Below, piece after piece: positions 1 to 64,000 of a stretch of DNA of 64,000 nt. The position numbers and the translations under genes were made by a program. Every line of letters starts with the position of its first letter. The stretch's first letter is position 1. The stretch comes from Bacteroidota bacterium (GTDB lineage Bacteria > Bacteroidota > Bacteroidia > B-17B0 > Aurantibacillaceae). Under the pieces are notes generated by a model. The model was not told the DNA's origin and made no database searches. It saw nothing but the letters and a program-made list of their open reading frames with translations. The stretch is from positions 2,527 through 66,526 of the forward strand of contig PLYA01000077.1 in the NCBI GenBank assembly GCA_003153315.1, in the 5' to 3' direction.

Positions 1-734
1 TTTTTTTTCTCTTCCCACATGTTTAGTAGTTCAACTACTAACGAGAAACCTAAAGCAGCATACACATAACTTTTTTCAATTTCAAAACCTGTAAAAGTTT
101 TTACAGAGTCAGCTAATAATAATAAAGCAATTACCAATAAAAAAGTAAGTGCCAGCATTTTTATGCGGGGGTTGCGGTTTATAAACTCCGATACCGCACC
201 TGAAAAGAGTATCATTACCGCCATAGCTGCAATCACTGCAGTAGCCATAATGATTAAATTTTTTGATACCACAATGGCGGTTAAAATAGAATCGAAAGAG
301 AATACAATATCTATCAGAATAATTTGGATGATGATATTGGTAACACTTATTTTTTTAATGTTTGATTTGTGTTCGGCATCTTCTCCGTTAATTTTTTCCA
401 GTATCTCTCCACCTGTTTTATACAGCAGGAATATACCACCCGCCATAAAAATTAAATCGCGCAGGGTAATACCATGCCCTGCAATGCTAAACAAAGCTGT
501 ATCCTGATTGGAGAGGTAACTAAGTGTAAACAAAAGTGCAATGCGTATAATAACAGCTAAGAGCAAACCGGTGGTACGTGCCTGACCTCTTTGGTTGGCA
601 GGCAGTTTATCGGCAATGATGGCAATAAAAATAATATTATCTACCCCCAGTATAATTTCTAAGAACGAGAGGGTTAAAAGGCTAATCAAACCCTGAGCGG
701 TAAAAAGATTAGCAAACATATCGGCAAAATTCAT
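1..734 (-). CDS. TerC family integral membrane protein (3' end beyond window edge)
   Basis: My reverse translation from ATG at 734 gives MNFADMFANLFTAQGLISLLTLSFLEIILGVDNIIFIAIIADKLP..., with the TerC-type LGVDNIIFI and FSFDSI motifs. Absent from the ORF track because it runs off the edge. Confidence 0.88.
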   Translation of the reverse strand, partial: MNFADMFANLFTAQGLISLLTLSFLEIILGVDNIIFIAIIADKLPANQRGQARTTGLLLAVIIRIALLFTLSYLSNQDTALFSIAGHGITLRDLIFMAGGIFLLYKTGGEILEKINGEDAEHKSNIKKISVTNIIIQIILIDIVFSFDSILTAIVVSKNLIIMATAVIAAMAVMILFSGAVSEFINRNPRIKMLALTFLLVIALLLLADSVKTFTGFEIEKSYVYAALGFSLVVELLNMWEEKK

Positions 735-817
735 CAGGCAAATGTAATTGTTTTATATTTAATTGGGCGCTGTGTTAGTAGCTTCAAGGTAAAGTTACCT
801 TGCTCTTAAATTATTTT

Positions 818-1140
818 TAATACTTTCTTTTGTCTTGAAATAAAAGAAACAAAAATTCAAGACTGATTAAGATTAAAATGAAATTCTACGCATCGCTGCG
901 CAGATTTCAAGAACTCGCTGCGCTCAGACAGCTTGAAATCTTTTGCTTCGCTTGCTTGAATTTCTATTTTAATCTTAATAGGTCTTTAAAAAGAAGTGTG
1001 GAATCCTGCCCCTGATAAAGGCAACCAACATTATCTGGAAACTGAGCGCAAGCCTGACAAAACGCGGAGCAGAGTGGCTTTGTGCCGAGCAGATTGTTTT
1101 GTCTTGACTTTTTGATTCTTTTTTGTCAAGGAAAAAGAAT
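818..1140. repeat. Intergenic palindrome-rich repeat-like element
   Basis: Near-perfect inverted repeat attaagattaaaatgaaattc (866-886) / gaatttctattttaatcttaat (958-979), with nested agatttcaag (902-911) / cttgaaatct (932-941). Flanked by cttttgtcttgaaataaaag and ttgtcttgactttttgattcttttttgtcaagg. Non-coding. Confidence 0.55.
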
Positions 1141-1178
1141 ATAGTAAATGCTTTATAAAATAAAATTTAAATAGCAAT

Positions 1179-1946
1179 TTAATCCCAGCTAAAAACCTCT
1201 TTGGCATTGGTGGTTGTTATAGAAGCTACTTCCAACACCGAACATTTTTTGATTTCTGCCAACTTTGCGGCAATTAACGGAATGTAAGAAGATTCATTTC
1301 TTTTACCACGGTAGGGGATAGGTGCTAAGTAGGGTGCATCGGTTTCTAAAACTAAATGCCTTAAATCTATGTTGGCAATAGCTTTATCCAGCCCACTGTT
1401 TTTAAAGGTAAGCACACCGCCTATGCCCAATTTAAAATTGGTGGCTTCAATTATTTTTTTGGCTTGTTCTTCGTTTCCGCTAAAACAATGAAAGATACCT
1501 TTAGGTAATTTCTTAAAGCTGCTTAGTATTTCATATATCTCATCAAACGAATTGCGGCAATGGATTACTATAGGCAAATCAAACTCAAGCGCCCAGTTTA
1601 TTTGTTGGGTAAATGCATCTACCTGTTGTGTGTAGAAAGTTTTATCCCAATACAAATCAATGCCAATTTCGCCCACGGCAACATATTTTTTTGTCTTTAA
1701 TAAGTTGTAGGCAATAGCAAGCTCTTCTAAATAGTTTTCTTTAACCGAGCAGGGATGCAAACCCATCATAGGGAAACAATGTGCAGGATATTTGTTGCAC
1801 AAAGCATGCATCACATCAATAGAAGAGGAATCTATATTGGGAAGAAAGAATTTATCTACACCCGCGGCTATCGCTTTTTTAATTACCTCGTCAATATCAC
1901 TTGTAAACTCTTCAGCATATAGATGGGTGTGGGTATCAACAAACAT
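1179..1946 (-). CDS. tatD: TatD family metal-dependent hydrolase/DNase
   Basis: MFVDTHTHLY start, GEIGIDLYWD, VIHCRNSFDE, GIFHCFSG, ETDAPYLAP motifs. Confidence 0.93.
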   Translation of the reverse strand: MFVDTHTHLYAEEFTSDIDEVIKKAIAAGVDKFFLPNIDSSSIDVMHALCNKYPAHCFPMMGLHPCSVKENYLEELAIAYNLLKTKKYVAVGEIGIDLYWDKTFYTQQVDAFTQQINWALEFDLPIVIHCRNSFDEIYEILSSFKKLPKGIFHCFSGNEEQAKKIIEATNFKLGIGGVLTFKNSGLDKAIANIDLRHLVLETDAPYLAPIPYRGKRNESSYIPLIAAKLAEIKKCSVLEVASITTTNAKEVFSWD

Positions 1947-1958
1947 TTAGTAAATTAC

Positions 1959-3047
1959 TTAAACGAATTTCTCGCCTTTTTGCACTTTTACATCATTCAC
2001 AAAGTTACGAATCTGTTGTTCGTCCTGCTTTTTGCAAATCAATAATATTCCGTCCGACTCAACTACAATATAATCTTCCAACCCTTGTATAAGCACCAAT
2101 TTATCTTTGGGTACATTTATAATACAGTTTTTGGTATCATATAACATGGTGTTTTTACCCACCAAAGCGTTTTGGTTTTTATCGTGTTTTATGTGCTCAT
2201 ACAAACTACCCCAGGTACCTAAATCGCTCCAGCCAATTATAGAAGCACGTACATATACATTCTTGGCCTTTTCCATCACCGCATAATCTATAGAAATGTT
2301 TTTGCAGGAGATATAAGCGTTCTTTATAAAATCAATTTCTTTGGCCGTGCCGTATACATTGTTCTCATCTTTAAACAAAGCAGCAAGTTCAGGCTCATGC
2401 TTTTCTATGGCGCTAATAATACTTTTTGTACTCCACACAAAAATGCCTGCATTCCATAAAAAGTCACCGCTCTTCATAAAGAATTTTGCCATCTCAGTAT
2501 CAGGCTTTTCGGTAAAGGTTTTTACTTTCTTAATGCGATTATCTTTTTCTGTCTCGTTCGATTCTACAAATTGTATATACCCATAACCCGTATCAGGTCT
2601 GGTTGGTTTGATGCCTATAGTAAGCAGGCAATCTTCTGCTTTTACTTTGCTGTAGCAAGATTTTACCGCTTTAATAAAAACATCTTCTTTGGTAATTAAA
2701 TGATCGCTGGGTGCAACTACGGTTACAGCATTCGGGTTTTTCTTATGAATTTTATACGAGGCGTAGGCCACACAGGGCGCGGTATTTTTTCGCGAAGGTT
2801 CTAATAAAATATTTTCTTTAGGAATCTTAGGGAGTTGCTTATAGACCAAATCTTTGTAAAGCTCGGATGTTACTACGTAAATGTTTTCGGGTTTACATAG
2901 TTTAGAAAATCGGCTGGCAGTATTTTGTAGTAGCGTTTCGCCTGTTCCTAAAACATCCAAAAATTGTTTAGGTTTCTCTGTTTTACTCATAGGCCAAAAC
3001 CTGCTACCTACCCCACCCGCCATGATTATGCAATAAAGATTTTTCAT
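1959..3047 (-). CDS. manC: Mannose-1-phosphate guanylyltransferase
   Basis: IIMAGGVGSRFWPMSKTEKPKQFLDVLG, VVAPSDHLI, GYGYIQF, FTEKPD, WNAGIFVW. Confidence 0.92.
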   Translation of the reverse strand: MKNLYCIIMAGGVGSRFWPMSKTEKPKQFLDVLGTGETLLQNTASRFSKLCKPENIYVVTSELYKDLVYKQLPKIPKENILLEPSRKNTAPCVAYASYKIHKKNPNAVTVVAPSDHLITKEDVFIKAVKSCYSKVKAEDCLLTIGIKPTRPDTGYGYIQFVESNETEKDNRIKKVKTFTEKPDTEMAKFFMKSGDFLWNAGIFVWSTKSIISAIEKHEPELAALFKDENNVYGTAKEIDFIKNAYISCKNISIDYAVMEKAKNVYVRASIIGWSDLGTWGSLYEHIKHDKNQNALVGKNTMLYDTKNCIINVPKDKLVLIQGLEDYIVVESDGILLICKKQDEQQIRNFVNDVKVQKGEKFV

Positions 3048-3054
3048 CTCAGCT

Positions 3055-4338
3055 CTATGATAATTTTTTTAATGCTTTTCTTAAATTGGTGATTACACCT
3101 TCTATATCTTCTGTTTTGCAGGTACCCACACTCAAGCGATACCAGCTGGAATTTTCATCTGCACCAAAAGCATAAAAGGGAACAATGGCCACAGAGGCTT
3201 CATCTAAAATATATTTGGTAATATCTTTGGTAGTTGCCAATACCTGACCATTCTCGGTTTTCATACCGTGCAAGGCAAACTGAATAGTTAAATAGATAGC
3301 AGCTTGCGGGGTAATAACATCTACTTTAAATCCTTCAGATTTTAGTTGGGTGAAGCCTTTATAAAAACCATCCAAACGCCGATGCAGTTTTTGCTTTTGT
3401 TCGGCTAAGAATAAGTCATAGCGTTTTAGGTCAGATAAATATTTAGCTGTAGCAAGTTGCTCAGCTTTAGGAGCCCATGCACCCACATGGTTCAGTAATG
3501 ATTTCATTTTATCTATTACGAATCTAGGACCCATACTCCAACCTACACGAACACCTGTTGCAGCCAATGATTTAGAAATACCATCTACAAAAACGGTATA
3601 AGGTCTCATTTTAGGACGAAGTGAAACAGGATTGTAATGTTTTGTATCTCCGTATGTAAGTGCCCAATATATCTGATCATACATCAAGTAAAGCGGCTTA
3701 GCATCTTCTCCTCTGCGTTTGTTCTCTTCTAAAATAAGGTCGCAAATTTCTTCCAGCCCTTGTTTAGTAAATATGGTGCCAGTAGGGTTCTGCGGAGAGC
3801 AAAGTGCAATAAGACTTGCTTCTTGTATATAAGGTTTGATATGTTTTGCAGTGGGCATAAAATTGCTTTCCGGACCTGCATTTATTTTGACTTGCTTGGC
3901 ATGATTTAAATAACTGTAATGATTATTGTTCCAGGATGGTACCGGGAAAATAACGGTATCACCTTCATCTACCAATGTTTTAAATATAGAATAGATAACA
4001 GGTCTGGCACCACCGGCAATTAATATCTCATCAACAGCATAATCTAAATTCCCTCTTTCTTTTAGTAATTTAGAAACAGCTTCGCGCAAAACCAACATCC
4101 CATCAGCAGCTGGGTAATTGGTTTCATCCGCCAGATACTCATCAATAATAGCTTGCTTTAATTCAGATGGAATGGGAAATAGTTTGGGATTAAAATCTCC
4201 AATGGTAAAATTATAAACGTGCTGACCGTTTTTTATTTTTTCATTTACTTCTGCAGCCAGTTTAATAATTTCTGAGCCTATAATATGCTCAGCCAATTTA
4301 GAAACCTTGCTTACCGCACCCCTTGTTTTTGCTTCCAT
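3055..4338 (-). CDS. Pyridoxal phosphate-dependent aminotransferase (aspartate aminotransferase-like)
   Basis: CSPQNPTGTIF, PLH-binding region VDGISKSLAATGVRVGW. Start set at M11 of the track ORF. Confidence 0.88.
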   Translation of the reverse strand: MEAKTRGAVSKVSKLAEHIIGSEIIKLAAEVNEKIKNGQHVYNFTIGDFNPKLFPIPSELKQAIIDEYLADETNYPAADGMLVLREAVSKLLKERGNLDYAVDEILIAGGARPVIYSIFKTLVDEGDTVIFPVPSWNNNHYSYLNHAKQVKINAGPESNFMPTAKHIKPYIQEASLIALCSPQNPTGTIFTKQGLEEICDLILEENKRRGEDAKPLYLMYDQIYWALTYGDTKHYNPVSLRPKMRPYTVFVDGISKSLAATGVRVGWSMGPRFVIDKMKSLLNHVGAWAPKAEQLATAKYLSDLKRYDLFLAEQKQKLHRRLDGFYKGFTQLKSEGFKVDVITPQAAIYLTIQFALHGMKTENGQVLATTKDITKYILDEASVAIVPFYAFGADENSSWYRLSVGTCKTEDIEGVITNLRKALKKLS

Positions 4339-4477
4339 CTTTATGTATTGTTCAAACCATACAAACATACTAAAATTGCAAACCGCAGCCTTGTTTTTGT
4401 AAAAAAATATTCAGTAAGGAATTTATTTATTTTTTGCTTGTAAAAGTTTTTTGTATCATAGCTCCAAAATTCACGCT

Positions 4478-5893
4478 ATGAAAAAGCCAAACAACTCAGC
4501 CAACAAAACTTATGTTGCTTTTAGTGCCATTTGTTTTTTATTTTATCAAAACATTTTTGCACGTGCCGGCGGTGGCGGTGGTGGGCATAGTGGCGGTGGT
4601 GGCGGACACAGCAGTGGTGGCGGTGGTTTTTATAGCGGTGGTGGAGGCGGTGGTTCACTAAACGGTGGTACTATAGCCTTAATTGTTATAGGTATTATTT
4701 TATACTTGATAATAACCTATTACATGAAAAAGAATAAAAAGGGCGCTGCTATCTTATCTGCTTTTGGCGAGGGAGATGATAGCGATTCAGCTGCACCTGT
4801 GGTTTCTAATATGCCTTTTCCGGAAGGTTTGGATAAAGAAAAAGTATCTTCTTCTTTTTTAAGCATACAGGATGCCTGGCAGGCTAAAGACTTGAAGAAA
4901 GTGCGCAAATGGATTTCAGACGGTGTGTACCAACGTTTTAATGCCCAGTTTGCCATGATGAATAAATTGGGTCAGGTAAACAAACTAACCAACATACGGA
5001 TAGATAGCGTGGCGCTTGCCAATGCAGGTGCTGATGGGCCTTATCAAACAGCTGATGTTGCGGTGAGTTTTACCATGGATGATGAATTTATTAGCGATAA
5101 GTATCCTTCCTTCAATCAAAAATTCAGAGGAGAAAGTGCTATGGAGTACTGGACGTTTATTAAACGAAACGATGCACAGGCTAATAAGAACTTATACAAC
5201 AATAATAATTGTCCTAATTGCGGTTCGCCTTTTGATACCACCATGGGCGAGATTAGTCGTTGCGGCGCCTGCGGAACGCTTACCAACAATGCTTCTTTTG
5301 ATTGGGTGCTGAGCGAAATTACCCAGCAGGATGATTATGACGGAGGTGCTAATTTTAGTAAACGAGCCGAGTTGCACGAGCTTACCAAAAACGATTCCTT
5401 GTTTTCTATACAGCGTATTGAGGATGTTGCCTCTAATGTGTTTATGCAAATTATGGAAGTAATGAGCGGAGAGCCTGAGAAAAAACTGGCGCGTTTTGCC
5501 GATGAAGAAACCAAGCAGGAAATATTAAAGACTAAAAAAGAACAGGGCAATTTTATCTTCGACCGCCTTTATCTGAATGATGTTGATTTGATAGACTTTA
5601 ATACCGCCAACGAAAGACTGAATTTAATCTTCTCTATGAAAGCCACCTACCAGCGCGTGCAAGCGGGTGAGAAATTGAAGCTGATAGATAGCGATATGAT
5701 TACCAGAAACTACACCATGGTATTATCTAAAAACCTGAAAGCCCTGCAAACAGCCGAGAAGGAAACCGTGTTTAGTTACGAGTGTGCTACCTGTGCCGGA
5801 CCTTTTACCGATACTACCAACGATGTTTGCCCTTATTGCGGTGCAGCCGTGGTAGATTTTAATAAAAACTGGGTGCTTACTTCTTTTAAATAG
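4478..5893 (+). CDS. Membrane protein with Gly-rich N-terminus, two Tim44-like regions and two zinc ribbons
   Basis: Signal/TM, GGGGGGHSGGGGGHSS..., TM, then CPNC...CGAC and CATC...CPYC zinc-ribbon pairs after each NTF2/Tim44-like segment. Likely ATG at 4478. Confidence 0.65.
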   Translation: MKKPNNSANKTYVAFSAICFLFYQNIFARAGGGGGGHSGGGGGHSSGGGGFYSGGGGGGSLNGGTIALIVIGIILYLIITYYMKKNKKGAAILSAFGEGDDSDSAAPVVSNMPFPEGLDKEKVSSSFLSIQDAWQAKDLKKVRKWISDGVYQRFNAQFAMMNKLGQVNKLTNIRIDSVALANAGADGPYQTADVAVSFTMDDEFISDKYPSFNQKFRGESAMEYWTFIKRNDAQANKNLYNNNNCPNCGSPFDTTMGEISRCGACGTLTNNASFDWVLSEITQQDDYDGGANFSKRAELHELTKNDSLFSIQRIEDVASNVFMQIMEVMSGEPEKKLARFADEETKQEILKTKKEQGNFIFDRLYLNDVDLIDFNTANERLNLIFSMKATYQRVQAGEKLKLIDSDMITRNYTMVLSKNLKALQTAEKETVFSYECATCAGPFTDTTNDVCPYCGAAVVDFNKNWVLTSFK

Positions 5894-5896
5894 GAG

Positions 5897-7171
5897 TTAA
5901 TACCCGTATTTATTTTTCCAAAGGTTTTTTAAGAAAGCCCTCAACTCATTCTCTCTTGGGTTATTGCCGGGGCTGTATAAAGTAGTGTTACTTATTTCAT
6001 CGGGCAAAAATTCCTGATCAGTAAAGTTTTGTTCATAGGCATGTGCATACTTATATTCTTTGCCATAATTTAAATCTTTCATCAGTTTGGTGGGTGCATT
6101 ACGCAAATGCAGGGGTACGGGCAGGTTTGGTTTTTCTTTTACTAACTGCATAGCCTTATTTATTGCCTCGTAACTGGCATTACTTTTAGGAGAAGTAGCT
6201 AAGTAGGTAGCGCATTGCGACAGAATAATCCTTCCTTCGGGATAACCGATTATATTAACCGCCTGAAAACAATTATTGGCAATAACTAATGCAGTCGGGT
6301 TTGCATTGCCTATATCTTCGCTGGCGAGTATCAGTAAACGACGTGCTATAAACAAAATATCTTCTCCGCCTTCTATCATGCGGGCAAGCCAATATACAGC
6401 TGCATTTGGGTCGCTGCCACGAATAGATTTTATAAATGCAGAGATAATATCGTAATGCAACTCCCCGCCTTTATCATACAAGGCAATATTGTTGGTAAGG
6501 CTTTCCTTGGCAAGTTCATCGGTAATTATAATGTTATCAGATTCGTTTGCATTCACAACAATCTCCAAGGCATTTAAAAGTTTGCGGGCATCACCACCCG
6601 AAACACGCAATAAGAATTCGGTTTCTTTCAGTTCAATTTTTTTATGTTTTAACAGCTCATCTTTTGTAATGGCTTGTATAAGCAGTTGTTCTAAATCGGT
6701 TTTAGTAAGGTGTTCTAAAACAAAAACCTGACAACGTGAAAGCAAAGCCGGAATTACCTCGAAAGAAGGATTTTCGGTAGTAGCTCCAATTAACGTGACG
6801 GTACCCTTTTCAACTGCGCCTAATAAAGAATCTTGCTGAGATTTACTGAAACGGTGTATCTCATCAATAAACAAAACCGGCTTATTTTGACCAAAAAAGT
6901 GCTGACTCTGCGCTTTTTCAATTACCTCACGCACATCTTTTACACCGGAATTTACCGCACTAAGTGTATAAAAGGGGCGTTTTAGCATGTTAGAAATAAT
7001 ATTTGCAAGGGTGGTTTTGCCCACACCGGGTGGCCCCCAGAATATCATAGAAGGCAACAAACCCTGTTCTATAGCACGGCGCAATGGTTTGCCGGGAGCA
7101 ATTAATTGTTTTTGTCCGGCATATTCATCCAGTGTTTTAGGACGCATACGTTCTGCCAAAGGGGTGTTCAT
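5897..7171 (-). CDS. rarA: Replication-associated recombination protein A (AAA ATPase)
   Basis: PLAERMRPKTLDEYAGQ, WGPPGVGKTTLA, LFIDEIHRFSKSQQDSLL, ATTENPSFEV. Likely start at 7171. Confidence 0.95.
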   Translation of the reverse strand: MNTPLAERMRPKTLDEYAGQKQLIAPGKPLRRAIEQGLLPSMIFWGPPGVGKTTLANIISNMLKRPFYTLSAVNSGVKDVREVIEKAQSQHFFGQNKPVLFIDEIHRFSKSQQDSLLGAVEKGTVTLIGATTENPSFEVIPALLSRCQVFVLEHLTKTDLEQLLIQAITKDELLKHKKIELKETEFLLRVSGGDARKLLNALEIVVNANESDNIIITDELAKESLTNNIALYDKGGELHYDIISAFIKSIRGSDPNAAVYWLARMIEGGEDILFIARRLLILASEDIGNANPTALVIANNCFQAVNIIGYPEGRIILSQCATYLATSPKSNASYEAINKAMQLVKEKPNLPVPLHLRNAPTKLMKDLNYGKEYKYAHAYEQNFTDQEFLPDEISNTTLYSPGNNPRENELRAFLKNLWKNKYGY

Positions 7172-7259
7172 CTTACAAAGATTGTTAAAAAGAAAATTCT
7201 GTTGAAAACTATACAAAAAAACAACTCACTAATCAATTATTTTTGGCGCAAATATAAAA

Positions 7260-7712
7260 ATGATGTTAAAAACAAAATCAATAATAGCGGCAACGGCTTG
7301 TGTGCTGACTTTCGGTTTATTTTCTTTTAAAGGGGATAAGGATTCGTTAAACAAAAAAATATACATCCTTCAGGTAAATGAAATAAAGGATGGGCAGGCA
7401 AAGAGCAAGAAACCAATAGAGGATGAACTTGAGTTTAAAGACGGAAAGGCTTTTAGCAATATTCTTTATGACAAGCATCAGTTTAAATGGATAAAGTACA
7501 CCATTTCAAAAGATAGTACATATGAAGAAGAAGGCGAACAAAAACACTTGATTGAAGCAACCGCTTCATCAACCAATGATGCCAATGAAACCATTGATAT
7601 AACTGTGAAAATAGATGGCTTTGATATTGAGGGTAGTTATAAGCTTAGCAAAAAAGCTGTTCAGAAAAAACTATATGAGTTTACCGGAAAAGAAAAAACA
7701 AAGAAGAAATAA
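7260..7712 (+). CDS. Hypothetical secreted protein
   Basis: Signal-peptide-like N-terminus and complete ORF between recognised genes. Confidence 0.6.
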   Translation: MMLKTKSIIAATACVLTFGLFSFKGDKDSLNKKIYILQVNEIKDGQAKSKKPIEDELEFKDGKAFSNILYDKHQFKWIKYTISKDSTYEEEGEQKHLIEATASSTNDANETIDITVKIDGFDIEGSYKLSKKAVQKKLYEFTGKEKTKKK

Positions 7713-7762
7713 TCTGTAAGGTTTTTAGTTTAAAAATGACTATATAATATAAACTAAGAATC

Positions 7763-8413
7763 ATGCATAAATTAAACATACAAGCAACCATTTTATTAGT
7801 GGTTGCTTTTTTTATGAATGCCTGCGCAAATCAAGTTAAACCTAAGGAACGAACTAAAATGACTGAATCAATAAATAATAGCATAACAGATACCGCCACT
7901 TTTGGCGCCGGATGTTTTTGGTGTGTAGAAGCTGTTTTTCAGGAAATGAAAGGTGTTATAAAAGTTACTTCGGGCTACAGTGGGGGAGAGGTGAAAAAAC
8001 CGAGTTATAAGGAAGTTTGTACGGGCTTAACCGGTCATGCTGAAGTGTGCCAGATTATTTATAATCCCAAAGAAGTTTCTTTTAAAGAATTGTTAGAGGC
8101 TTTTTGGCAAACACATGATCCTACTACTATTAATCGTCAGGGGAATGATATGGGTACGCAATATCGTTCGGTTATTTTTTATCATAATGAAATGCAAAAG
8201 CAATTGGCGGAAATTTATAAAGCTGAGTTAAACAAATCAGGTGCTTTTGATAAACCTATTGTTACAGCTATAGAACCGATTACTAATTTTTATCCTGCCG
8301 AAGATTATCATCAAAACTATTATGACCAGAATGGTGATGCCCCTTATTGTCAGTATGTTATTAAACCTAAGGTGGATAAATTCCGTAAGGTATTTCACGA
8401 TAAACTGAAGTAA
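7763..8413 (+). CDS. msrA: Peptide-methionine (S)-S-oxide reductase, lipoprotein form
   Basis: ATFGAGCFWCVEAVFQ, GYSGGEV, DPTTINRQGNDMGTQYRS, EDYHQNYY. Lipobox-like FMNACAN at N-terminus. Confidence 0.96.
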   Translation: MHKLNIQATILLVVAFFMNACANQVKPKERTKMTESINNSITDTATFGAGCFWCVEAVFQEMKGVIKVTSGYSGGEVKKPSYKEVCTGLTGHAEVCQIIYNPKEVSFKELLEAFWQTHDPTTINRQGNDMGTQYRSVIFYHNEMQKQLAEIYKAELNKSGAFDKPIVTAIEPITNFYPAEDYHQNYYDQNGDAPYCQYVIKPKVDKFRKVFHDKLK

Positions 8414-8439
8414 GAAAACTAAGCCTGTACAACATCAAA

Positions 8440-8480
8440 AAACCTTTTATTTAATCAACAATTGATTAAATAAAAGGTTT
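8440..8480. terminator. Bidirectional terminator hairpin
   Basis: aaaccttttatttaatcaa (8440-8458) / ttgattaaataaaaggttt (8462-8480), 19-bp perfect stem between convergent genes. Confidence 0.85.
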
Positions 8481-8494
8481 AGTTTTAAGCTAAC

Positions 8495-9058
8495 TTATAT
8501 AATTCTTAGTAACCATAATATTAACAGAATTAATGCAATTACCAACAAGAGATAAATAAAACCACCCAACCCCCATCCACCAGTAAGAAGCGCAACAAGC
8601 CATATAATTACTAAGATTAAAATAACTATCCAGAATAAACTAAGCACATCACCTGCGACCGTTTCGTCAACCACTTTTTTAGTATGAGCTAGTTTGGTAT
8701 TTGTATTAATTGGAGCAACACTTGCTATATAGTTTATATGGTGTTTTGCATTTTGAATCACATTTGATTTGCTTATTGCCTGTTTATTATTTGCAGTTAT
8801 TGCACCATTTTCTGCTATAGGGTTTTGTTTGCTGGTATAATCTAAATTAGCTGCTTCATTTCTATTTTGTATGATAGATAAGGATGGCTTTGTTTTCTTT
8901 TGAGCAGTTTGCTCTTGCGCCTTAGCTTCAACTTGTTTACCCGAAGTATGGCTTACATAATAACCATTTGTATAATGACGTTTGGTTAGAGAACAAGAAG
9001 ATAATAAAATGCTTGCAATAATACATGTACCAGCAAACGCAAATAGATTTTTTTTCAT
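8495..9058 (-). CDS. Putative lipoprotein with C-terminal Lmo0937/DUF5670-like double-TM segment
   Basis: Lipobox ILLSSC; C-terminus WIVILILVIIWLVALLTGGWGLGGFIYLLLVIALILLILWLLRII. Start adjusted to MKKNLFAF. Confidence 0.55.
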   Translation of the reverse strand: MKKNLFAFAGTCIIASILLSSCSLTKRHYTNGYYVSHTSGKQVEAKAQEQTAQKKTKPSLSIIQNRNEAANLDYTSKQNPIAENGAITANNKQAISKSNVIQNAKHHINYIASVAPINTNTKLAHTKKVVDETVAGDVLSLFWIVILILVIIWLVALLTGGWGLGGFIYLLLVIALILLILWLLRII

Positions 9059-9225
9059 ATAGTTAACTTTTAAATAATAAATTATGAATGAATTTTCATA
9101 AAGCAAAAGTGGGCTTTTTTGTTATGCTAAGCATTACAAGATTTTAGAAATAAGTTACATTATCCACAGATTAAAAAAACAGGAACATTCAGGTGCTTTT
9201 GTAGCCTATTTAATCTCTTCTTAAT

Positions 9226-9552
9226 TTACTTCCTCTTTTTTATATCTTCTATGTCAGCTTGTTTGCCTGCCATGCAGGTTGAGGGTAGTTGCTTCTTTGC
9301 CAGGGTATACTTTATCCAGACTTTCTCTTTGTCTTTCTTAAACTCATCAGGCAATTTATAAGGAGCTATTTTTGTCTTTTCCCTATTATCCAGTTCGATT
9401 AAATAACCACAACTCTCTACCTCATATTTAATAACCAATGCTTTTACATACCCCTCTTTTTCATAATTAATTTTATGTTTCTTTTCCTGCGCAATCGTTT
9501 CAAGAGAAAATAACACAAACACAAGCGTAAACAATTTTATAAGGCGAAGCAT
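9226..9552 (-). CDS. Hypothetical secreted protein
   Basis: Signal peptide MLRLIKLFTLVFVLFSLETIAQ. Track ORF start is too far upstream and overlaps a divergent gene. Confidence 0.6.
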   Translation of the reverse strand: MLRLIKLFTLVFVLFSLETIAQEKKHKINYEKEGYVKALVIKYEVESCGYLIELDNREKTKIAPYKLPDEFKKDKEKVWIKYTLAKKQLPSTCMAGKQADIEDIKKRK

Positions 9553-9589
9553 AATTTGATATATTTGTTTTTCTTCAAAAGTATAAAAA

Positions 9590-11053
9590 TTGAGTTCGTA
9601 TCCTACTTCCAAAATAATAGCCTTACTTGCCGGCCCGCTTACCTGTATTTTGTTTGTATTCTTTATTACGCTTGATGATAAAAACCCGCACATATCCTAC
9701 ATGGCAGGTATTACACTATGGGTAGCTATTTGGTGGTTTACCGAGGCGGTGCATTTGGCAGTTACCGCTTTAATCCCTTTTTTATTTATTCCGTTATTAA
9801 ATATTGGCGAAGCAAGAGTTGTTGCGCAACAATATTCTGATAGTATTATCTTTTTATTTCTAGGTGGGTTTATGATTGCCTTTGCTATAGAGAAATACGA
9901 ACTTCACCGGCGTATTGCCTTAAAAGTATTATCCATCGTTGGGCATAACCCCAAGAGTGTGTTGTTTGGTGTAATGCTATCAACCTATTTAATTTCTAAC
10001 TGGATATCTAATACTGCCACTACCATGATGTTGTTTGGGGCCGTGCTGGCTCTTATCAGTGAGATGGAAAAGCACATTTCTAAAAACCAGCAAAAGTTTG
10101 CCGCTGCCATGTTGCTTGCTTTGGCTTATAGTGCTACTATTGGCGGAATGGCAACTCCGGTGGGTACTCCACCCAATATGTTTTTCTTTAAGGAGTATTT
10201 AAAAAACTTTCCTGATATGCACGATTTAAATTTCTTAAAATGGGCTGCTATTGGTTTTCCTTTATCATTTGCATTTTTAATAGGTACTTATTTTGTACTG
10301 AGCAAATACTTTTTAAAAGAAGTAAATGCGCAACCCTTAGAGAAAAACTTTTTTAAAACATCGTATTTATCTTTAGGAAAAGTAAGCTACGAACAAAAGG
10401 TAATCTTTATAGTATTTGGCGCCTGCGTATTGCTTTGGTTTAGCAGAGAGGATTTAATCTTTGATTCCTTTACCATAAAAGGCTGGAAAAACATTTTTCC
10501 GAATATAAAAGCTATAGACGATGGTAGCGTGGCTATTGCAGCAGCCTTGTGTTTGTTTTTAATACCCTCTAAACTAAATAAAGGAGAAGCCCTGTTGGTT
10601 TGGGAAGATGCCAAGAAAATACGTTACGATATTATATTGCTGTTTGGAAGCGGCTTTGCTTTGGCTTATGGTTTTGAGCAATCGGGTTTGAGCGACTGGC
10701 TGGCATTTAGGTTGGTGTTTATGAAACACGTGCCCACTGTGTTGCTAATTGCAGGTATATGCGTTATAGTAACCATCATAAGTGAGTTTGCCAGCAACAT
10801 AGCCAGCATACAGCTTTGCATACCCATTATGATTTCTTTGCAAAAAGAAATACACGTGCACCCACTTCTTTTAATGATGCCAGCTACCTTTGCCGCCTCT
10901 TTGGGTTTTATGTTGCCTGTTGCTACCGCAGCCAACACCATCGTATTTGGCACACAACGTATTTTTATAAAAGATATGCTTAAGGTAGGTTTGGTTTTAG
11001 ATGCTATGGGCATACTTATTATTACTCTGTTTACTTATTTTTATTTGAGGTAA
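9590..11053 (+). CDS. SLC13/DASS family anion:sodium symporter
   Basis: SNTATTMMLFGAVLAL, GTPPNMFF, SEFASNIAS, ATAANTIVF motifs; multiple TM segments. Confidence 0.88.
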   Translation: MSSYPTSKIIALLAGPLTCILFVFFITLDDKNPHISYMAGITLWVAIWWFTEAVHLAVTALIPFLFIPLLNIGEARVVAQQYSDSIIFLFLGGFMIAFAIEKYELHRRIALKVLSIVGHNPKSVLFGVMLSTYLISNWISNTATTMMLFGAVLALISEMEKHISKNQQKFAAAMLLALAYSATIGGMATPVGTPPNMFFFKEYLKNFPDMHDLNFLKWAAIGFPLSFAFLIGTYFVLSKYFLKEVNAQPLEKNFFKTSYLSLGKVSYEQKVIFIVFGACVLLWFSREDLIFDSFTIKGWKNIFPNIKAIDDGSVAIAAALCLFLIPSKLNKGEALLVWEDAKKIRYDIILLFGSGFALAYGFEQSGLSDWLAFRLVFMKHVPTVLLIAGICVIVTIISEFASNIASIQLCIPIMISLQKEIHVHPLLLMMPATFAASLGFMLPVATAANTIVFGTQRIFIKDMLKVGLVLDAMGILIITLFTYFYLR

Positions 11054-11061
11054 TAGCGGGT

Positions 11062-12426
11062 TTACTTTACTATCACCAGCCGCTTATTTACCACGCCCTC
11101 ATTACTGATAATGCTGATATTATAAACACCTTCGTTTAAAGGGCTTGCATCTATGGTGGTTTTGCCATTTATGGTTTGGCTTAAAACAAGTTTGCCGTTT
11201 ACATCGTACACGGTACAAAGTACATTGTACAATGTATTTTGCGGCTCTATAACAAAGCTGCCGTTGTTGGGATTGGGGTAAATCTTTACTTGCTCGCTAC
11301 TTACTGCCAACTGCTCTATACCCATTGCCTGTCCAACGCTGGTTACTTTACGTATACAGTTGTTACCGTAATCAGAAAAATATAAATTACCCACACTATC
11401 AAAAGCTATACCCTGAGGACCGTGTAGTTCTGCAGCAGTAGCTGCCCCCCCATCTCCGCTGTAGCCTGCTGTGCCATTGCCCGCAATGGCACTTATAATA
11501 CCTGCTGAATTTACCATGCGAATGCTATTATTATCCATATCACTAATATATAAATTCCCTGCGGCATCAAAGGTTAGCCACGCAGGGTTATATAATTCTG
11601 CAGCCGTTGCCTGCCCACCATCTCCGCTATAACCTTGTGTGCCATTTCCGGCTATTGTATTTATTATACCTAAAGTATTTATTTTACGAACGCGGTTATT
11701 TGCAAGGTCTGCTATATAAATATTATTTTCTGCATCAATGGTTAACCCACATGGGTAATTTAACTCCGCAGCAGTGGCTGCACCACCATCTCCACTATAA
11801 CCCATAGTTCCATTCCCTGCAACGGTGTTAATAATACCTGATGTATTTACCATGCGTACGCGGTAATTATGATAATCTCCAATATAAAAATTTCCCGCTA
11901 TATCAAAGGCTACCCCTTCAGGGGCATTTATTTCTGCAGCAGTAGCTTGCCCTCCATCCCCACTAAAACCTGCTGTGCCATTTCCGGCAACTGTAGTTAT
12001 AATACCTGCTGTATTTACTTTGCGTATGCGGTGATTACTTTCATCAGCTATATACAAATTGCTTGCTGCATCAAGTGTTATACAGATAGGGTAGGATAAT
12101 TCTGATGCCGTTGCTTGCCCTCCATCACCACTAAAACCTGATGTGCCGTTTCCGGTTATGGTGCTTATAATACCTGTAGTAGTTATTTTGCGTATAAGAC
12201 TATTACTTTCATCAGCTATATATAAATTACCTATAGCATCAATGGCTAATCCTGCTGGGTTGCTAATCTCGGCAGATGTCGCCTGCCCTCCATCACCGCT
12301 ATAACCGTGGATACCGTTACCAGCAATAGTGGTAATAATTCCACTTTGGGCAGATGCAACCCATCCCCAACCCTTCCCAAAGGGAAGGGAGAATATAATA
12401 ATAAAAATAAATGAAATCTTTTTCAT
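11062..12426 (-). CDS. NHL-repeat (beta-propeller) secreted protein with T9SS C-terminal sorting domain
   Basis: Tandem AGNGTAGYSGDGGQATAAELNxPxG...DAxGNLYIADxxNxRIRKV repeats. C-terminal VKIYPNPNNGSFVIEP...YDVNGKLV...GVYNISI...KRLVIVK. Confidence 0.88.
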   Translation of the reverse strand: MKKISFIFIIIFSLPFGKGWGWVASAQSGIITTIAGNGIHGYSGDGGQATSAEISNPAGLAIDAIGNLYIADESNSLIRKITTTGIISTITGNGTSGFSGDGGQATASELSYPICITLDAASNLYIADESNHRIRKVNTAGIITTVAGNGTAGFSGDGGQATAAEINAPEGVAFDIAGNFYIGDYHNYRVRMVNTSGIINTVAGNGTMGYSGDGGAATAAELNYPCGLTIDAENNIYIADLANNRVRKINTLGIINTIAGNGTQGYSGDGGQATAAELYNPAWLTFDAAGNLYISDMDNNSIRMVNSAGIISAIAGNGTAGYSGDGGAATAAELHGPQGIAFDSVGNLYFSDYGNNCIRKVTSVGQAMGIEQLAVSSEQVKIYPNPNNGSFVIEPQNTLYNVLCTVYDVNGKLVLSQTINGKTTIDASPLNEGVYNISIISNEGVVNKRLVIVK

Positions 12427-12456
12427 GGTATAAAAACAAAGTTAAGTTAAAATTAA

Positions 12457-12489
12457 AAAGCAACATCAACCTTTTGTTGATGTTGCTTT
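12457..12489 (-). terminator. Hairpin terminator
   Basis: AAAGCAACATCAAC-ctttt-GTTGATGTTGCTTT, 14-bp stem. Confidence 0.75.
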
Positions 12490-12495
12490 AAAAGG

Positions 12496-12708
12496 TTACT
12501 GCGTTTTTACCATTTTTTGGGTAGCAAATATTTGTCCGTCTATAACAAGCGTATAACTATATGTGCCGTTGCTCAGGTCATTAGCATAAACATTTAGTTG
12601 TCCTTGTCCTTTAGTAGTAATGTTTACACTTTTTATTTGCTTTCCTAAAGCGTCATAAAACAAAATTTGTGCGCTGTTAGCGTTTTGCGGTATGCTGTAG
12701 GTAATAGC
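12496..12708 (-). pseudogene. Orphan T9SS C-terminal sorting-domain remnant (copy 1)
   Basis: Reverse strand reads AITYSIPQNANSAQILFYDALGKQIKSVNITTKGQGQLNVYANDLSNGTYSYTLVIDGQIFATQKMVKTQ*, homologous to the C-terminus of the 14811-16889 protein. In-frame stop just upstream and no gene body. Confidence 0.8.
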
Positions 12709-12734
12709 GGGTTTACTTTACTATAACCAGCCTT

Positions 12735-13559
12735 TTACTTAACCACTACCATCTTTTTAGTAGCACTGGCATCGCCGTTTAGCTGTAAATTGTAGTAGTA
12801 AGTACCTGCGGGTATATCGCTGGTGCTAATTAGCAAACTATTAAAGGTATTATCTACCGTAAAGCGTTTTACCTCGCTGCCCTGTGTGTTATAAAATACA
12901 AGCTCACCTTTTGTAGTGCCTTGCGGCAAAGTATAAGGTATGGTAGTAGTATTTGCCGTAGGGTTTGGGTAAGCATTGCCAAGGCCTGTGTTTGTTGGGT
13001 GGTTTGCTCTATCTACAGCAGTAGTTAGCGTGCCCGCCAAACCCCAAACCTTTGCATCACCATTAGCATAACTAAGTATCATTTTTGTACCCGCAGTAGT
13101 ATTATATATACTGTATTGCTGCATAGGATTAGTTTGATAACCAGCTGCTATACCAGTATCAGAAAACAACAAAATGCCGTCTTCATTATAAATACCTGTA
13201 TAAAAAGAAGTAGTAGTTGGTTGCAAAGCAAACATAAATTCTATTTTAGGGTCTGTATTAAATAATGATTGGGAAAAATAAAGAAAGGCTGGAGCATCAG
13301 GTCCTAAACCAGGAGGAAAACTCGCAAAAGAAATTGTTTTTACCAAAGCGTGACTCATATCATAAATACTTATACTTTTCCCATGTCTGTTTATTCTTAC
13401 ATATTCATCCCCTAATAATTCAAAATTTACTATCATTAATTCATCCTCAGTACTCGTAACAGTAGAAGCACTATCATATTTGTGTTCAAAAACAAATGGT
13501 TGTGCTTTAGATTGTTGCATTATAAACAAAACAAAAAGCAGTATTAATATTGATTTCAT
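12735..13559 (-). CDS. Secreted protein with T9SS C-terminal sorting domain
   Basis: Signal peptide; YPNPTANTTTIPYTLP...GELVFYNTQGSEVKRF...GTYYYNLQLNGDASATKKMVVVK. Confidence 0.8.
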   Translation of the reverse strand: MKSILILLFVLFIMQQSKAQPFVFEHKYDSASTVTSTEDELMIVNFELLGDEYVRINRHGKSISIYDMSHALVKTISFASFPPGLGPDAPAFLYFSQSLFNTDPKIEFMFALQPTTTSFYTGIYNEDGILLFSDTGIAAGYQTNPMQQYSIYNTTAGTKMILSYANGDAKVWGLAGTLTTAVDRANHPTNTGLGNAYPNPTANTTTIPYTLPQGTTKGELVFYNTQGSEVKRFTVDNTFNSLLISTSDIPAGTYYYNLQLNGDASATKKMVVVK

Positions 13560-13605
13560 TGTAATATAATTTAAGTGAAATTAATTTAGACAAAGATAAT
13601 TAAAA

Positions 13606-13630
13606 CCTCATCAGCATTTTCCTGATGAGG
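13606..13630 (-). terminator. Hairpin terminator
   Basis: CCTCATCAG-cattttc-CTGATGAGG. Confidence 0.6.
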
Positions 13631-13640
13631 CTCTAAATGA

Positions 13641-13853
13641 TTATTGTTGTTTAATCATTTTTTGGGTGGCAAATATTTGCCCATCTATAACCAAAGTATA
13701 GCTGTATGTTCCATTGCTTAAATCATTAGCATAAACATTTAATTGCCCTTGTCCTTTAGTAGTAATGTTTACAGTTTTTATTTGCTTTCCTAAAGCGTCA
13801 TAAAACAAAATTTGTGCGCTGTTAGCGTTTTGCGGTATGCTGTAGGTAATAGC
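13641..13853 (-). pseudogene. Orphan T9SS C-terminal sorting-domain remnant (copy 2)
   Basis: Same remnant as 12496-12708, ending ...TQKMIKQQ*. Confidence 0.8.
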
Positions 13854-13879
13854 GGGTTTACTTTACTATAACCAGCCTT

Positions 13880-14725
13880 TTACTTAACCACTACCATCTT
13901 TTTAGTAGCACTGGCATCGCCGTTTAGCTGTAAATTGTAGTAGTAAGTGCCTGCGGGTATATCACTTGTACTAATAAGCAAACTATTAAACGTATTATCT
14001 ACCGTAAAACGTTTTACCTCGCTGCCCTGTGTGTTATAAAATACAAGCTCGCCTTGGTTCGTACTTGGCGGTAAGCTATACGCTATAGTAGTTGTGTTAG
14101 CAGTTGGGTTGGGGCGCGGGTTGCCAATAGCAGCACCATTGTTTACCAAAGTGGTGTTTGCCCTATCTATAGCAGTAGTTAGTATGCCTGCCAAGCTATA
14201 CACATTTGCGTGTCCATCTGGGTAGCTAAGTATCATTTTAGTGCCAACAGGCGTATTATATATCGGGTATTGCTGTTCAGGTACATTAACCTGTATTAGT
14301 GGATATGCTGAATCGGCATAAAAAAGCAAAGTACCATCCTCTTTATAAATACTGGTAGTGCCAATATCTGATACATCAGCACCCAAATACATAAACTCTA
14401 TGGCAGAGTCTGTATTAAACAAATGCTCCGACAAATAAAGAATTACAGGTGCGCTTGGAGGTTGAGGAAGACCCGCGTAAGAAATATTTTTAACAAACGA
14501 ATGGTTCATATTATAAATACTAATTAGTTTACCCCATTTATTTATTTTCACATATTGATAACCCGATACTTCAAAGTTTATTATCATCAACTGCCCTCCC
14601 GCACCATTTCCGCCTATATCGCCGCCCGTAGCCGCACTATCATATCTATGTTCAAATGTTATCTGAGCATGTGCGCTTATTGTTGCTAAAACAATAATAA
14701 GGGTTATATATATTATTCTTTTCAT
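13880..14725 (-). CDS. Secreted protein with T9SS C-terminal sorting domain, paralogue of 12735-13559
   Basis: Last 57 aa identical to 12735-13559 (GELVFYNTQGSEVKRFTVDNTFNSLLISTSDIPAGTYYYNLQLNGDASATKKMVVVK). Start adjusted to MKRIIYI. Confidence 0.8.
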   Translation of the reverse strand: MKRIIYITLIIVLATISAHAQITFEHRYDSAATGGDIGGNGAGGQLMIINFEVSGYQYVKINKWGKLISIYNMNHSFVKNISYAGLPQPPSAPVILYLSEHLFNTDSAIEFMYLGADVSDIGTTSIYKEDGTLLFYADSAYPLIQVNVPEQQYPIYNTPVGTKMILSYPDGHANVYSLAGILTTAIDRANTTLVNNGAAIGNPRPNPTANTTTIAYSLPPSTNQGELVFYNTQGSEVKRFTVDNTFNSLLISTSDIPAGTYYYNLQLNGDASATKKMVVVK

Positions 14726-14762
14726 TGTAATATAATTTAAAGTAAAGGTAAATATAGAAAAT

Positions 14763-14795
14763 AAAACCACATCAACAAAATGTTGATGCGGTTTT
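14763..14795 (-). terminator. Hairpin terminator
   Basis: aaaaccacatcaac-aaaat-gttgatgcggtttt. Confidence 0.65.
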
Positions 14796-14810
14796 AACTG
14801 AAAAGGAATA

Positions 14811-16856
14811 TTATTGCTTAATCATTTTCTTGGTATCAATCACCTTGCCATCCACAATTAGAGTATAACTATACATACCACTGGTTAAATCATTAGCATA
14901 AACATTTAATTGCCCGGCTCCAAAAGTTGTAATAGTTACGCTTTGTATTTGTTTGCCGTTTATATCGTAAAACAGTATTTGTGCAGCGTTTGCAGTTGAA
15001 GGAATATTGTAGGTAATAACCGTTTGTTCTGCAAACGGATTCGGCTGATTTTGGTTAAGTACTACCACATTGGCATTGCTTAGCTGTACATTAATATTAT
15101 TTATGCTTGTGGCATTTGCAGGTGTGCTATTAGTGCCACCTGTATTAATACCATTGTTTTGCATTTGGCGTTGTCCTGCACCTTGGGTAACACCCATTAA
15201 ACTATCTACTTTATGGCTAAGCTCTTGTACAGCTTTTACCAAAGGCACAACAAATTCAGCATAATTTATTGCATAACTGCTTACATTAGAATCAGCAGGA
15301 ATACTTACAATTGTTGAGCCAAATCCATTTTGCGATTTTAAGATATTTGCAACTTCTTGTGCAATAAAACCGGATTGTTTTATGTTTGCATTAGAAGTAA
15401 AATCTATTCCTGCTTTGTGTTTTGTTTTAACACTATCAGGCATACCCTGAATAAGAAAATCATCAAACTTTTCGGCATCTACATTATATGTAACAGGCCG
15501 TAATTTATTTATGAATGCTAAACCCTTTACGTTTTCGGTTATATTAGTTTTAAAACGTCCGTCGCTTCCTACATTATAAGAACCAAGAGGTGCAACATAA
15601 ACTTTATTAGCTGTAGTATTTCCAATCTGGGTTGTGCTTGCAGCCTGATTATTAATAGCTCCGCTACCAATGGCAGTTTGGTTGTTTAGAGTGGTACCAG
15701 ATGAAACATCAGCCTGATTACCTATAAGAGTGTTATTACTACCTGTGGTAAGATTTGTGCCCCCTGCGTAATACCCCATTGCCACATTAGATGCGCCTGT
15801 GGTAATAGTTGCACCTGCGTAATACCCAATCGCCACGTTACTGGTAGCTGATGTATTTGATATATTTGATAAGGCATAGAAGCCCATAGCAGTATTACTA
15901 GAGCCTGAACCATTTACCAAAGCCCCATGCCCTACAGCGGTATTATAGCTGCCCCCGTTGTTATAAAACATAGTAGCATAACCAACTGCTGTATTAGAAA
16001 CGCCATGAACATTGGTATAAAGCGTTTGGCTACCTAACCCCGTATTGTATGAACCATCGACATTACTAAGCATTGCATTCCATCCCATAGCGGTGCTATA
16101 ATTGGCTGTGTTGGCATTAAGAGACATATAACCAAACCCTGCACAACCTACGCCTATTGTATTTGAATAACCTGCCTCAAAACCAAAAGCACAGTTTTCA
16201 GAGCCAGTGGTGTTGCTATAAAGTGCTGAATAGCCAAAAGCGTCATTATTACCACCAGAACCACCAGGATAGCCACCAAGTGAGAGATTACCAAAAGAAT
16301 TATTAAAAGAACTTAAGCTATAAAATTGTGATTGCACCCCAAAAGCATTATTTTCACTACCACCTACATTTGAGGCTAATGCATTCGTCCCATAAGCATT
16401 ATTACCACCAAAAACATCGTCATTCCAAAGATTGAGCGCATTAGTCCCCACCACAGTATTATTACTTCCTTTTTGGTTAGTAGTAAGTGCACCAACGCCA
16501 ATAGCAATATTGCCAGAACCATAACCACTTACGGTAGATGCACCTGCTCCACAGCCAATATATACAACACCATTACCTAATCCTGCTGGTGTACTACAGG
16601 AAGTTGCATCACCACAACTAAAGTTGCTGGAATGAAATATGCCATTAACATCCAGTTTATAGTTTGGTGCCATTCCAATACCCACATTAGTTCCATTGTC
16701 TCGAATGGTGGAGTTCCCCACTATACTTGCGGCTGTAAATTTTGTTACAAAACCGCTTGTCCCGCTACCTGTGACAATTTGCGCAAAGCTGTTAAAAGTG
16801 CTTAGTGTTCCTGCAATCATAAGTACAAGATACACTGTTTTTGTAATTTTCTTCAT
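14811..16856 (-). CDS. Tail-fibre-like secreted protein: head-repeat stalk + S74 endosialidase-type chaperone domain + T9SS sorting domain
   Basis: Repeated xNTAxGxxAL/YNTAVG motifs; SDGRFKTNITENVKGLAFINKLRPVTYN...SGFIAQEVANIL...YAEFVVPLVKAVQEL; C-terminal QNQPNPFAEQTVITYNIP...KKMIKQ. Start adjusted to MKKITK. Confidence 0.85.
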   Translation of the reverse strand: MKKITKTVYLVLMIAGTLSTFNSFAQIVTGSGTSGFVTKFTAASIVGNSTIRDNGTNVGIGMAPNYKLDVNGIFHSSNFSCGDATSCSTPAGLGNGVVYIGCGAGASTVSGYGSGNIAIGVGALTTNQKGSNNTVVGTNALNLWNDDVFGGNNAYGTNALASNVGGSENNAFGVQSQFYSLSSFNNSFGNLSLGGYPGGSGGNNDAFGYSALYSNTTGSENCAFGFEAGYSNTIGVGCAGFGYMSLNANTANYSTAMGWNAMLSNVDGSYNTGLGSQTLYTNVHGVSNTAVGYATMFYNNGGSYNTAVGHGALVNGSGSSNTAMGFYALSNISNTSATSNVAIGYYAGATITTGASNVAMGYYAGGTNLTTGSNNTLIGNQADVSSGTTLNNQTAIGSGAINNQAASTTQIGNTTANKVYVAPLGSYNVGSDGRFKTNITENVKGLAFINKLRPVTYNVDAEKFDDFLIQGMPDSVKTKHKAGIDFTSNANIKQSGFIAQEVANILKSQNGFGSTIVSIPADSNVSSYAINYAEFVVPLVKAVQELSHKVDSLMGVTQGAGQRQMQNNGINTGGTNSTPANATSINNINVQLSNANVVVLNQNQPNPFAEQTVITYNIPSTANAAQILFYDINGKQIQSVTITTFGAGQLNVYANDLTSGMYSYTLIVDGKVIDTKKMIKQ

Positions 16857-16922
16857 GTTTTTTTTGTTTTTATTTCCTTGCCTACTCACTTAACGGCTTT
16901 TCGGCTTACTCCGTTTATTTAT

Positions 16923-17672
16923 TTAAGCCAAATTAATGGTTATGCAATTGCACCATGGGCCCGATTTTTCGGGGTGCACCACATCATACCAACGGAAGAA
17001 GATATACATAATTTTACCTGCGTTTGCCAGCTTAAAATCGTAAGGAAACAACGCATGGGTATCTATGCCCTGAAACGGACAATCTTCAGGCCCTTTAGGC
17101 GGTGCGGGTTGCACCTGCCCTGCGGCAACTCTGTCAACAATATCCCAGCTAAACTGTGGTATTTGCCCATCGGGGCTGCTGTGTTTGGTAGCATCGTGGC
17201 TGGTTTTGCAGCCTATCAGGTAGGTGCAAGAGCCTTTTGGGGTAAGAGATACTATTATTTGTTCTAAGATATGGTTGCCTGCGGTGCGCGCAGTGGCTAC
17301 GGGCAATAAACCCAAGGTGCCGTGGTTAGTAACCGTAAATGCTGAATTGTACAGCACGTTTTCCTTATTCCAGGGGCGCAGTGTGTTTTTTAAAAATAGT
17401 TTTTTGGCATTGGTAAAAGCCGTTGTTTGCACGCTGGTATGTGTGCCCTTTACCGATACGGGCGCCCATTTGGCTTGCAAATCGGTAATGCCGGGCACTA
17501 CTTTGTTTGCCCAGCTATTAAGCGCTCTTGCCGAAAAGTACGGAAACCCATCCGGCGCGTTTCCGGTAGTTATAAAGGCATTTATTTGTGCTAAAAAATT
17601 GGCAAGCCACGTCATAAACGGGTGGTTAGACGTAGGGATACTGCTTTTGGTTTTTTTCTTTATTAGTCCCAT
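16923..17672 (-). CDS. 249-aa protein of unknown function, copy 1 of a duplicated module
   Basis: Full-length ORF about 96% identical to 36491-37240. Ends KIMYIFFRWYDVVHPEKSGPWCNCITINLA. Confidence 0.85.
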   Translation of the reverse strand: MGLIKKKTKSSIPTSNHPFMTWLANFLAQINAFITTGNAPDGFPYFSARALNSWANKVVPGITDLQAKWAPVSVKGTHTSVQTTAFTNAKKLFLKNTLRPWNKENVLYNSAFTVTNHGTLGLLPVATARTAGNHILEQIIVSLTPKGSCTYLIGCKTSHDATKHSSPDGQIPQFSWDIVDRVAAGQVQPAPPKGPEDCPFQGIDTHALFPYDFKLANAGKIMYIFFRWYDVVHPEKSGPWCNCITINLA

Positions 17673-17723
17673 GGTTTTTGTTTTTTTGAGGTTTATATGA
17701 AGTTATAAGTTGCCTTTTTAACA

Positions 17724-17912
17724 TTTTTAGGGAAGGATAAACTAACTTGAGTGAAGGATAAACTATTTTTAGGTGAGGATAAACTAACCTGAGTGAGGGG
17801 TAAAGTTTCTCCGGTGAAGGGTAGAAAGTTTTTAGCGTAGCGTAGAAGTCTTAAAAGGTGGGGTGCAGAAACTAAACCGGTGTGTTTAGTAGTTAAAAAG
17901 TTGCGGGGGAGG
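17724..17912. repeat. Degenerate tandem array, exact 21-bp period, 9 units
   Basis: Consecutive 21-mers without indels: tttttagggaaggataaacta / acttgagtgaaggataaacta / tttttaggtgaggataaacta / acctgagtgaggggtaaagtt / tctccggtgaagggtagaaag / tttttagcgtagcgtagaagt / cttaaaaggtggggtgcagaa / actaaaccggtgtgtttagta / gttaaaaagttgcgggggagg. Confidence 0.85.
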
Positions 17913-18052
17913 ATAGCAGAGCCAGCAATAAGGCTTGCAGCCAATGCCATGATATTAGTTTCCGATGAATTGCTTAATATTAAAGATAAATACATCATTA
18001 TACTCGGCAAACGTAAACCATTTTGTAATGCAAGTCAAGCCAACAATTTCGA

Positions 18053-18074
18053 TATTCTTACATATGTAAGAATA
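18053..18074. promoter_or_regulatory. 22-bp perfect palindrome, candidate operator
   Basis: TATTCTTACATATGTAAGAATA equals its own reverse complement; intergenic. Confidence 0.6.
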
Positions 18075-18250
18075 GATAGTTTTTTGTAAGCTTTTTTTAC
18101 CTTGGTTGATGGGCTTTTTAACCTCAATGTTAAATAATTGTTAAGTAAAAAACAGGGCATTTTTTATGCTGTTTTGCGTTAGGGGATTAGCTCAACGTTT
18201 TAGTTTTTTTTGTTTCGCAGAATGCCGAAAAGGCATTTGAAACGGAAATC

Positions 18251-18300
18251 CTTTTGCTGCGTGAGATTGCCGCGCTTCGCTCGCAATGACGGGAAGTAGC
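18251..18300. repeat. Dispersed intergenic repeat of the CGTCATTGCGAGCGAAGCGCGGCAATCTC type
   Basis: ccttttgctgcgtgagattgccgcgcttcgctcgcaatgacgg. Its spurious translation gives the familiar SRHCERSAAIS / LRAKRGNL peptides. Confidence 0.75.
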
Positions 18301-18353
18301 AAAAGATTGAAGTGGAAAGCCCGACGGTGGTAACCCACCGGAACGCCCAAAGA

Positions 18354-19625
18354 CTAAACAGCAGGCAGTGCTTTTGCTTTGCACTCGCCAAAGCCAACAC
18401 GCACGTTCCCTTTTTTGCAATGCCCTTTTATAATTACGGTATCGTTATCGTTAATAAACTTGCGTTCGCTGCCGTCTTTTAGTTTTATGGGGGTGGTACC
18501 TCTCCAGGTAAGCTCCAGCATAGAACCAAACTGGTGTTTATCGGGCCCGCTAATAGTACCGGATGCCATCATATCGCCCACATTTACGTTACAACCGTTT
18601 ACGGTGTGATGCGCCAGTTGCTGCTCTGCCGTCCAGTACATGTATTTGTAATTGCTTTCGGAAACCATAGTGGCTTCTCCATTTTCAGGTTGTATTAACA
18701 CCTCCAGATTAATATCAATGTTTTTGTTTCCGGTATATTCTAAGTACGGGAGCACTTTAGGGTCTTGCTTATAACCTTCTACTCTAAAAGGCTCTAAAGC
18801 ATCAAGGGTAACAATCCATGGCGACATGGTAGAGGCAAAGTTCTTAGCTAGAAAAGGTCCGAGTGGAACATACTCCCAGGTTTGTATATCGCGTGCGCTC
18901 CAATCATTAAACAACACCATGCCGAAGATATAATCATCAGCTTTTTCGGTTGAGATGCTTTCTCCCATTTTTGTTGACTTTCCAATAATAAAAGCAGTCT
19001 CCAATTCAAAATCAAGCAACTTGCAAGGACCAAACACAGGAGGTGCATCCGTAGGTTTGGTTTGCCCTTTCGGACGATGGAATCTATGCCCCGATACACG
19101 AATGGAAGAAGCCCTGCCGTGATAACCCACCGGCAAATGCTTCCAGTTAGGCAATAAAGCATTTTCAGGGTCACGGAACATTTTACCCACATTGGTGGCA
19201 TGGTCTATGCTCGAATAAAAATCGGTGTAATCGCCAATATGAACAGGCAATAACATTTGTACATCGCTCTGATGCCTGAATATTTGCTTACGATGCGCTT
19301 CATTATTTTGAAGTTCTTTATTTTCAACAGTAAGCAAATCAGAAATGCGGTCTCTTACCGCACGGGTAGTTTGTTTGCCCAGTGCAATAAAATCATTTAA
19401 ATGCTTTGCTGAGAAGATATGTGCGGGTAAATTAACTCCGTTAAAATAATGCAGATGCTGAAGCGCATTCAAATCCATCACATACTCGCCAATAGCTATA
19501 CAGGCATGGTGTTCAATTTGACTATCCTTATAAACCCCGAAAGGAATGTTTTGAATAGAGAAATCAGTATCAGGTTTTATTTCTATCCACGATTTTAACG
19601 CAGGGTTGTTAGCTTTTATTTCCAT
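18354..19625 (-). CDS. fahA: Fumarylacetoacetase
   Basis: DFYSSIDHATNVGKMFRDPENALLPNWKHLPVGYHGRASS, LDFELETAFIIG, FNDWSARDIQTWEYVPLGPFLAKNF, GSMLELTWRGTTPI. Confidence 0.97.
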   Translation of the reverse strand: MEIKANNPALKSWIEIKPDTDFSIQNIPFGVYKDSQIEHHACIAIGEYVMDLNALQHLHYFNGVNLPAHIFSAKHLNDFIALGKQTTRAVRDRISDLLTVENKELQNNEAHRKQIFRHQSDVQMLLPVHIGDYTDFYSSIDHATNVGKMFRDPENALLPNWKHLPVGYHGRASSIRVSGHRFHRPKGQTKPTDAPPVFGPCKLLDFELETAFIIGKSTKMGESISTEKADDYIFGMVLFNDWSARDIQTWEYVPLGPFLAKNFASTMSPWIVTLDALEPFRVEGYKQDPKVLPYLEYTGNKNIDINLEVLIQPENGEATMVSESNYKYMYWTAEQQLAHHTVNGCNVNVGDMMASGTISGPDKHQFGSMLELTWRGTTPIKLKDGSERKFINDNDTVIIKGHCKKGNVRVGFGECKAKALPAV

Positions 19626-19676
19626 ATAAATTATTGCAGTAATATTACGTGGTAAATTTAATGACTTATTAAGACC

Positions 19677-21206
19677 GTGAAAAAAATAAAAATTGTATCA
19701 TGTATCATGTCTTTTGTATCAAGAGTTGGTACAATGTACAAAATACAATATACAATGCTGCTCCTTGTTTACTGCTTACTGTTTACTGCTAACTGTTATT
19801 CTCAGCAAACCATAACTGATTTTATTACTGATTTAAAGAAAGAGAATGAATTACAAAACGCATCTGTCAGCCTTTGTGCTATGGATGCGCAAACAGGCAC
19901 TGTAGTTTGCGAATATAATTCCAAGCTTAGTTTAACCCCTGCCAGTACGATGAAAATTATTACCACCGCAAGCGCTTTGCAATTGCTGGGTAAAGATTTC
20001 AGGTATGAAACTCTTTTGCAATACTCTGGTACGTTTGATAAAGAAAGTGGGGTGATTAATGGCGACTTATATATTAAGGGCAGTGGTGACCCATCGCTTA
20101 ATTCAGAGTATTTCCGCAAAGAAGAAGATACCTTTTATGTAGCCAATAAATGGGCAAAGGCTTTAAAAGATAAAGGTGTAAAGAAAATAACAGGTCAGTT
20201 GGTGGTGGATATCAGTTGCTTTGAAGAAGATATACCTGCCAATTGGGTATGGGGCGATATGGGTAATTACTTTGGTGCTGCTCCTTCGGGTTTATCTTAT
20301 ACAGATAATAAGTTTTATATCGTATATAAACCTGCCGCTAAGAATGGAGATAGTATGTCCATCAGTAAACTGGTTCCACAAATAGATAATGTAAACATCA
20401 GCAGTTATGTAAAAGCAGGCGGAGTGGAAGATAATGCCATGGTGTATCGCGCACCTTATGATATGGATATAAAGATTAGCGGCACATTACCTGTAAGCAC
20501 CAAGGCTCTTTCTATTGAGGGTTCTCTGCCGTTTCCTGAACAACTATTAGCCAAACATTTCCAACAAGCTTTGGCAACGCAAGGTATTGAGCTAACTAAT
20601 AAAACTGTTTTAAAAATAACCGCTTATACTAAAAAGCAATACACACAGAAACTGACTACTATATACACAAACAAATCTGCAACCTTAGAGAAGATAATCT
20701 TCTTTACCAACTTGCACAGCAACAACCAATACGCAGAAAGTATTTTCAGAACCATAGCACTAAAGAAAGCAGGCTTTGGCAGCAACTGGCAGGGTATACA
20801 AACCATTACCAATCATTTAAAAACAAATGGCTTTGATGCAAATGGTTTATTTATTAGCGATGGTAGTGGATTATCTCGAAGCAACGGTGTTACATCAGAA
20901 CACCTGACAAAAATACTTTATATGATGTGCAGTGATACACTTACTAAATTACCTTTTGCCAATTCTTTGCCGGTAGCAGGGGTTAGCGGTTCTTTACGCA
21001 ACTTAGGAAAAGGCACTGCTTTAGAGAACAATTTTAAAGCTAAAAGCGGATACATTACCCGCGTACGCTCTTATGCCGGTTATATGAAAACAAAAAGCGG
21101 AAAAGATATTTGTGTTAGTCTTATTATAAATAACTTTAATGGTAGTCCAAGCGATACAAAAAAACGAATGGAGCAGATATTCCTAAAGATTTATGAAAGC
21201 TTCTAA
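19677..21206 (+). CDS. dacB: D-alanyl-D-alanine carboxypeptidase/endopeptidase (PBP4, S13 family)
   Basis: LTPASTMKIITTASAL, IKGSGDPSL, DGSGLSRSNGVT, KAKSGYITRVRSYAGY. Confidence 0.92.
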   Translation: MKKIKIVSCIMSFVSRVGTMYKIQYTMLLLVYCLLFTANCYSQQTITDFITDLKKENELQNASVSLCAMDAQTGTVVCEYNSKLSLTPASTMKIITTASALQLLGKDFRYETLLQYSGTFDKESGVINGDLYIKGSGDPSLNSEYFRKEEDTFYVANKWAKALKDKGVKKITGQLVVDISCFEEDIPANWVWGDMGNYFGAAPSGLSYTDNKFYIVYKPAAKNGDSMSISKLVPQIDNVNISSYVKAGGVEDNAMVYRAPYDMDIKISGTLPVSTKALSIEGSLPFPEQLLAKHFQQALATQGIELTNKTVLKITAYTKKQYTQKLTTIYTNKSATLEKIIFFTNLHSNNQYAESIFRTIALKKAGFGSNWQGIQTITNHLKTNGFDANGLFISDGSGLSRSNGVTSEHLTKILYMMCSDTLTKLPFANSLPVAGVSGSLRNLGKGTALENNFKAKSGYITRVRSYAGYMKTKSGKDICVSLIINNFNGSPSDTKKRMEQIFLKIYESF

Positions 21207-21283
21207 ATAAATACAATCTAAAACCTCTCATCCTTATTAAATACCGCTTTTAAATCTAACCTGATTGGGTATTCCAAAAAAAT

Positions 21284-21291
21284 TATCTTTG
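21284..21291 (+). promoter_or_regulatory. Bacteroidota-type -7 promoter box
   Basis: TATCTTTG (TAnnTTTG) 18 nt upstream of the ATG at 21309. Confidence 0.5.
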
Positions 21292-21308
21292 TCGAAAATC
21301 ATTATACA

Positions 21309-24206
21309 ATGAACATTACAAAAATTTTAACTTTAACACTTGTTGCATCTGCAATGATATTTAATGCGCAAAACAATAAAGCGCAAACGTCTAAAAGAAC
21401 AAATATCCTGGACGCTAAAAATCCTAACAATACTATTAAACTGCTTGAAACGGTTACGAAGAAAAGTGATAATGAAATTGTTATTCCGTATAAGAAATAT
21501 GTAATGCCCAATGGCATGAACATAGTAATACACGAAGACCATAGCGACCCTATTGTTTATGTAGATGTTACTTACCATGTAGGCTCTGCAAGAGAGCAGG
21601 AAGGAAGAAGCGGTTTTGCACATTTTTTTGAACACATGATGTTTCAGGGTTCCAAGCACGTTGCCGATGAACAACATATTAAAACTGTATCTGAGGCAGG
21701 TGGAATTATGAATGGTAGTACCAATACAGATCGTACCAACTATTGGGAAGTAATGCCAATAAACCAATTAGAGGCTGCCTTGTGGTTGGAAAGCGACCGT
21801 ATGGGCTTCTTGTTGGATAGCGTTACACAAACCAAGTTCGAGGTACAGCGTTCTACTGTTAAAAACGAACGCGGACAAAACTACGATAACCGTCCGTATG
21901 GATTGGTGCAGGAAAAAATCGGAGAAGCTTTATATCCCGAAGGGCATCCATACTCTTGGAGCACTATAGGTTATTTAGTTGATTTAGACAGGGTAGATGT
22001 AAATGATTTAAAGCGTTTTTATCTGCGTTGGTATGGTGCTAATAATGCTACGCTTACTATTTCGGGAGATGTAACCGCTGAAAAAATTCTTCCTTTAATT
22101 GAAAAATACTTCGGTGATATTCCTGCGGGGCCTGCCGTAAAACCTATGCCTAAAATGCCTGCTGTATTAACTGATACTAGATATATTTCTTACGAGGATA
22201 ATATAAAATTCCCCATGATTGTGATGACCTGGCCCAGCGTTAATGTCTATAATCCAGAAAGTGCTGCTATGGACGCATTGGGTCGTATGCTGGCAGGTTC
22301 TAAATCTACTCCGTTTGAGTTGGGTTTAATTAAAACTAAAAAAGCAGTAGCTGTTCAATGCTTTAATTATGATAGAGAACTGTCCGGACAACTTATGTTG
22401 CAAGTGCGTGCAAATCAGGGAAGCAATTTAGCTGATATGCAAAAAGAAATTAATACCATATTTGAGAATTGGGAAAAACAAGGCGGTGTAACAGATGCGG
22501 AATTGGCACGCTATAAAGTATCTACTAAATCGGAGTATATAAATAGACTTAACACAGTACGTGAAAAAGGTGCTGCCTTGGCACAATATCAAACCATTAC
22601 AGGTAACCCCGATTATATTAAAAAAGAATTAGAAGCGGTTGAAAAACTTACCAAGCAGGATATTATGAATGCCTATGCTAAATACATCAAAGGAAAACCA
22701 AGTGTAATATTAAGCGTGGTGCCTAAAGGCAAACCCGAATTAAAAGCGCATGAAGATTCTTGGAAAATGTACGAAAGAAATATTCAACAGGAATCTGCTG
22801 AGTATAAAGGATTAACCTATAACCCGATTAAAGAAACATTTGATAGAGGAATGAAACCTGCCGGTGCTGAAAACCCTATAGTTAAAGTACCTGTTTACTG
22901 GCAGGATAAATTCCCTAATGGAATTAAGTTTATAGGTACTTATTCTAACGAAGTTCCTAAGGTTTCTATGCAAATTGCTATACTTGCCGGGCATCGATTT
23001 GAAACTACCGATAAAGCCGGACTTGCCTACCTCACTGCAAATCTTTTAAACGAATCTACCGAAAAGCATACCGCCGAAGAAATCAGTGATATGTTGGAAG
23101 CCCTTGGTTCTGATATTGATATATCCTGCAACGGAACAGAGATTGCTATGAATATCACCTCGCTTACCGAAAACATAGATAAAACCCTTGCCATTGCCGA
23201 AGAGATTTTATATCATCCTAAGTTTAGTCAGGATGATTTTGACCGTTCCAAAAAGCAACAATTGGATGCCATACAACAACAGCAAACAAGTGCCAGTGCT
23301 ATTGCCGATCAGCAATTTGCCCGAATCTTATACGGAAGTACTCACATTATGGGTTTACCAACCACAGGTACTACCGAAACGGTAAATACACTTACGTTAG
23401 ATGATGTAAAGGGGTATTACAAATCGCATTTATCTCCATCGCAAAGCGAAGTAATGTTGGTAGGTAATTTAACCCAGCAACAACTAATGCCTAAGCTTGC
23501 TTTCTTAAAGAATTGGGTAGATGTAAAAGTTACCAAAGCTGCCGAGCCAACCCTACCCACCATTGCCAAAACAAGTGTTTATTTTGTAGATAAGAAAGCT
23601 GCACCTCAGTCAGAGATACGCATTGGCTGTATGTCCTTACCTTATGATGCCACAGGCGATTATTACAAATCAACCATTATGAGCTTTCCTTTTGGAGGAG
23701 CCTTTAATAGTCGTTTAAATCTTTTACTAAGAGAAAAACGTGGCTTTACCTACGGTGCCCGTGGAGGATTTAACGGCGGGCGTTACGATGGTAATTTTGT
23801 AATGAGTGCCGGCGTGCGTGCTAATAGTACTGATAGCTCGGTAGTTGATTTTATGACCGAAATGAAAACCTATGCCGATAAAGGCATCAGTGCCGATGAA
23901 CTTGGCTTTACCAAAAGCAGTATGGGCCAGAGCGATGCACTTAAATACGAAGCGCCTTTTCAAAAAGCTATGTTCTTAAAGCGCTTACTGGATTATAACT
24001 TAGACGGAACCTATGTAAAAAAACAAAGCGATATCCTTTCTGCTATCACACAAAGTGAGGTTAGCGCACTTGCTAAAAAGTACCTGCCTTACAATAACGT
24101 AAACATTATTATAGTAGGTGATAAACAAAATAACTTAGATAAGATTAAGAAACTTGGCTACGATGTGAAACTGCTTGATGTTACTGGCAAAGAGATTGCG
24201 GAGTAG
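21309..24206 (+). CDS. M16 family zinc metalloprotease (tandem M16 domains)
   Basis: GFAHFFEHMMFQGSKH (HxxEH) with second M16 half and C-terminal LREKRGFTYGARGGF. Confidence 0.94.
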   Translation: MNITKILTLTLVASAMIFNAQNNKAQTSKRTNILDAKNPNNTIKLLETVTKKSDNEIVIPYKKYVMPNGMNIVIHEDHSDPIVYVDVTYHVGSAREQEGRSGFAHFFEHMMFQGSKHVADEQHIKTVSEAGGIMNGSTNTDRTNYWEVMPINQLEAALWLESDRMGFLLDSVTQTKFEVQRSTVKNERGQNYDNRPYGLVQEKIGEALYPEGHPYSWSTIGYLVDLDRVDVNDLKRFYLRWYGANNATLTISGDVTAEKILPLIEKYFGDIPAGPAVKPMPKMPAVLTDTRYISYEDNIKFPMIVMTWPSVNVYNPESAAMDALGRMLAGSKSTPFELGLIKTKKAVAVQCFNYDRELSGQLMLQVRANQGSNLADMQKEINTIFENWEKQGGVTDAELARYKVSTKSEYINRLNTVREKGAALAQYQTITGNPDYIKKELEAVEKLTKQDIMNAYAKYIKGKPSVILSVVPKGKPELKAHEDSWKMYERNIQQESAEYKGLTYNPIKETFDRGMKPAGAENPIVKVPVYWQDKFPNGIKFIGTYSNEVPKVSMQIAILAGHRFETTDKAGLAYLTANLLNESTEKHTAEEISDMLEALGSDIDISCNGTEIAMNITSLTENIDKTLAIAEEILYHPKFSQDDFDRSKKQQLDAIQQQQTSASAIADQQFARILYGSTHIMGLPTTGTTETVNTLTLDDVKGYYKSHLSPSQSEVMLVGNLTQQQLMPKLAFLKNWVDVKVTKAAEPTLPTIAKTSVYFVDKKAAPQSEIRIGCMSLPYDATGDYYKSTIMSFPFGGAFNSRLNLLLREKRGFTYGARGGFNGGRYDGNFVMSAGVRANSTDSSVVDFMTEMKTYADKGISADELGFTKSSMGQSDALKYEAPFQKAMFLKRLLDYNLDGTYVKKQSDILSAITQSEVSALAKKYLPYNNVNIIIVGDKQNNLDKIKKLGYDVKLLDVTGKEIAE

Positions 24207-24403
24207 GCATTTAGATAGAATCTTTAATTAACGGATAGATTAATTTGAAGGCTGGGATTCCAAATCTATGCTTTAAAAATTAAACTTTTTTCGATGATAG
24301 TCATGACTATTGTAGCAATAGTCATCAGTCTCATTACAATAGTCAACACTATCACTATGAAATTTTTACTTATTAGGGTAAAAAATGAAGTTTTTGGAAC
24401 TAA

Positions 24404-25201
24404 TTACTTATTCTCATCGCCCAAAGCATCTACTTTGCTTTTGTCGGCGGTAATATACATGTCTATTTTTGCCCCTGTGCTCACTTCGCGGTCATTTCCG
24501 GGCGCAGGAGTTTGTCGGTACACAAGCGCTTCGCAGGTGTCTTTCACGGTTTTATCGGCTATAATAGTGCCCACCTGTAAGGCAGAAGACTGTATTTTAC
24601 TTCTTGCATCGCAAAAACTCATTCCAATCAGGTTGGGCAGGGCCATGGTTTCATTATCTCCGTTTCCTTTACCTACCTGCAATTCAATTAAAGAGCCTTT
24701 TTTAATGCGGGTTCCCGGCGCAATTTCTTTGCCTTTATAAAATTGTTTAACCACACAGTTTTTGCAACCATCGGCAATATATTTCACGTTGGCTTTCAAT
24801 CCATAACTCTCTATCATGGCTATTGCCTGCCTTACCGACCTGTCTACCAATTTAGGCATTTCAATTTGCGGAGGCAGCATAGAGGTAACGTATAGATAAA
24901 TAACACGGTTTTCTTTTACTTCGCTTTCCTTCTCGGGATCTTGCCTTATAATGGTTCCCGGTGTTTGCTGCGGACTGTAAATAGAATCTATAATCTGGTA
25001 ACGAAGCTGTTTGTCTTTAATAAAATCGTCTAAAGCTGCAATGGGTTTTCCTGTAAAATCAGGTACTTTAATGGTTATATTGTGCTTAGTAAAAGAAGAA
25101 ACCCATCTAAGCCCTCCCCACATCACTAAAAAAGCAGTAAGCAAAGTCAGGCCTAAGTGAAGAAAAAACTTTTTGGTCTTTATAAATTTAAAGAAACTCA
25201 T
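24404..25201 (-). CDS. PASTA-domain single-pass membrane protein
   Basis: N-terminal TM and three PASTA-like units (IKVPDFTGKPI..., IEMPKLVDRSV..., MALPNLIGMSF...). No kinase domain. Confidence 0.85.
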   Translation of the reverse strand: MSFFKFIKTKKFFLHLGLTLLTAFLVMWGGLRWVSSFTKHNITIKVPDFTGKPIAALDDFIKDKQLRYQIIDSIYSPQQTPGTIIRQDPEKESEVKENRVIYLYVTSMLPPQIEMPKLVDRSVRQAIAMIESYGLKANVKYIADGCKNCVVKQFYKGKEIAPGTRIKKGSLIELQVGKGNGDNETMALPNLIGMSFCDARSKIQSSALQVGTIIADKTVKDTCEALVYRQTPAPGNDREVSTGAKIDMYITADKSKVDALGDENK

Positions 25202-25213
25202 AATTAAGCTAAC

Positions 25214-26227
25214 TTAGGTAAGCAACTCTTTTAGTTTTACAATTTGTTCGGCATTGCCCAGCACAAATATCTTGGCATCGGGTATAATTTTAGTGTCGGC
25301 ATCGGGGTTAATAATATATTCTCCGGCAGCTGTTTTAAACCCAATGATATTAGCTCCTGATTTGTTACGAATCTCTAAATCTTTTAATGTTTTATGACGC
25401 AGGCGCTCAGGTATGTTTTCAAAACTAATCTCCTCCATATTAACCGAATCACCTTCTTGGCCAACCAAATGGTCAATAAACTCAACCACATCGGGTTTCA
25501 TTACTAAGGATGCCATGTGCGCGCCTCCAACCCTGTCGGGCATTATTACATTATTGGCTCCGGCAATTTTTAGTTTGGTATCTGAGTTGTCCTCGCTGGC
25601 ACGACTGATTATAGTAAGATTAGGGTTCAGGTTGCGGGCGGTTAGCACTATAAAAAGATTATCGGCATCAATGGGCAAAGTAGTTATCAAAGCTCTGGCA
25701 CGCAGTATGCCTGCCTTGAGTAATACTTCGTCAAGGGTGGCATCGGCACTAATAACTAAATCGGTATACTTATGTTGCATAGCACCGGTAAGTTCTTTAT
25801 TCTTTTCAATTACTATAAAACGTTGTTTGTGTTTTTTTAGCACCTGTGCGGCTTGCCTGCCATTACGCCCATAGCCGCAAATAATAACATGGTTGTTTAG
25901 CTTTTGTATGGTTTCGTTCAATTTCCTGTTTTTAAATAGTTTGTTAAACTCTCCGTCAAACACAAAGCGTGTAACCGAAGTAACTGCGTAAGCAAATATA
26001 CCAAAACTTATCATCACCAAAAGCGCGGTAAATATTTTACCGTACACATCAAGCGGATGCACTTCTTCAAAGCCAACCGTGGCAATGGTTATAATGGTCA
26101 TATAAAAAGCATCGATATAGGAGTAGTTGCAAATTAAATGGTATCCAACAATTCCTGTAATGGTAATGCCTATAAGCAAATACAAGGGAAGTAAAAAACG
26201 GGTGTATGATTTAAAATCGTTGAACAT
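25214..26227 (-). CDS. Two-TM potassium channel with TrkA-N/RCK domains
   Basis: TIITIATVGFEEV pore, VIICGYGRNGRQAAQVL Rossmann motif, TrkA-C region. Confidence 0.9.
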   Translation of the reverse strand: MFNDFKSYTRFLLPLYLLIGITITGIVGYHLICNYSYIDAFYMTIITIATVGFEEVHPLDVYGKIFTALLVMISFGIFAYAVTSVTRFVFDGEFNKLFKNRKLNETIQKLNNHVIICGYGRNGRQAAQVLKKHKQRFIVIEKNKELTGAMQHKYTDLVISADATLDEVLLKAGILRARALITTLPIDADNLFIVLTARNLNPNLTIISRASEDNSDTKLKIAGANNVIMPDRVGGAHMASLVMKPDVVEFIDHLVGQEGDSVNMEEISFENIPERLRHKTLKDLEIRNKSGANIIGFKTAAGEYIINPDADTKIIPDAKIFVLGNAEQIVKLKELLT

Positions 26228-26242
26228 AGTTTTAAAAAAGTC

Positions 26243-27622
26243 CTACTGAATAATCAGCTTTTGAACCTGAGCAGAAGCACCACTTTGTATTTTTAGTATA
26301 TACATGCCTTTTTGTGCATCAGAAAGATTAATGTTCATACTTTGATTAGCGATATTTTCCTTTAAAGTTGTTTTATAAACTTCATTGCCCAGCATATCAT
26401 GGATAGCAATATCAGTATAACTGGCAATATTAGTTAAGCTAAATGTAAAATACCCATTGCTTGGGTTTGGATAAACTGTTACGCGATTGTTGTTACCTCT
26501 TATCTGCTGAATACCAGCCAGATTATTTCCGATATATTTATTCATTCCATTTGTACTGCCTGTGGTAGGAGTACCTGCCCATCCATGGAGTGTATCTATC
26601 ATTCGAACAACTGATATTTTTTCGGTGTTTGAGGTGTTGGACTCTAAGATAGTCCAATTTGCTCCGTTATCATAGGTTACAGCTGTTGCGTATGCCGAAG
26701 CCGCCTGGTTAAGGCCAACTGACATAAATCCATTCGTTCCGGGAATAGCACAAAAACTATTTTTTCCTATATATATATTTGCCGGTATCAAATTCCATGT
26801 ATGCCCTCCATTGGTTGTATTAAGCACAGTAGTTGTTTGAGTAGTTGAGTTTAGAAACCCCCATACAAGACCATTTAAAGAATCTCTGAAGGCAAGTCCG
26901 TTAGCACCCCCATATAAGCCTGTAGGATAAACAACCCACTTACCACTATCTGATGATGAGTAAACACGCCCGGTGCTGGTACCAAACCAAACCTTTTGTC
27001 CGTAAACTGCATAAGAGTTTGATAAACCGTATTCATTAGCTTGTGGTGTTGGATTAAGTGTATCCAATACACGTCCCCAGTTGGCTCCGCCATTATTTGT
27101 TTGCCATATTTCAAACTTTTGAATACTATATCCTGTTGTATTACCATTAGGGTCGCCAACAGCTATGCCATTATTTGCATCCCAAAAATGAACAAAGTCA
27201 GGAAAGTTGTTTGTGCCGGTAAACATACCCGAACCCGCAATATTATTCCATGTTCCGCCTCCATTGGTTGTTTGCAATATTTGCCCGCTAGTGCCACTTC
27301 CTGCTTTATCAAAAACCGAAATAAAAGCTATATTGGCATCTACTGCGCTAATAGAAGAAGCACTGAACGTATTTGTGTCAGGCAAAAAAGTGCCTACTGT
27401 AAAAGTTGACCCATCTATAGTTCTGGTAAACCTATTTGTGGCAGCGTTTGTAGTTCCATAAAATCCTATAGCCCAAACGGTATTGGTATCTATAACACTT
27501 AGGTAGCGTATGCCTCCGTTTGTATTTAATCCGGAGCCATAAGGTGTCCAGATGGTTGATGCCTGGCTATAAGCACCCAAGCTGATGATACCCAATAAAA
27601 GTGTTGCTAATTGCTTTTTCAT
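26243..27622 (-). CDS. YCF48/BNR-like propeller secreted protein with T9SS sorting domain
   Basis: Repeated TTNGGGTWNNI / QTNNGGANWGRV; C-terminal VTVYPNPSNGYFTFSL...KGMYILKIQ...QKLIIQ. Confidence 0.85.
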   Translation of the reverse strand: MKKQLATLLLGIISLGAYSQASTIWTPYGSGLNTNGGIRYLSVIDTNTVWAIGFYGTTNAATNRFTRTIDGSTFTVGTFLPDTNTFSASSISAVDANIAFISVFDKAGSGTSGQILQTTNGGGTWNNIAGSGMFTGTNNFPDFVHFWDANNGIAVGDPNGNTTGYSIQKFEIWQTNNGGANWGRVLDTLNPTPQANEYGLSNSYAVYGQKVWFGTSTGRVYSSSDSGKWVVYPTGLYGGANGLAFRDSLNGLVWGFLNSTTQTTTVLNTTNGGHTWNLIPANIYIGKNSFCAIPGTNGFMSVGLNQAASAYATAVTYDNGANWTILESNTSNTEKISVVRMIDTLHGWAGTPTTGSTNGMNKYIGNNLAGIQQIRGNNNRVTVYPNPSNGYFTFSLTNIASYTDIAIHDMLGNEVYKTTLKENIANQSMNINLSDAQKGMYILKIQSGASAQVQKLIIQ

Positions 27623-27701
27623 GCGATTAAAAAATCAAGATACAAATGTAGTAAAACGAAAAGCAAATAGATTTAGTATAAATTCAAGATATTAAATGAA
27701 G

Positions 27702-28292
27702 TTATTTACTCTCATTCCAGGTTTTATAAACCGCTTGTTGTTGCGGCCGATTAGGTTCTATTTCGGTTAAAGGTTCACAAGGCTTCAGGGTGGCATGCAA
27801 TTGCGCAGGTAGTTGTTGATATAATTCGGTGCCTTTTGTTTTCCAGGCAATCATTTCATCAGTAACATCTTTTATAACCTTAGCAGGGTTGCCTACTACT
27901 ACTTTACGTTCGGGTATTATTGTATCTGCAGGCACAAAGGTAAGTGCACCAATAATGCAGTTATCTCCAATGTCAACTCTATCCATTACCACAGCATTCA
28001 TGCCTACTAAAACATTCTTACCGATAGTTCCTCCATGTATAATAGCTCCATGACCTATATGGGCAGCTTCTTTAAGTAAAGTAGTTATCCCAGGAAACAT
28101 GTGTATGGTACAATTCTCCTGCACATTACAACCATCTTCAATTAGTATTTGCCCCCAATCGCCTCGTATAGCCGCACCCGGACCCACATACACATTTTTG
28201 CCAATTATAACATTACCGGTTACACAAGCCTGCGGGTGTATAAAAGAACTGGGGTGTATTACAGGTTTGTATCCATTAAATTCATATATCAT
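27702..28292 (-). CDS. Gamma-class carbonic anhydrase-like hexapeptide transferase (PaaY/YrdA type)
   Basis: VYVGPGAAIRGDWGQILIEDGCNVQENCTIHMFPG...HIGHGAIIHGGTIGKNVLVGMNAVVMD. Start adjusted to MIYEFNG. Confidence 0.88.
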   Translation of the reverse strand: MIYEFNGYKPVIHPSSFIHPQACVTGNVIIGKNVYVGPGAAIRGDWGQILIEDGCNVQENCTIHMFPGITTLLKEAAHIGHGAIIHGGTIGKNVLVGMNAVVMDRVDIGDNCIIGALTFVPADTIIPERKVVVGNPAKVIKDVTDEMIAWKTKGTELYQQLPAQLHATLKPCEPLTEIEPNRPQQQAVYKTWNESK

Positions 28293-28360
28293 GTAACAAA
28301 GGTAGAAATAGCTGTTAGTTAATACCACAAATGGGCTATCTTTTTAGCTTAAATTAACCG

Positions 28361-28368
28361 TATATTTG
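28361..28368 (+). promoter_or_regulatory. Bacteroidota-type -7 promoter box
   Basis: TATATTTG upstream of the desaturase ATG at 28393; overlaps the track's non-ATG start. Confidence 0.55.
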
Positions 28369-28392
28369 TGGGCTACAATTAGAGTAAATAAA

Positions 28393-29481
28393 ATGGCAGA
28401 AATATTAAAAACGCGTTTTGGTCAACAACAACGTCTTTTCTTTAACACCCTTCGTCAGCGTGTAGATACGTATTTTAAAACCAACGAAATATCAAAGCAG
28501 GGCAATGCGGCAATGGTTTTTAAGACCTTTGCTATGTTTGCTATATACTTAGTACCTTATTTCTTAATTCTTTTCGGAGGATTTCAATCAAACTTATTGC
28601 TTTTAGCACTTAGCATAGTTATGGGTGTGGGTATGGCAGGTATTGGTTTATCAGTAATGCACGATGCCAATCATGGCAGTTATTCAAAGCACCCAAACGT
28701 AAACAAATTTTTGTCTTTCAGTATTTGTTTGATAGGTGGTTTACCTATCAACTGGCAATTGCAACATAATGTATTACATCATACTTACACCAATGTGCAT
28801 GAACACGATGGAGATTTAGAAGGGCCTTCTTTTTTACGATTCTCTCCTAATATGCCTCGCAAAAAAGTACATAAGTTTCAATTTTTATATGCTTGGTTTT
28901 TTTATGGTTTTATAACCGTGGCATGGTCAACCGTTAAAGACTTTAAGCAATTGGCTCGTTTTAGAAAAATGGAATTATTGCAGACACAAAACAAGAAATT
29001 TAACTCTCAACTAACCCTTCTGATTTTTGCCAAAGCTCTTTACTATGTTTATGTAGTTTTAATACCTATGTTGGTATTGGATGTTGCCTGGTGGAAAATA
29101 CTAATTGGTGTATTTGCCATGCACTACACTGCCGGCATGATATTATCTATGATATTCCAATCGGCACATGTTGTAGAAGAAGCTAGCTTCCCTGTGGTTA
29201 ATGAAAGCGGAAACTTGGAAAATGATTGGGCGGTACATCAATTATATACCACAGCTAACTTTGCTCAAAGAAGCAGGTTATTCTCTTGGTATGTAGGTGG
29301 TTTGAACTTTCAGGTAGAACATCATTTATTTCCTAATATATGCCATGTACATTACAAAAAAATAGCCAAAATAGTAGAAGAAACGGCTCGTGAATTTAAC
29401 TTCCCATACTATACACAACCTACTTTTGTAGGTGCTTTGTGGTCTCATTCTAAAATGCTTTGGCGTTTAGGCAGAGCTTAA
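28393..29481 (+). CDS. Fatty acid desaturase
   Basis: Histidine boxes HDANHGSYS, HNVLHHTYTN, FQVEHHLFP. Confidence 0.93.
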   Translation: MAEILKTRFGQQQRLFFNTLRQRVDTYFKTNEISKQGNAAMVFKTFAMFAIYLVPYFLILFGGFQSNLLLLALSIVMGVGMAGIGLSVMHDANHGSYSKHPNVNKFLSFSICLIGGLPINWQLQHNVLHHTYTNVHEHDGDLEGPSFLRFSPNMPRKKVHKFQFLYAWFFYGFITVAWSTVKDFKQLARFRKMELLQTQNKKFNSQLTLLIFAKALYYVYVVLIPMLVLDVAWWKILIGVFAMHYTAGMILSMIFQSAHVVEEASFPVVNESGNLENDWAVHQLYTTANFAQRSRLFSWYVGGLNFQVEHHLFPNICHVHYKKIAKIVEETAREFNFPYYTQPTFVGALWSHSKMLWRLGRA

Positions 29482-29550
29482 GTTTTTTATCAGGCTTTAA
29501 ATTATTAGTAGATTTGCTTCTTAAATTTAAGAAACAAGATATTATAATTT

Positions 29551-30504
29551 ATGAAGTTAACCGATAAAATCTCTCAAAGTAAGAGTACTTTATTTTCTAT
29601 TGAAATACTTCCTCCCTTAAAAGGAAAAAGTATTCAATCTATTTATGATTCTATAGACCCTTTGATGGAGTTTAAACCTGCTTTTGTAGATGTTACCTAT
29701 CATCGTGAGGAATATATTTATAAGAAACGCGATGGCGGTTATTTAGAGAAAGTATCTATTCGCAAACGCCCCGGAACGGTTGGTATTTGTGCAGCCATTA
29801 TGAACAAATATCATGTAGATGCTGTACCTCATATTATTTGCGGAGGTTTTACAAAAGAAGAAACCGAAAACGCATTAATTGATTTACACTTTTTAGGAAT
29901 TGATAATGTGCTTGCGTTGCGCGGAGATAGCATTAAAACCGAATCTCATTTTGTGCCTGAACCGGGTGGGCATAACTATGCACTTGATTTGGTAAAACAA
30001 ATTGGTGAAATGAACAGTGGCATTTATTTGCAGGAAGATATGAAGGATGTTAGTCCAACAGGGTTTTGTATAGGCATTGCAGGTTATCCTGAAAAGCATT
30101 TTGAAGCTCCTAACTTTTACAGCGATTTAAAATGGCTGAAAGCTAAGGTAGATGCAGGTGCGGAGTATATTGTTACACAAATGTTCTTAGATAATACAAA
30201 GTTTTTTGAGTTTGTAAAAACATGCAGAGATAGTGGTATTTCTATCCCTATTATTCCGGGGATAAAAGTGCTAACGCAAAAAAGACAATTAACTTCTCTT
30301 CCAAAAGTATTTCATATTGATATACCGGTTGATTTATACAAGGAAGCTGAACATTGTAAAGATGATGCACAGGTAAAAGAAGTAGGTGTTAAATGGGCTA
30401 TACAACAATGCAAAGAATTGGTAAAACAAAAAGCGCCTTGCGTACATTTTTATACCATGGGCACGTCAGAAACTACTCGTAGGGTTGCTTCAGAAGTATT
30501 TTAG
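29551..30504 (+). CDS. metF: Methylenetetrahydrofolate reductase
   Basis: FSIEILPPLKG, PAFVDVTYH, NVLALRGD, EYIVTQMFLDNTKFFEFV, PIIPGIKVL. Confidence 0.93.
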   Translation: MKLTDKISQSKSTLFSIEILPPLKGKSIQSIYDSIDPLMEFKPAFVDVTYHREEYIYKKRDGGYLEKVSIRKRPGTVGICAAIMNKYHVDAVPHIICGGFTKEETENALIDLHFLGIDNVLALRGDSIKTESHFVPEPGGHNYALDLVKQIGEMNSGIYLQEDMKDVSPTGFCIGIAGYPEKHFEAPNFYSDLKWLKAKVDAGAEYIVTQMFLDNTKFFEFVKTCRDSGISIPIIPGIKVLTQKRQLTSLPKVFHIDIPVDLYKEAEHCKDDAQVKEVGVKWAIQQCKELVKQKAPCVHFYTMGTSETTRRVASEVF

Positions 30505-30507
30505 TGT

Positions 30508-31446
30508 ATGGCTAAACAAGACGGAGATAAAACCAATGAGAAAGCCGGTCTTGGTTTTGGTACTAAGAACTACCATAAAAATACACGCTTTTTAAATAGA
30601 GACGGTACTATAAATATCAGGAGGCTTGACGGTGATTTTTTAGGGCGTATTGATATTTATCACTCGCTGATTACCATGTCATGGAAACGTTTTATTTTAA
30701 TGGTTCTTAGCGGATACTTTTCAGCCAACATACTTTTTGCAAGTTTATATTATTGGGCAGGCCCGCATAACTTTGGTAACCTAAGTCATAAAGATTCGCT
30801 GCACGAATTCTTAGACCTCTTTTTCTTCAGTGCACAAACCCTTACTACGGTGGGTTATGGATACATCTATCCGCAAGGTACTTTAGTGAGTTCTATTGCT
30901 GCTATAGAATCTATGACTGGCTTGCTAACATTTGCTTTGGCAACAGGTGTGTTGTACGGAAGGTTTTCTCGTCCGCAAGCGCATATAAGGTATAGTAAGC
31001 ATTGTGTTATAGCGCCTTACGAGGGTATTACCGCCTTTATGTTCAGGATGGCAAATACTACGCAAAACGAACTTATAGAAACACAAGTAAAAGTTATACT
31101 TGCCTACAATGATTTAAAAACCAATCAAAGAGAGTTTGAAATTCTTCCCCTTGAAATAGATAAAATTAGCTTCATGGCGCTTAGCTGGACTATTGTTCAT
31201 CCTATAGATGAGAAAAGCCCTATATATAATTATACTAAAGAAGACCTTATAAAAGCAGATGCAGAGTTTTTAATTTTGTTTAATGCGGTTAATGATACCT
31301 ATTCAGATATTGTTTATTCGCGCACTTCCTATAAAGGACACGAATTGATAATGAATGCCAAGTTTAAACCCTTGCCACGTAACCAACGAGGCAATAAAGT
31401 TACAGTTGATTTGCGTAAATTGGATGAAATAGAACTCTTGGGTTAA
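30508..31446 (+). CDS. KirBac-type inward-rectifier potassium channel
   Basis: FFSAQTLTTVGYGYIYPQG filter, two TM segments, C-terminal beta domain with FMFRMANTTQNELIE. Confidence 0.88.
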   Translation: MAKQDGDKTNEKAGLGFGTKNYHKNTRFLNRDGTINIRRLDGDFLGRIDIYHSLITMSWKRFILMVLSGYFSANILFASLYYWAGPHNFGNLSHKDSLHEFLDLFFFSAQTLTTVGYGYIYPQGTLVSSIAAIESMTGLLTFALATGVLYGRFSRPQAHIRYSKHCVIAPYEGITAFMFRMANTTQNELIETQVKVILAYNDLKTNQREFEILPLEIDKISFMALSWTIVHPIDEKSPIYNYTKEDLIKADAEFLILFNAVNDTYSDIVYSRTSYKGHELIMNAKFKPLPRNQRGNKVTVDLRKLDEIELLG

Positions 31447-31461
31447 GAGAAAATGAAAAAA

Positions 31462-32256
31462 CTAAATCTTCACTAAAAAACTGTTCTTCTTCATGGCTTC
31501 TTCAGCATAAGAAAAGGTAGAAAGTATATCGGCTTTACCATTAACTACTGCTACATCATGTTCAAAATGCGCAGATGGTTTTTTATCTTTGGTAATAATA
31601 GTCCAGCCATCATTTAATTGTTTAATATCTTTTGTACCCATATTAATCATGGGTTCAATGGCAATGGTTAATCCGTTTTGTATTTTAGCACCACTACCAC
31701 GTTTGCCATAATTGGGTACTTCGGGTTTTTCGTGCAGATTCTTTCCCAATCCATGCCCTACTAACTCGCGTACAACACCATAGCCATGTTTTTCGGCATA
31801 TTGTTGTATGGCATAACTTACATCGCCAATACGATTGCCGCTTTTTACTTGTTCAATACCTACGTATAAACTCTCTTTGGTAACACGTACCAAGTCCTGC
31901 ACTTCTTTTTTTATTTCTCCGGCACAAAAGGTATAAGCATGGTCGCCAACAAAACCTTGTTTTTTAATTCCGCAATCAACAGATAAAATATCCCCGCTTG
32001 TAATAATTCTGTCGGAAGGAATGCCGTGTACAACTTCCTCGTTCATAGAAAGGCACAAGCTTGCAGGAAAACCATTATATCCTTTAAATACAGGCACACC
32101 GCCATTATCTCTGATGAACTCTTCGGCTATTTTATCTAAGTGTTTTAAGCTAACCCCTTCTTTAATTTCAGAAGCTATTAATCCTAATGTTTTAGAAACA
32201 ATTTGCGCAGCGTGGCGCATCAATTCAATTTCTTCGGCAGTTTTTAAATAGATCAT
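31462..32256 (-). CDS. map: Type I methionine aminopeptidase
   Basis: VVHGIPSDR, SVDCGIKKQGFVGDHAYTF, GHGLGKNLHEKPEVPNYG, TIAIEPMI. Confidence 0.96.
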   Translation of the reverse strand: MIYLKTAEEIELMRHAAQIVSKTLGLIASEIKEGVSLKHLDKIAEEFIRDNGGVPVFKGYNGFPASLCLSMNEEVVHGIPSDRIITSGDILSVDCGIKKQGFVGDHAYTFCAGEIKKEVQDLVRVTKESLYVGIEQVKSGNRIGDVSYAIQQYAEKHGYGVVRELVGHGLGKNLHEKPEVPNYGKRGSGAKIQNGLTIAIEPMINMGTKDIKQLNDGWTIITKDKKPSAHFEHDVAVVNGKADILSTFSYAEEAMKKNSFLVKI

Positions 32257-32702
32257 TTTCCTAAAAGTCGTTTAAAGAAAGAAGCCTTATTTGCACGATA
32301 ATTTCTGTGTGCTTCTTCATTTTCATAAATGTGATTATATTCTCCGCCTTCAGGATGCAGTGTTTGCCATATTTTACTCCAACCGGGGAAACCACCCACA
32401 TTGCGGTCATCAATAAATATATCCGCATTTATTTTACGGCTAATGGTATGTGTGTATTGCTCTTCAGGGAAACTTTTATTTACCGCATAAAACTCAATAC
32501 CATTTTGTTTGCAAAATTCAACAGCTTCTTCCAGCATATCCCCCTCTCTAAAAGTCCATAAGATTAGTTTGTGTCCTTTGTCTTGCAATGCTTTCAGCGT
32601 AGCAAAAGCAAATAGCATTTCCTTTCCTATGGCGGGATAAACATGCTCCACAATGGTTCCATCAAAATCAACGGCTATTATTTTACCCTCATTTCTAACC
32701 AT
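32253..32702 (-). CDS. HAD-like hydrolase
   Basis: IIAVDFDGTIVE and ADIFIDDRNVGG motifs; overlaps map by 4 bp. Confidence 0.8.
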   Translation of the reverse strand: MVRNEGKIIAVDFDGTIVEHVYPAIGKEMLFAFATLKALQDKGHKLILWTFREGDMLEEAVEFCKQNGIEFYAVNKSFPEEQYTHTISRKINADIFIDDRNVGGFPGWSKIWQTLHPEGGEYNHIYENEEAHRNYRANKASFFKRLLGK

Positions 32703-32705
32703 CTT

Positions 32706-33311
32706 TTATAAATTATAGGCTTTCTTTATGCTTAAATCAGCGTTCAATTCATACATACGCGGTTGCCCTGTTCCTATTTCAAATTCAAGAATCTGTGCGG
32801 GAGTCATTTTTTCCAAATGCATAATTAAAGCACGCAGACTATTGCCATGTGCAGCAATTACAATATTTTTTCCGGCAGCTAATTTGGGTGCAATTTCTTT
32901 TTCAAAATAAGGTATTACGCGTGCTGCCGTATCTTTTAAACTCTCTCCATTAGGCGGAGCAATATCATAACTTCTGCGCCATATTTTTACCTGTGCTTCA
33001 CCAAATTTGGCAGCAGTTTCTGCTTTATCCAATCCCTGCAAATCGCCATACATGCGTTCATTAAGGGCTTTGTTATAGGTAATCGGAATGTTGCTTTGCC
33101 CGCAAACTTCCAAAGCAATGGTTAACGTATCTTGTGCACGCTTTAAATCAGAAGAATACCCTTCATTAAATACTATCCCTTTCAGTTTTTGGCCGGCAGC
33201 TTTAGCCTCTTCAATACCTTTTTCGGTAAGAGCTACATCTACCCATCCTGTAAACTTATTTTCTAAATTCCAGACTGATTGTCCATGTCTGAAAATTACC
33301 AATTGCGACAT
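32706..33311 (-). CDS. gpmA: 2,3-bisphosphoglycerate-dependent phosphoglycerate mutase
   Basis: LVIFRHGQSVWNLENKFTGWVDVALTEKG, NERMYGDLQG, AAHGNSLRALI. Confidence 0.95.
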   Translation of the reverse strand: MSQLVIFRHGQSVWNLENKFTGWVDVALTEKGIEEAKAAGQKLKGIVFNEGYSSDLKRAQDTLTIALEVCGQSNIPITYNKALNERMYGDLQGLDKAETAAKFGEAQVKIWRRSYDIAPPNGESLKDTAARVIPYFEKEIAPKLAAGKNIVIAAHGNSLRALIMHLEKMTPAQILEFEIGTGQPRMYELNADLSIKKAYNL

Positions 33312-33371
33312 ACTAAATTCTTTTTGCAAAAATACTATTTTAAAGTAAGATATGAGTATTGCGGCATGTAG

Positions 33372-34136
33372 TTATTTCTTAGGTGCAGCTTCTGTTTTGC
33401 TTAAGGCAAGCGCTATTCTTCGGGTAATTTCTGCGGCTATTTTACTAACGTATCCCGAGGTTATTTTAGCGGGCGCATTTATATCTGATGGAAACTTTAC
33501 GCTGCAAATACCCGAGTTTATCTCTTTAGCATCAACCGTAAAAACGGTATAATGCAGGGTTATAATACGCTCTGTAGAAGTACCAATATTACTTGCTGCA
33601 GCCTGACCTGAAAATACATCTAACTGGTTAACAAACAAAAATAAATCGGTTTTGTATTTTGCATAAAGAGAGGGGATAAGTGCAGCACCCGTTACCTTAG
33701 CATTCATAAAACGAGCCTCTGTATTTGTCTCAACCAGTATTTGTCCGTTTTTAATGGTTGGGTCTTTCTTTCCTTTTTCTTCTATAGGGGCTTTGTAATT
33801 AGCCTGGTCGGGCACTTTCTCATAACTAAATGTTATATTTTTATAAATGTTTAAAATATCCTTTTTGTATTTTACGGTGTCCTTTAGCAAATCCAATACT
33901 TCATACTTTTGTTTTAAAGCCCTTGCCAGTTCGGCATTGATGCTTTTTCTAAAAGCTTCTTTTATTTCTTTTTGGTTAAGTTTTGTTTCAGTGTTTATCT
34001 TATGGTCAATCTCGCTCATATAAAGCTTGGGTTCAAACGGAATAACCAGTACCTTATGTTTAACCTGCGCTTTAGAAGCAAGAAACAAGAGACAGGAAAT
34101 AAGAATGAGGATTGCTTTTTTCACTTTAGGAGGCAA
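33372..34136 (-). CDS. Hypothetical secreted protein
   Basis: Signal peptide and complete ORF; no family recognised. Confidence 0.6.
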   Translation of the reverse strand: MPPKVKKAILILISCLLFLASKAQVKHKVLVIPFEPKLYMSEIDHKINTETKLNQKEIKEAFRKSINAELARALKQKYEVLDLLKDTVKYKKDILNIYKNITFSYEKVPDQANYKAPIEEKGKKDPTIKNGQILVETNTEARFMNAKVTGAALIPSLYAKYKTDLFLFVNQLDVFSGQAAASNIGTSTERIITLHYTVFTVDAKEINSGICSVKFPSDINAPAKITSGYVSKIAAEITRRIALALSKTEAAPKK

Positions 34137-34166
34137 AGTAACAACAAATTATAAAGCAAAGAAAAC

Positions 34167-34736
34167 TTACTCTTGCTTAACTACTTTGCTTTGGTAAACA
34201 AATGTGCCGTCTTTTAATACTCTTACCTGATAGATAGCATTGGCAAAACCGGCAAGGTTTAATGGAGTTATATTGCTTTGCAAAGTTTGCACTAAAACCC
34301 TTTGCCCTATGGTATTATAAACTTCTACACTTGTATTTTCATACTCATTTACCTGAATATTAAAACTACCATTGTTGGGGTTAGGGTAAATATTTATACC
34401 CTTGCTGTTTGCAAACTGCTCTATACCCATAGTACCACTTGGAATTGTAACTGTACCCGTCATTGTACCGCAACAACCTGAACCCCCGCCATCTATTATG
34501 GTAACTGTATAGGTTCCGCCACATAGGCTAGTCATTGTTGAATTACTTGGACTAAATGCTCCCCCATCCCATGAGTAATTATATGGAGGGCATGATTCAT
34601 TTACTTGTGCAGAAGCACTTCCATTACAACAGGTAGAACATGTAGGAGCCGTGTATGTAATAGTAACCGAGCAACTTGTTTGTGCAAAAGCATTAATGGT
34701 TAATGCTAAACTTGCTAATACATATATTTTTTTCAT
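34167..34736 (-). CDS. Small Cys-rich (SprB-repeat-like) secreted protein with T9SS sorting domain
   Basis: TAPTCSTCCNGSASAQVNESCPPYNYSWDGG...LCGGTYTVTI; INIYPNPNNGSFNIQV...YQSKVVKQE. Start adjusted to MKKIYVL. Confidence 0.78.
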   Translation of the reverse strand: MKKIYVLASLALTINAFAQTSCSVTITYTAPTCSTCCNGSASAQVNESCPPYNYSWDGGAFSPSNSTMTSLCGGTYTVTIIDGGGSGCCGTMTGTVTIPSGTMGIEQFANSKGINIYPNPNNGSFNIQVNEYENTSVEVYNTIGQRVLVQTLQSNITPLNLAGFANAIYQVRVLKDGTFVYQSKVVKQE

Positions 34737-34772
34737 TTGTTTTTTATTAATTGTTAAGTTAAAGATACTAAT

Positions 34773-34804
34773 AAAAGCCGTTCCATTCAAATGGAACGGC
34801 TTTT
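34773..34804 (-). terminator. Hairpin terminator
   Basis: aaaagccgttccat-tcaa-atggaacggctttt. Confidence 0.75.
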
Positions 34805-34812
34805 TATTTTAC

Positions 34813-36459
34813 TTATTCTACTACCAGTTTCTGTTTTTCTATCACATCTCCAATTTTAGCCATTACAAAATAAATGCCTTTAGTGTATTGAGATATATCA
34901 AGGTTAAACTCTCCGGCATTAGTATTTTGTACTTCATATATAGTTCTGCCTTGCATATCTATTATACGTATATATTCTGCCAAACCATATAAACCAATAG
35001 TTATATTATTATCACTAGGATTGGGATATACAGAAAAATTAGTAGGTAAAACTATGCCGCTAGAACCATCTATTGAAGGTTTAGCTATTCTACAGCAACC
35101 ACCACAACCACAAGATTGTGCAGTTACCTGTACTGTACTGGTATTTGTACTAAGACTAATACCGGGGTCATTAACGGTTACCGTATAAATTATAGGAGTA
35201 CTTGTATTGGTATAACTGCAAGTTGGTTGAGCACAGTTTGTACAGCTTAAAGCTGTTGAAGGTGACCAAGTATAAGAAAGACAGGAATATCCTGGGGTGC
35301 CGATAGTTACACCGGGATATCCGCAACAAGTTTGCACATTAACTTGATTAGGCCCCGCATTAGCAATAGCATAAATACTTACATAACGTATACGCTGATT
35401 AGCTTGATCTGCTATATATAAATTTGCCGAAGCATCTAAAGCTATACCTTGACCTAGATGTAATTCCGCAGATGTTGCTGCTCCGCAATCACCAGTAAAG
35501 CCTTGAGTAGCATAACCCACAAATTGGTTAATAATTCCCGAAGTAATAGTTCGTACACTTGAATACTGATAGTTTACAATGTATATAGTTCCTGCGGCAT
35601 CTATTTTTACATCGGTAGGTTCCCCTAATTCAGCAGCGGTAGCAGCACCACCATCTCCAGTATAACCATTTGTTCCGTTTCCGGCAAACGTACTTATAAT
35701 GCCCGATGTGTTAACCATGCGTATGCGGTTATTACCAGAATCCGCTATGTACATATTACCTGAAGCATCAAAACATACACCATCAGGGTCATTTAGTCCA
35801 GCAGCAGTAGCTTGCCCCCCATCTCCACTATAACCACCTGTAGTAGTATATCCGGCTATGGTACTTATAATGCCGGTAGTAGCAACCTTTCGTATACGAT
35901 TATTCACTTGGTCTGAAATATATAAATTACCTAAAGCATCAATGGTTACTCCCCACGGATAATTTAGTTCTGCAGCAGTTGCCTGCCCTCCATCTCCACT
36001 ATAACCTGCAGATCCGTTTCCGGCTATGGTGTTTATAACACCCGATGTATTTATCTTGCGTATGCGCTGATTCCAAGTATCAGCTACATACAAATTACCC
36101 GAAGCATCGAGAGTCATACTACTTGGTGCATGAAACTCTGCAGCAGTTGCTTGCCCTCCATCCCCGCTAAACCCTAATGTTCCATTGCCTGCAAAGGTAC
36201 TTATAATGCCAGTTTTAGTTATCTTGCGTATCCGATTATTCTGAGTATCCCCTATATAGATATTACCCGAAGCATCAACAAACACATGGTTAGGATAATT
36301 TAATGCTGCATTTACTGCAAAGCCCCCATCTCCGCTAAAACCTGCAGCTCCATCCCCTGCAATAGTATTTATCATGTGGTACAAAAAACGTGGAGGGAGC
36401 TGCGCATATCCCATGCATCCCGCAAGGCATAATGCTAAAATTAGTTTTGTTTTTTTCAT
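34813..36459 (-). CDS. NHL-repeat secreted protein with Cys-rich segment and T9SS sorting domain
   Basis: Tandem AGNGxxGxSGDGGQATAAEL...NLYIADxxNxRIRK; FSVYPNPSDNNITIGL...QKLVVE. Confidence 0.88.
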   Translation of the reverse strand: MKKTKLILALCLAGCMGYAQLPPRFLYHMINTIAGDGAAGFSGDGGFAVNAALNYPNHVFVDASGNIYIGDTQNNRIRKITKTGIISTFAGNGTLGFSGDGGQATAAEFHAPSSMTLDASGNLYVADTWNQRIRKINTSGVINTIAGNGSAGYSGDGGQATAAELNYPWGVTIDALGNLYISDQVNNRIRKVATTGIISTIAGYTTTGGYSGDGGQATAAGLNDPDGVCFDASGNMYIADSGNNRIRMVNTSGIISTFAGNGTNGYTGDGGAATAAELGEPTDVKIDAAGTIYIVNYQYSSVRTITSGIINQFVGYATQGFTGDCGAATSAELHLGQGIALDASANLYIADQANQRIRYVSIYAIANAGPNQVNVQTCCGYPGVTIGTPGYSCLSYTWSPSTALSCTNCAQPTCSYTNTSTPIIYTVTVNDPGISLSTNTSTVQVTAQSCGCGGCCRIAKPSIDGSSGIVLPTNFSVYPNPSDNNITIGLYGLAEYIRIIDMQGRTIYEVQNTNAGEFNLDISQYTKGIYFVMAKIGDVIEKQKLVVE

Positions 36460-36490
36460 TCTATTCGTTTTTTTAGTTGTTATTACTTAT

Positions 36491-37240
36491 TTAAGCCAAA
36501 TTAATGGTTATGCAATTGCACCATGGGCCACTCTTTTCGGGGTGTACCACATCATACCAACGGAAGAAGATGTACATAATTCTGCCTGCGTTTGCCAGCT
36601 TAAAATCGTAAGGAAACAGGGCATGGGTATCTATGCCCTGAAACGGACAATCTTCGGGGCCTTTAGGCGGTGCGGGTTGCACCTGCCCTGCGGCAACTCT
36701 GTCAACAATATCCCAGCTAAACTGAGGTATTTGCCCATCGGGGCTGCTGTGTTTGGTAGCATCGTGGCTGGTTTTGCAACCTATCAGGTAGGTGCAAGAG
36801 CCTTTTGGGGTAAGGGATACAATTATTTGTTCTAAAGCAGTTCCACCTGCGGTGCGCGCAGTGGCTACGGGCAATAAACCCAAGGTGCCATGGTTAGTAA
36901 TGGTAAATGCCGAATTGTAGAGTACGTTTTCCTTATTCCAGGGGCGCAATATGTTTTTTAAAAATAGTTTTTTGGCATTGGTAAAAGCCGTTGTTTGCAC
37001 GCTGGTATGTGTGCCTTTTACCGATACGGGAGCCCATTTGGCTTGCAAATCGGTAATGCCGGGCGTTACCTTGTTTGCCCAGCTATTAAGCGCCCTTGCC
37101 GAAAAGTAGGGAAACCCATCGGGTGCGTTTCCGGTAGTTATAAAGGCGTTTATTTGTGCTAAAAAATTGGCAAGCCACGTCATAAACGGATGATTTGAGG
37201 TGGGTATGCTGCTTTTGGTTTTTCTTTTGGTTATTCCCAT
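36491..37240 (-). CDS. 249-aa protein of unknown function, copy 2 of a duplicated module
   Basis: Differs from 16923-17672 at about 10 residues; same position between a 21-bp array and a T9SS gene. Confidence 0.85.
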   Translation of the reverse strand: MGITKRKTKSSIPTSNHPFMTWLANFLAQINAFITTGNAPDGFPYFSARALNSWANKVTPGITDLQAKWAPVSVKGTHTSVQTTAFTNAKKLFLKNILRPWNKENVLYNSAFTITNHGTLGLLPVATARTAGGTALEQIIVSLTPKGSCTYLIGCKTSHDATKHSSPDGQIPQFSWDIVDRVAAGQVQPAPPKGPEDCPFQGIDTHALFPYDFKLANAGRIMYIFFRWYDVVHPEKSGPWCNCITINLA

Positions 37241-37300
37241 GATTTCCTGTTTTTATAGGTTTATTTTAACATTTAACTACTGAATTTAACATTTAGATGT

Positions 37301-37510
37301 GTGCAGGTAGTATTTGTATGTGTGCGTAAAGTATTTCTATCCCTGCGTAAAGTTTCTGTATGTGCGCATAAAGTATTTCTACTCGTGCGTAAAGTTTCTC
37401 TACTCGTGCAGGAAGTTTCTAAATGTGCGCGTAAAGTATTTCTACTCGTGCAGGGAATTTCTCTGCTCGTGCAATTAGAAACTAAAAACGTGTGTATAGA
37501 AACTAAGCGG
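37301..37510. repeat. Degenerate tandem array, exact 21-bp period, 10 units
   Basis: Consecutive 21-mers: gtgcaggtagtatttgtatgt / gtgcgtaaagtatttctatcc / ctgcgtaaagtttctgtatgt / gcgcataaagtatttctactc / gtgcgtaaagtttctctactc / gtgcaggaagtttctaaatgt / gcgcgtaaagtatttctactc / gtgcagggaatttctctgctc / gtgcaattagaaactaaaaac / gtgtgtatagaaactaagcgg. Confidence 0.9.
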
Positions 37511-37537
37511 CGTTGTTTAACAAACGCAGGCGAAAGT

Positions 37538-37584
37538 GCGGATTGCGGATTGCGGATTGCGGATTGCGGATTGCGGATTGCGGA
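37538..37584. repeat. Perfect 7-bp microsatellite (GCGGATT)x6.7
   Basis: gcggatt repeated six times plus gcgga, no mismatches. Confidence 0.95.
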
Positions 37585-37853
37585 AGTTAAGAATCATATA
37601 ACAAAATTATAACTTATTTTGATACCGCCAAATTAAATTTACGTTAAGTTTTTTAGAAAAGATAGCAAATGGTTATGTCCGCTCCAACTTCATTAATCCC
37701 CGCTTTTTTACCATTGGTCGTTTTCAGGGTTGGGCGGATGCTTGCCTTACAAGTCTTTTGCTAAATTTGCCCCCGTTAAACCAGCCGAGCGAAGTAAAAC
37801 GCAGCGAATACATGAGTACCAAATAAAAAAACAATTAAAAACGAATAAACTGT

Positions 37854-40019
37854 ATGATGAAGAAAAGAATTACACTTGCCCTATTAGTTAGTTTTTTATT
37901 TAATATAGCCCTTAAAGCCGACGAAGGCATGTGGCTGCCCATGTTGCTTGGTCAGCAGGTGTACGATGATATGGTGAAGAAAGGCCTTAAGCTTAGCGCA
38001 GCACAGTTGTATGATATTAATAAACCCAGCATAAAAGATGCTATTGTGATTTTTGGCGGAGGTTGCACCGGCGAGATTGTAAGTAATGAAGGATTAGTTT
38101 TTACCAACCACCACTGCGGTTATGAGGCTATTGCCAAAGCAAGCTCGGTAGAGCATAACTATTTGAGGGATGGTTTTTGGAGCAAATCCAAAGCAGAAGA
38201 AATTCCAAGTGAAAACCTAAGCGTACAATTTTTAGTGCGTATAGAAGATTATACCGATAAAGTAAATGCACTTACCAAAGACCTATCAGAAGCTGATTAC
38301 TTAAAGAAACTACCCGACATCCTTACCGATTTAGGTAAAAAAGCAACCGAAGGCACAACCTACGAAGGGCGTGTAGCCTCTTTCTTTAAAGGCAACCAGT
38401 TCCTTTTGTTTGTTTATGAGCGTTATAAAGATGTACGTTTAGTAGGCGCACCTTCAGAAAGCGTGGGTAAGTTTGGTGGCGATACCGACAACTGGGAGTG
38501 GCCACGCCATACCGGCGATTTCTCGGTGTTTCGTGTGTATATGAGCAAAGATGGCAAAGCTGCAGATTACGCTAAAGATAACGTTCCGTTAAAACCTAAA
38601 TACTTTTTGCCCGTATCTATCAAAGGTGTTAAAGATGGAGATTTCAGTATGATATACGGTTACCCCGGTGGTACCAATCGTTACGAAACTTCTTTTGGTG
38701 TTAAATTAAAAGTAGAAGTAGAAAACCCTTCATTGGTTAATCTGCGCGATGTGCGTTTAAAATTAATGAAAGAACAAATGGTAAAAGATGCAGGCGTAAA
38801 ATTACAGTTGGCATCTTCTTATGCGCGCATAGCAAACTACTGGAAGTTTTTTGATGGAGAAAGCAAACAACTTATTAAGTATGATGTATACGGACAAAAG
38901 CAACAGGCCGAAGGAGATTTCCTTAACTGGGCTAAAGGCAAACCCGAATATGAAAATATTTTTCAGGATTACCGCAAAGCTTACGAAACGTGGACCCCAT
39001 ATTCTAAATGGCGTGTTTATTTAAATGAAGGTATACTGGGTTCTCCGCTTATTAAATTTGCTTCTGATATGGGCGCTTTAGATAAAGTACTTTGTAACAA
39101 AGATGCTAAACCCGAAGAGCTTGCCAAAGCCATTGAGTCGGCAAAAAAAGCACATGATATTTTTGCAAAAGATGAAAACGTAGCCTCTGATAAAAATATT
39201 TTATCGGCTGTAATTAATATGTTCTTTAATGATATCCCACAAGATCAAATGCCTAAAGGGTTTTATAATTGGTTAAAAAATAAATATGGCGATTTAAACA
39301 ACGTACATACGTTTGAAGCTTATTCGGCAGATGTGTTTGCAACAACCATAATGCTTGATGCAACTAAATGGAATAACTTTATTGCAAAACCTGATACGGC
39401 TACCTTACATAAAGATTTGGCTTTCTTTACCGCCAATGCTTTTCAGTCATACTACGCAGCAAACTTTGCAAAGGCCTTTACCGATTTCCAGACACAAACA
39501 GCCTGGTTGGGTAAAACCTATTTAAAAGGAGTAATAGCTATGAACGGAACTAAGAAAATGTATCCCGATGCTAACTTCACCATGCGTGTTAGTTATGGTG
39601 CCGTAAAACCTTATCACCCTCGTGATGGTCTTGATTTGGCAAGCGTTTGTACCATGAAAGGCGTATTAGAGAAATACAAACCCGGAGATTACGAATTTGA
39701 TCTTCCTAAGAACTTTGTAGACATTGCACGCAAAAAAGATTTTGGACCATACATAGATAAAACCCATAATGATTTGGTAGTTTCTTTCATCACCACCAAT
39801 GATATTACTGGGGGAAATTCCGGCTCGCCTGTATTGAACGGAAAAGGAGAATTAATAGGCTTGGCTTTTGATGGCAACTACGAAGCACTTAGCCATAAAA
39901 TAGCTTTTGACAAAGACCTTAACCGTACTATTTGTGTTGATGTACGTTATGTGTTGTTTGTTATTGATAAAGTGGGCGGCGCAAGCAACATCATTAAAGA
40001 GTTGAATATTTCTCAGTAG
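37854..40019 (+). CDS. S46 family peptidase (dipeptidyl-peptidase 7/11 type)
   Basis: DEGMWLPMLLGQ, IVSNEGLVFTNHHCGYEAI, GDTDNWEWPRHTGDFSVFRVY, TNDITGGNSGSPVLNGKGELIGLAFDGN. Confidence 0.95.
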   Translation: MMKKRITLALLVSFLFNIALKADEGMWLPMLLGQQVYDDMVKKGLKLSAAQLYDINKPSIKDAIVIFGGGCTGEIVSNEGLVFTNHHCGYEAIAKASSVEHNYLRDGFWSKSKAEEIPSENLSVQFLVRIEDYTDKVNALTKDLSEADYLKKLPDILTDLGKKATEGTTYEGRVASFFKGNQFLLFVYERYKDVRLVGAPSESVGKFGGDTDNWEWPRHTGDFSVFRVYMSKDGKAADYAKDNVPLKPKYFLPVSIKGVKDGDFSMIYGYPGGTNRYETSFGVKLKVEVENPSLVNLRDVRLKLMKEQMVKDAGVKLQLASSYARIANYWKFFDGESKQLIKYDVYGQKQQAEGDFLNWAKGKPEYENIFQDYRKAYETWTPYSKWRVYLNEGILGSPLIKFASDMGALDKVLCNKDAKPEELAKAIESAKKAHDIFAKDENVASDKNILSAVINMFFNDIPQDQMPKGFYNWLKNKYGDLNNVHTFEAYSADVFATTIMLDATKWNNFIAKPDTATLHKDLAFFTANAFQSYYAANFAKAFTDFQTQTAWLGKTYLKGVIAMNGTKKMYPDANFTMRVSYGAVKPYHPRDGLDLASVCTMKGVLEKYKPGDYEFDLPKNFVDIARKKDFGPYIDKTHNDLVVSFITTNDITGGNSGSPVLNGKGELIGLAFDGNYEALSHKIAFDKDLNRTICVDVRYVLFVIDKVGGASNIIKELNISQ

Positions 40020-40093
40020 GAGTTATAAGTTATGAATGATGAGTAATAAATTTATCATTCATAACATATAATTTATAGTTAGCATTTAAGATA

Positions 40094-43000
40094 CTACCCT
40101 ATTTTTATTCCGATAATAATTATATCATCTACCTGTTCTAAATTACCGCGCCAATGTTCAAATTCAGTTTCAAGCGCTTCTTTTTGAGTCTCCATCGGTT
40201 TGTTGTTATTCAATACTAAGAGTTGCTGCATTTGGCGGTATTTATATTTCTTGCCTTTATCGCCGCCAAACTGGTCGGCAAAACCATCGCTAAACATATA
40301 AATTACATCATCTTTCTCTATCTTAAATGTATGGTTGGTATATAATTTATTAACATCGTTATTGCCAATGTATATGTTATCTGCATCGTATTCAATTAAC
40401 TTATTATCGCGTACTAAATAGATAGAGTTAAATGCTCCGGCATATTCAACAGTATATGTATCAAAATTTAATTTACATATAGATAAATCCATTCCGTCTC
40501 TAATTTCAATACCATCCACCTTATTATGTAAAGATTGTTCTACCAGTTTATCTAACCTGTTTAAAATAGCAGCAGGTGTTTTATTCACATCTGCATTAAA
40601 GGCCGTATTTAATAAGTTGCTGGCCTCTATACTTAATAGCGCGCCCGGCACACCATGTCCGGTACAATCTACGGCAGCTATATAAATATTATTGCCATCC
40701 TGTTTAAGCCAATAAAAATCTCCGCTAACTATATCTTTTGGTTTAAATAAAATAAAGTAGTTGCGTAAATACTTTTTAAGGGTTTCTTCTTTAGGGAGTA
40801 TAGCATTTTGAATATATTTTGCATAACGAATCGAATCTGTGATATTTTTGTTTTTCTCGGCAAGCTCGGAGTTCTTCACAGCCAATTGTTCGGTGCGTTC
40901 TTTTACTTTATTTTCTAATAAGGCATTAGCAAGTTTTAAATTACGTGTTCTTACTCTATCAAAGACAAACACACTAAAAACAAGTACAAGAGCAATTAAC
41001 AAATAAAACAAAGCGGTTTGCCAAAAAGGTGGTTTTACTTTAAATTTGTATGAACTTGCCTCACTGCACACATCATTATTATTATAGGCTCTTACCTTAA
41101 ATGTATAATCACCTGCCGGTAAATTAGTATAAACAGCTTCTTGTAAAGCTTTGGCAGGTATCCAACCATGATCAAACCCTTCAAGCGTATATTCATATCT
41201 AATTTTATCCGGAGAAGTCAAGCTAACTCCTATAAATTTAAATGTGATATTGTTTTGTTTGTAGGTAAAAATATTATCCGCAGGAAAAGGCGCATCCTGC
41301 AATTGAATTTTAATACCTGTAACTTTTGTAATCGGAGCTAAGGTATTGGGTGTTTCTTCCTTAGGATTAAAACGAACGGCTCCCATAATGCTTCCAAACC
41401 AAAGGTTCCCCTTTCTATCAGTGCAGGCAGCATTGGGGTTGCATTCTACTCCATTAAAACCTTCATTCTTCCCGTAATGATAGAACTTATTTTGTTTTAC
41501 GTCAAATTTCTCTATACCCCTATTATCGCCAATCCATATATTATTATCATTATCAATGGTAATAGAAAAAGGAGATTCTGTTTTTAATCCTTGTTCTTTG
41601 TTATAATTAGTAAACGTTTTTCCGTTATACTTAAATAAACCACCGCCATAACAACCAAACCATAAGTTATGGGTTTTATCTTCATTAATACAAAGAATAA
41701 ATTTTTGTTTCAAGCCATCGTCTTCTGTATATTTTTTAAAGGTTGCGCCATCATATACACACAGATTTCCTCCTAAAGCGCCAATCCACAATAAACCTTT
41801 GCTATCTTTAAATATGCGGTAAATGTGGTTTCCACCCAATCCATCAGCTTCTGTAAAGTTTCTAAACTCATTTGTATTGGGGTTAAAACGGGTAGCACCC
41901 GCTTTTGTACCAAACCATAAGTCTCCTGTTTTATCCTCGGCAATGGTATAAACCATTTCGTTTGCCAAACCATCTTTTACCCCGTAATTTTTAAATTTAT
42001 CTGTGCCTTTGGGCAGCATGCATACACCGCTAAAAGCGGTACCAAACCACATATTACCTTTGCTATCCTGAAAAGAAGAAAGTATCACATTGGATGTCAG
42101 TCCTTGTTTTTCGTTGTATTGTGTAAGCTGGTGATTTTCTATTTTTCCATCTCTTTCATAACTGAAAGTCATTTTTGACAAGCCGTTATTAGTACCCATC
42201 CAAATATTATTTTCACTATCTGCAAATACACTCCAAACAATATTATTAGGTAGATTATCAGCTTCATCAAAGGTTTGCATAAAATCTCCGCGATATTGAT
42301 TAAGCCCCAAATCGGTTCCAATCCAAATACTATTTTCTCTGTCTTGATAAATGGCATTTACATTAAAATAATTTAATCCTTGTCGGGTGCTATATGTATT
42401 AAAAAACCCGTTTTTAATAGCATCCTCTGTGAACAAATTCTTTTTTGTGTTGAAAATTGAAGCCCCGCCGCCGATAGTTCCTACCCAAATAGTTTTTTTA
42501 TTGTCTTCGTAAATTGTTTTAATAAAAGTTGACTTTAATCCGGAAGATTCGTTGAATACAATTTGATTTTTTGTTAAATAAGATTTCCAATCTTTAATAT
42601 TACCTGATACAGAAACCATAGCAATTCCAGCATCAGCTGAACCAATTACCAAAACATTTGAAGAAGTATACTTGATGGCTGTAATATTTTTGCTAAACAA
42701 ACCATTTGTTTTTGTTATACGGGTATAAGAAGCAGGATTGGTAATTGAGTTAGTTAAGTTAACAACTGTAATACCTGAATCGGTTGCCATCCACATGTTT
42801 TTATTGGCATCAGAACATATATCATACACCGTATTACTGGAAAGCCCATCTTTGTTTGAAAGTGCAAACATTTTTTTACTTTCTGCATCAAAAATAAATA
42901 CGCCTGCACCTTCTGTAGCAATCCATAATTTACCAGTAAAATCTTGTATAATGGCACGTATGGTTTTTAGCTTGGTATATTCTTCCAGATTAAGGTTTTC

Positions 43001-43327
43001 TAATTGCTGTGTACTTACATTAAAACGAGTAACTCCTCCTGCCCAATGCCCGAACCAAATATTTCCATCTTTATCTTTAAATGAACAGGTTATCCAATCC
43101 TCTGCCAAGTTGGTAGCTTTTGTATAGGATACCCATTCCGTACCATTGTATTTAGAAAGCCCTGCAATAGTTCCCACAAACAGGTTCCCATCATTATCCT
43201 GTGTAATGCTTTGTATTTGATTTTGAACCAAACCTTGGTCCATACCATAATTAATAAAGCTGGTGGTTTGTGCATTTACTAAAATGCTAAGAAAAACCAT
43301 CCATATTATAAATATTTTCCCATTCAT
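40094..43327 (-). CDS. Two-component-regulator propeller + Y_Y_Y domain + TM + SpoIIE/PP2C phosphatase
   Basis: Repeated WFGTxxGxxR/KF and IWIGTxxGLxxY blades; GLVQNQIQSITQD start; VRAYNNNDVCSEASSYKFKVKPPFW; C-terminal IVSGDFYWLKQDG...AVDCTGHGVPGALLSI...FSDGFADQFGG. Confidence 0.9.
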   Translation of the reverse strand: MNGKIFIIWMVFLSILVNAQTTSFINYGMDQGLVQNQIQSITQDNDGNLFVGTIAGLSKYNGTEWVSYTKATNLAEDWITCSFKDKDGNIWFGHWAGGVTRFNVSTQQLENLNLEEYTKLKTIRAIIQDFTGKLWIATEGAGVFIFDAESKKMFALSNKDGLSSNTVYDICSDANKNMWMATDSGITVVNLTNSITNPASYTRITKTNGLFSKNITAIKYTSSNVLVIGSADAGIAMVSVSGNIKDWKSYLTKNQIVFNESSGLKSTFIKTIYEDNKKTIWVGTIGGGASIFNTKKNLFTEDAIKNGFFNTYSTRQGLNYFNVNAIYQDRENSIWIGTDLGLNQYRGDFMQTFDEADNLPNNIVWSVFADSENNIWMGTNNGLSKMTFSYERDGKIENHQLTQYNEKQGLTSNVILSSFQDSKGNMWFGTAFSGVCMLPKGTDKFKNYGVKDGLANEMVYTIAEDKTGDLWFGTKAGATRFNPNTNEFRNFTEADGLGGNHIYRIFKDSKGLLWIGALGGNLCVYDGATFKKYTEDDGLKQKFILCINEDKTHNLWFGCYGGGLFKYNGKTFTNYNKEQGLKTESPFSITIDNDNNIWIGDNRGIEKFDVKQNKFYHYGKNEGFNGVECNPNAACTDRKGNLWFGSIMGAVRFNPKEETPNTLAPITKVTGIKIQLQDAPFPADNIFTYKQNNITFKFIGVSLTSPDKIRYEYTLEGFDHGWIPAKALQEAVYTNLPAGDYTFKVRAYNNNDVCSEASSYKFKVKPPFWQTALFYLLIALVLVFSVFVFDRVRTRNLKLANALLENKVKERTEQLAVKNSELAEKNKNITDSIRYAKYIQNAILPKEETLKKYLRNYFILFKPKDIVSGDFYWLKQDGNNIYIAAVDCTGHGVPGALLSIEASNLLNTAFNADVNKTPAAILNRLDKLVEQSLHNKVDGIEIRDGMDLSICKLNFDTYTVEYAGAFNSIYLVRDNKLIEYDADNIYIGNNDVNKLYTNHTFKIEKDDVIYMFSDGFADQFGGDKGKKYKYRQMQQLLVLNNNKPMETQKEALETEFEHWRGNLEQVDDIIIIGIKIG

Positions 43328-43328
43328 A

Positions 43329-44651
43329 TTACTGTATGTTATATTGCGCTAATTCTTTTAAATAATTCTGTTCTTCAATTTCTTTATCATTTTTATAATA
43401 GTAGTTTAAACCCCATGTAAAACTTTCTCTTCGATATGTAATTTTATTAATTCCGTTAGAAATATTGTATGTGAAAGTGGTTTTGAAAGTCCCTTTTTCT
43501 ATATCAGAGCTAATACCTATAATGCCTGCGGGTTTATAATTTTTTACTTCCGGGAATTTTTTAATCAAAGAATACCTGATGTCTCTTTCATTAAAGGCAG
43601 TTTGTCTTATAAGTGTAAGCATTTCTTTGTTTTTAATACCGCTATTTAAAACCGCTTGTTTATTACGAGTTTTAGAGTCAAACATGACCTGTTCACTTTT
43701 AGCTTTTACTTCAGCTTCTTTTTTTAGTGTTTCTATTACTTCGGTAACTTGAGCTTTATTTTTCTCTTTTTTAAACTGGGATTCCTTTTCTGTACGCTCA
43801 TTTGTAGCTACAATTTTAAGTAAGTCACTCTCATAGGTAGCTCGTATGGCTTTATTTTGTTTTTCCTTTATATTTCGTTTTTCTTTATCAATAGTTAGCT
43901 GAACTTCTTCTGATGCCATAGATTGTTTTGATTCAGTTTCTTGTGAGGCAATTTGATTCCTTGAATCATTCTTGTTTTTATCGGGGCGAGCTTTTTCATC
44001 AGCCAGTTTTTTTATGCGATCGGCTTCTTCCTGTGCATGTCTTTGTGCATCAGCTAACTGTTGTTGCCTTTCTTTCTCTTCGGCATCTCGTTTTCTTTGT
44101 TCGGCTTCCAGTTTCAGTTTAGCATCCAGTTCTTTCTTTTCTTTTTCGGCAGCAAGCTGCATATCTCGTTTTTTTATCTCTTCCGGGTCTACATATAACT
44201 TCTCTAAAAAATCCTGCCCATAAGTTTCATCATCTCTAAAGGTCTTCTTACCATCGTAATTTATTTTTGAAAAAGGGTTTTTAAAACTACCATAATTGAT
44301 GCTTGGATTGTTATATTCAAAAAAAGGTACTTCTCCGTCATAAATAGGAAAAATACTTTTATCGGCAGGACATTTGGATGCGTATATCATCAGGTACATA
44401 TCAGCTGACCCTGGATAAGAATAAGTAACTTTGTAATCTACGCCAAAATCTAAGAAAAACTGATATTTGCCATTTTTACTGGTAGTTAGCTCTGTAACTT
44501 TTACACTTCCTTTATATACGGCTATATTTGCCCCTTTAAGCGGTTGGTGATTTTTAATGCAACGCCCGTCAAACTCCAAATAACCTTTCTCTTGCGAGAA
44601 TATACTCAGGCTAAAGAAAAGGAAACATAGAAGACAGGTAAATTTCTGCAT
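43329..44651 (-). CDS. Hypothetical secreted protein with long charged coiled coil
   Basis: Signal peptide, carboxypeptidase-regulatory-like N-domain (FDGRCIKNHQPLKGANIAVYKGS), then K/E/R/Q-rich helix. Confidence 0.65.
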   Translation of the reverse strand: MQKFTCLLCFLFFSLSIFSQEKGYLEFDGRCIKNHQPLKGANIAVYKGSVKVTELTTSKNGKYQFFLDFGVDYKVTYSYPGSADMYLMIYASKCPADKSIFPIYDGEVPFFEYNNPSINYGSFKNPFSKINYDGKKTFRDDETYGQDFLEKLYVDPEEIKKRDMQLAAEKEKKELDAKLKLEAEQRKRDAEEKERQQQLADAQRHAQEEADRIKKLADEKARPDKNKNDSRNQIASQETESKQSMASEEVQLTIDKEKRNIKEKQNKAIRATYESDLLKIVATNERTEKESQFKKEKNKAQVTEVIETLKKEAEVKAKSEQVMFDSKTRNKQAVLNSGIKNKEMLTLIRQTAFNERDIRYSLIKKFPEVKNYKPAGIIGISSDIEKGTFKTTFTYNISNGINKITYRRESFTWGLNYYYKNDKEIEEQNYLKELAQYNIQ

Positions 44652-44703
44652 AATAAAAACCGACTGAAATTAAGTAATAAAAGCGAGTGGCGCAAAAGCA
44701 ACA

Positions 44704-45447
44704 TTAAACGTTTTTAAGAGCTTCTAAAAACTCATCTTTCTTGCGGCGGGCAACTTCTATCTTTGTTTCATCTCTCATAATGGCAAATCCTTCCTTTTCA
44801 TAACGCGCCACATATTTTACATTAACCAAATGGTGGCGGTGGATACGTACAAATTCCTTTTCAGACAATAACTCTTCATAATGTTTTAGTCCGTAGGCAA
44901 CCAAAAATCTTTTACTATTGGCCATAAAAAACATGGTATAACTTCCCTCTGCCTCGCATCGTATGATATCTTTGGTATATACCATTTCATAAGCCGTTCC
45001 GGTGGGCAGGGTTATTTTTTGGTAGCTATTGCTGCTTTCTCTTAAATTATCTAACAGTTGGGTTAAGTTTTCCACAGTATTCAGGTTGCTTTTTTTCTGA
45101 ACAAGTTTATTTACCGCTTCCTTTAGTTCTTCAACATCAATAGGTTTTAAAAGATAATCTAATGCAGAGTATTTTATGGCTTTAATAGCATGTTTATCTG
45201 TAGCTGTAGTAAAAATAACATCAAAAGTAATGGGTGATAATTTCTCTAACAAATCAAAGCCCGTACCATCAGGCATAGTAATATCCAAAAAAACAATATC
45301 GGGCTTATGGGTTTGAATTTCTTCTAAGGCCTTTTTTACATTAGCAGCAGTGGCTACCACTTCAATATCTTTGCAGTACTTATGTATTAAAGAGTTTAGT
45401 AACTGGCGACTTTTTGTTTCATCTTCAACAAGTATAGCTGTAATCAT
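44704..45447 (-). CDS. LytTR-family response regulator
   Basis: Receiver VEDETKSRQLL...IVFLDITMPDGTGFDLLE...SALDYLLKPI; LytTR IRCEAEGSYTMFF...FVRIHRHHLVNVKYVARYE. Confidence 0.95.
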   Translation of the reverse strand: MITAILVEDETKSRQLLNSLIHKYCKDIEVVATAANVKKALEEIQTHKPDIVFLDITMPDGTGFDLLEKLSPITFDVIFTTATDKHAIKAIKYSALDYLLKPIDVEELKEAVNKLVQKKSNLNTVENLTQLLDNLRESSNSYQKITLPTGTAYEMVYTKDIIRCEAEGSYTMFFMANSKRFLVAYGLKHYEELLSEKEFVRIHRHHLVNVKYVARYEKEGFAIMRDETKIEVARRKKDEFLEALKNV

Positions 45448-45546
45448 ATGTAGTAAATTTAAGGCTCAAAGTACAAAATAATAACATAATGTTTTTTTGA
45501 ACTAATAAAAAATAAGAACTATTTTCGCAGTCCAATTTTAATGAAT

Positions 45547-45630
45547 GCCCGGATGGCGGAATTGGTAGACGCGCTGGTCTCAAACACCAGTATCTTCACG
45601 GATATGTCGGTTCGACCCCGACTTCGGGTA
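45547..45630 (+). tRNA. tRNA-Leu (anticodon CAA)
   Basis: Acceptor GCCCGGA/TTCGGGT with two G-U wobbles, anticodon stem-loop CTGGT-CTCAAAC-ACCAG, variable arm, T arm GTCGG-TTCGACC-CCGAC. Confidence 0.93.
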
Positions 45631-45702
45631 CAATAATTAAGAAGCTATCAGAAATGATGGCTTTTTTTTTCAGTATCTTTAAGACTTTAATTTTATCATT
45701 AA

Positions 45703-46038
45703 ATGGAAAGTATCAGGCAAAGTAAAGTAGGTAAGTTAATTCAGAAAGAACTTGCCGAAATATTCAGAAGTGAAGCAAAGAACCTATTTGGTGGAGCTTT
45801 TATTACGGTTACCGTGGTGCGTCTTACGCCCGATATGGGCTTGGCAAAGGTTTATCTTAGCATCATGGATAAGAATAAAGAAAATATATTAAAGAACGTT
45901 ACCCTGCATGTAAAAGAAATCCGCAAGCGTTTGGGCAATATGGTTGGTAAACAATTACGGATTACTCCAGACCTCGTTTTTTATATCGATGATTCGCTGG
46001 ATTATGCCATGAAAATAGAAGAACTTCTTAAAAAATAA
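45703..46038 (+). CDS. rbfA: Ribosome-binding factor A
   Basis: ESIRQSKVGKLIQKELAEIF...MGLAKVYLSIM...LRITPDLVFYIDDSLDYAMKIEELL. Confidence 0.93.
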   Translation: MESIRQSKVGKLIQKELAEIFRSEAKNLFGGAFITVTVVRLTPDMGLAKVYLSIMDKNKENILKNVTLHVKEIRKRLGNMVGKQLRITPDLVFYIDDSLDYAMKIEELLKK

Positions 46039-46098
46039 TTCTTGACCCGAGCCTTTGGCGAACACCATGATACCATACTATACTAAAAGAAAGCGATC

Positions 46099-47322
46099 AT
46101 GAACGTTGCTCTTTATATAGCACGGAGGTATTTTGTTGCAAAAAAATCTACCAATGCCATAACCATTATCAGTTGGATTTCAGTATTGGCCATTGCCGTT
46201 GGAACAAGTGCTTTAATTATCATCCTTTCTGGGATGAATGGTTTAACCGGATTGGTGCAAACACTTTACAACTCTTTCAATCCTGATATTAAAATTACTG
46301 CTGTTAGCGGAAAAGTATTTACGGCCGATGATAAATATATTACGCAACTAAAAAGTATAAACGGTGTAGCTTATATAAGCAGAACCCTGGATGATAACAT
46401 GTTGCTTAAATATAACGACCAGTTACAAATTACGCATATAAAAGGTGTAGATGAGAATTTTACTGCCGTTACCCGTTTTGACACCTTGATTGCAGAAGGA
46501 AATTTTATTTCTGAACAAGCCAAACAACACGATTTGGTTTTAGGCAAAGGTGTGGCTTTCCGTTTAGGTGTTGGGTTGCATACTAACTTTACGCCTGTTT
46601 GTGTGTTTTGCCCTAAACGTGGAAACAATTCAGGCATAAATCCCGAGGATGCTTTTAATGAAGAGAAATGTTACCCATCAGGTTTCTTTACCATTAATGA
46701 TGATTTTGATTTTACCTATGGCTTAATTTCATACGAAGTTGCGCGAGATTTACTGCAATACCCTGTCAATAGCGTTAGCGCTTTGGAAATTGCTTTAAAA
46801 CCTAATGCCGATGCAGATGTAATTAAAAAAGAAATTCAAAAAGCTACCGGAGATAAGTTTATTATAAAGAATAAGTATGAGCAGAATGATGTGCTTTTTA
46901 AAACCCTTAAAACAGAAAAACTCTGGACATTTATTATTCTTGCCTTCGTACTGCTTATTGCCACTTTTAATATTATTGGTGCGCTAACCATGCTTATCAT
47001 CGAAAAGAAGAAAGATGTAAAAACCCTTTCTGCCATGGGTGCTGATGTTAACCTAATCCGTAAAATATTTATGACGGAAGGATTAATGATAATTTTTATC
47101 GGTTCTTTTATAGGTATTTTATTAGGATATGTTTTATGCTTACTACAACAACATTATGGATTTGTAACTTTTGAAGAAGGTTACATTGTAGATGCTTATC
47201 CAATTGATGTGCGCTTTAGTGATTTTGTTTTAATTATGGCTACGGTGCTTGGTGCAGGTTTTATTGCTGCTATTTATCCGGTAAGGGTATTTACCAAGCA
47301 AAATCTTTTATTGCAGGATTAA
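46099..47322 (+). CDS. FtsX-like ABC transporter permease (LolC/E type)
   Basis: ARRYFVAKKSTNAITIISWISVLAIAVGTSALIIILSGMNG; C-terminal IIEKKKDVKTLSAMGA and YPVRVFTKQNLL. Confidence 0.9.
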   Translation: MNVALYIARRYFVAKKSTNAITIISWISVLAIAVGTSALIIILSGMNGLTGLVQTLYNSFNPDIKITAVSGKVFTADDKYITQLKSINGVAYISRTLDDNMLLKYNDQLQITHIKGVDENFTAVTRFDTLIAEGNFISEQAKQHDLVLGKGVAFRLGVGLHTNFTPVCVFCPKRGNNSGINPEDAFNEEKCYPSGFFTINDDFDFTYGLISYEVARDLLQYPVNSVSALEIALKPNADADVIKKEIQKATGDKFIIKNKYEQNDVLFKTLKTEKLWTFIILAFVLLIATFNIIGALTMLIIEKKKDVKTLSAMGADVNLIRKIFMTEGLMIIFIGSFIGILLGYVLCLLQQHYGFVTFEEGYIVDAYPIDVRFSDFVLIMATVLGAGFIAAIYPVRVFTKQNLLLQD

Positions 47323-47326
47323 TTAT

Positions 47327-47812
47327 TTACCCTAATTTTTCTTTTACCTCTTCTACAATCTTCAGTACTGCCGGACATACTAAGGTGTTTTTGTAGGTTA
47401 AATCTAAAATCTGGTGCATGTTCTTTCGATTAGTATGAGGATATTCTCTGCAGGCAGTAGGGCGGTCTTCATATACGCTGCAATAATTATCGGCTCCTAA
47501 AAACGGACAAGGGGCTTGTTTCAGCACGTAATCTTTATCCTCGTCTATCTTTAAATATTTCTCTATAAATTCAAATGGTTTCATGCGCAGGCGTTTAGCC
47601 ACTCGTTCAATATCTTTCTGGTAAAAAATGGGGCTGGTGGTTTTACAGCAGTTAGCACAAGTAAGGCAATCTATCTGCTCGAAAACTTCTTCATGCGCAG
47701 CATGAAAAACATCATCCAAATTACGGATTTTCTTTTGCTTAATCTTTTTAAGGAAAGCTTTGTTGGAAGCACTTTGTGATTTAGATTTTTCGGAGAACGA
47801 CTCTAAATCCAT
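47327..47812 (-). CDS. YkgJ-family cysteine cluster protein
   Basis: CLTCANCCKTTSPIF...CPFLGADNYCSVYEDRPTACREYPH. Confidence 0.85.
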   Translation of the reverse strand: MDLESFSEKSKSQSASNKAFLKKIKQKKIRNLDDVFHAAHEEVFEQIDCLTCANCCKTTSPIFYQKDIERVAKRLRMKPFEFIEKYLKIDEDKDYVLKQAPCPFLGADNYCSVYEDRPTACREYPHTNRKNMHQILDLTYKNTLVCPAVLKIVEEVKEKLG

Positions 47813-48108
47813 TATTTTTTCACGATAACAAACACATCTTCGTTATCCCTTTTCATCAGATATGTTTCGCGGGCAAACTTTTCCAGACTTTTCTGGTTAG
47901 TATTTAACTCTTCAATAGCCTGATTATTGGACTTAATTTCATGTAAATAATAGTCCCGCTCTTTCTCCAATTTTAAAACCTGCTGCTTTAAATCGTATTG
48001 CGTAAAAATATCATTCCTGTCAAAAAAGGTAAGCCATACCGCTAAACCCACAACGGTAATAAGGTATTTGTTGGTTATAACTTTAATTATTTTCTTGAAG
48101 AGAATCAT
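47812..48108 (-). CDS. Septum formation initiator family protein (FtsB/DivIC-like)
   Basis: Short TM plus coiled coil, ending EKFARETYLMKRDNEDVFVI. Confidence 0.85.
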   Translation of the reverse strand: MILFKKIIKVITNKYLITVVGLAVWLTFFDRNDIFTQYDLKQQVLKLEKERDYYLHEIKSNNQAIEELNTNQKSLEKFARETYLMKRDNEDVFVIVKK

Positions 48109-48177
48109 ATACTACAAAGATATATTTTAAAGAGTCCTTTTATTAAATCAAATCATTTCTTTATTAAAAGGCCTTTG

Positions 48178-48747
48178 TTAAAAAACCTTCTTCAACCTGA
48201 CTTCTGTATTTTGATAGGTGGCCAAGCTTTCAATATCGGCATCTATCTTTTTTATCCAGGTATGCTGCTCATCGTGTGCCATAGAGTAATCAGTGTCTTC
48301 ATCATATTTATCCTGAAAGGCATCCATTTCCTTATCAATAATGGTATACAAAGAATCAAGTTTTTGTTCCGCATCATTCTTATCCTTCACTTTTATCTCA
48401 TTCAATTGCTTTCTAAGCTTTCTGGCATAAAGTTCTACAATATCAAAATGCCTTTGTTCATGAGCTAATAATGCATCATCAATATAACTGTTTTTCCATG
48501 AATCTTTAGGATAAAATACTGCTTTTACACTTGCTACGATATTTTTATCCGCATTTATATAAATAGTTCTATACATGCTATAAACGGTAGAGGCTGCGGC
48601 AAAACGTTTTTGTTTTTTGCCTTTGTAATCATCCCAGGTAAGGCGACGACCTTTTTGCCAGAACATTTTTTCTTCATTTCCATCGTCTTGTGTGAAAGAT
48701 GTGTTGGAGCAACTAACCAATAAAAGCAAGGCAATATAAAGGCGCAT
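48178..48747 (-). CDS. DUF922-like secreted protein
   Basis: LTWDDYKG and LLAHEQRHFDIVELYARKLR. Confidence 0.7.
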   Translation of the reverse strand: MRLYIALLLLVSCSNTSFTQDDGNEEKMFWQKGRRLTWDDYKGKKQKRFAAASTVYSMYRTIYINADKNIVASVKAVFYPKDSWKNSYIDDALLAHEQRHFDIVELYARKLRKQLNEIKVKDKNDAEQKLDSLYTIIDKEMDAFQDKYDEDTDYSMAHDEQHTWIKKIDADIESLATYQNTEVRLKKVF

Positions 48748-48753
48748 TTTATT

Positions 48754-49395
48754 CTACTTTTTCCTTATTAAGGTAATGCCATCTCTTAATGGAAGCATTA
48801 CTTTTTCTACTCGGTTATCTTTGGCAATCTTTTCGTTAAAGGCTTGCAGAGCAAGGGTATCTTTATCTTTATTGGCAGCCAAATCAAGTATTTTACCACT
48901 CCACAAAACATTATCTGCCATAATTACTCCGCCACTGTTTAGTTTATCAAACACCAAATCGTAATATAGAGAGTAATTGTTTTTATCGGCATCTATAAAA
49001 ACTAAATCTATCCCGTTTGGTAGCTGTGGTATAAGCGTTACAGCGTTATCTATTCTGAAATCTATTTTGTTTTTATATACGGATTTATCAAAGAAGGTTT
49101 TAGCCAGTAGGGCTGTTTCGGGATTAATATCAATGGTAATTAACTTTCCCTTTTCTGTTAAACCTTTGGCAAGGCATAGTGCCGAATAACCTGTAAAAGT
49201 ACCAATCTCAAGGATGTAGTTGGGTTTAATAAATTGCGATAGGAATGATAAAAAAATCCCCTGCAAATGACCGCTAAGCATGCGGGGTTGGGTTGTTTTT
49301 AAATGCGTTTGGCGGTTAAGTTCTTTAAGCAGCTCATCTTCTGCATCGCTGTGTTGCAGGCAATAGGTATTTAATTCTTCTGATATGAATTCCAT
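48754..49395 (-). CDS. O-methyltransferase (class I SAM-dependent)
   Basis: ILEIGTFTGYSALCLAKGL, LVFIDADKNNY, GGVIMADNVLWSGKI. Confidence 0.93.
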   Translation of the reverse strand: MEFISEELNTYCLQHSDAEDELLKELNRQTHLKTTQPRMLSGHLQGIFLSFLSQFIKPNYILEIGTFTGYSALCLAKGLTEKGKLITIDINPETALLAKTFFDKSVYKNKIDFRIDNAVTLIPQLPNGIDLVFIDADKNNYSLYYDLVFDKLNSGGVIMADNVLWSGKILDLAANKDKDTLALQAFNEKIAKDNRVEKVMLPLRDGITLIRKK

Positions 49396-49450
49396 AACAC
49401 AAATATAAAAAAATGCGCGAGGTGGTAGCTGCGCAGATAAATATTTCCTC

Positions 49451-49458
49451 TATCTTTG
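49451..49458 (+). promoter_or_regulatory. Bacteroidota-type -7 promoter box
   Basis: TATCTTTG ending 3 nt before the gmk ATG. Confidence 0.5.
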
Positions 49459-49461
49459 CAC

Positions 49462-50034
49462 ATGCCGGAAGGAAAACTTATTATATTTTCTGCCCCCTCA
49501 GGCTCAGGTAAAACAACCCTGGTGAGGCATTTGGTGGCAGTAATGCCCGATAAACTCCAGTTTTCTATTTCCGCCACCAGCCGTGCTAAAAGAGGTGCCG
49601 AAGAGCACGGTAAAGACTACCTCTATTTAACCTTCGAAGAATTTAAGCAAAAGATTGCAGACGGCGATTTTTTAGAGTGGGAAGAAGTATATCCAGGTAC
49701 CTATTACGGTACGCTTAAGAGCGAAGTTGAGCGCATTTGGGCAACAGGTAAAAACGTTATTTTTGATATTGATGTGCAAGGCGGATTAAACTTAAAATAT
49801 CATTTTAAGGATAAGGCTTTAGCTGTTTTTGTAATGCCGCCCTCAATAAAGATATTGGAAGAGCGTTTAAATTCACGCCAGACGGATAGCCCAGAAAGTA
49901 TTGCCCTACGAGTGGAAAAAGCAGAAAAGGAACTGCAAACTGCCAAGCTTTTTGATTGCTTTATTCTTAATGAACATCTAGAAACCGCCTGTAAAGAAGC
50001 TGAAAGACTGGTAGGTGATTTTTTAAAGAAGTAA
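49462..50034 (+). CDS. gmk: Guanylate kinase
   Basis: GKLIIFSAPSGSGKTTLVRHL, FSISATSRAKRGAEEHGKDYLYLT, FDIDVQGGLNLK. Confidence 0.96.
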   Translation: MPEGKLIIFSAPSGSGKTTLVRHLVAVMPDKLQFSISATSRAKRGAEEHGKDYLYLTFEEFKQKIADGDFLEWEEVYPGTYYGTLKSEVERIWATGKNVIFDIDVQGGLNLKYHFKDKALAVFVMPPSIKILEERLNSRQTDSPESIALRVEKAEKELQTAKLFDCFILNEHLETACKEAERLVGDFLKK

Positions 50035-50210
50035 AATCTTTATTGTTTGGGCTTTCCCCCACCGCAGGTGGGGTTGGGCTTTACACGCTGCATGGCAGCT
50101 TGCTATCAAATGCCTTTTTGGTATTCAGCGATACCGATAAAAATAATAAAGACGCTAAGGGTAAAAAGGCAAAAATTGCTTGTTTTAGGGCTTAAATTTG
50201 CTTTTGGAGG

Positions 50211-50630
50211 TCATCGAATTGTTGCGGATTATCATCGAATTGTTTCGGATTAGCGTTGTTTCGTTTCTGGAGACCGTCGAATTCGTTCGGATTGTCATTG
50301 TTTCGTGTGGGGAACATCATTGTTTCGTTTCCGGAGACCGTTGTTTCGCTTCAAGACATCATCGAATTTGTTCGGATTGTCATTGTTTCGTTTCAAGAGA
50401 GCGTTGAAAGCGCTTGGAACACCGTTGAACTGGTTCGGGATAGCATTGAACTATGGGGGAACATCATTGAATTGTGAGGAATGCCATTGAATTGCTTTGG
50501 AAGAGCATTGAACGAGTGGGGGATATCATAGAATTATTTAGGATTATCATTGAATAAATTGGGAAGGATGTTGAACGAGTGGGGAACATCATCGAATTTA
50601 TGCAGATATTCATTTCTCTGCAAGAAGATG
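50211..50630. repeat. Degenerate tandem array, about 20 units at 21-bp period
   Basis: Anchor (tcat/gcgt/ccgt/gcat)(t/c)gaa occurs at 50211, 50232, 50253, 50274, 50295, 50317, 50338, 50359, 50380, 50401, 50422, 50443, 50464, 50484, 50505, 50526, 50547, 50568, 50589, 50610. Confidence 0.9.
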
Positions 50631-50638
50631 TAAAAGAT

Positions 50639-51118
50639 TTAATCCGAGCTATCGTCGTTCAAAATATCGAATATCAAATCCTGCTCGTAGCCTTTACCGA
50701 TGGCATAGCGCACGAGTTTTTGTTTCTTCTTCAGATGATTTTTTTCGGTAATGGTTTTAGCTTTTTGTTCTAACACCTTTTTGAGTGTCTTTATATACTC
50801 GTTGCCATCAATTTCTTTTAATCCTTTTTGTATGCAGTAGTCGCTGATTCTACGAGCCTTTAATTCCTGTTTAATCTTAACCTTTCCCCACTTCTTTATT
50901 CGGAATTTTCCTCCGGCAAAAGCTTTGGCGAAACGTTCTTCGTTTACAAAGTTTTCGTCTATCAATCGGGCAATCAGGTTCTCCACATCATCACTTCTCA
51001 AGCCATAGCCATACAGTTTATCGCGCACCTCTTGCTGGCAGCGCTCCTGATAGGCGCACCAATCGCGTGCTTTTAAAAAAGCCTGTTGTGGTGTATGGTA
51101 CTTTATCTCCTTTTCCAT
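50639..51118 (-). CDS. recX: Regulatory protein RecX
   Basis: ALKARDWCAYQERCQQEVRDKL-type start, LIDENFVNEERFAKAFAGGKFRIKKWGKVKIKQELKARRI. Confidence 0.93.
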   Translation of the reverse strand: MEKEIKYHTPQQAFLKARDWCAYQERCQQEVRDKLYGYGLRSDDVENLIARLIDENFVNEERFAKAFAGGKFRIKKWGKVKIKQELKARRISDYCIQKGLKEIDGNEYIKTLKKVLEQKAKTITEKNHLKKKQKLVRYAIGKGYEQDLIFDILNDDSSD

Positions 51119-51168
51119 GCGCCATAAAAGTAATAAATATGCATATCTATTTGTATTTTTGCCGCCCC

Positions 51169-51984
51169 ATGGCCGACGATTTAAATCAAAAAACAGATAT
51201 GCCCTTCTTCGAGCACATCGAAGCCCTGCGCTGGCACTTGCTGCGCAGCCTTGGGGTAATTGCCGGGTTGGGTATTTTGCTGTTCTTTTATAACGATATT
51301 CTTTTCGGAAAAATTTTGTTTGGTCCGCGCCATCAGGACTTTATTACGTATAAAGTTATCTGCAAACTGGGACAATATTTGTTTCACGATAATTCTGCTT
51401 GTATACAAGTTGCTACGCAAGACCTAATCAATACCGACCTTGCCGGACAGTTTACCATGCACATGTGGGTGTCTTTTATTGGCGGGGTAATCCTCGGCAT
51501 GCCTTATGTATTGTGGGAACTGTGGAAGTTTATTTCTCCTGCGTTAAAAAACACTGAAACCAGACCGGTAAAGGGCTTTGTATTTGTATCAACTATTTTG
51601 TTTTTGATGGGTGTTGCCTTTAGTTATTTTATGGTGTTTCCCCTCACCTGGAACTTCCTTGCCCCTTATGCTGTGAGTGGAGACGTAAAGAATTTAATTT
51701 CATTTGATTCTTATGTGTCAAACCTGACTACATTAACCCTAGCTTTTGGGTTGGTATTTGAGATGCCCGTGGTGGTTTATTTTCTTAGCAGGATGGGTTT
51801 ATTAACCCCTGCCTTTATGCGCAAATACAGGCGACATGCAATAGTAGTAATATTAGTGCTTGCCGCTTTTATTACCCCCACCTCTGATATACCTACCATG
51901 ATGGCGGTGTTTGTGCCGCTTTATCTGTTGTATGAGGCCAGCATATTTGTTTCGGCTTATGTAAATAAAAAGCATTTCGCTTAG
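51169..51984 (+). CDS. tatC: Sec-independent protein translocase TatC
   Basis: MPFFEHIEALRWHLLRS, GMPYVLWELWKFISPAL, FGLVFEMPVVVYFLSRMGL, ITPTSDIPTMM. Start at 51169 behind a TATTTTTG box. Confidence 0.96.
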   Translation: MADDLNQKTDMPFFEHIEALRWHLLRSLGVIAGLGILLFFYNDILFGKILFGPRHQDFITYKVICKLGQYLFHDNSACIQVATQDLINTDLAGQFTMHMWVSFIGGVILGMPYVLWELWKFISPALKNTETRPVKGFVFVSTILFLMGVAFSYFMVFPLTWNFLAPYAVSGDVKNLISFDSYVSNLTTLTLAFGLVFEMPVVVYFLSRMGLLTPAFMRKYRRHAIVVILVLAAFITPTSDIPTMMAVFVPLYLLYEASIFVSAYVNKKHFA

Positions 51985-52020
51985 CCCTAAAAAAACCTAT
52001 ATTTGGTTGCCTTTAAATTG

Positions 52021-54057
52021 ATGCGCAAACTATTTTACATACTTTTTATTTCTGCTACCCTCTCTCAGCTTGCTTATGCGCAAGACAAAAAACTGATTGA
52101 TAGCCTTAGAGTTGTATTGAAAAAAGGCACAGGTACAGAGAGACAGAAGTCGCGTAACCTTGCCCAATTGGGATGGAACGTTAGCTATGCAAATTTGGAA
52201 GAAGGTTTAAAATATGCCGAAGAAGCCTATAAGATTGCCAAAGAAAACAATTACGGACCAGAAATAGCTAATGCTGCTAATGTAATAGGTACCATTTATA
52301 TGGACATGGGTAATTACCCGCAAGCCATTGAGTATTTGCAAATAGCCATTAGTTGCGCTGAAAAAAACAAAGACAAAAGGAGCGCAGCCGTTTCCTCAAG
52401 TAATCTTAGTATTATTTACAATATGCGTAAAGAATACAGAAAGGCAATTGAAGCAGGTTTAAGAGCATATCCCAACGTAAAAGAATCCCCTTCCAATTTT
52501 ATTTCTACCTGCTTAAATATTGCCGGTAATTATATGGAAATGAAAAAGACGGATTCATCCATGTATTACCTCAATCAGGCGCTGGATTATTGTGCTAAAT
52601 ATAAAATAGATTCTCTGCTTCAATCTTCGGTATATAATAGTCTGGCAGGCGCTTATCATGATATGAAGGATGAAGTTACTGCCAAGCAATATATTATAAA
52701 AGCCCTTGATTTTGTAAGAGATACTACCCAGTATTATTATTTAGCGCAACACTACAGAACACTTGCAGAGATACAGGTTTCGTTAAAAGAACACCCTGCA
52801 GCACTTATCTCCATTAATAAATCGCTTGTATATGCCAAATCAGTTGGCGTTAAAGAATATGAAAGAAGTTGCTACGAAATTCTTTCTAAAATATATGAAG
52901 CTCAAAACAATATACCAAAGGCTTATGAATTTTATAAACTGGCTACGCAAATAAAGGATACCATTTTTACTTCTGAAAACGAAAAGCAGATAAAATTTAC
53001 AGAAGCAAAATTTGATGCAGATAAGAAAGAAAGAGAAATAGAATTGCTTAATAAAGATAATAAGCTGCAGGAAGAAAAACTGCATAAGAATAAAATACTT
53101 ATTAATGCCTTTGTGTGGGGTGGTATTATTCTTTTTATAGCGCTTGGTTTGGCTATTTATGCTTTTGTAAATAAACGTAAAGCAAACAGGAAGTTAGTTT
53201 CGCTTAACAATGAAGTGCATAGTCAAAGAAATCAATTACTGGAAAAGAACAAAGCCATTACCGATAGCATACATTATGCTAAAAGAATACAAAATGCGCT
53301 CCTAACATCGGAAACATACATAAAGAAACATCTCCCGCAGTTCTTTATTTTAAATATGCCCAAAGATATTGTGAGCGGAGATTTCTATTGGGCTTATTCA
53401 CATGGCAGTAAAATATACTTTATGTGCGCCGATTGCACGGGGCATGGCGTACCGGGTGCCTTTATGAGTTTGTTGGGGATTAATTTCTTAAACGAAATTG
53501 TAATAGAAAAGAAGATTACACAACCCAATTTAGTGTTGAATGAATTGCGTAAAGAAATTATACAATCTTTAAATCAGCAAGGTTCAGAAGAAACAAAAGA
53601 TGGTATGGATTGCGCCCTTTGTTGTATTGATACAAATGCGTTGGATATTGAAATTGCTGCCGCTAATAATTGTGTGTGGATTATACATCCACCCGATACT
53701 GCTATGCAAACAGATGCAGAGGGGAAATTGAAACTAAGTCCTGGCTTTAGGTTCACGGAGATTAATCCGGATAAAATGCCGGTAGGTAAATCTCCTAAAG
53801 ACGATACTTCGTTTACCTCAAAGAATTATAATCTTAAAAAGGGAGATTGTATTTTTATGTTTAGCGACGGCTTTGCTGACCAATTCGGCGGCCCAAAGGG
53901 AAAGAAGTTAAAGTACAAACTGCTTAAAGAAACTGTTTTTAAAAATTGTCATTTGCCTATGCAACAACAAAAGCAAATACTGCAAGAATACTTTGCTACA
54001 TGGAAGGCAAATTACGAGCAGGTTGATGACGTTTTAGTAGTAGGAATAAAAGTATAA
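52021..54057 (+). CDS. TPR-repeat + TM + SpoIIE/PP2C phosphatase signalling protein
   Basis: TPR units in N-half; KDIVSGDFYWAYSHGSKIYFMCADCTGHGVPGAFMSLLG...FSDGFADQFGGPKGKK. Start adjusted to MRKLFY. Confidence 0.9.
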   Translation: MRKLFYILFISATLSQLAYAQDKKLIDSLRVVLKKGTGTERQKSRNLAQLGWNVSYANLEEGLKYAEEAYKIAKENNYGPEIANAANVIGTIYMDMGNYPQAIEYLQIAISCAEKNKDKRSAAVSSSNLSIIYNMRKEYRKAIEAGLRAYPNVKESPSNFISTCLNIAGNYMEMKKTDSSMYYLNQALDYCAKYKIDSLLQSSVYNSLAGAYHDMKDEVTAKQYIIKALDFVRDTTQYYYLAQHYRTLAEIQVSLKEHPAALISINKSLVYAKSVGVKEYERSCYEILSKIYEAQNNIPKAYEFYKLATQIKDTIFTSENEKQIKFTEAKFDADKKEREIELLNKDNKLQEEKLHKNKILINAFVWGGIILFIALGLAIYAFVNKRKANRKLVSLNNEVHSQRNQLLEKNKAITDSIHYAKRIQNALLTSETYIKKHLPQFFILNMPKDIVSGDFYWAYSHGSKIYFMCADCTGHGVPGAFMSLLGINFLNEIVIEKKITQPNLVLNELRKEIIQSLNQQGSEETKDGMDCALCCIDTNALDIEIAAANNCVWIIHPPDTAMQTDAEGKLKLSPGFRFTEINPDKMPVGKSPKDDTSFTSKNYNLKKGDCIFMFSDGFADQFGGPKGKKLKYKLLKETVFKNCHLPMQQQKQILQEYFATWKANYEQVDDVLVVGIKV

Positions 54058-54066
54058 GATTTAGAA

Positions 54067-54774
54067 ATGCAAGCTGTTATTATAGTTGCAGGTGGTATAG
54101 GTAGCCGTATGAATACGGAGCTCCCCAAGCAGTTGATAGAGATAAACAATAAACCTGTTATTGTATATAGTATTGAAAGGTTTCTTGCTTTTAATAAGGA
54201 TATTCAGGTAATTATTTCTCTGCACAAAGATTATTTTGATTTGTTTGAAAAGATAAAAGCCAAGTATAATCTAGTAAATATAGAAGTAGTAGAAGGCGGA
54301 GAAACGCGCTTTCAATCGGTTAAAAACGCCTTAGCTGTTTTAAAGAAAGAAGTTTCAGTTGTTGGCATACATGACGCTGCTAGACCTTTGGTTTGTTTAC
54401 AAACGATACAAAATGCTTTTGAAGGAGCAGAACAGCATGGTGCCGCAGTTCCGGTAATAGCAATGAATGAAACAGTACGCAAGATACGCGGTAATAAATC
54501 CAGAACGGTTGACAGGAATAAATTCAAAATAGTGCAAACCCCACAATGTTTTAAAAAGGATGTTTTAATTGAAGCATATCAGCAGGCCTATAATCCTTTC
54601 TTTACTGATGATGCCAGTGTGGTTGAAAAGGCAAAGCATACCATTACCTTAACAGAAGGAAATAAAGAAAATATTAAAATAACCTTTCCACAGGATTTAA
54701 TTATAGCACAAATGCTTTTACAGCATTCAGCGAAACAAAAAGAAACTAAAAAAGATATAGAAACGAAGAGCTAA
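54067..54774 (+). CDS. ispD: 2-C-methyl-D-erythritol 4-phosphate cytidylyltransferase
   Basis: VIIVAGGIGSRMNTELPKQLIEINNKPVI, GIHDAARPLV, IVQTPQCFKKD, TDDASVVEKA. Confidence 0.93.
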   Translation: MQAVIIVAGGIGSRMNTELPKQLIEINNKPVIVYSIERFLAFNKDIQVIISLHKDYFDLFEKIKAKYNLVNIEVVEGGETRFQSVKNALAVLKKEVSVVGIHDAARPLVCLQTIQNAFEGAEQHGAAVPVIAMNETVRKIRGNKSRTVDRNKFKIVQTPQCFKKDVLIEAYQQAYNPFFTDDASVVEKAKHTITLTEGNKENIKITFPQDLIIAQMLLQHSAKQKETKKDIETKS

Positions 54775-54789
54775 AGCCTTTTAAAGTAA

Positions 54790-56388
54790 ATGTTAGATTG
54801 TTATGATATAGCTGAAAAATTGCAGCTTACCTCCAAACTAATGGAGTTACACGATGGAAATCAATTCAAGATAAAAGCTTTGGCCAATGGGGCCTTCCGT
54901 CTATCTAAAATGCATATTGCTCCCGAAGATTTTACCGAAGAAAAAATTGCACAGCAGGAAGGTATCGGTAAAAGCATTTCAAAAACCATTGTAGAGATTG
55001 CCCATGCAGGTACCTCAAAAGAGTTAGATAAGTTGTTAAATGAAACCCCGGCAGGTGTTATTGAAATGCTTTCTGTTAAAGGTATCGGACCTAAAAAAGT
55101 AAAACAACTTTGGAAAGAACTGGAAGTTGAAAGCCCGGGTGAGTTATTATATGCATGCCACGAAAATCGTTTAGTAGATTTAAAAGGCTTCGGACAAAAA
55201 ACACAGGAAAGCATAAAACAAAGCATCGAGTTTATGCAAACCGCCAGTGGCAAAGCTCACTATGCTGCTGTTGAGGAATTGGCTGATAGTTTTGTTGAAG
55301 AACTAAAAGAGCTTCAATATGTTTCCAACATTAGTTTAACGGGAGATATTTATAGAAAGAATGAAACACTTAGTAGTATTGATATATTAGTTGCATCTGA
55401 TGAAGTATTTGAACAGGAGTTCAAAAGCCCACCGCCGGTAAATCTTATCTTTGTTACTGAAGAAGAGTTTTATTATGAGCTGATTAAAACTTCTTCTACA
55501 CCCGAGCATTTAAAGAAAATAAAATTTGACTCACTTACTGATAAAAACTTTTTGTCGGAAGAAGATGTTTACAAAGCATTAAATCAACCTTATTTTATTC
55601 CCGAATGGAGAGATGGGTTATTTGATGAAGAAATTCACGAAAAATATCCAACCCATTTAATTGAAGAGAAGGACTTAAAGGGTATTCTGCATAACCATAG
55701 TACGTATAGCGATGGTGCAAACACATTAGAAGAAATGGCAACTTATTGCAAAGAGCTGGGTTATGAATACTTTGGCATTGCCGACCATAGCAAGAGTGCA
55801 ACTTATGCAAACGGATTAAAAGAAGAAAGGATACTTGCTCAACATAAAGAAATTGATGAGTTAAATAAAAAGTTAGCACCCTTTAAAATCCTGAAAGGAA
55901 CCGAGTGTGATATTTTATATGATGGATCACTTGATTATTCTAATGATGTACTTGCAACCTTTGATTATGTAGTTGCTTCTATCCATCAGCATTTTAAAAT
56001 GGATGAAGAAAAGGCAACAGCACGTTTAATTAAAGCTATAGAAAATCCTCACACTACTATTTTAGGTCATCCAACAGGTCGTTTATTGCTTGGCCGCCCT
56101 GGTTATCCCATCAACCACAAAAAAGTAATAGATGCTTGTGCAGCTAATAAAGTAGTGATGGAATTAAATGCACATCCTTATCGTTTAGATATTGATTGGC
56201 GATGGATACCGTATTGTCTGGAAAGAGGTGTAAAGATTTCCATTAATCCCGATGCGCATGAAAAGAAAGGTTTTCATGATATGCATTATGGAGTTTGTGT
56301 GGCTCGTAAGGGTTTGCTGACAAAAGATTTTTGTTTTAACGCTTTTGGCTTAAAGGAAATGGAAGACTATTTAAAGTCAAAGAAATAA
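54790..56388 (+). CDS. polX: DNA polymerase X family protein with C-terminal PHP domain
   Basis: HhH motifs SVKGIGPKKVKQLW and LKGFGQKTQESIK; PHP LKGILHNHSTYSDGANTLEEM, GIADHSKSATYA, LGHPTGRLLLGR, MELNAHPYRLDIDW. Confidence 0.92.
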   Translation: MLDCYDIAEKLQLTSKLMELHDGNQFKIKALANGAFRLSKMHIAPEDFTEEKIAQQEGIGKSISKTIVEIAHAGTSKELDKLLNETPAGVIEMLSVKGIGPKKVKQLWKELEVESPGELLYACHENRLVDLKGFGQKTQESIKQSIEFMQTASGKAHYAAVEELADSFVEELKELQYVSNISLTGDIYRKNETLSSIDILVASDEVFEQEFKSPPPVNLIFVTEEEFYYELIKTSSTPEHLKKIKFDSLTDKNFLSEEDVYKALNQPYFIPEWRDGLFDEEIHEKYPTHLIEEKDLKGILHNHSTYSDGANTLEEMATYCKELGYEYFGIADHSKSATYANGLKEERILAQHKEIDELNKKLAPFKILKGTECDILYDGSLDYSNDVLATFDYVVASIHQHFKMDEEKATARLIKAIENPHTTILGHPTGRLLLGRPGYPINHKKVIDACAANKVVMELNAHPYRLDIDWRWIPYCLERGVKISINPDAHEKKGFHDMHYGVCVARKGLLTKDFCFNAFGLKEMEDYLKSKK

Positions 56389-56408
56389 TTCTATATCTTT
56401 GATTCTAA

Positions 56409-57356
56409 ATGAGTATTAAAGTCTTTTTGTTTCATCGTGTTAATCCTCATCCAGACCCTATATGGCCTCCCATTACTCCCGGTCATTTTGAACGAATTGT
56501 AAAATATCTTAAAAGAAACTTTGAAGTAGTTCCTCTTGAAGAAACTCTTTTGGGGAATTATAAACCTACTAAATCAAAAAAACTTTGCGCTATTACTTTT
56601 GATGATGGTTACAGAGATTTTATTGAGTATGCTATGCCTGTTATAAATAAGTATAAGGTGCCCACATCCATTTATGTTATTACAGATTGTGTGGACTCAT
56701 GTTTACCTCCTTGGACATACTTATTTAACTTCTTCCTTCTTAATACAAGTATAACTTCTTTAGAAGTTGAGTCTATTGAAATACCCCCTTCTTTAAGAAA
56801 AAATAATTGGAAGAATTTAGAAGAGAAGATAGATTTAATTAAACAATTCTCGCCTATACTAAAAACAATCTCGGATGAAGGAAAAGAGGATATTATGCAG
56901 CAAATGCAGGTACAAATAACTGATGTGGAAATGCCAAAGAATCTTATGCTTAATTGGGATGAAATTAGATTACTTAAAAATGAAGGGGTTGAAATAGGTT
57001 CTCATTCAGGAAAGCACCCTGCTTTATCAAAAGACTTTCATTTGGATAGTGTAAGGCATGAATTGGAAAGGTCTGGAAAAGAAATAAAAGCAGCAATCGG
57101 TAAATTTCCAATTGCTATATCTTATCCTTTTGGGATTTATAATAGCCAAGTTAAGAAGATTGCAAAAGAAGTAGGTTATAAAATGGGTTTAACAGTGCTA
57201 CCTAAACCATATACTTTAAATGATGACCATTTTGAAATTCCAAGAATAGAATTATATAGCGAACCTTTTTATAAAACCCGTTTTAGAATGAATGGACAAT
57301 TGCAGGTGCTTAAAAATGTTTTCTCATTAGAGAGGTCCATTCATCCTAATAGATAG
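56409..57356 (+). CDS. Polysaccharide deacetylase (NodB-homology)
   Basis: CAITFDDGYRDFIEYAMPVI, EIGSHSGKHPALS, AISYPFGIYN. Confidence 0.9.
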   Translation: MSIKVFLFHRVNPHPDPIWPPITPGHFERIVKYLKRNFEVVPLEETLLGNYKPTKSKKLCAITFDDGYRDFIEYAMPVINKYKVPTSIYVITDCVDSCLPPWTYLFNFFLLNTSITSLEVESIEIPPSLRKNNWKNLEEKIDLIKQFSPILKTISDEGKEDIMQQMQVQITDVEMPKNLMLNWDEIRLLKNEGVEIGSHSGKHPALSKDFHLDSVRHELERSGKEIKAAIGKFPIAISYPFGIYNSQVKKIAKEVGYKMGLTVLPKPYTLNDDHFEIPRIELYSEPFYKTRFRMNGQLQVLKNVFSLERSIHPNR

Positions 57357-57358
57357 GA

Positions 57359-58087
57359 ATGCTTGAAATTACGACTCATCAGTTTTTATTTTTTAAACGA
57401 AAAGAGTTTTGGTTTTATAATTCTGAAGAAATTAACAAGGGAACTTATAATGCCTTTTGTTATAGTAATGAAAAGGATTCTTATAAGAGGGAAAATGTTC
57501 TGAAAGCACAAACAAGTCTTATTAACCTTGAGAAATCTTCTGAAGAATTATTTAATCAAATAAACCGGACATTTAAATACCATATTCATAAAGCTGAGGA
57601 TATTGGGATTACAACTAATGTTGATTATTCTCCCTCGCTTATAAAGTGTAATCAAATAATAAATGAGTTTTCAGTCTTTGCAAATAAGAAGGGAATAGAA
57701 TGGAGTTTTCAAAGAATAAGGTCTTTACAGAAATTAAATAAGATTATTGTTTCAGAAGCTTTCCTAAAAGAGGAGAAAGCAGTTACCCATGTTTATTTGC
57801 ATGATGGACACAGAGTAGTTTTATTACATTCCTATCATTCCCATAGTTTAGTAGATGAAAAAATGAAAGGTTACGCTAATAAGTATTTGCACTGGAAAGA
57901 TATACTGGATTTCAAAGACCTTGGATTAAAGCAATATGACTTTGGCGGAATTAATATTCAGCAACATCTTGGTATAAGTAATTTTAAAATGTCTTTTGGT
58001 GGAGATGTTATAGATTGTTATAGTTACATTGAAGTAAATCCTTTCATTGCCATTGCTATTAATTTCCTTAAGAAATTAAGAAAGTAA
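57359..58087 (+). CDS. GNAT/FemAB-like hypothetical protein
   Basis: ORF immediately downstream of the deacetylase; C-terminal YDFGGINIQQHLGISNFKMSFGG resembles FemAB/GNAT_6 proteins. Confidence 0.55.
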   Translation: MLEITTHQFLFFKRKEFWFYNSEEINKGTYNAFCYSNEKDSYKRENVLKAQTSLINLEKSSEELFNQINRTFKYHIHKAEDIGITTNVDYSPSLIKCNQIINEFSVFANKKGIEWSFQRIRSLQKLNKIIVSEAFLKEEKAVTHVYLHDGHRVVLLHSYHSHSLVDEKMKGYANKYLHWKDILDFKDLGLKQYDFGGINIQQHLGISNFKMSFGGDVIDCYSYIEVNPFIAIAINFLKKLRK

Positions 58088-58093
58088 ATAGCC

Positions 58094-59413
58094 TTACTTT
58101 TCCCACTTATCTACTACCGCTGATGCAACTGCATTACCAACTACATTGGTTGCAGACCTACCCATATCAAGCAATTGGTCAACGGCTAGTAATAAAAGTA
58201 ATCCTTCGGTAGGTATATGAAACATACTCAGCATGCCTGCAATAACTACTAAGGATGCACGTGGCACGCCTGCCATGCCTTTACTGGTCACCAATAAAAT
58301 AAGCATCATTTTTATCTGGTCGGCAAATGTAATATCCATGCCGTACATCTGTGCAATAAACAAAGTAGCAAAAGTCATGTACATAATAGAACCATCCAAA
58401 TTAAATGAATAGCCAAGGGGTAACACAAAACTTACGGTTCTATTGCGTAAACCAAAATCTTCCAGTCTTTCAATTGTTTTAGGCATGGCAGCTTCAGAAC
58501 TAGCTGTGCTAAAAGCAAGTAACACAGGCTCTTTTATAAATGAAAATAGTTTAAAGAAATTAATTTTAAAGAGTGTACAAATTCCCATAAGTACAAAAAA
58601 TACAAAAAATAACAAGCCTCCATAAAAACATATAATTAAATAAGCATAGCTTTTTAACACTCCTGGTCCTTGTTGTATTACAACAGCAGTAACTGCACCA
58701 AATACCCCTATAGGGGCAGCTTTCATGACATAATTAGTAACTTTAAACATGGCATGAGAAACTGCATCTATAAATTCAATGATTATCTTTCCTTTATTAC
58801 CAAGTGATGCAGCTGCCACACCAAAGAAAATAGCAAAAACAACAATGGGCAATATTTCGTTATGCGCCATACTGTCCACCACACTTTCAGGAATGATATG
58901 AGAAATAAAGTTCTTAGCTGTTTGTGGTTGTATTTTAACTCCATTATCAACGCCTGCTTCCGGCATGTCAATATGGATTTTTTTACCGGGTTCAAATACG
59001 TTTACAATAACCAATCCTATTGTTAAGGCTATTAATGTTGCACAGGTAAAATAGACGAGCGTTTTAATACCCATTCTGCCCACGGTTTTAAAATCACCAA
59101 TTTTAGCAACTCCTACAATAAGTACAGAAAAAACAAGTGGAGCAATAATCATTTTGATAAGTCGTAAAAAAATATCACTTAATAAAGAGAATGGGGAAGA
59201 GGCTTCTTTCTTTTGCTGTTTCTCATCTCTATCAATTTGTTTAATTAAATAGTGTTGTTCATTTTCAGGAAGAATGGAGTTATAGTTTGAAACCGTCTCT
59301 TCCTTTATTTCGGTAAATGCAGAAGTATATTTTTTATTGATAAGTGTTCCAACCAACACCCCCAACAACATAGCAATAAGAATAGAGATAATAAGAGCGT
59401 TCTTTTTTAGCAT
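58094..59413 (-). CDS. Dicarboxylate/amino acid:cation symporter (DAACS family)
   Basis: MIIAPLVFSVLIVGVAKIGD, AFSTASSEAAMPKTIERLE, FNLDGSIMYMTFATLFIAQ, GMAGVPRASLVV, DMGRSATNVVGNAVA. Likely start at 59413. Confidence 0.94.
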   Translation of the reverse strand: MLKKNALIISILIAMLLGVLVGTLINKKYTSAFTEIKEETVSNYNSILPENEQHYLIKQIDRDEKQQKKEASSPFSLLSDIFLRLIKMIIAPLVFSVLIVGVAKIGDFKTVGRMGIKTLVYFTCATLIALTIGLVIVNVFEPGKKIHIDMPEAGVDNGVKIQPQTAKNFISHIIPESVVDSMAHNEILPIVVFAIFFGVAAASLGNKGKIIIEFIDAVSHAMFKVTNYVMKAAPIGVFGAVTAVVIQQGPGVLKSYAYLIICFYGGLLFFVFFVLMGICTLFKINFFKLFSFIKEPVLLAFSTASSEAAMPKTIERLEDFGLRNRTVSFVLPLGYSFNLDGSIMYMTFATLFIAQMYGMDITFADQIKMMLILLVTSKGMAGVPRASLVVIAGMLSMFHIPTEGLLLLLAVDQLLDMGRSATNVVGNAVASAVVDKWEK

Positions 59414-59430
59414 AAATAATTTATCCGGGT

Positions 59431-59721
59431 TTACTTTAAGTGAAGCTTGCGTTTGTTTTTCCGCCATTCCTTTTTTGCTTCTTTCTTTTGCCTTTTTATA
59501 AGTGCCTTATCTTCTTTTGCTTGTTGTTTACTGGGTTCATGTGTAGATTTTCCGTTTTTTACATAAGGGTTATAGGCATCCCTGTGTTTCTTTCTTCCAA
59601 ATATCCTCCATACTTTTTTATGTTCGGCAGTTTCACCAAAATTTTGAGAAAGCATTGGTTTAGCAGACACTACACAGATAAACAATAAAATCCTAAGTAT
59701 ATTCCTTTTTATGAATCTCAT
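59431..59721 (-). CDS. Small hypothetical secreted basic protein
   Basis: Signal-like N-terminus, very K/R-rich tail; abuts yajQ. Confidence 0.55.
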   Translation of the reverse strand: MRFIKRNILRILLFICVVSAKPMLSQNFGETAEHKKVWRIFGRKKHRDAYNPYVKNGKSTHEPSKQQAKEDKALIKRQKKEAKKEWRKNKRKLHLK

Positions 59722-60209
59722 TACTTCATGTTAATGAACTGCAAAGGTTGTTCATAATCTTTACTCCTTAGAAGGGCAATAACAGATTGTAAATCGTCTA
59801 TCTTCTTTGCGGTTACTCTGATAATATCATCCATGATTTGTGAAGAAACTTTAAGTTTGAAGGCTTTTATGTCAGCATTTATTTTTCTGCAGGTTTCTTT
59901 TTCCAAACCATTTTTTGCTTTTAACTCTTTTTTAATAAACATACCCGAAGGGTAATATTCTTTGCTGTCATCCAAGCAACGAGGGTCGAGATGTTGTTTC
60001 ATCATTCGGCTACGCAAAACATCAATAATGGAGTTTAAACGCATATCATCTTCAGTAGTAATATTTATTACAAAATTCTTTTTATCAAGCTCTATTTCCG
60101 TTTTAGAATTTCTAAAATCAAACCGAGTAGTAATTTCTTTACGTGCCACATTTATGGCATTATCTAATAATTGTACGTCTACTTTACTGGCTATATCAAA
60201 AGAAGGCAT
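59721..60209 (-). CDS. yajQ: YajQ family nucleotide-binding protein
   Basis: PSFDIASKVDVQLLDNAINVARKEITTRFDFRNSKTEIELDKK...VTAKKIDDLQSVIALLRSKDYEQPLQFINMK. Confidence 0.96.
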   Translation of the reverse strand: MPSFDIASKVDVQLLDNAINVARKEITTRFDFRNSKTEIELDKKNFVINITTEDDMRLNSIIDVLRSRMMKQHLDPRCLDDSKEYYPSGMFIKKELKAKNGLEKETCRKINADIKAFKLKVSSQIMDDIIRVTAKKIDDLQSVIALLRSKDYEQPLQFINMK

Positions 60210-60296
60210 TATTTATTTTTGCACTAAATATAATACTTTGTTTTCATGCTCAATTACAAATGCTTTTATTAAATTTGTTGCTCGTTTTATTTTTTT

Positions 60297-60872
60297 ATGG
60301 AAAAAGAGTTTTATGCCCATCCTACCGCTTTTATAGATGAGGGTTGCACGATTGGCAAGGGGACTAAAATATGGCATTTCTCTCATATTATGCCAAACTG
60401 TAAGCTTGGAGAAAATTGTAATATTGGTCAGAATGTAGTAGTATCACCTGAGGTAGTGCTGGGTAATAATGTTAAAGTTCAGAACAATATTTCTATTTAT
60501 ACAGGCGTTACTTGCGATGATGATGTGTTTTTAGGTCCGAGTATGGTTTTTACCAATGTAATAAACCCAAGAAGTGCCATTGTAAGAAAACATGAATATG
60601 CTAAAACCCATGTGGGTAAAGGTGCCAGTATTGGTGCTAATGCAACCATAGTATGCGGACATGATATTGGGGCTTATGCTTTTATAGGTGCTGGTGCCGT
60701 AGTTACTAAAACTGTTCCTGCATTTGCCTTAATGGTTGGCAATCCTGCCCGTCAGCTTGGCTGGATGAGTGAATATGGGCATCGTTTGGAATTTGATAAA
60801 GACGGTATTGCCATTTGTAGAGAAAGTAAAGCCAAGTATAAATTAGAAAATGGGGTGGTTACAAAGCTATGA
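60297..60872 (+). CDS. N-acetyltransferase of WbpD/WlbB type
   Basis: Left-handed beta-helix: TAFIDEGCTIGKGTKIWHFSHIMPNCKLGENCNIGQNVVV...HVGKGASIGANATIVCGHDIGAYAFIGAGAVVTK...GNPARQLGWMSEYG. Confidence 0.9.
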   Translation: MEKEFYAHPTAFIDEGCTIGKGTKIWHFSHIMPNCKLGENCNIGQNVVVSPEVVLGNNVKVQNNISIYTGVTCDDDVFLGPSMVFTNVINPRSAIVRKHEYAKTHVGKGASIGANATIVCGHDIGAYAFIGAGAVVTKTVPAFALMVGNPARQLGWMSEYGHRLEFDKDGIAICRESKAKYKLENGVVTKL

Positions 60873-61915
60873 GTAAAATAAAATTTGCAGTTATAGGGCA
60901 AGGACATATTGGTAAACGTCATGCAGAAATGATAAGACGTAATCCGCAATGTGAGCTTGTAGCTGTTTGCGATTTACTTCCTAAAGAGAAAATAGGTTTA
61001 AATAATTTACAGGAGAAATTTTATACAGATATAGATGAACTTTTAAAAAACCATGACGACATTGAAGTTATAAATATTTGCACTCCAAATGGCTTGCATG
61101 CCGAGCATGCTTTAAAAGCCTTAAATGCCGGAAAGCATGTGGTAGTTGAAAAACCGATGTCATTAACCAAATCAGATTGTGAAAAGATCATTTATGCAGG
61201 TTTACAGAATCATAAAACAGTTTTTTGTGTCATGCAAAATCGTTATTCCCCCCCATCTGTTTGGCTTAAGGACGTGATAGAAAATAAAATATTAGGTGAT
61301 GTTTACATGGTACAGTTAAATTGCTACTGGAATCGTGACGAGCGTTATTACAAAAAAGGAAATTGGAAAGGGACTAACGATTTAGATGGGGGTACTTTAT
61401 TTACCCAATTCTCTCACTGGGTGGATATTATGTACTGGCTTTTTGGCGACATTAAAAATATACAAGCAAAGTTTGCTGATTTTAATCATAAGGATTCTAC
61501 TGATTTTGAAGATAGTGGTTTTGTGAGCTTTGATTTTGTGAATGGAGGAATGGGTAGTATTAATTATTCTACTGCTGTATGGGATAAAAATTTAGAGTCT
61601 TCATTAACTATTATAGGAAGCAAGGGCAGTATTAAAGTGGGGGGGCAATACATGGATGTAGTAGAGACCTGCAACATAAAAGATTATACTATGCCTAAGC
61701 TTGGAGATACTAATCCGGCCAATGATTACGGAGCATACAAAGGCTCTGCTAATAATCACAATTTTGTAATTGATAATGTAGTAAATACCTTAACAGGTAA
61801 AAATAAAATAAGCACTAACGCCTTGGAGGGATTGAAAGTAGTTGATATTATTGAAAGAATTTACGCGCTTCGTCCTGAGAATGTAATCAAAAAACAACAT
61901 ATAAATGCACTGTAA
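60869..61915 (+). CDS. Gfo/Idh/MocA oxidoreductase of WbpB type
   Basis: FAVIGQGHIGKRHAEMI, VVVEKPMSLTKSD, QNRYSPPSVWLKD. Confidence 0.9.
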   Translation: MSKIKFAVIGQGHIGKRHAEMIRRNPQCELVAVCDLLPKEKIGLNNLQEKFYTDIDELLKNHDDIEVINICTPNGLHAEHALKALNAGKHVVVEKPMSLTKSDCEKIIYAGLQNHKTVFCVMQNRYSPPSVWLKDVIENKILGDVYMVQLNCYWNRDERYYKKGNWKGTNDLDGGTLFTQFSHWVDIMYWLFGDIKNIQAKFADFNHKDSTDFEDSGFVSFDFVNGGMGSINYSTAVWDKNLESSLTIIGSKGSIKVGGQYMDVVETCNIKDYTMPKLGDTNPANDYGAYKGSANNHNFVIDNVVNTLTGKNKISTNALEGLKVVDIIERIYALRPENVIKKQHINAL

Positions 61916-61918
61916 TAT

Positions 61919-63211
61919 ATGAGTATCTACGATAAAATAATTAAGAAAGAAGCTAAAATAGCTGTGATTGGTTTGGGGTATGTGGGCTTACCAATAGCTT
62001 TAGCGTTTGCCAAAAAAGTAAAAGTAATTGGTTTTGATATTAATGAGAAGCGTGTTGCTTTAATGAACAAAGGCATAGACCCCAGTGATGAGCTTACTAA
62101 AAAAGATTTTGCCGGAAGCGATATAAAATTCACACATAAGTTAGAAGACCTTAAAGAAGCTAATTTCTTTATTATTGCTGTTCCAACACCTATTGATGAG
62201 CACAACTTACCTGATTTAAAACCTTTAATAGGAGCATCAACAACTGTAGGTAAGGTTTTAAAGAAAGGCGATTATGTTGTGTATGAATCAACTGTTTATC
62301 CGGGTTGTACTGAAGAAGATTGTATTCCTGTCCTTGAAAAATTATCGGGATTAAAATATATTAAAGATTTTAAGGTAGGTTATTCACCGGAACGTATTAA
62401 CCCGGGTGATAAAGAACATACCATTACTAAAATACTGAAAGTAGTTTCGGGTTGCGATAAAGAAAGTTTGGATAATATTTCTAAAGTTTACGAAATCATT
62501 GTTGAGCCGGGCACCCACAAAGCAGCATCTATTAAAGTGGCTGAAGCGGCCAAGATTATTGAGAACACCCAACGCGATGTAAACATTGCCTTAATGAATG
62601 AGCTTTCTATTATCTTCTCCCGCATGGGAATTAATACCTACGATGTGTTGGCGGCAGCAGGAACCAAATGGAATTTCTTAAAATTCTTTCCGGGTTTGGT
62701 TGGCGGGCATTGTATTGGGGTTGACCCATATTACTTAACCTATAAAGCGGAATCTTTGGGTTATCATGCGCGGGTTATTAATAGCGGACGTTATGTTAAC
62801 GACAGTATGGGTTTTTATGTAGCTAAGAATATCGTAAAACGAATGAGTGCTTTGGGAAAGAATATTTCTAAAAGTAAAGTGCTTATTATGGGCGCTACCT
62901 TTAAAGAAGATGTGAGTGATATTCGTAACAGCAAAGTGGCGGATATTGTAAAAGAATTAAAATCGTTTAGTGTGAAGGTTGATGTAGTTGACCCGCATGC
63001 TGATTCGGATGAATTGCAACATGAATATGGTTTTGGTTTGAATAAAATTGGTAAAGGATATGACGGGGTGATTGTTGCAGTTAACCATAAAGAGTATATC
63101 TCTTTAGATGAGAAATTCTTTAAATCTATCTTATCAAACAAAGGGGTACTGGTAGATGTAAAAGGGATTTACAGAGGCAAAATGAATAATGTTACATATT
63201 GGAGTCTTTAA
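61919..63211 (+). CDS. UDP-N-acetyl-hexosamine 6-dehydrogenase (WbpA/TviB type)
   Basis: IAVIGLGYVGLPIALAFA, VPTPIDEHNLPDL, ESTVYPGCTEE, NTQRDVNIALMNELS, FPGLVGGHCIGVDPYYLTYKA. Confidence 0.93.
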   Translation: MSIYDKIIKKEAKIAVIGLGYVGLPIALAFAKKVKVIGFDINEKRVALMNKGIDPSDELTKKDFAGSDIKFTHKLEDLKEANFFIIAVPTPIDEHNLPDLKPLIGASTTVGKVLKKGDYVVYESTVYPGCTEEDCIPVLEKLSGLKYIKDFKVGYSPERINPGDKEHTITKILKVVSGCDKESLDNISKVYEIIVEPGTHKAASIKVAEAAKIIENTQRDVNIALMNELSIIFSRMGINTYDVLAAAGTKWNFLKFFPGLVGGHCIGVDPYYLTYKAESLGYHARVINSGRYVNDSMGFYVAKNIVKRMSALGKNISKSKVLIMGATFKEDVSDIRNSKVADIVKELKSFSVKVDVVDPHADSDELQHEYGFGLNKIGKGYDGVIVAVNHKEYISLDEKFFKSILSNKGVLVDVKGIYRGKMNNVTYWSL

Positions 63212-63221
63212 TTATTTATAA

Positions 63222-64000
63222 ATGAAAGTATTAATCACGGGTGGTGCAGGTTTTATTGGGTCGCATGTAGTAAGGTTGTTTGTAAACAAATACCCCAACT
63301 ACCAAATCTACAATTTGGATAAGCTTACCTATGCAGGTAACTTAGCTAACCTGAAAGATATTGAAAACAAACCCAACTATACCTTTATAAAAGGAGATAT
63401 TGTTGATGCAGGTTTTATCAATAAACTGTTTGAAGAACATCAGTTCAATGCTGTAATACATTTGGCAGCAGAGAGCCATGTGGACAGGAGCATTACAGAC
63501 CCTTTAGCCTTTGTTTATACCAACGTAATCGGTACGGTAAATCTTCTTAATGCCGCTAAAGAGCAATTTAAGAAAGATAATACAAGCTTTAAACGCTTTT
63601 ACCATGTAAGTACCGATGAAGTATATGGTACTTTAGGCGATACGGGTTTGTTTACAGAAATCACTGCCTACGACCCACATAGTCCTTATTCTGCATCTAA
63701 AGCTAGCTCCGACCATTTTGTACGTGCGTATTTTGATACCTATAAATTACCTGCTGTTATTTCTAACTGCTCTAACAATTACGGGCCTTATCATTTTCCT
63801 GAGAAACTGATACCGCTTTGTATTAATAATATTAAAAACAATAAGCCTTTGCCTATTTATGGTAAGGGAGAGAATGTACGCGACTGGCTTTTTGTAGAAG
63901 ACCATGCCCGTGCTATTGATGTGATATTTCATAAAGCGCAAGACGGTACTACTTATAACATTGGCGGACATAACGAATGGACCAACATTGATGTGATACG
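63222..64000 (+). CDS. rfbB: dTDP-glucose 4,6-dehydratase (3' end beyond window edge)
   Basis: My translation: MKVLITGGAGFIGSHVVRLF...LDKLTYAGNLANL...HLAAESHVDRSI...VSTDEVYGTLG...SPYSASKASSDHFVRAY...CSNNYGPYHFPEKLIPL. Confidence 0.93.
   Translation, partial: MKVLITGGAGFIGSHVVRLFVNKYPNYQIYNLDKLTYAGNLANLKDIENKPNYTFIKGDIVDAGFINKLFEEHQFNAVIHLAAESHVDRSITDPLAFVYTNVIGTVNLLNAAKEQFKKDNTSFKRFYHVSTDEVYGTLGDTGLFTEITAYDPHSPYSASKASSDHFVRAYFDTYKLPAVISNCSNNYGPYHFPEKLIPLCINNIKNNKPLPIYGKGENVRDWLFVEDHARAIDVIFHKAQDGTTYNIGGHNEWTNIDVI

Follow-up and report, generated by a model that had tools for sequence, protein, structure and literature searches.

What keeps a tandem array at one exact pitch when its sequence has changed beside a nearly unchanged protein gene? 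The question is raised by array 2 of the window (the whole stretch of 64,000 nucleotides that was analysed; its genome is G000, with further genomes given G-numbers and loci L-numbers). Array 2 comprises ten 21-bp units, with 63-bp higher-order repeats, at 37298-37507, 57 bp upstream of a minus-strand gene (36491-37240; copy 2, W2) for a protein of 249 aa outside every Pfam and NCBIfam family. In the leader between array and start codon (37241-37297, minus strand) there is a TGTTAAA-type motif, a motif class enriched next to the arrays of G000. Upstream of the array lies a promoter on the minus strand, with a -7 element TAnnTTTG at 37602-37609 (minus strand, TAATTTTG) paired with a -33 element TTG at 37629-37631 (minus strand), and between promoter and array there is a perfect 7-bp repeat, TGCGGAT, of 6.9 copies (37537-37584). 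A related repeat, GCGGATA, occupies the equivalent position in L008 and L009. Coding 168-bp repeats of the NHL-like propeller type occur at 34813-36459 and 11428-12306; the former gene adjoins that of array 2, and L008 and L009 likewise have related genes alongside. The other two arrays in the window are array 1, six 21-bp units at 17722-17847 beside a second copy of the gene (16923-17672, minus strand; copy 1, W1), and array 3, nineteen units at 50200-50598 between gmk and recX without an adjacent family gene. No strand is assigned to the three arrays or to the 7-bp repeat.

The array in exact 21-bp register described by the sequence-only reading is real. It scores 169-171 bits at period 21, and at most 15 bits on the identical DNA at periods 19, 20, 22 and 23; Tandem Repeats Finder returned periods 21, 42 and 63, and ten block-shuffled copies of the window yielded zero arrays. 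The two neighbouring proteins are 96% identical (36491-37240 against 16923-17672), as had been estimated. Their arrays resemble each other no more than unrelated arrays do: the similarity is 0.397, where the background has a mean of 0.347 and a 95th percentile of 0.428, and the unit sequence of array 1 is unlike that of array 2. The W1 and W2 genes are 92.7% identical and their arrays about 57%.

The association of array and gene extends far beyond the window. About ten homologues of the window protein are detectable by sequence in G000, and every one inspected adjoins a 21-bp array with a unit of its own. Such arrays are also found at homologues from the same genus, family and class, and from other classes of Bacteroidota. 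Searching with a bait consensus, whose matches rest on their own alignments, produced 29 loci in Planctomycetota, Acidobacteria, BRC1, Ignavibacteriae, Prevotellaceae and a Hormoscilla MAG, 15 of which align to L052 with 47-65% identity. Altogether, a period-21 array of at least 60 bits lies within 500 bp upstream of 46 of 50 family genes, which span at least four phyla (Bacteroidota, Planctomycetota, Acidobacteriota and BRC1). Downstream control regions have a median of 8.7 and a maximum of 43.5 bits, and other periods are at background. The weak matches L044 and L045 were left out as doubtful relatives. In L061 and L068 an array was not seen within 500 bp upstream, in L053 it is weak, and in L070 a 22-bp ACCCGA satellite takes the place of the 21-bp array; none was found at the Hormoscilla locus, and the Prevotellaceae locus has too little upstream DNA for the test. 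A held-out set, drawn without selection for arrays from a later Planctomycetota sample and from additional copies in known carriers, had an array at 9 of the 13 new loci with a 60-bit cut and at 11 of 13 with a cut of 50 bits. The family is present in about 2% of the sampled Planctomycetota genomes, which is a lower bound since the first look of the search was limited. Despite the common spacing, unit sequences are unrelated between loci. The existence of a widespread array-plus-gene module is thus well supported, and no description of it was found in the open-access text of PMC. An origin from viruses or plasmids was rejected, as no relatives were found among viral contigs, nor any of L029 or of the bait consensus among plasmids.

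The register is kept while the sequence turns over. Among 497 units of 46 arrays, indels breaking the 21-bp register were sought and only two off-register cases appeared, both at assembly gaps. Gaps inside homologous arrays of paralogues measure 21, 21, 21 and 63 bp, and other gap sizes occur only outside the arrays. In L030 and L032 the flanks are 81% and 77% identical and the arrays 59%, and the similarity of arrays falls to background by about 60% protein identity. The proposal of rapid turnover under a strict period is therefore strongly supported by the register, the gap sizes and the decay of similarity.

Whole-unit changes of this kind could also serve as a copy-number switch, in which slippage by 21-bp units alters the expression of the FN3-like neighbour (phase variation). 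Homologous arrays do differ by whole units, and in lake Planctomycetota populations many noncoding deletions are reported at intergenic tandem repeats of unspecified unit length (PMC9426551). Nevertheless, in many loci the units are too diverged for frequent slippage, arrays without a family gene are equally long, and a 21-bp step makes a poor on/off switch because it preserves helical phase. We regard such a switch as improbable.

At which level, then, do the arrays act? Roles as peptide, RNA and DNA structure had all been left possible for array 2; of these, the peptide fails as a general explanation, structure in the sense RNA finds no support, and the DNA level is favoured. The proposed open plus frame does exist, as an ORF at 37301-37612, but it is no evidence of coding, since in such arrays open frames are equally common on both strands (34 arrays have a zero-stop frame on the sense strand, 33 on the antisense). 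In a codon-position test none of 46 arrays had codon-position structure, and the column conservation of 93 arrays has no period-3 power. Stops interrupt all three sense frames of L015 and L017. On the other side, the gene strand of L011, L013 and L014 carries a long open heptad frame that starts with ATG; in L014 it amounts to a 237-aa ORF. Codon-position structure together with an open frame on one strand, as in a coding heptad repeat, does not characterize the arrays, and that the array encodes a heptad-repeat peptide seems very improbable.

Transcription of some arrays is suggested by their promoters. A TTG-N18-23-TAnnTTTG promoter precedes the array, 54-167 bp upstream, in 7 of 19 Bacteroidota loci, and no promoter pair lies between array and gene, so that judging from the sequence the array is probably transcribed in those seven. 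The array might then act as RNA, through leader hairpins or as a multivalent RNA, controlling the mRNA or working in trans. The units are self-complementary, and, compared with column-permuted arrays, single strands fold better (mean z -2.1). However, the antisense strand folds as well as the sense strand (Wilcoxon p 0.81), within-unit covariation is absent (combined z 1.07), and there is no excess of G-T over A-C mismatches (172 vs 166), although the power of these strand tests is limited and many of the loci are paralogues. No Rfam family, and hence no known structured RNA, was matched at 13 loci, and in a second protein family the arrays are 3′ of the gene. RNA hairpins and selection on the RNA strand were set aside for lack of covariation, G-T excess or a strand difference in folding, and we consider action as RNA unlikely.

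The features that argue for the DNA level are symmetry and rhythm. Dyad symmetry reaches p<0.05 in 29 of 46 arrays (63%; mean z 2.0) and is also seen, more weakly, in arrays without a family gene. The column conservation of 93 arrays has power at 21 bp (t 2.8) and at 10.5 bp (t 3.7). Because the units are dyad-symmetric and conservation follows a 10.5-bp rhythm, a role at the level of DNA is favoured. Intrinsic curvature is not the explanation, since the A/T content has no 10.5-bp phasing and even less 10.5-bp power than shuffles (the harmonic of W is negative).

The arrays are not confined to the family genes. Period 21 accounts for 53 of the 56 tandem arrays in 41 stretches of G000 (847 kb in total, or about 829 kb once overlaps are removed); two of these were counted twice through overlaps, which leaves about 50 of about 53 in 0.83 Mb, a density of about one per 16 kb. 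The slices C1 to C7, taken regardless of homologues, are equally rich, and extrapolation to some 250 arrays per G000 genome is therefore fair. Close inspection of 47 arrays placed about 14 upstream of main-family genes and 5 downstream of second-family genes, and about half of the G000 arrays have no adjacent family gene detectable by sequence comparison. In the second family, of which five members (238-250 aa) were found, the 21-bp array follows immediately after the gene (L088:807-1121, L091:19388-19681, L093:2872-3123, L103:1723-1995 and L104:17755-18048). A short sequence, TGTTAAAA, is enriched about 15-fold in the flanks of G000 arrays (11 of 47), including arrays without a family gene, and may mark one end of the module. 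In L005 (C13), the array grades from units like those of array 2 into units like those of array 1, ends in a family-like leader and precedes an unrelated lipoprotein gene. Other carriers contain further arrays as well (G191, 5 in 115 kb; G287, 5 in 170 kb; G021, 5 in 160 kb; G005, 2 in 28 kb), and arrays are scarce in G027 (one, doubtful) and in G013 (none in 47 kb). Among non-carriers, zero arrays were found in G003 of the same genus (389 kb), in G007 (197 kb) and in G063 (200 kb). Arrays and family thus co-occur at the level of genomes.

The main rival explanation is that the arrays are largely selfish or mutational, made and spread by an enzyme or replication process with a 21-bp ruler, lodged next to family genes and in other places alike, and doing nothing specific for the cell. 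The arrays without a family gene, about half of the total, fit this proposal. So does the gmk/recX array, which has no counterpart after gmk in six congeners; a clean empty site could not be defined, since the neighbours of gmk differ among the congeners. In L008 and L009 the arrays are 98.4% identical and the genes 86%, which we read from the sequences as conversion between loci. Moreover, in L014 (1473-2186) the family gene is reduced to a C-terminal remnant and the adjacent 28-unit array is intact, and several family-gene fragments within one genome (G430, G436) suggest fast birth and decay of family genes. Against the proposal stand the tie to one protein family at a fixed place across phyla, the conservation of array flanks on both sides among paralogues, and the lack of a RAYT (Y1_Tnp) gene in G000. 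Nor does the presence of a reverse transcriptase track the arrays: manufacture by reverse transcription was rejected, as the carriers G021 and G287 lack RVT_1 and several non-carriers have it. That the arrays are largely selfish or mutational is thus not likely, though somewhat less unlikely than action as RNA.

The reading that we prefer, tentatively and at rather less than even confidence, is that the array is a helix-phased platform on which protein binds at the DNA level, as the cis-acting part of the widespread array-plus-gene module. Each unit would span two turns of B-DNA and present two-fold symmetric contact patches one turn apart, and a dimeric DNA-binding protein could assemble side by side along one face of the helix. 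Where the array lies upstream, it would be part of the transcribed leader, and assembly there would control expression of the gene. The unit sequence may drift and be homogenised by unequal exchange and gene conversion, with selection holding the helical phase. Fixed recognition of the array by its own protein was rejected: the W1 and W2 proteins are 96% identical, yet their arrays are unrelated, and the putative binder is probably something other than just the neighbouring protein acting with one set specificity. A leader-operator role cannot be general, given that about half of the arrays have no family gene and those of the second family lie downstream. One period-20 array, and the lack of a significant dyad in a third of the arrays, count against the platform. 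The former, at L083 (6936-7398), is built of AGCTTTT..AAAAGCT units and has, downstream of it, the gene for a protein in which Pfam recognises an FN3 domain.

More broadly, we give about even weight to the proposal that these arrays form an undescribed class of genetic element whose defining feature is helical phase and not sequence. A genome would contain tens to hundreds of them, differing in unit but all at a 21-bp pitch, and shared trans-acting machinery would maintain them together with a patchily distributed FN3-like family across bacterial phyla. An exact pitch with free sequence in noncoding DNA is hard for homology tools to detect, and such DNA may for that reason be nameless. Should a phased protein assembly bind the array, bacteria would have in it an equivalent of satellite-like DNA, one with a defined physical ruler. 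Clear predictions follow from the period, from the dyad and from the link to a gene family.

The module also provides a first genomic context for an unannotated protein family that occurs in at least four phyla. The main family fits no model of Pfam or NCBIfam. The model of L052 (mean pLDDT 88.9, pTM 0.49) has helices at residues 9-25 and 34-88 followed by a beta sandwich, which among PDB structures matches FN3 domains best (E about 1e-4); its viral matches include phage tail and FN3 proteins. The model of the window protein is poor (56.7) and has the same layout, a helical N-terminal part and a beta C-terminal part. The array-linked protein of L083 scores above the cut-off for PF00041. The relatives are accordingly predicted, from models, to combine a helical domain with an FN3-like domain; the fold is found in L052 and L083, and the window protein model is too poor to judge. 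No secretion signal was seen by eye. The family therefore resembles known FN3 domain proteins in its C-terminal domain, by fold and in some members by sequence, and differs from them in that its N-terminal helical domain and the whole protein match no Pfam or NCBIfam model.

How do the arrays compare with known repeat systems? Like CRISPR and TIGR-Tas, they are intergenic repeat arrays tied to a protein gene. Unlike these, they do not alternate a fixed repeat with unique spacers; every column of the 21-bp unit is common to the units with graded conservation, the entire unit varies together, and the adjacent proteins scanned gave no Pfam match to a Cas or Nop-domain (Tas) protein. REP elements with their RAYT are likewise short palindromic intergenic repeats in many copies, yet they are scattered single palindromes of one sequence, whereas the 21-bp arrays are phased, tandem and unrelated in sequence; an identity with REP/RAYT was rejected, as G000 has no match to PF01797 (Y1_Tnp). 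Plasmid iterons are direct repeats of roughly 21 bp that bind protein in helical phase. The arrays share the repeat length and differ in being chromosomal, numerous in each genome, unrelated in sequence and without a replication initiator: an iteron array marks an origin beside a Rep gene, and about 50 arrays in 0.83 Mb lie by ordinary chromosomal genes. The arrays resemble bacterial minisatellites or VNTRs in being noncoding tandem units that change by whole units, and relatives differ by whole units as in phase-variable VNTRs (gaps of 21 and 63 bp between paralogues). What sets them apart from minisatellites is that nearly all arrays of G000 have one period, not one sequence, and track one protein family across phyla.

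Follow-up and report, generated by a model that had tools for sequence, protein, structure and literature searches.

The window considered here, i.e., the whole stretch of 64,000 nucleotides that was analyzed, contains strong periodic signals at only three places (17.7, 37.3, and 50.2 kb), and among lags of 8–99 they belong to lag 21 and its multiples alone. The third of these, array 3, is a degenerate tandem array of 400 bp around which gmk and recX converge, with tatC also present in the flank. Its gene-sense strand is taken to be the minus strand because of homology with the C48 locus, one of two places elsewhere in the same genome (C48 and C57) that carry a related array. The features on which the analysis draws are the following.

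50211..50611, minus strand: array 3, ~20 degenerate 21-bp units, GAAACAATGATGTTCC-type in the gene-sense strand
50602..50622, minus strand: 5′-side stretch AGAGAAATGAATATCTGC, common to the C57 sister array and outside the periodic part (alignment A5)
50140..50210, minus strand: 3′-side stretch CCTCCAAAAGCAAATTTAAG..., then decayed; homologous to the array–gene linker of C48 and C57, with no gene after it
49462..50034, plus strand: gmk, guanylate kinase (PF00625), left flank; the block with its left neighbors is conserved in congeners
50639..51118, minus strand: recX (PF02631), right flank; the block with tatC is conserved in congeners, not adjoining gmk there
37290..37490, minus strand: array 5′ of a 249-aa family A gene (36491–37240, minus strand), with a promoter-like TTTG-N19-TAATTTTG on its 5′ side
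17700..17890, minus strand: array 5′ of a second family A gene (16923–17672, minus strand); 96% identical protein, diverged units

Within array 3, sequence identity is 0.506 at lag 21, 0.513 at lag 42, and 0.499 at lag 63; in 2000 Markov shuffles, the identity at lag 21 was 0.268 ± 0.023, with a maximum of 0.343. Sliding windows place the onset of the period signal at ~50165 and its loss by ~50620. A wrap-around alignment identifies a +1 indel near 50197, at the edge, a second +1 near 50307, and a −1 near 50475, in agreement with an earlier note on this DNA that had counted one step of 22 and one of 20 that cancel. The same note had placed the array between converging gmk and recX and called it an orphan, with no homologue of the 249-aa protein adjoining, all of which is confirmed. 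Between gmk and array 3 lies a dispersed repeat (50106–50159) with 83–86% identical copies on C31 and C16.

A dispersed class of 21-bp arrays

The genome (G000) is a draft of 4.14 Mb in 105 contigs with an estimated contamination of 6%. A lag scan was carried out on 851 kb, consisting of 787 kb from five contigs plus the window and amounting to 20% of the genome. It yielded 82 periodic segments, of which ~55 have a period of 21 or its multiples, the remaining periods being represented by a few cases each, mostly within ORFs. After excluding five arrays inside long ORFs, 51 non-coding 21-bp arrays were counted, i.e., approximately one per 17 kb, which extrapolates to about 250 in the whole genome on the assumption of typical contigs in the sample. 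Units at different loci have unrelated sequences, and the 21-bp step is constant; within arrays, higher-order repeats of 42, 63, and 84 bp occur. The view that the period is a genome-level phenomenon, not one duplicated locus, is thus borne out by these 51 arrays with unrelated units. The earlier note had also named the result that would speak against it, namely that such arrays are a common, neutral low-complexity feature with many other periods; in the 851 kb scanned, non-coding periods other than 21 did not rise above sporadic cases. A short, weak, extra lag-21 stretch (z 6.5) was seen in the window at 24257–24392.

Stretches of 20–160 kb were also scanned in nine relatives. No 21-bp arrays were found in those from G003, G007, G040, G045, and G037, and some were present in G039, G041, G013, and G051, the densities for G039, G013, and G051 not being unbiased since their stretches were picked around family loci. 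In G037, which has no family A or C matches, three stretches of C23 (L152, L154, and L156) contain at least six arrays of 14-bp period within 100 kb, which might be a parallel class of a different step.

Protein families and leader motifs at the arrays

Three paralogous families of small uncharacterized proteins with a β-sandwich tail and an N-terminus that looks helical from its sequence are found at arrays in the 851-kb sample. Family A is the 249-aa type; family B spans 200–260 aa, has an fn3 tail in two members, and its array is often 3′; family C is ~310–330 aa long, with a CarboxypepD_reg tail and a 5′ array. Among genes of 150–400 aa in a crude, non-overlapping ORF set, an array lies within 450 bp of 20/20 family genes versus 39/383 others (Fisher p = 9e-19), one family B gene being counted via a period-20 array and some ascertainment bias remaining, since the families were recognized partly through array-adjacent genes. 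Profile- and protein-based tests of families A and C at other loci are free of that bias. A family A profile (A1) recovered 30 homologues in the genome, all 30 with a lag-21 array, located 5′ of the gene in 29. In relatives, a single-protein search found the array at 11 of 13 family A loci. Family C was detected in 54/395 genomes of the class at a threshold of 1e-10, and a 5′ array, always of period 21, accompanies 22/31 further family C loci from ~25 genomes; one array-bearing locus belongs to a verrucomicrobial genome, a Spartobacteria MAG (L217). Families A and C keep their array link in other taxonomic families of the class; matches limited to the CarboxypepD_reg domain (L196–198) have no array. 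Complete members of the array class are cassettes of one array and one small protein gene, from family A, B, or C.

Pfam and NCBIfam gave no match for the 249-aa protein; families A and B match nothing in Pfam besides fn3, and C only CarboxypepD_reg. Searches against PDB profiles returned nothing convincing for A and just the CarboxypepD_reg tail for C, those against PHROGs only weak matches to tail or unknown-function families for B and C. No recognized DNA-binding domain and no match to Cas or defense models was found in families A–C, and PADLOC reported none. A phage or plasmid origin was considered and rejected: the family C protein had no match in phages or plasmids, one family A protein had none in plasmids, and alignment A3 of family A had none in viral contigs. 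Several individual cassettes deserve mention. L051 (C52:210504) and L052 (C44:79164) encode family A proteins with nearly the same C-terminal halves and different N-terminal halves, i.e., domain swapping between cassettes. At L044 (C99:32890) and L053 (C87:13311), well-kept arrays lie beside family A remnants of 37–51 codons, a possible intermediate toward orphan arrays. In L067 and L048, the array is on the 3′ side of the cassette, and in L067 the boxA-like motif described below is oriented so that the array is read toward the 3′ end of the gene, in antisense to it.

Directly 5′ of the array, ~12 of 39 loci carry a boxA-like motif, G[TC]TCTTTGA (a few with one change), which is the same motif found in the 16S leader of this genome (GTTCTTTGAAAG). 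A genome search with GKTCTTTGAA gave 27 sites, 23 of them GTTCTTTGAA, and this motif alone revealed arrays that the protein search had missed (e.g., L062, L067, and L072). A Bacteroidota-type promoter, TTG-N17-22-TAnnTTTG, precedes the array on its 5′ side at 10 of 38 loci, compared with two instances on the opposite strand and one between array and gene. At many family A loci, the promoter or boxA-like motif lies beyond the array as seen from the gene, and the arrays there are therefore probably transcribed. These observations support a rival explanation in which the array is a transcribed, untranslated RNA, forming the cassette gene's long 5′ leader in family A and some of family C, or its 3′ UTR in family B; with boxA antitermination, it would be a hairpin-rich RNA, a small-RNA precursor, or a leader controlling the downstream gene. 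In keeping with this, boxA upstream of CRISPR arrays promotes transcription (PMC7862264). We regard the RNA explanation as possible but rather doubtful. Nothing about an RNA obviously calls for a step of exactly 21 nt, and in three family C loci (C48, C104, and C16) a conserved promoter-like module is located between array and gene, and the array therefore lies upstream of the module.

Further elements were noted in leaders and elsewhere. Just before the family C gene, the leaders of C48, C104, and C16 (L127:1905–1990, L199, and L204) are conserved and contain interleaved complementary stretches, GCATAC..GTATGC and TGTAAGG..CCTTACA (TTGCAGG..CCTTGCAA in C16), a pattern that suggests a small pseudoknot RNA beside the start codon; Rfam has no match for these leaders and no array family. 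In the window, a perfect heptamer array, TGCGGAT × 6.9 (37537–37584), lies directly upstream of a 21-bp array, and related GCGGATA repeats occupy the same place in L003 and L004. Rfam matches to the DUF805b cis-regulatory RNA and the Flavo-1 RNA were obtained at 16879–16914 of the window and at L038:2878–2956.

Solo copies and a synteny breakpoint

BLAST against the same genome identified only two arrays related to array 3, at C57:142339–142751 and C48:8292–8571. All three have short stretches in common past the periodic part, and their outer flanks are unrelated. The C48 array is followed by a 324-aa family C gene, and the C57 array, a second solo copy, has no family gene and is located between converging genes for a fatty-acid desaturase and a CCG-domain protein. 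The nearest relatives of array 3 thus go with family C, not with the 249-aa family, and the proposal that orphan arrays sit near degraded 249-aa homologues proved wrong for array 3, which retains only a decayed stretch of array–gene linker.

In G005, the closest congener tested, the desaturase and CCG genes are 58 bp apart without an array. This is the presence/absence at an orthologous site expected of a mobile solo element, and it makes the G005 site an empty site, although loss in G005 is also possible; no terminal inverted repeats or target-site duplication are evident when the C57 site is aligned with its empty counterpart. For array 3, there is no orthologous empty site because the gmk–recX junction is new. 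The block ending in gmk and the recX–tatC block are each conserved but lie apart in the congeners tested, where neither block end has an array. Array 3 therefore marks a lineage-specific synteny breakpoint joining two gene blocks that are separate in congeners and is a solo, gene-less copy of the dispersed, genome-wide class of 21-bp-phased arrays. The CCG gene is found ~10 bp after gmk in G002, G004, and G001, and it now borders the C57 sister array. Sister arrays are thus present at both former neighbors (gmk and CCG), a hint, though no proof, that copies of the array were involved in the rearrangement. A reciprocal exchange between array 3 and the C57 array as the sole cause of the breakpoint is attractive since the CCG gene neighbors gmk in three congeners, but it is not proven since G005 has the desaturase–CCG arrangement without an array.

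The dispersed solo copies with unrelated flanks, one of them at a site that is empty in a congener, could instead belong to selfish or neutral minisatellites that grow through slippage and move along with small gene cassettes; the 21-bp step would then reflect the copying mechanism instead of a function. Block duplication, seen in the 42/63/84-bp higher-order repeats, and the wide differences in array number among relatives are in line with this idea. As tandem repeats with block duplications, and in having dispersed solo copies with presence/absence, the arrays resemble bacterial minisatellites, VNTRs, and REP- or MITE-like elements. Unlike these, the arrays have a constant unit length and specific protein families attached; at C57, terminal inverted repeats or target duplications are not evident. 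Unit length does not vary between loci as in VNTRs: nearly all non-coding arrays have period 21, and three in the 851-kb sample have period 20. Neutral minisatellites would be expected in many unit lengths, whereas here a single length recurs in unrelated sequences, at three protein families, and in many genomes, with an array at every one of the 20 family genes. Given the constant period and the protein link, a purely neutral minisatellite is disfavored, and we consider the selfish or neutral explanation unlikely.

Array spacing and comparison with known systems

A wrap-around alignment of 83 arrays contains 15,430 matches, 4755 mismatches, and 128 indel bases. Thirty-nine of the 83 have no indel at all, and those with exactly two indels combine an insertion with a deletion in 13 cases and two indels of the same sign in three, some of the compensated pairs possibly being alignment artifacts. 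Sequence is held far less tightly: the two family A proteins of the window are 96% identical, and their array units have strongly diverged.

A reading frame does not account for this pattern. Because 21 is divisible by 3 and open frames of 100–240 codons are present in some cases, the arrays might be decayed coding sequences for heptad repeats, seven codons being 21 bp, an explanation to which we attach hardly any weight. In 36 of 89 arrays, no frame is open in any of the six, which means that the arrays are not coding; where open frames exist, they occur on both strands, as expected of periodic DNA. The protein-coding alternative is thereby largely refuted, and the suggestion in the earlier note that the short ORFs are by-products of the seven-codon period is supported.

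Arrays fold better than column-permuted controls, in favor of the RNA explanation, but the excess is as large on one strand as on the other (Stouffer −14.0 and −13.6). Control pairs show compensatory changes just as often, and G-U pairs are not in excess. Array 3 folds no better than its column-permuted controls, and RNA hairpin arrays were rejected on these four grounds. Similarly, the inverted-repeat symmetry of units is significant on average, but it is not significant in array 3 or many other sampled arrays, and strictly palindromic units were rejected. From these results, we infer that the constraint acts on the step of two helical turns, not on sequence, coding, or RNA pairing. Neither conservation nor AA/TT content has a 10.5-bp sub-period, and predicted curvature (Bolshoy wedge model) does not exceed that of column-permuted arrays; the case for helical phasing therefore rests on step length and phase-keeping alone.

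Iterons are direct repeats spaced ~21–22 bp center to center. The arrays resemble iterons and plasmid centromeres in having many direct-repeat copies at a spacing of about two turns with the phase kept, and this defining spacing is found here, a step of 21 with rare indels. They differ in that each array has its own unit sequence, that ~250 are dispersed per genome, and that they lie beside families with β-sandwich tails; no Rep or Par DNA-binding domain was found in array-adjacent genes.

Like CRISPR loci, the arrays are linked to a protein gene and have a boxA-like leader of the kind found upstream of some CRISPR arrays (PMC7862264). In contrast to CRISPR, there are many per genome, and their contiguous 21-bp units are variable throughout, without a division into repeats and spacers. 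Cas genes are absent: array 3 is flanked by gmk, recX, and tatC, and families A–C match no Cas model. TIGR-Tas systems combine 36-nt units, two spacers, box C/D motifs, and a Nop-domain protein (PMC12045711). The likeness consists of a tandem array on one or the other side of a small protein gene and of a repeat that is conserved within a locus but different between loci, with palindromic variants known (PMC12045711); the arrays here have 21-bp units and no Nop domain. Membership of either CRISPR or TIGR-Tas was tested and fails on unit structure and associated proteins.

The same comparisons bear on whether these are guide-type arrays akin to TIGR or CRISPR, in which the variable parts of the units match target nucleic acids. 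Such a role would accommodate the pairing of an array with a small protein gene, the boxA leader, the unit variants within arrays, and an array content that changes faster than the protein; TIGR stem-loop arrays are likewise variable and palindromic (PMC12045711), and many units here have inverted-repeat symmetry. We nevertheless consider it highly improbable: there is no partition into constant repeats and unique spacers, the unit is 21 rather than ~36 nt, the proteins have no Nop, Cas, or nuclease domain, two units tested gave no exact match in viral contigs, and the family C protein has no phage or plasmid match, nor one family A protein a plasmid match.

Direct repeats of the heptamer TAACTGA are known from intergenic regions of Beggiatoaceae, Cyanobacteria, and Bacteroidetes (PMC4679880). 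They too form many intergenic tandem arrays near start codons, some of them in Bacteroidetes (PMC4679880), but there a single fixed heptamer is repeated, whereas here arbitrary 21-bp sequences share a fixed step and are linked to protein families. No description of such a class was found in the open-access literature or profile libraries searched; the arrays fit no array system described there.

Array 3 groups with the C48 array of the 324-aa family C cassette and with the second solo copy at C57. For the class as a whole, what is kept would be spacing, not sequence: exactly two helical turns (2 × 10.5 bp), so that every unit would show the same face of the DNA. Most likely, the array serves as a helically phased platform for the cooperative assembly of a protein beside the cassette promoter. 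That protein could come from the host, as a nucleoid or regulatory protein, or be encoded by the cassette itself. Unit sequence would drift and be homogenized within each array, and indels would be tolerated mainly if compensated. Array 3 lacks both the gene and the promoter module; it is probably a remnant in decay and a substrate for recombination rather than an active element. DNA is preferred over RNA because the C48, C104, and C16 arrays lie upstream of the promoter-like module and because covariation and a G-U excess are absent. Further observations weigh against a DNA platform: rapid unit turnover is hard to square with a sequence-specific binder, the probable transcription of many family A arrays suits an RNA role, and no DNA-binding domain is recognized in families A–C. 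The coding, RNA-hairpin, CRISPR, and TIGR readings fit worse. The data are best explained by a phased DNA element, with a transcribed leader RNA as the main rival and a neutral or selfish satellite third; taken whole, the reading of array 3 as a solo copy of the cassette class and of the arrays as helically phased platforms is plausible but tentative.

What sets the class apart is an exact 21-bp step despite unrelated locus sequences, a density of roughly one array per 17 kb, and a link to three small-protein families (p = 9e-19). Should selection act on the phase, this would be a DNA element whose identity lies in its geometry and not in its sequence, easy to overlook since sequence searches are blind to it. 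In its widest form, the proposal is an unrecognized array–protein system, with hundreds of sequence-free, 21-bp-phased arrays in a genome, every one of which would at first have had a small β-sandwich-tailed protein as its partner, across Bacteroidota and at least one Verrucomicrobiota genome; helical phase, not array sequence, would carry the function, and solo copies such as array 3 would also be rearrangement hot spots; so broad a claim we think possible, if on balance somewhat unlikely. For this genus, the arrays are a possible source of genome rearrangement.
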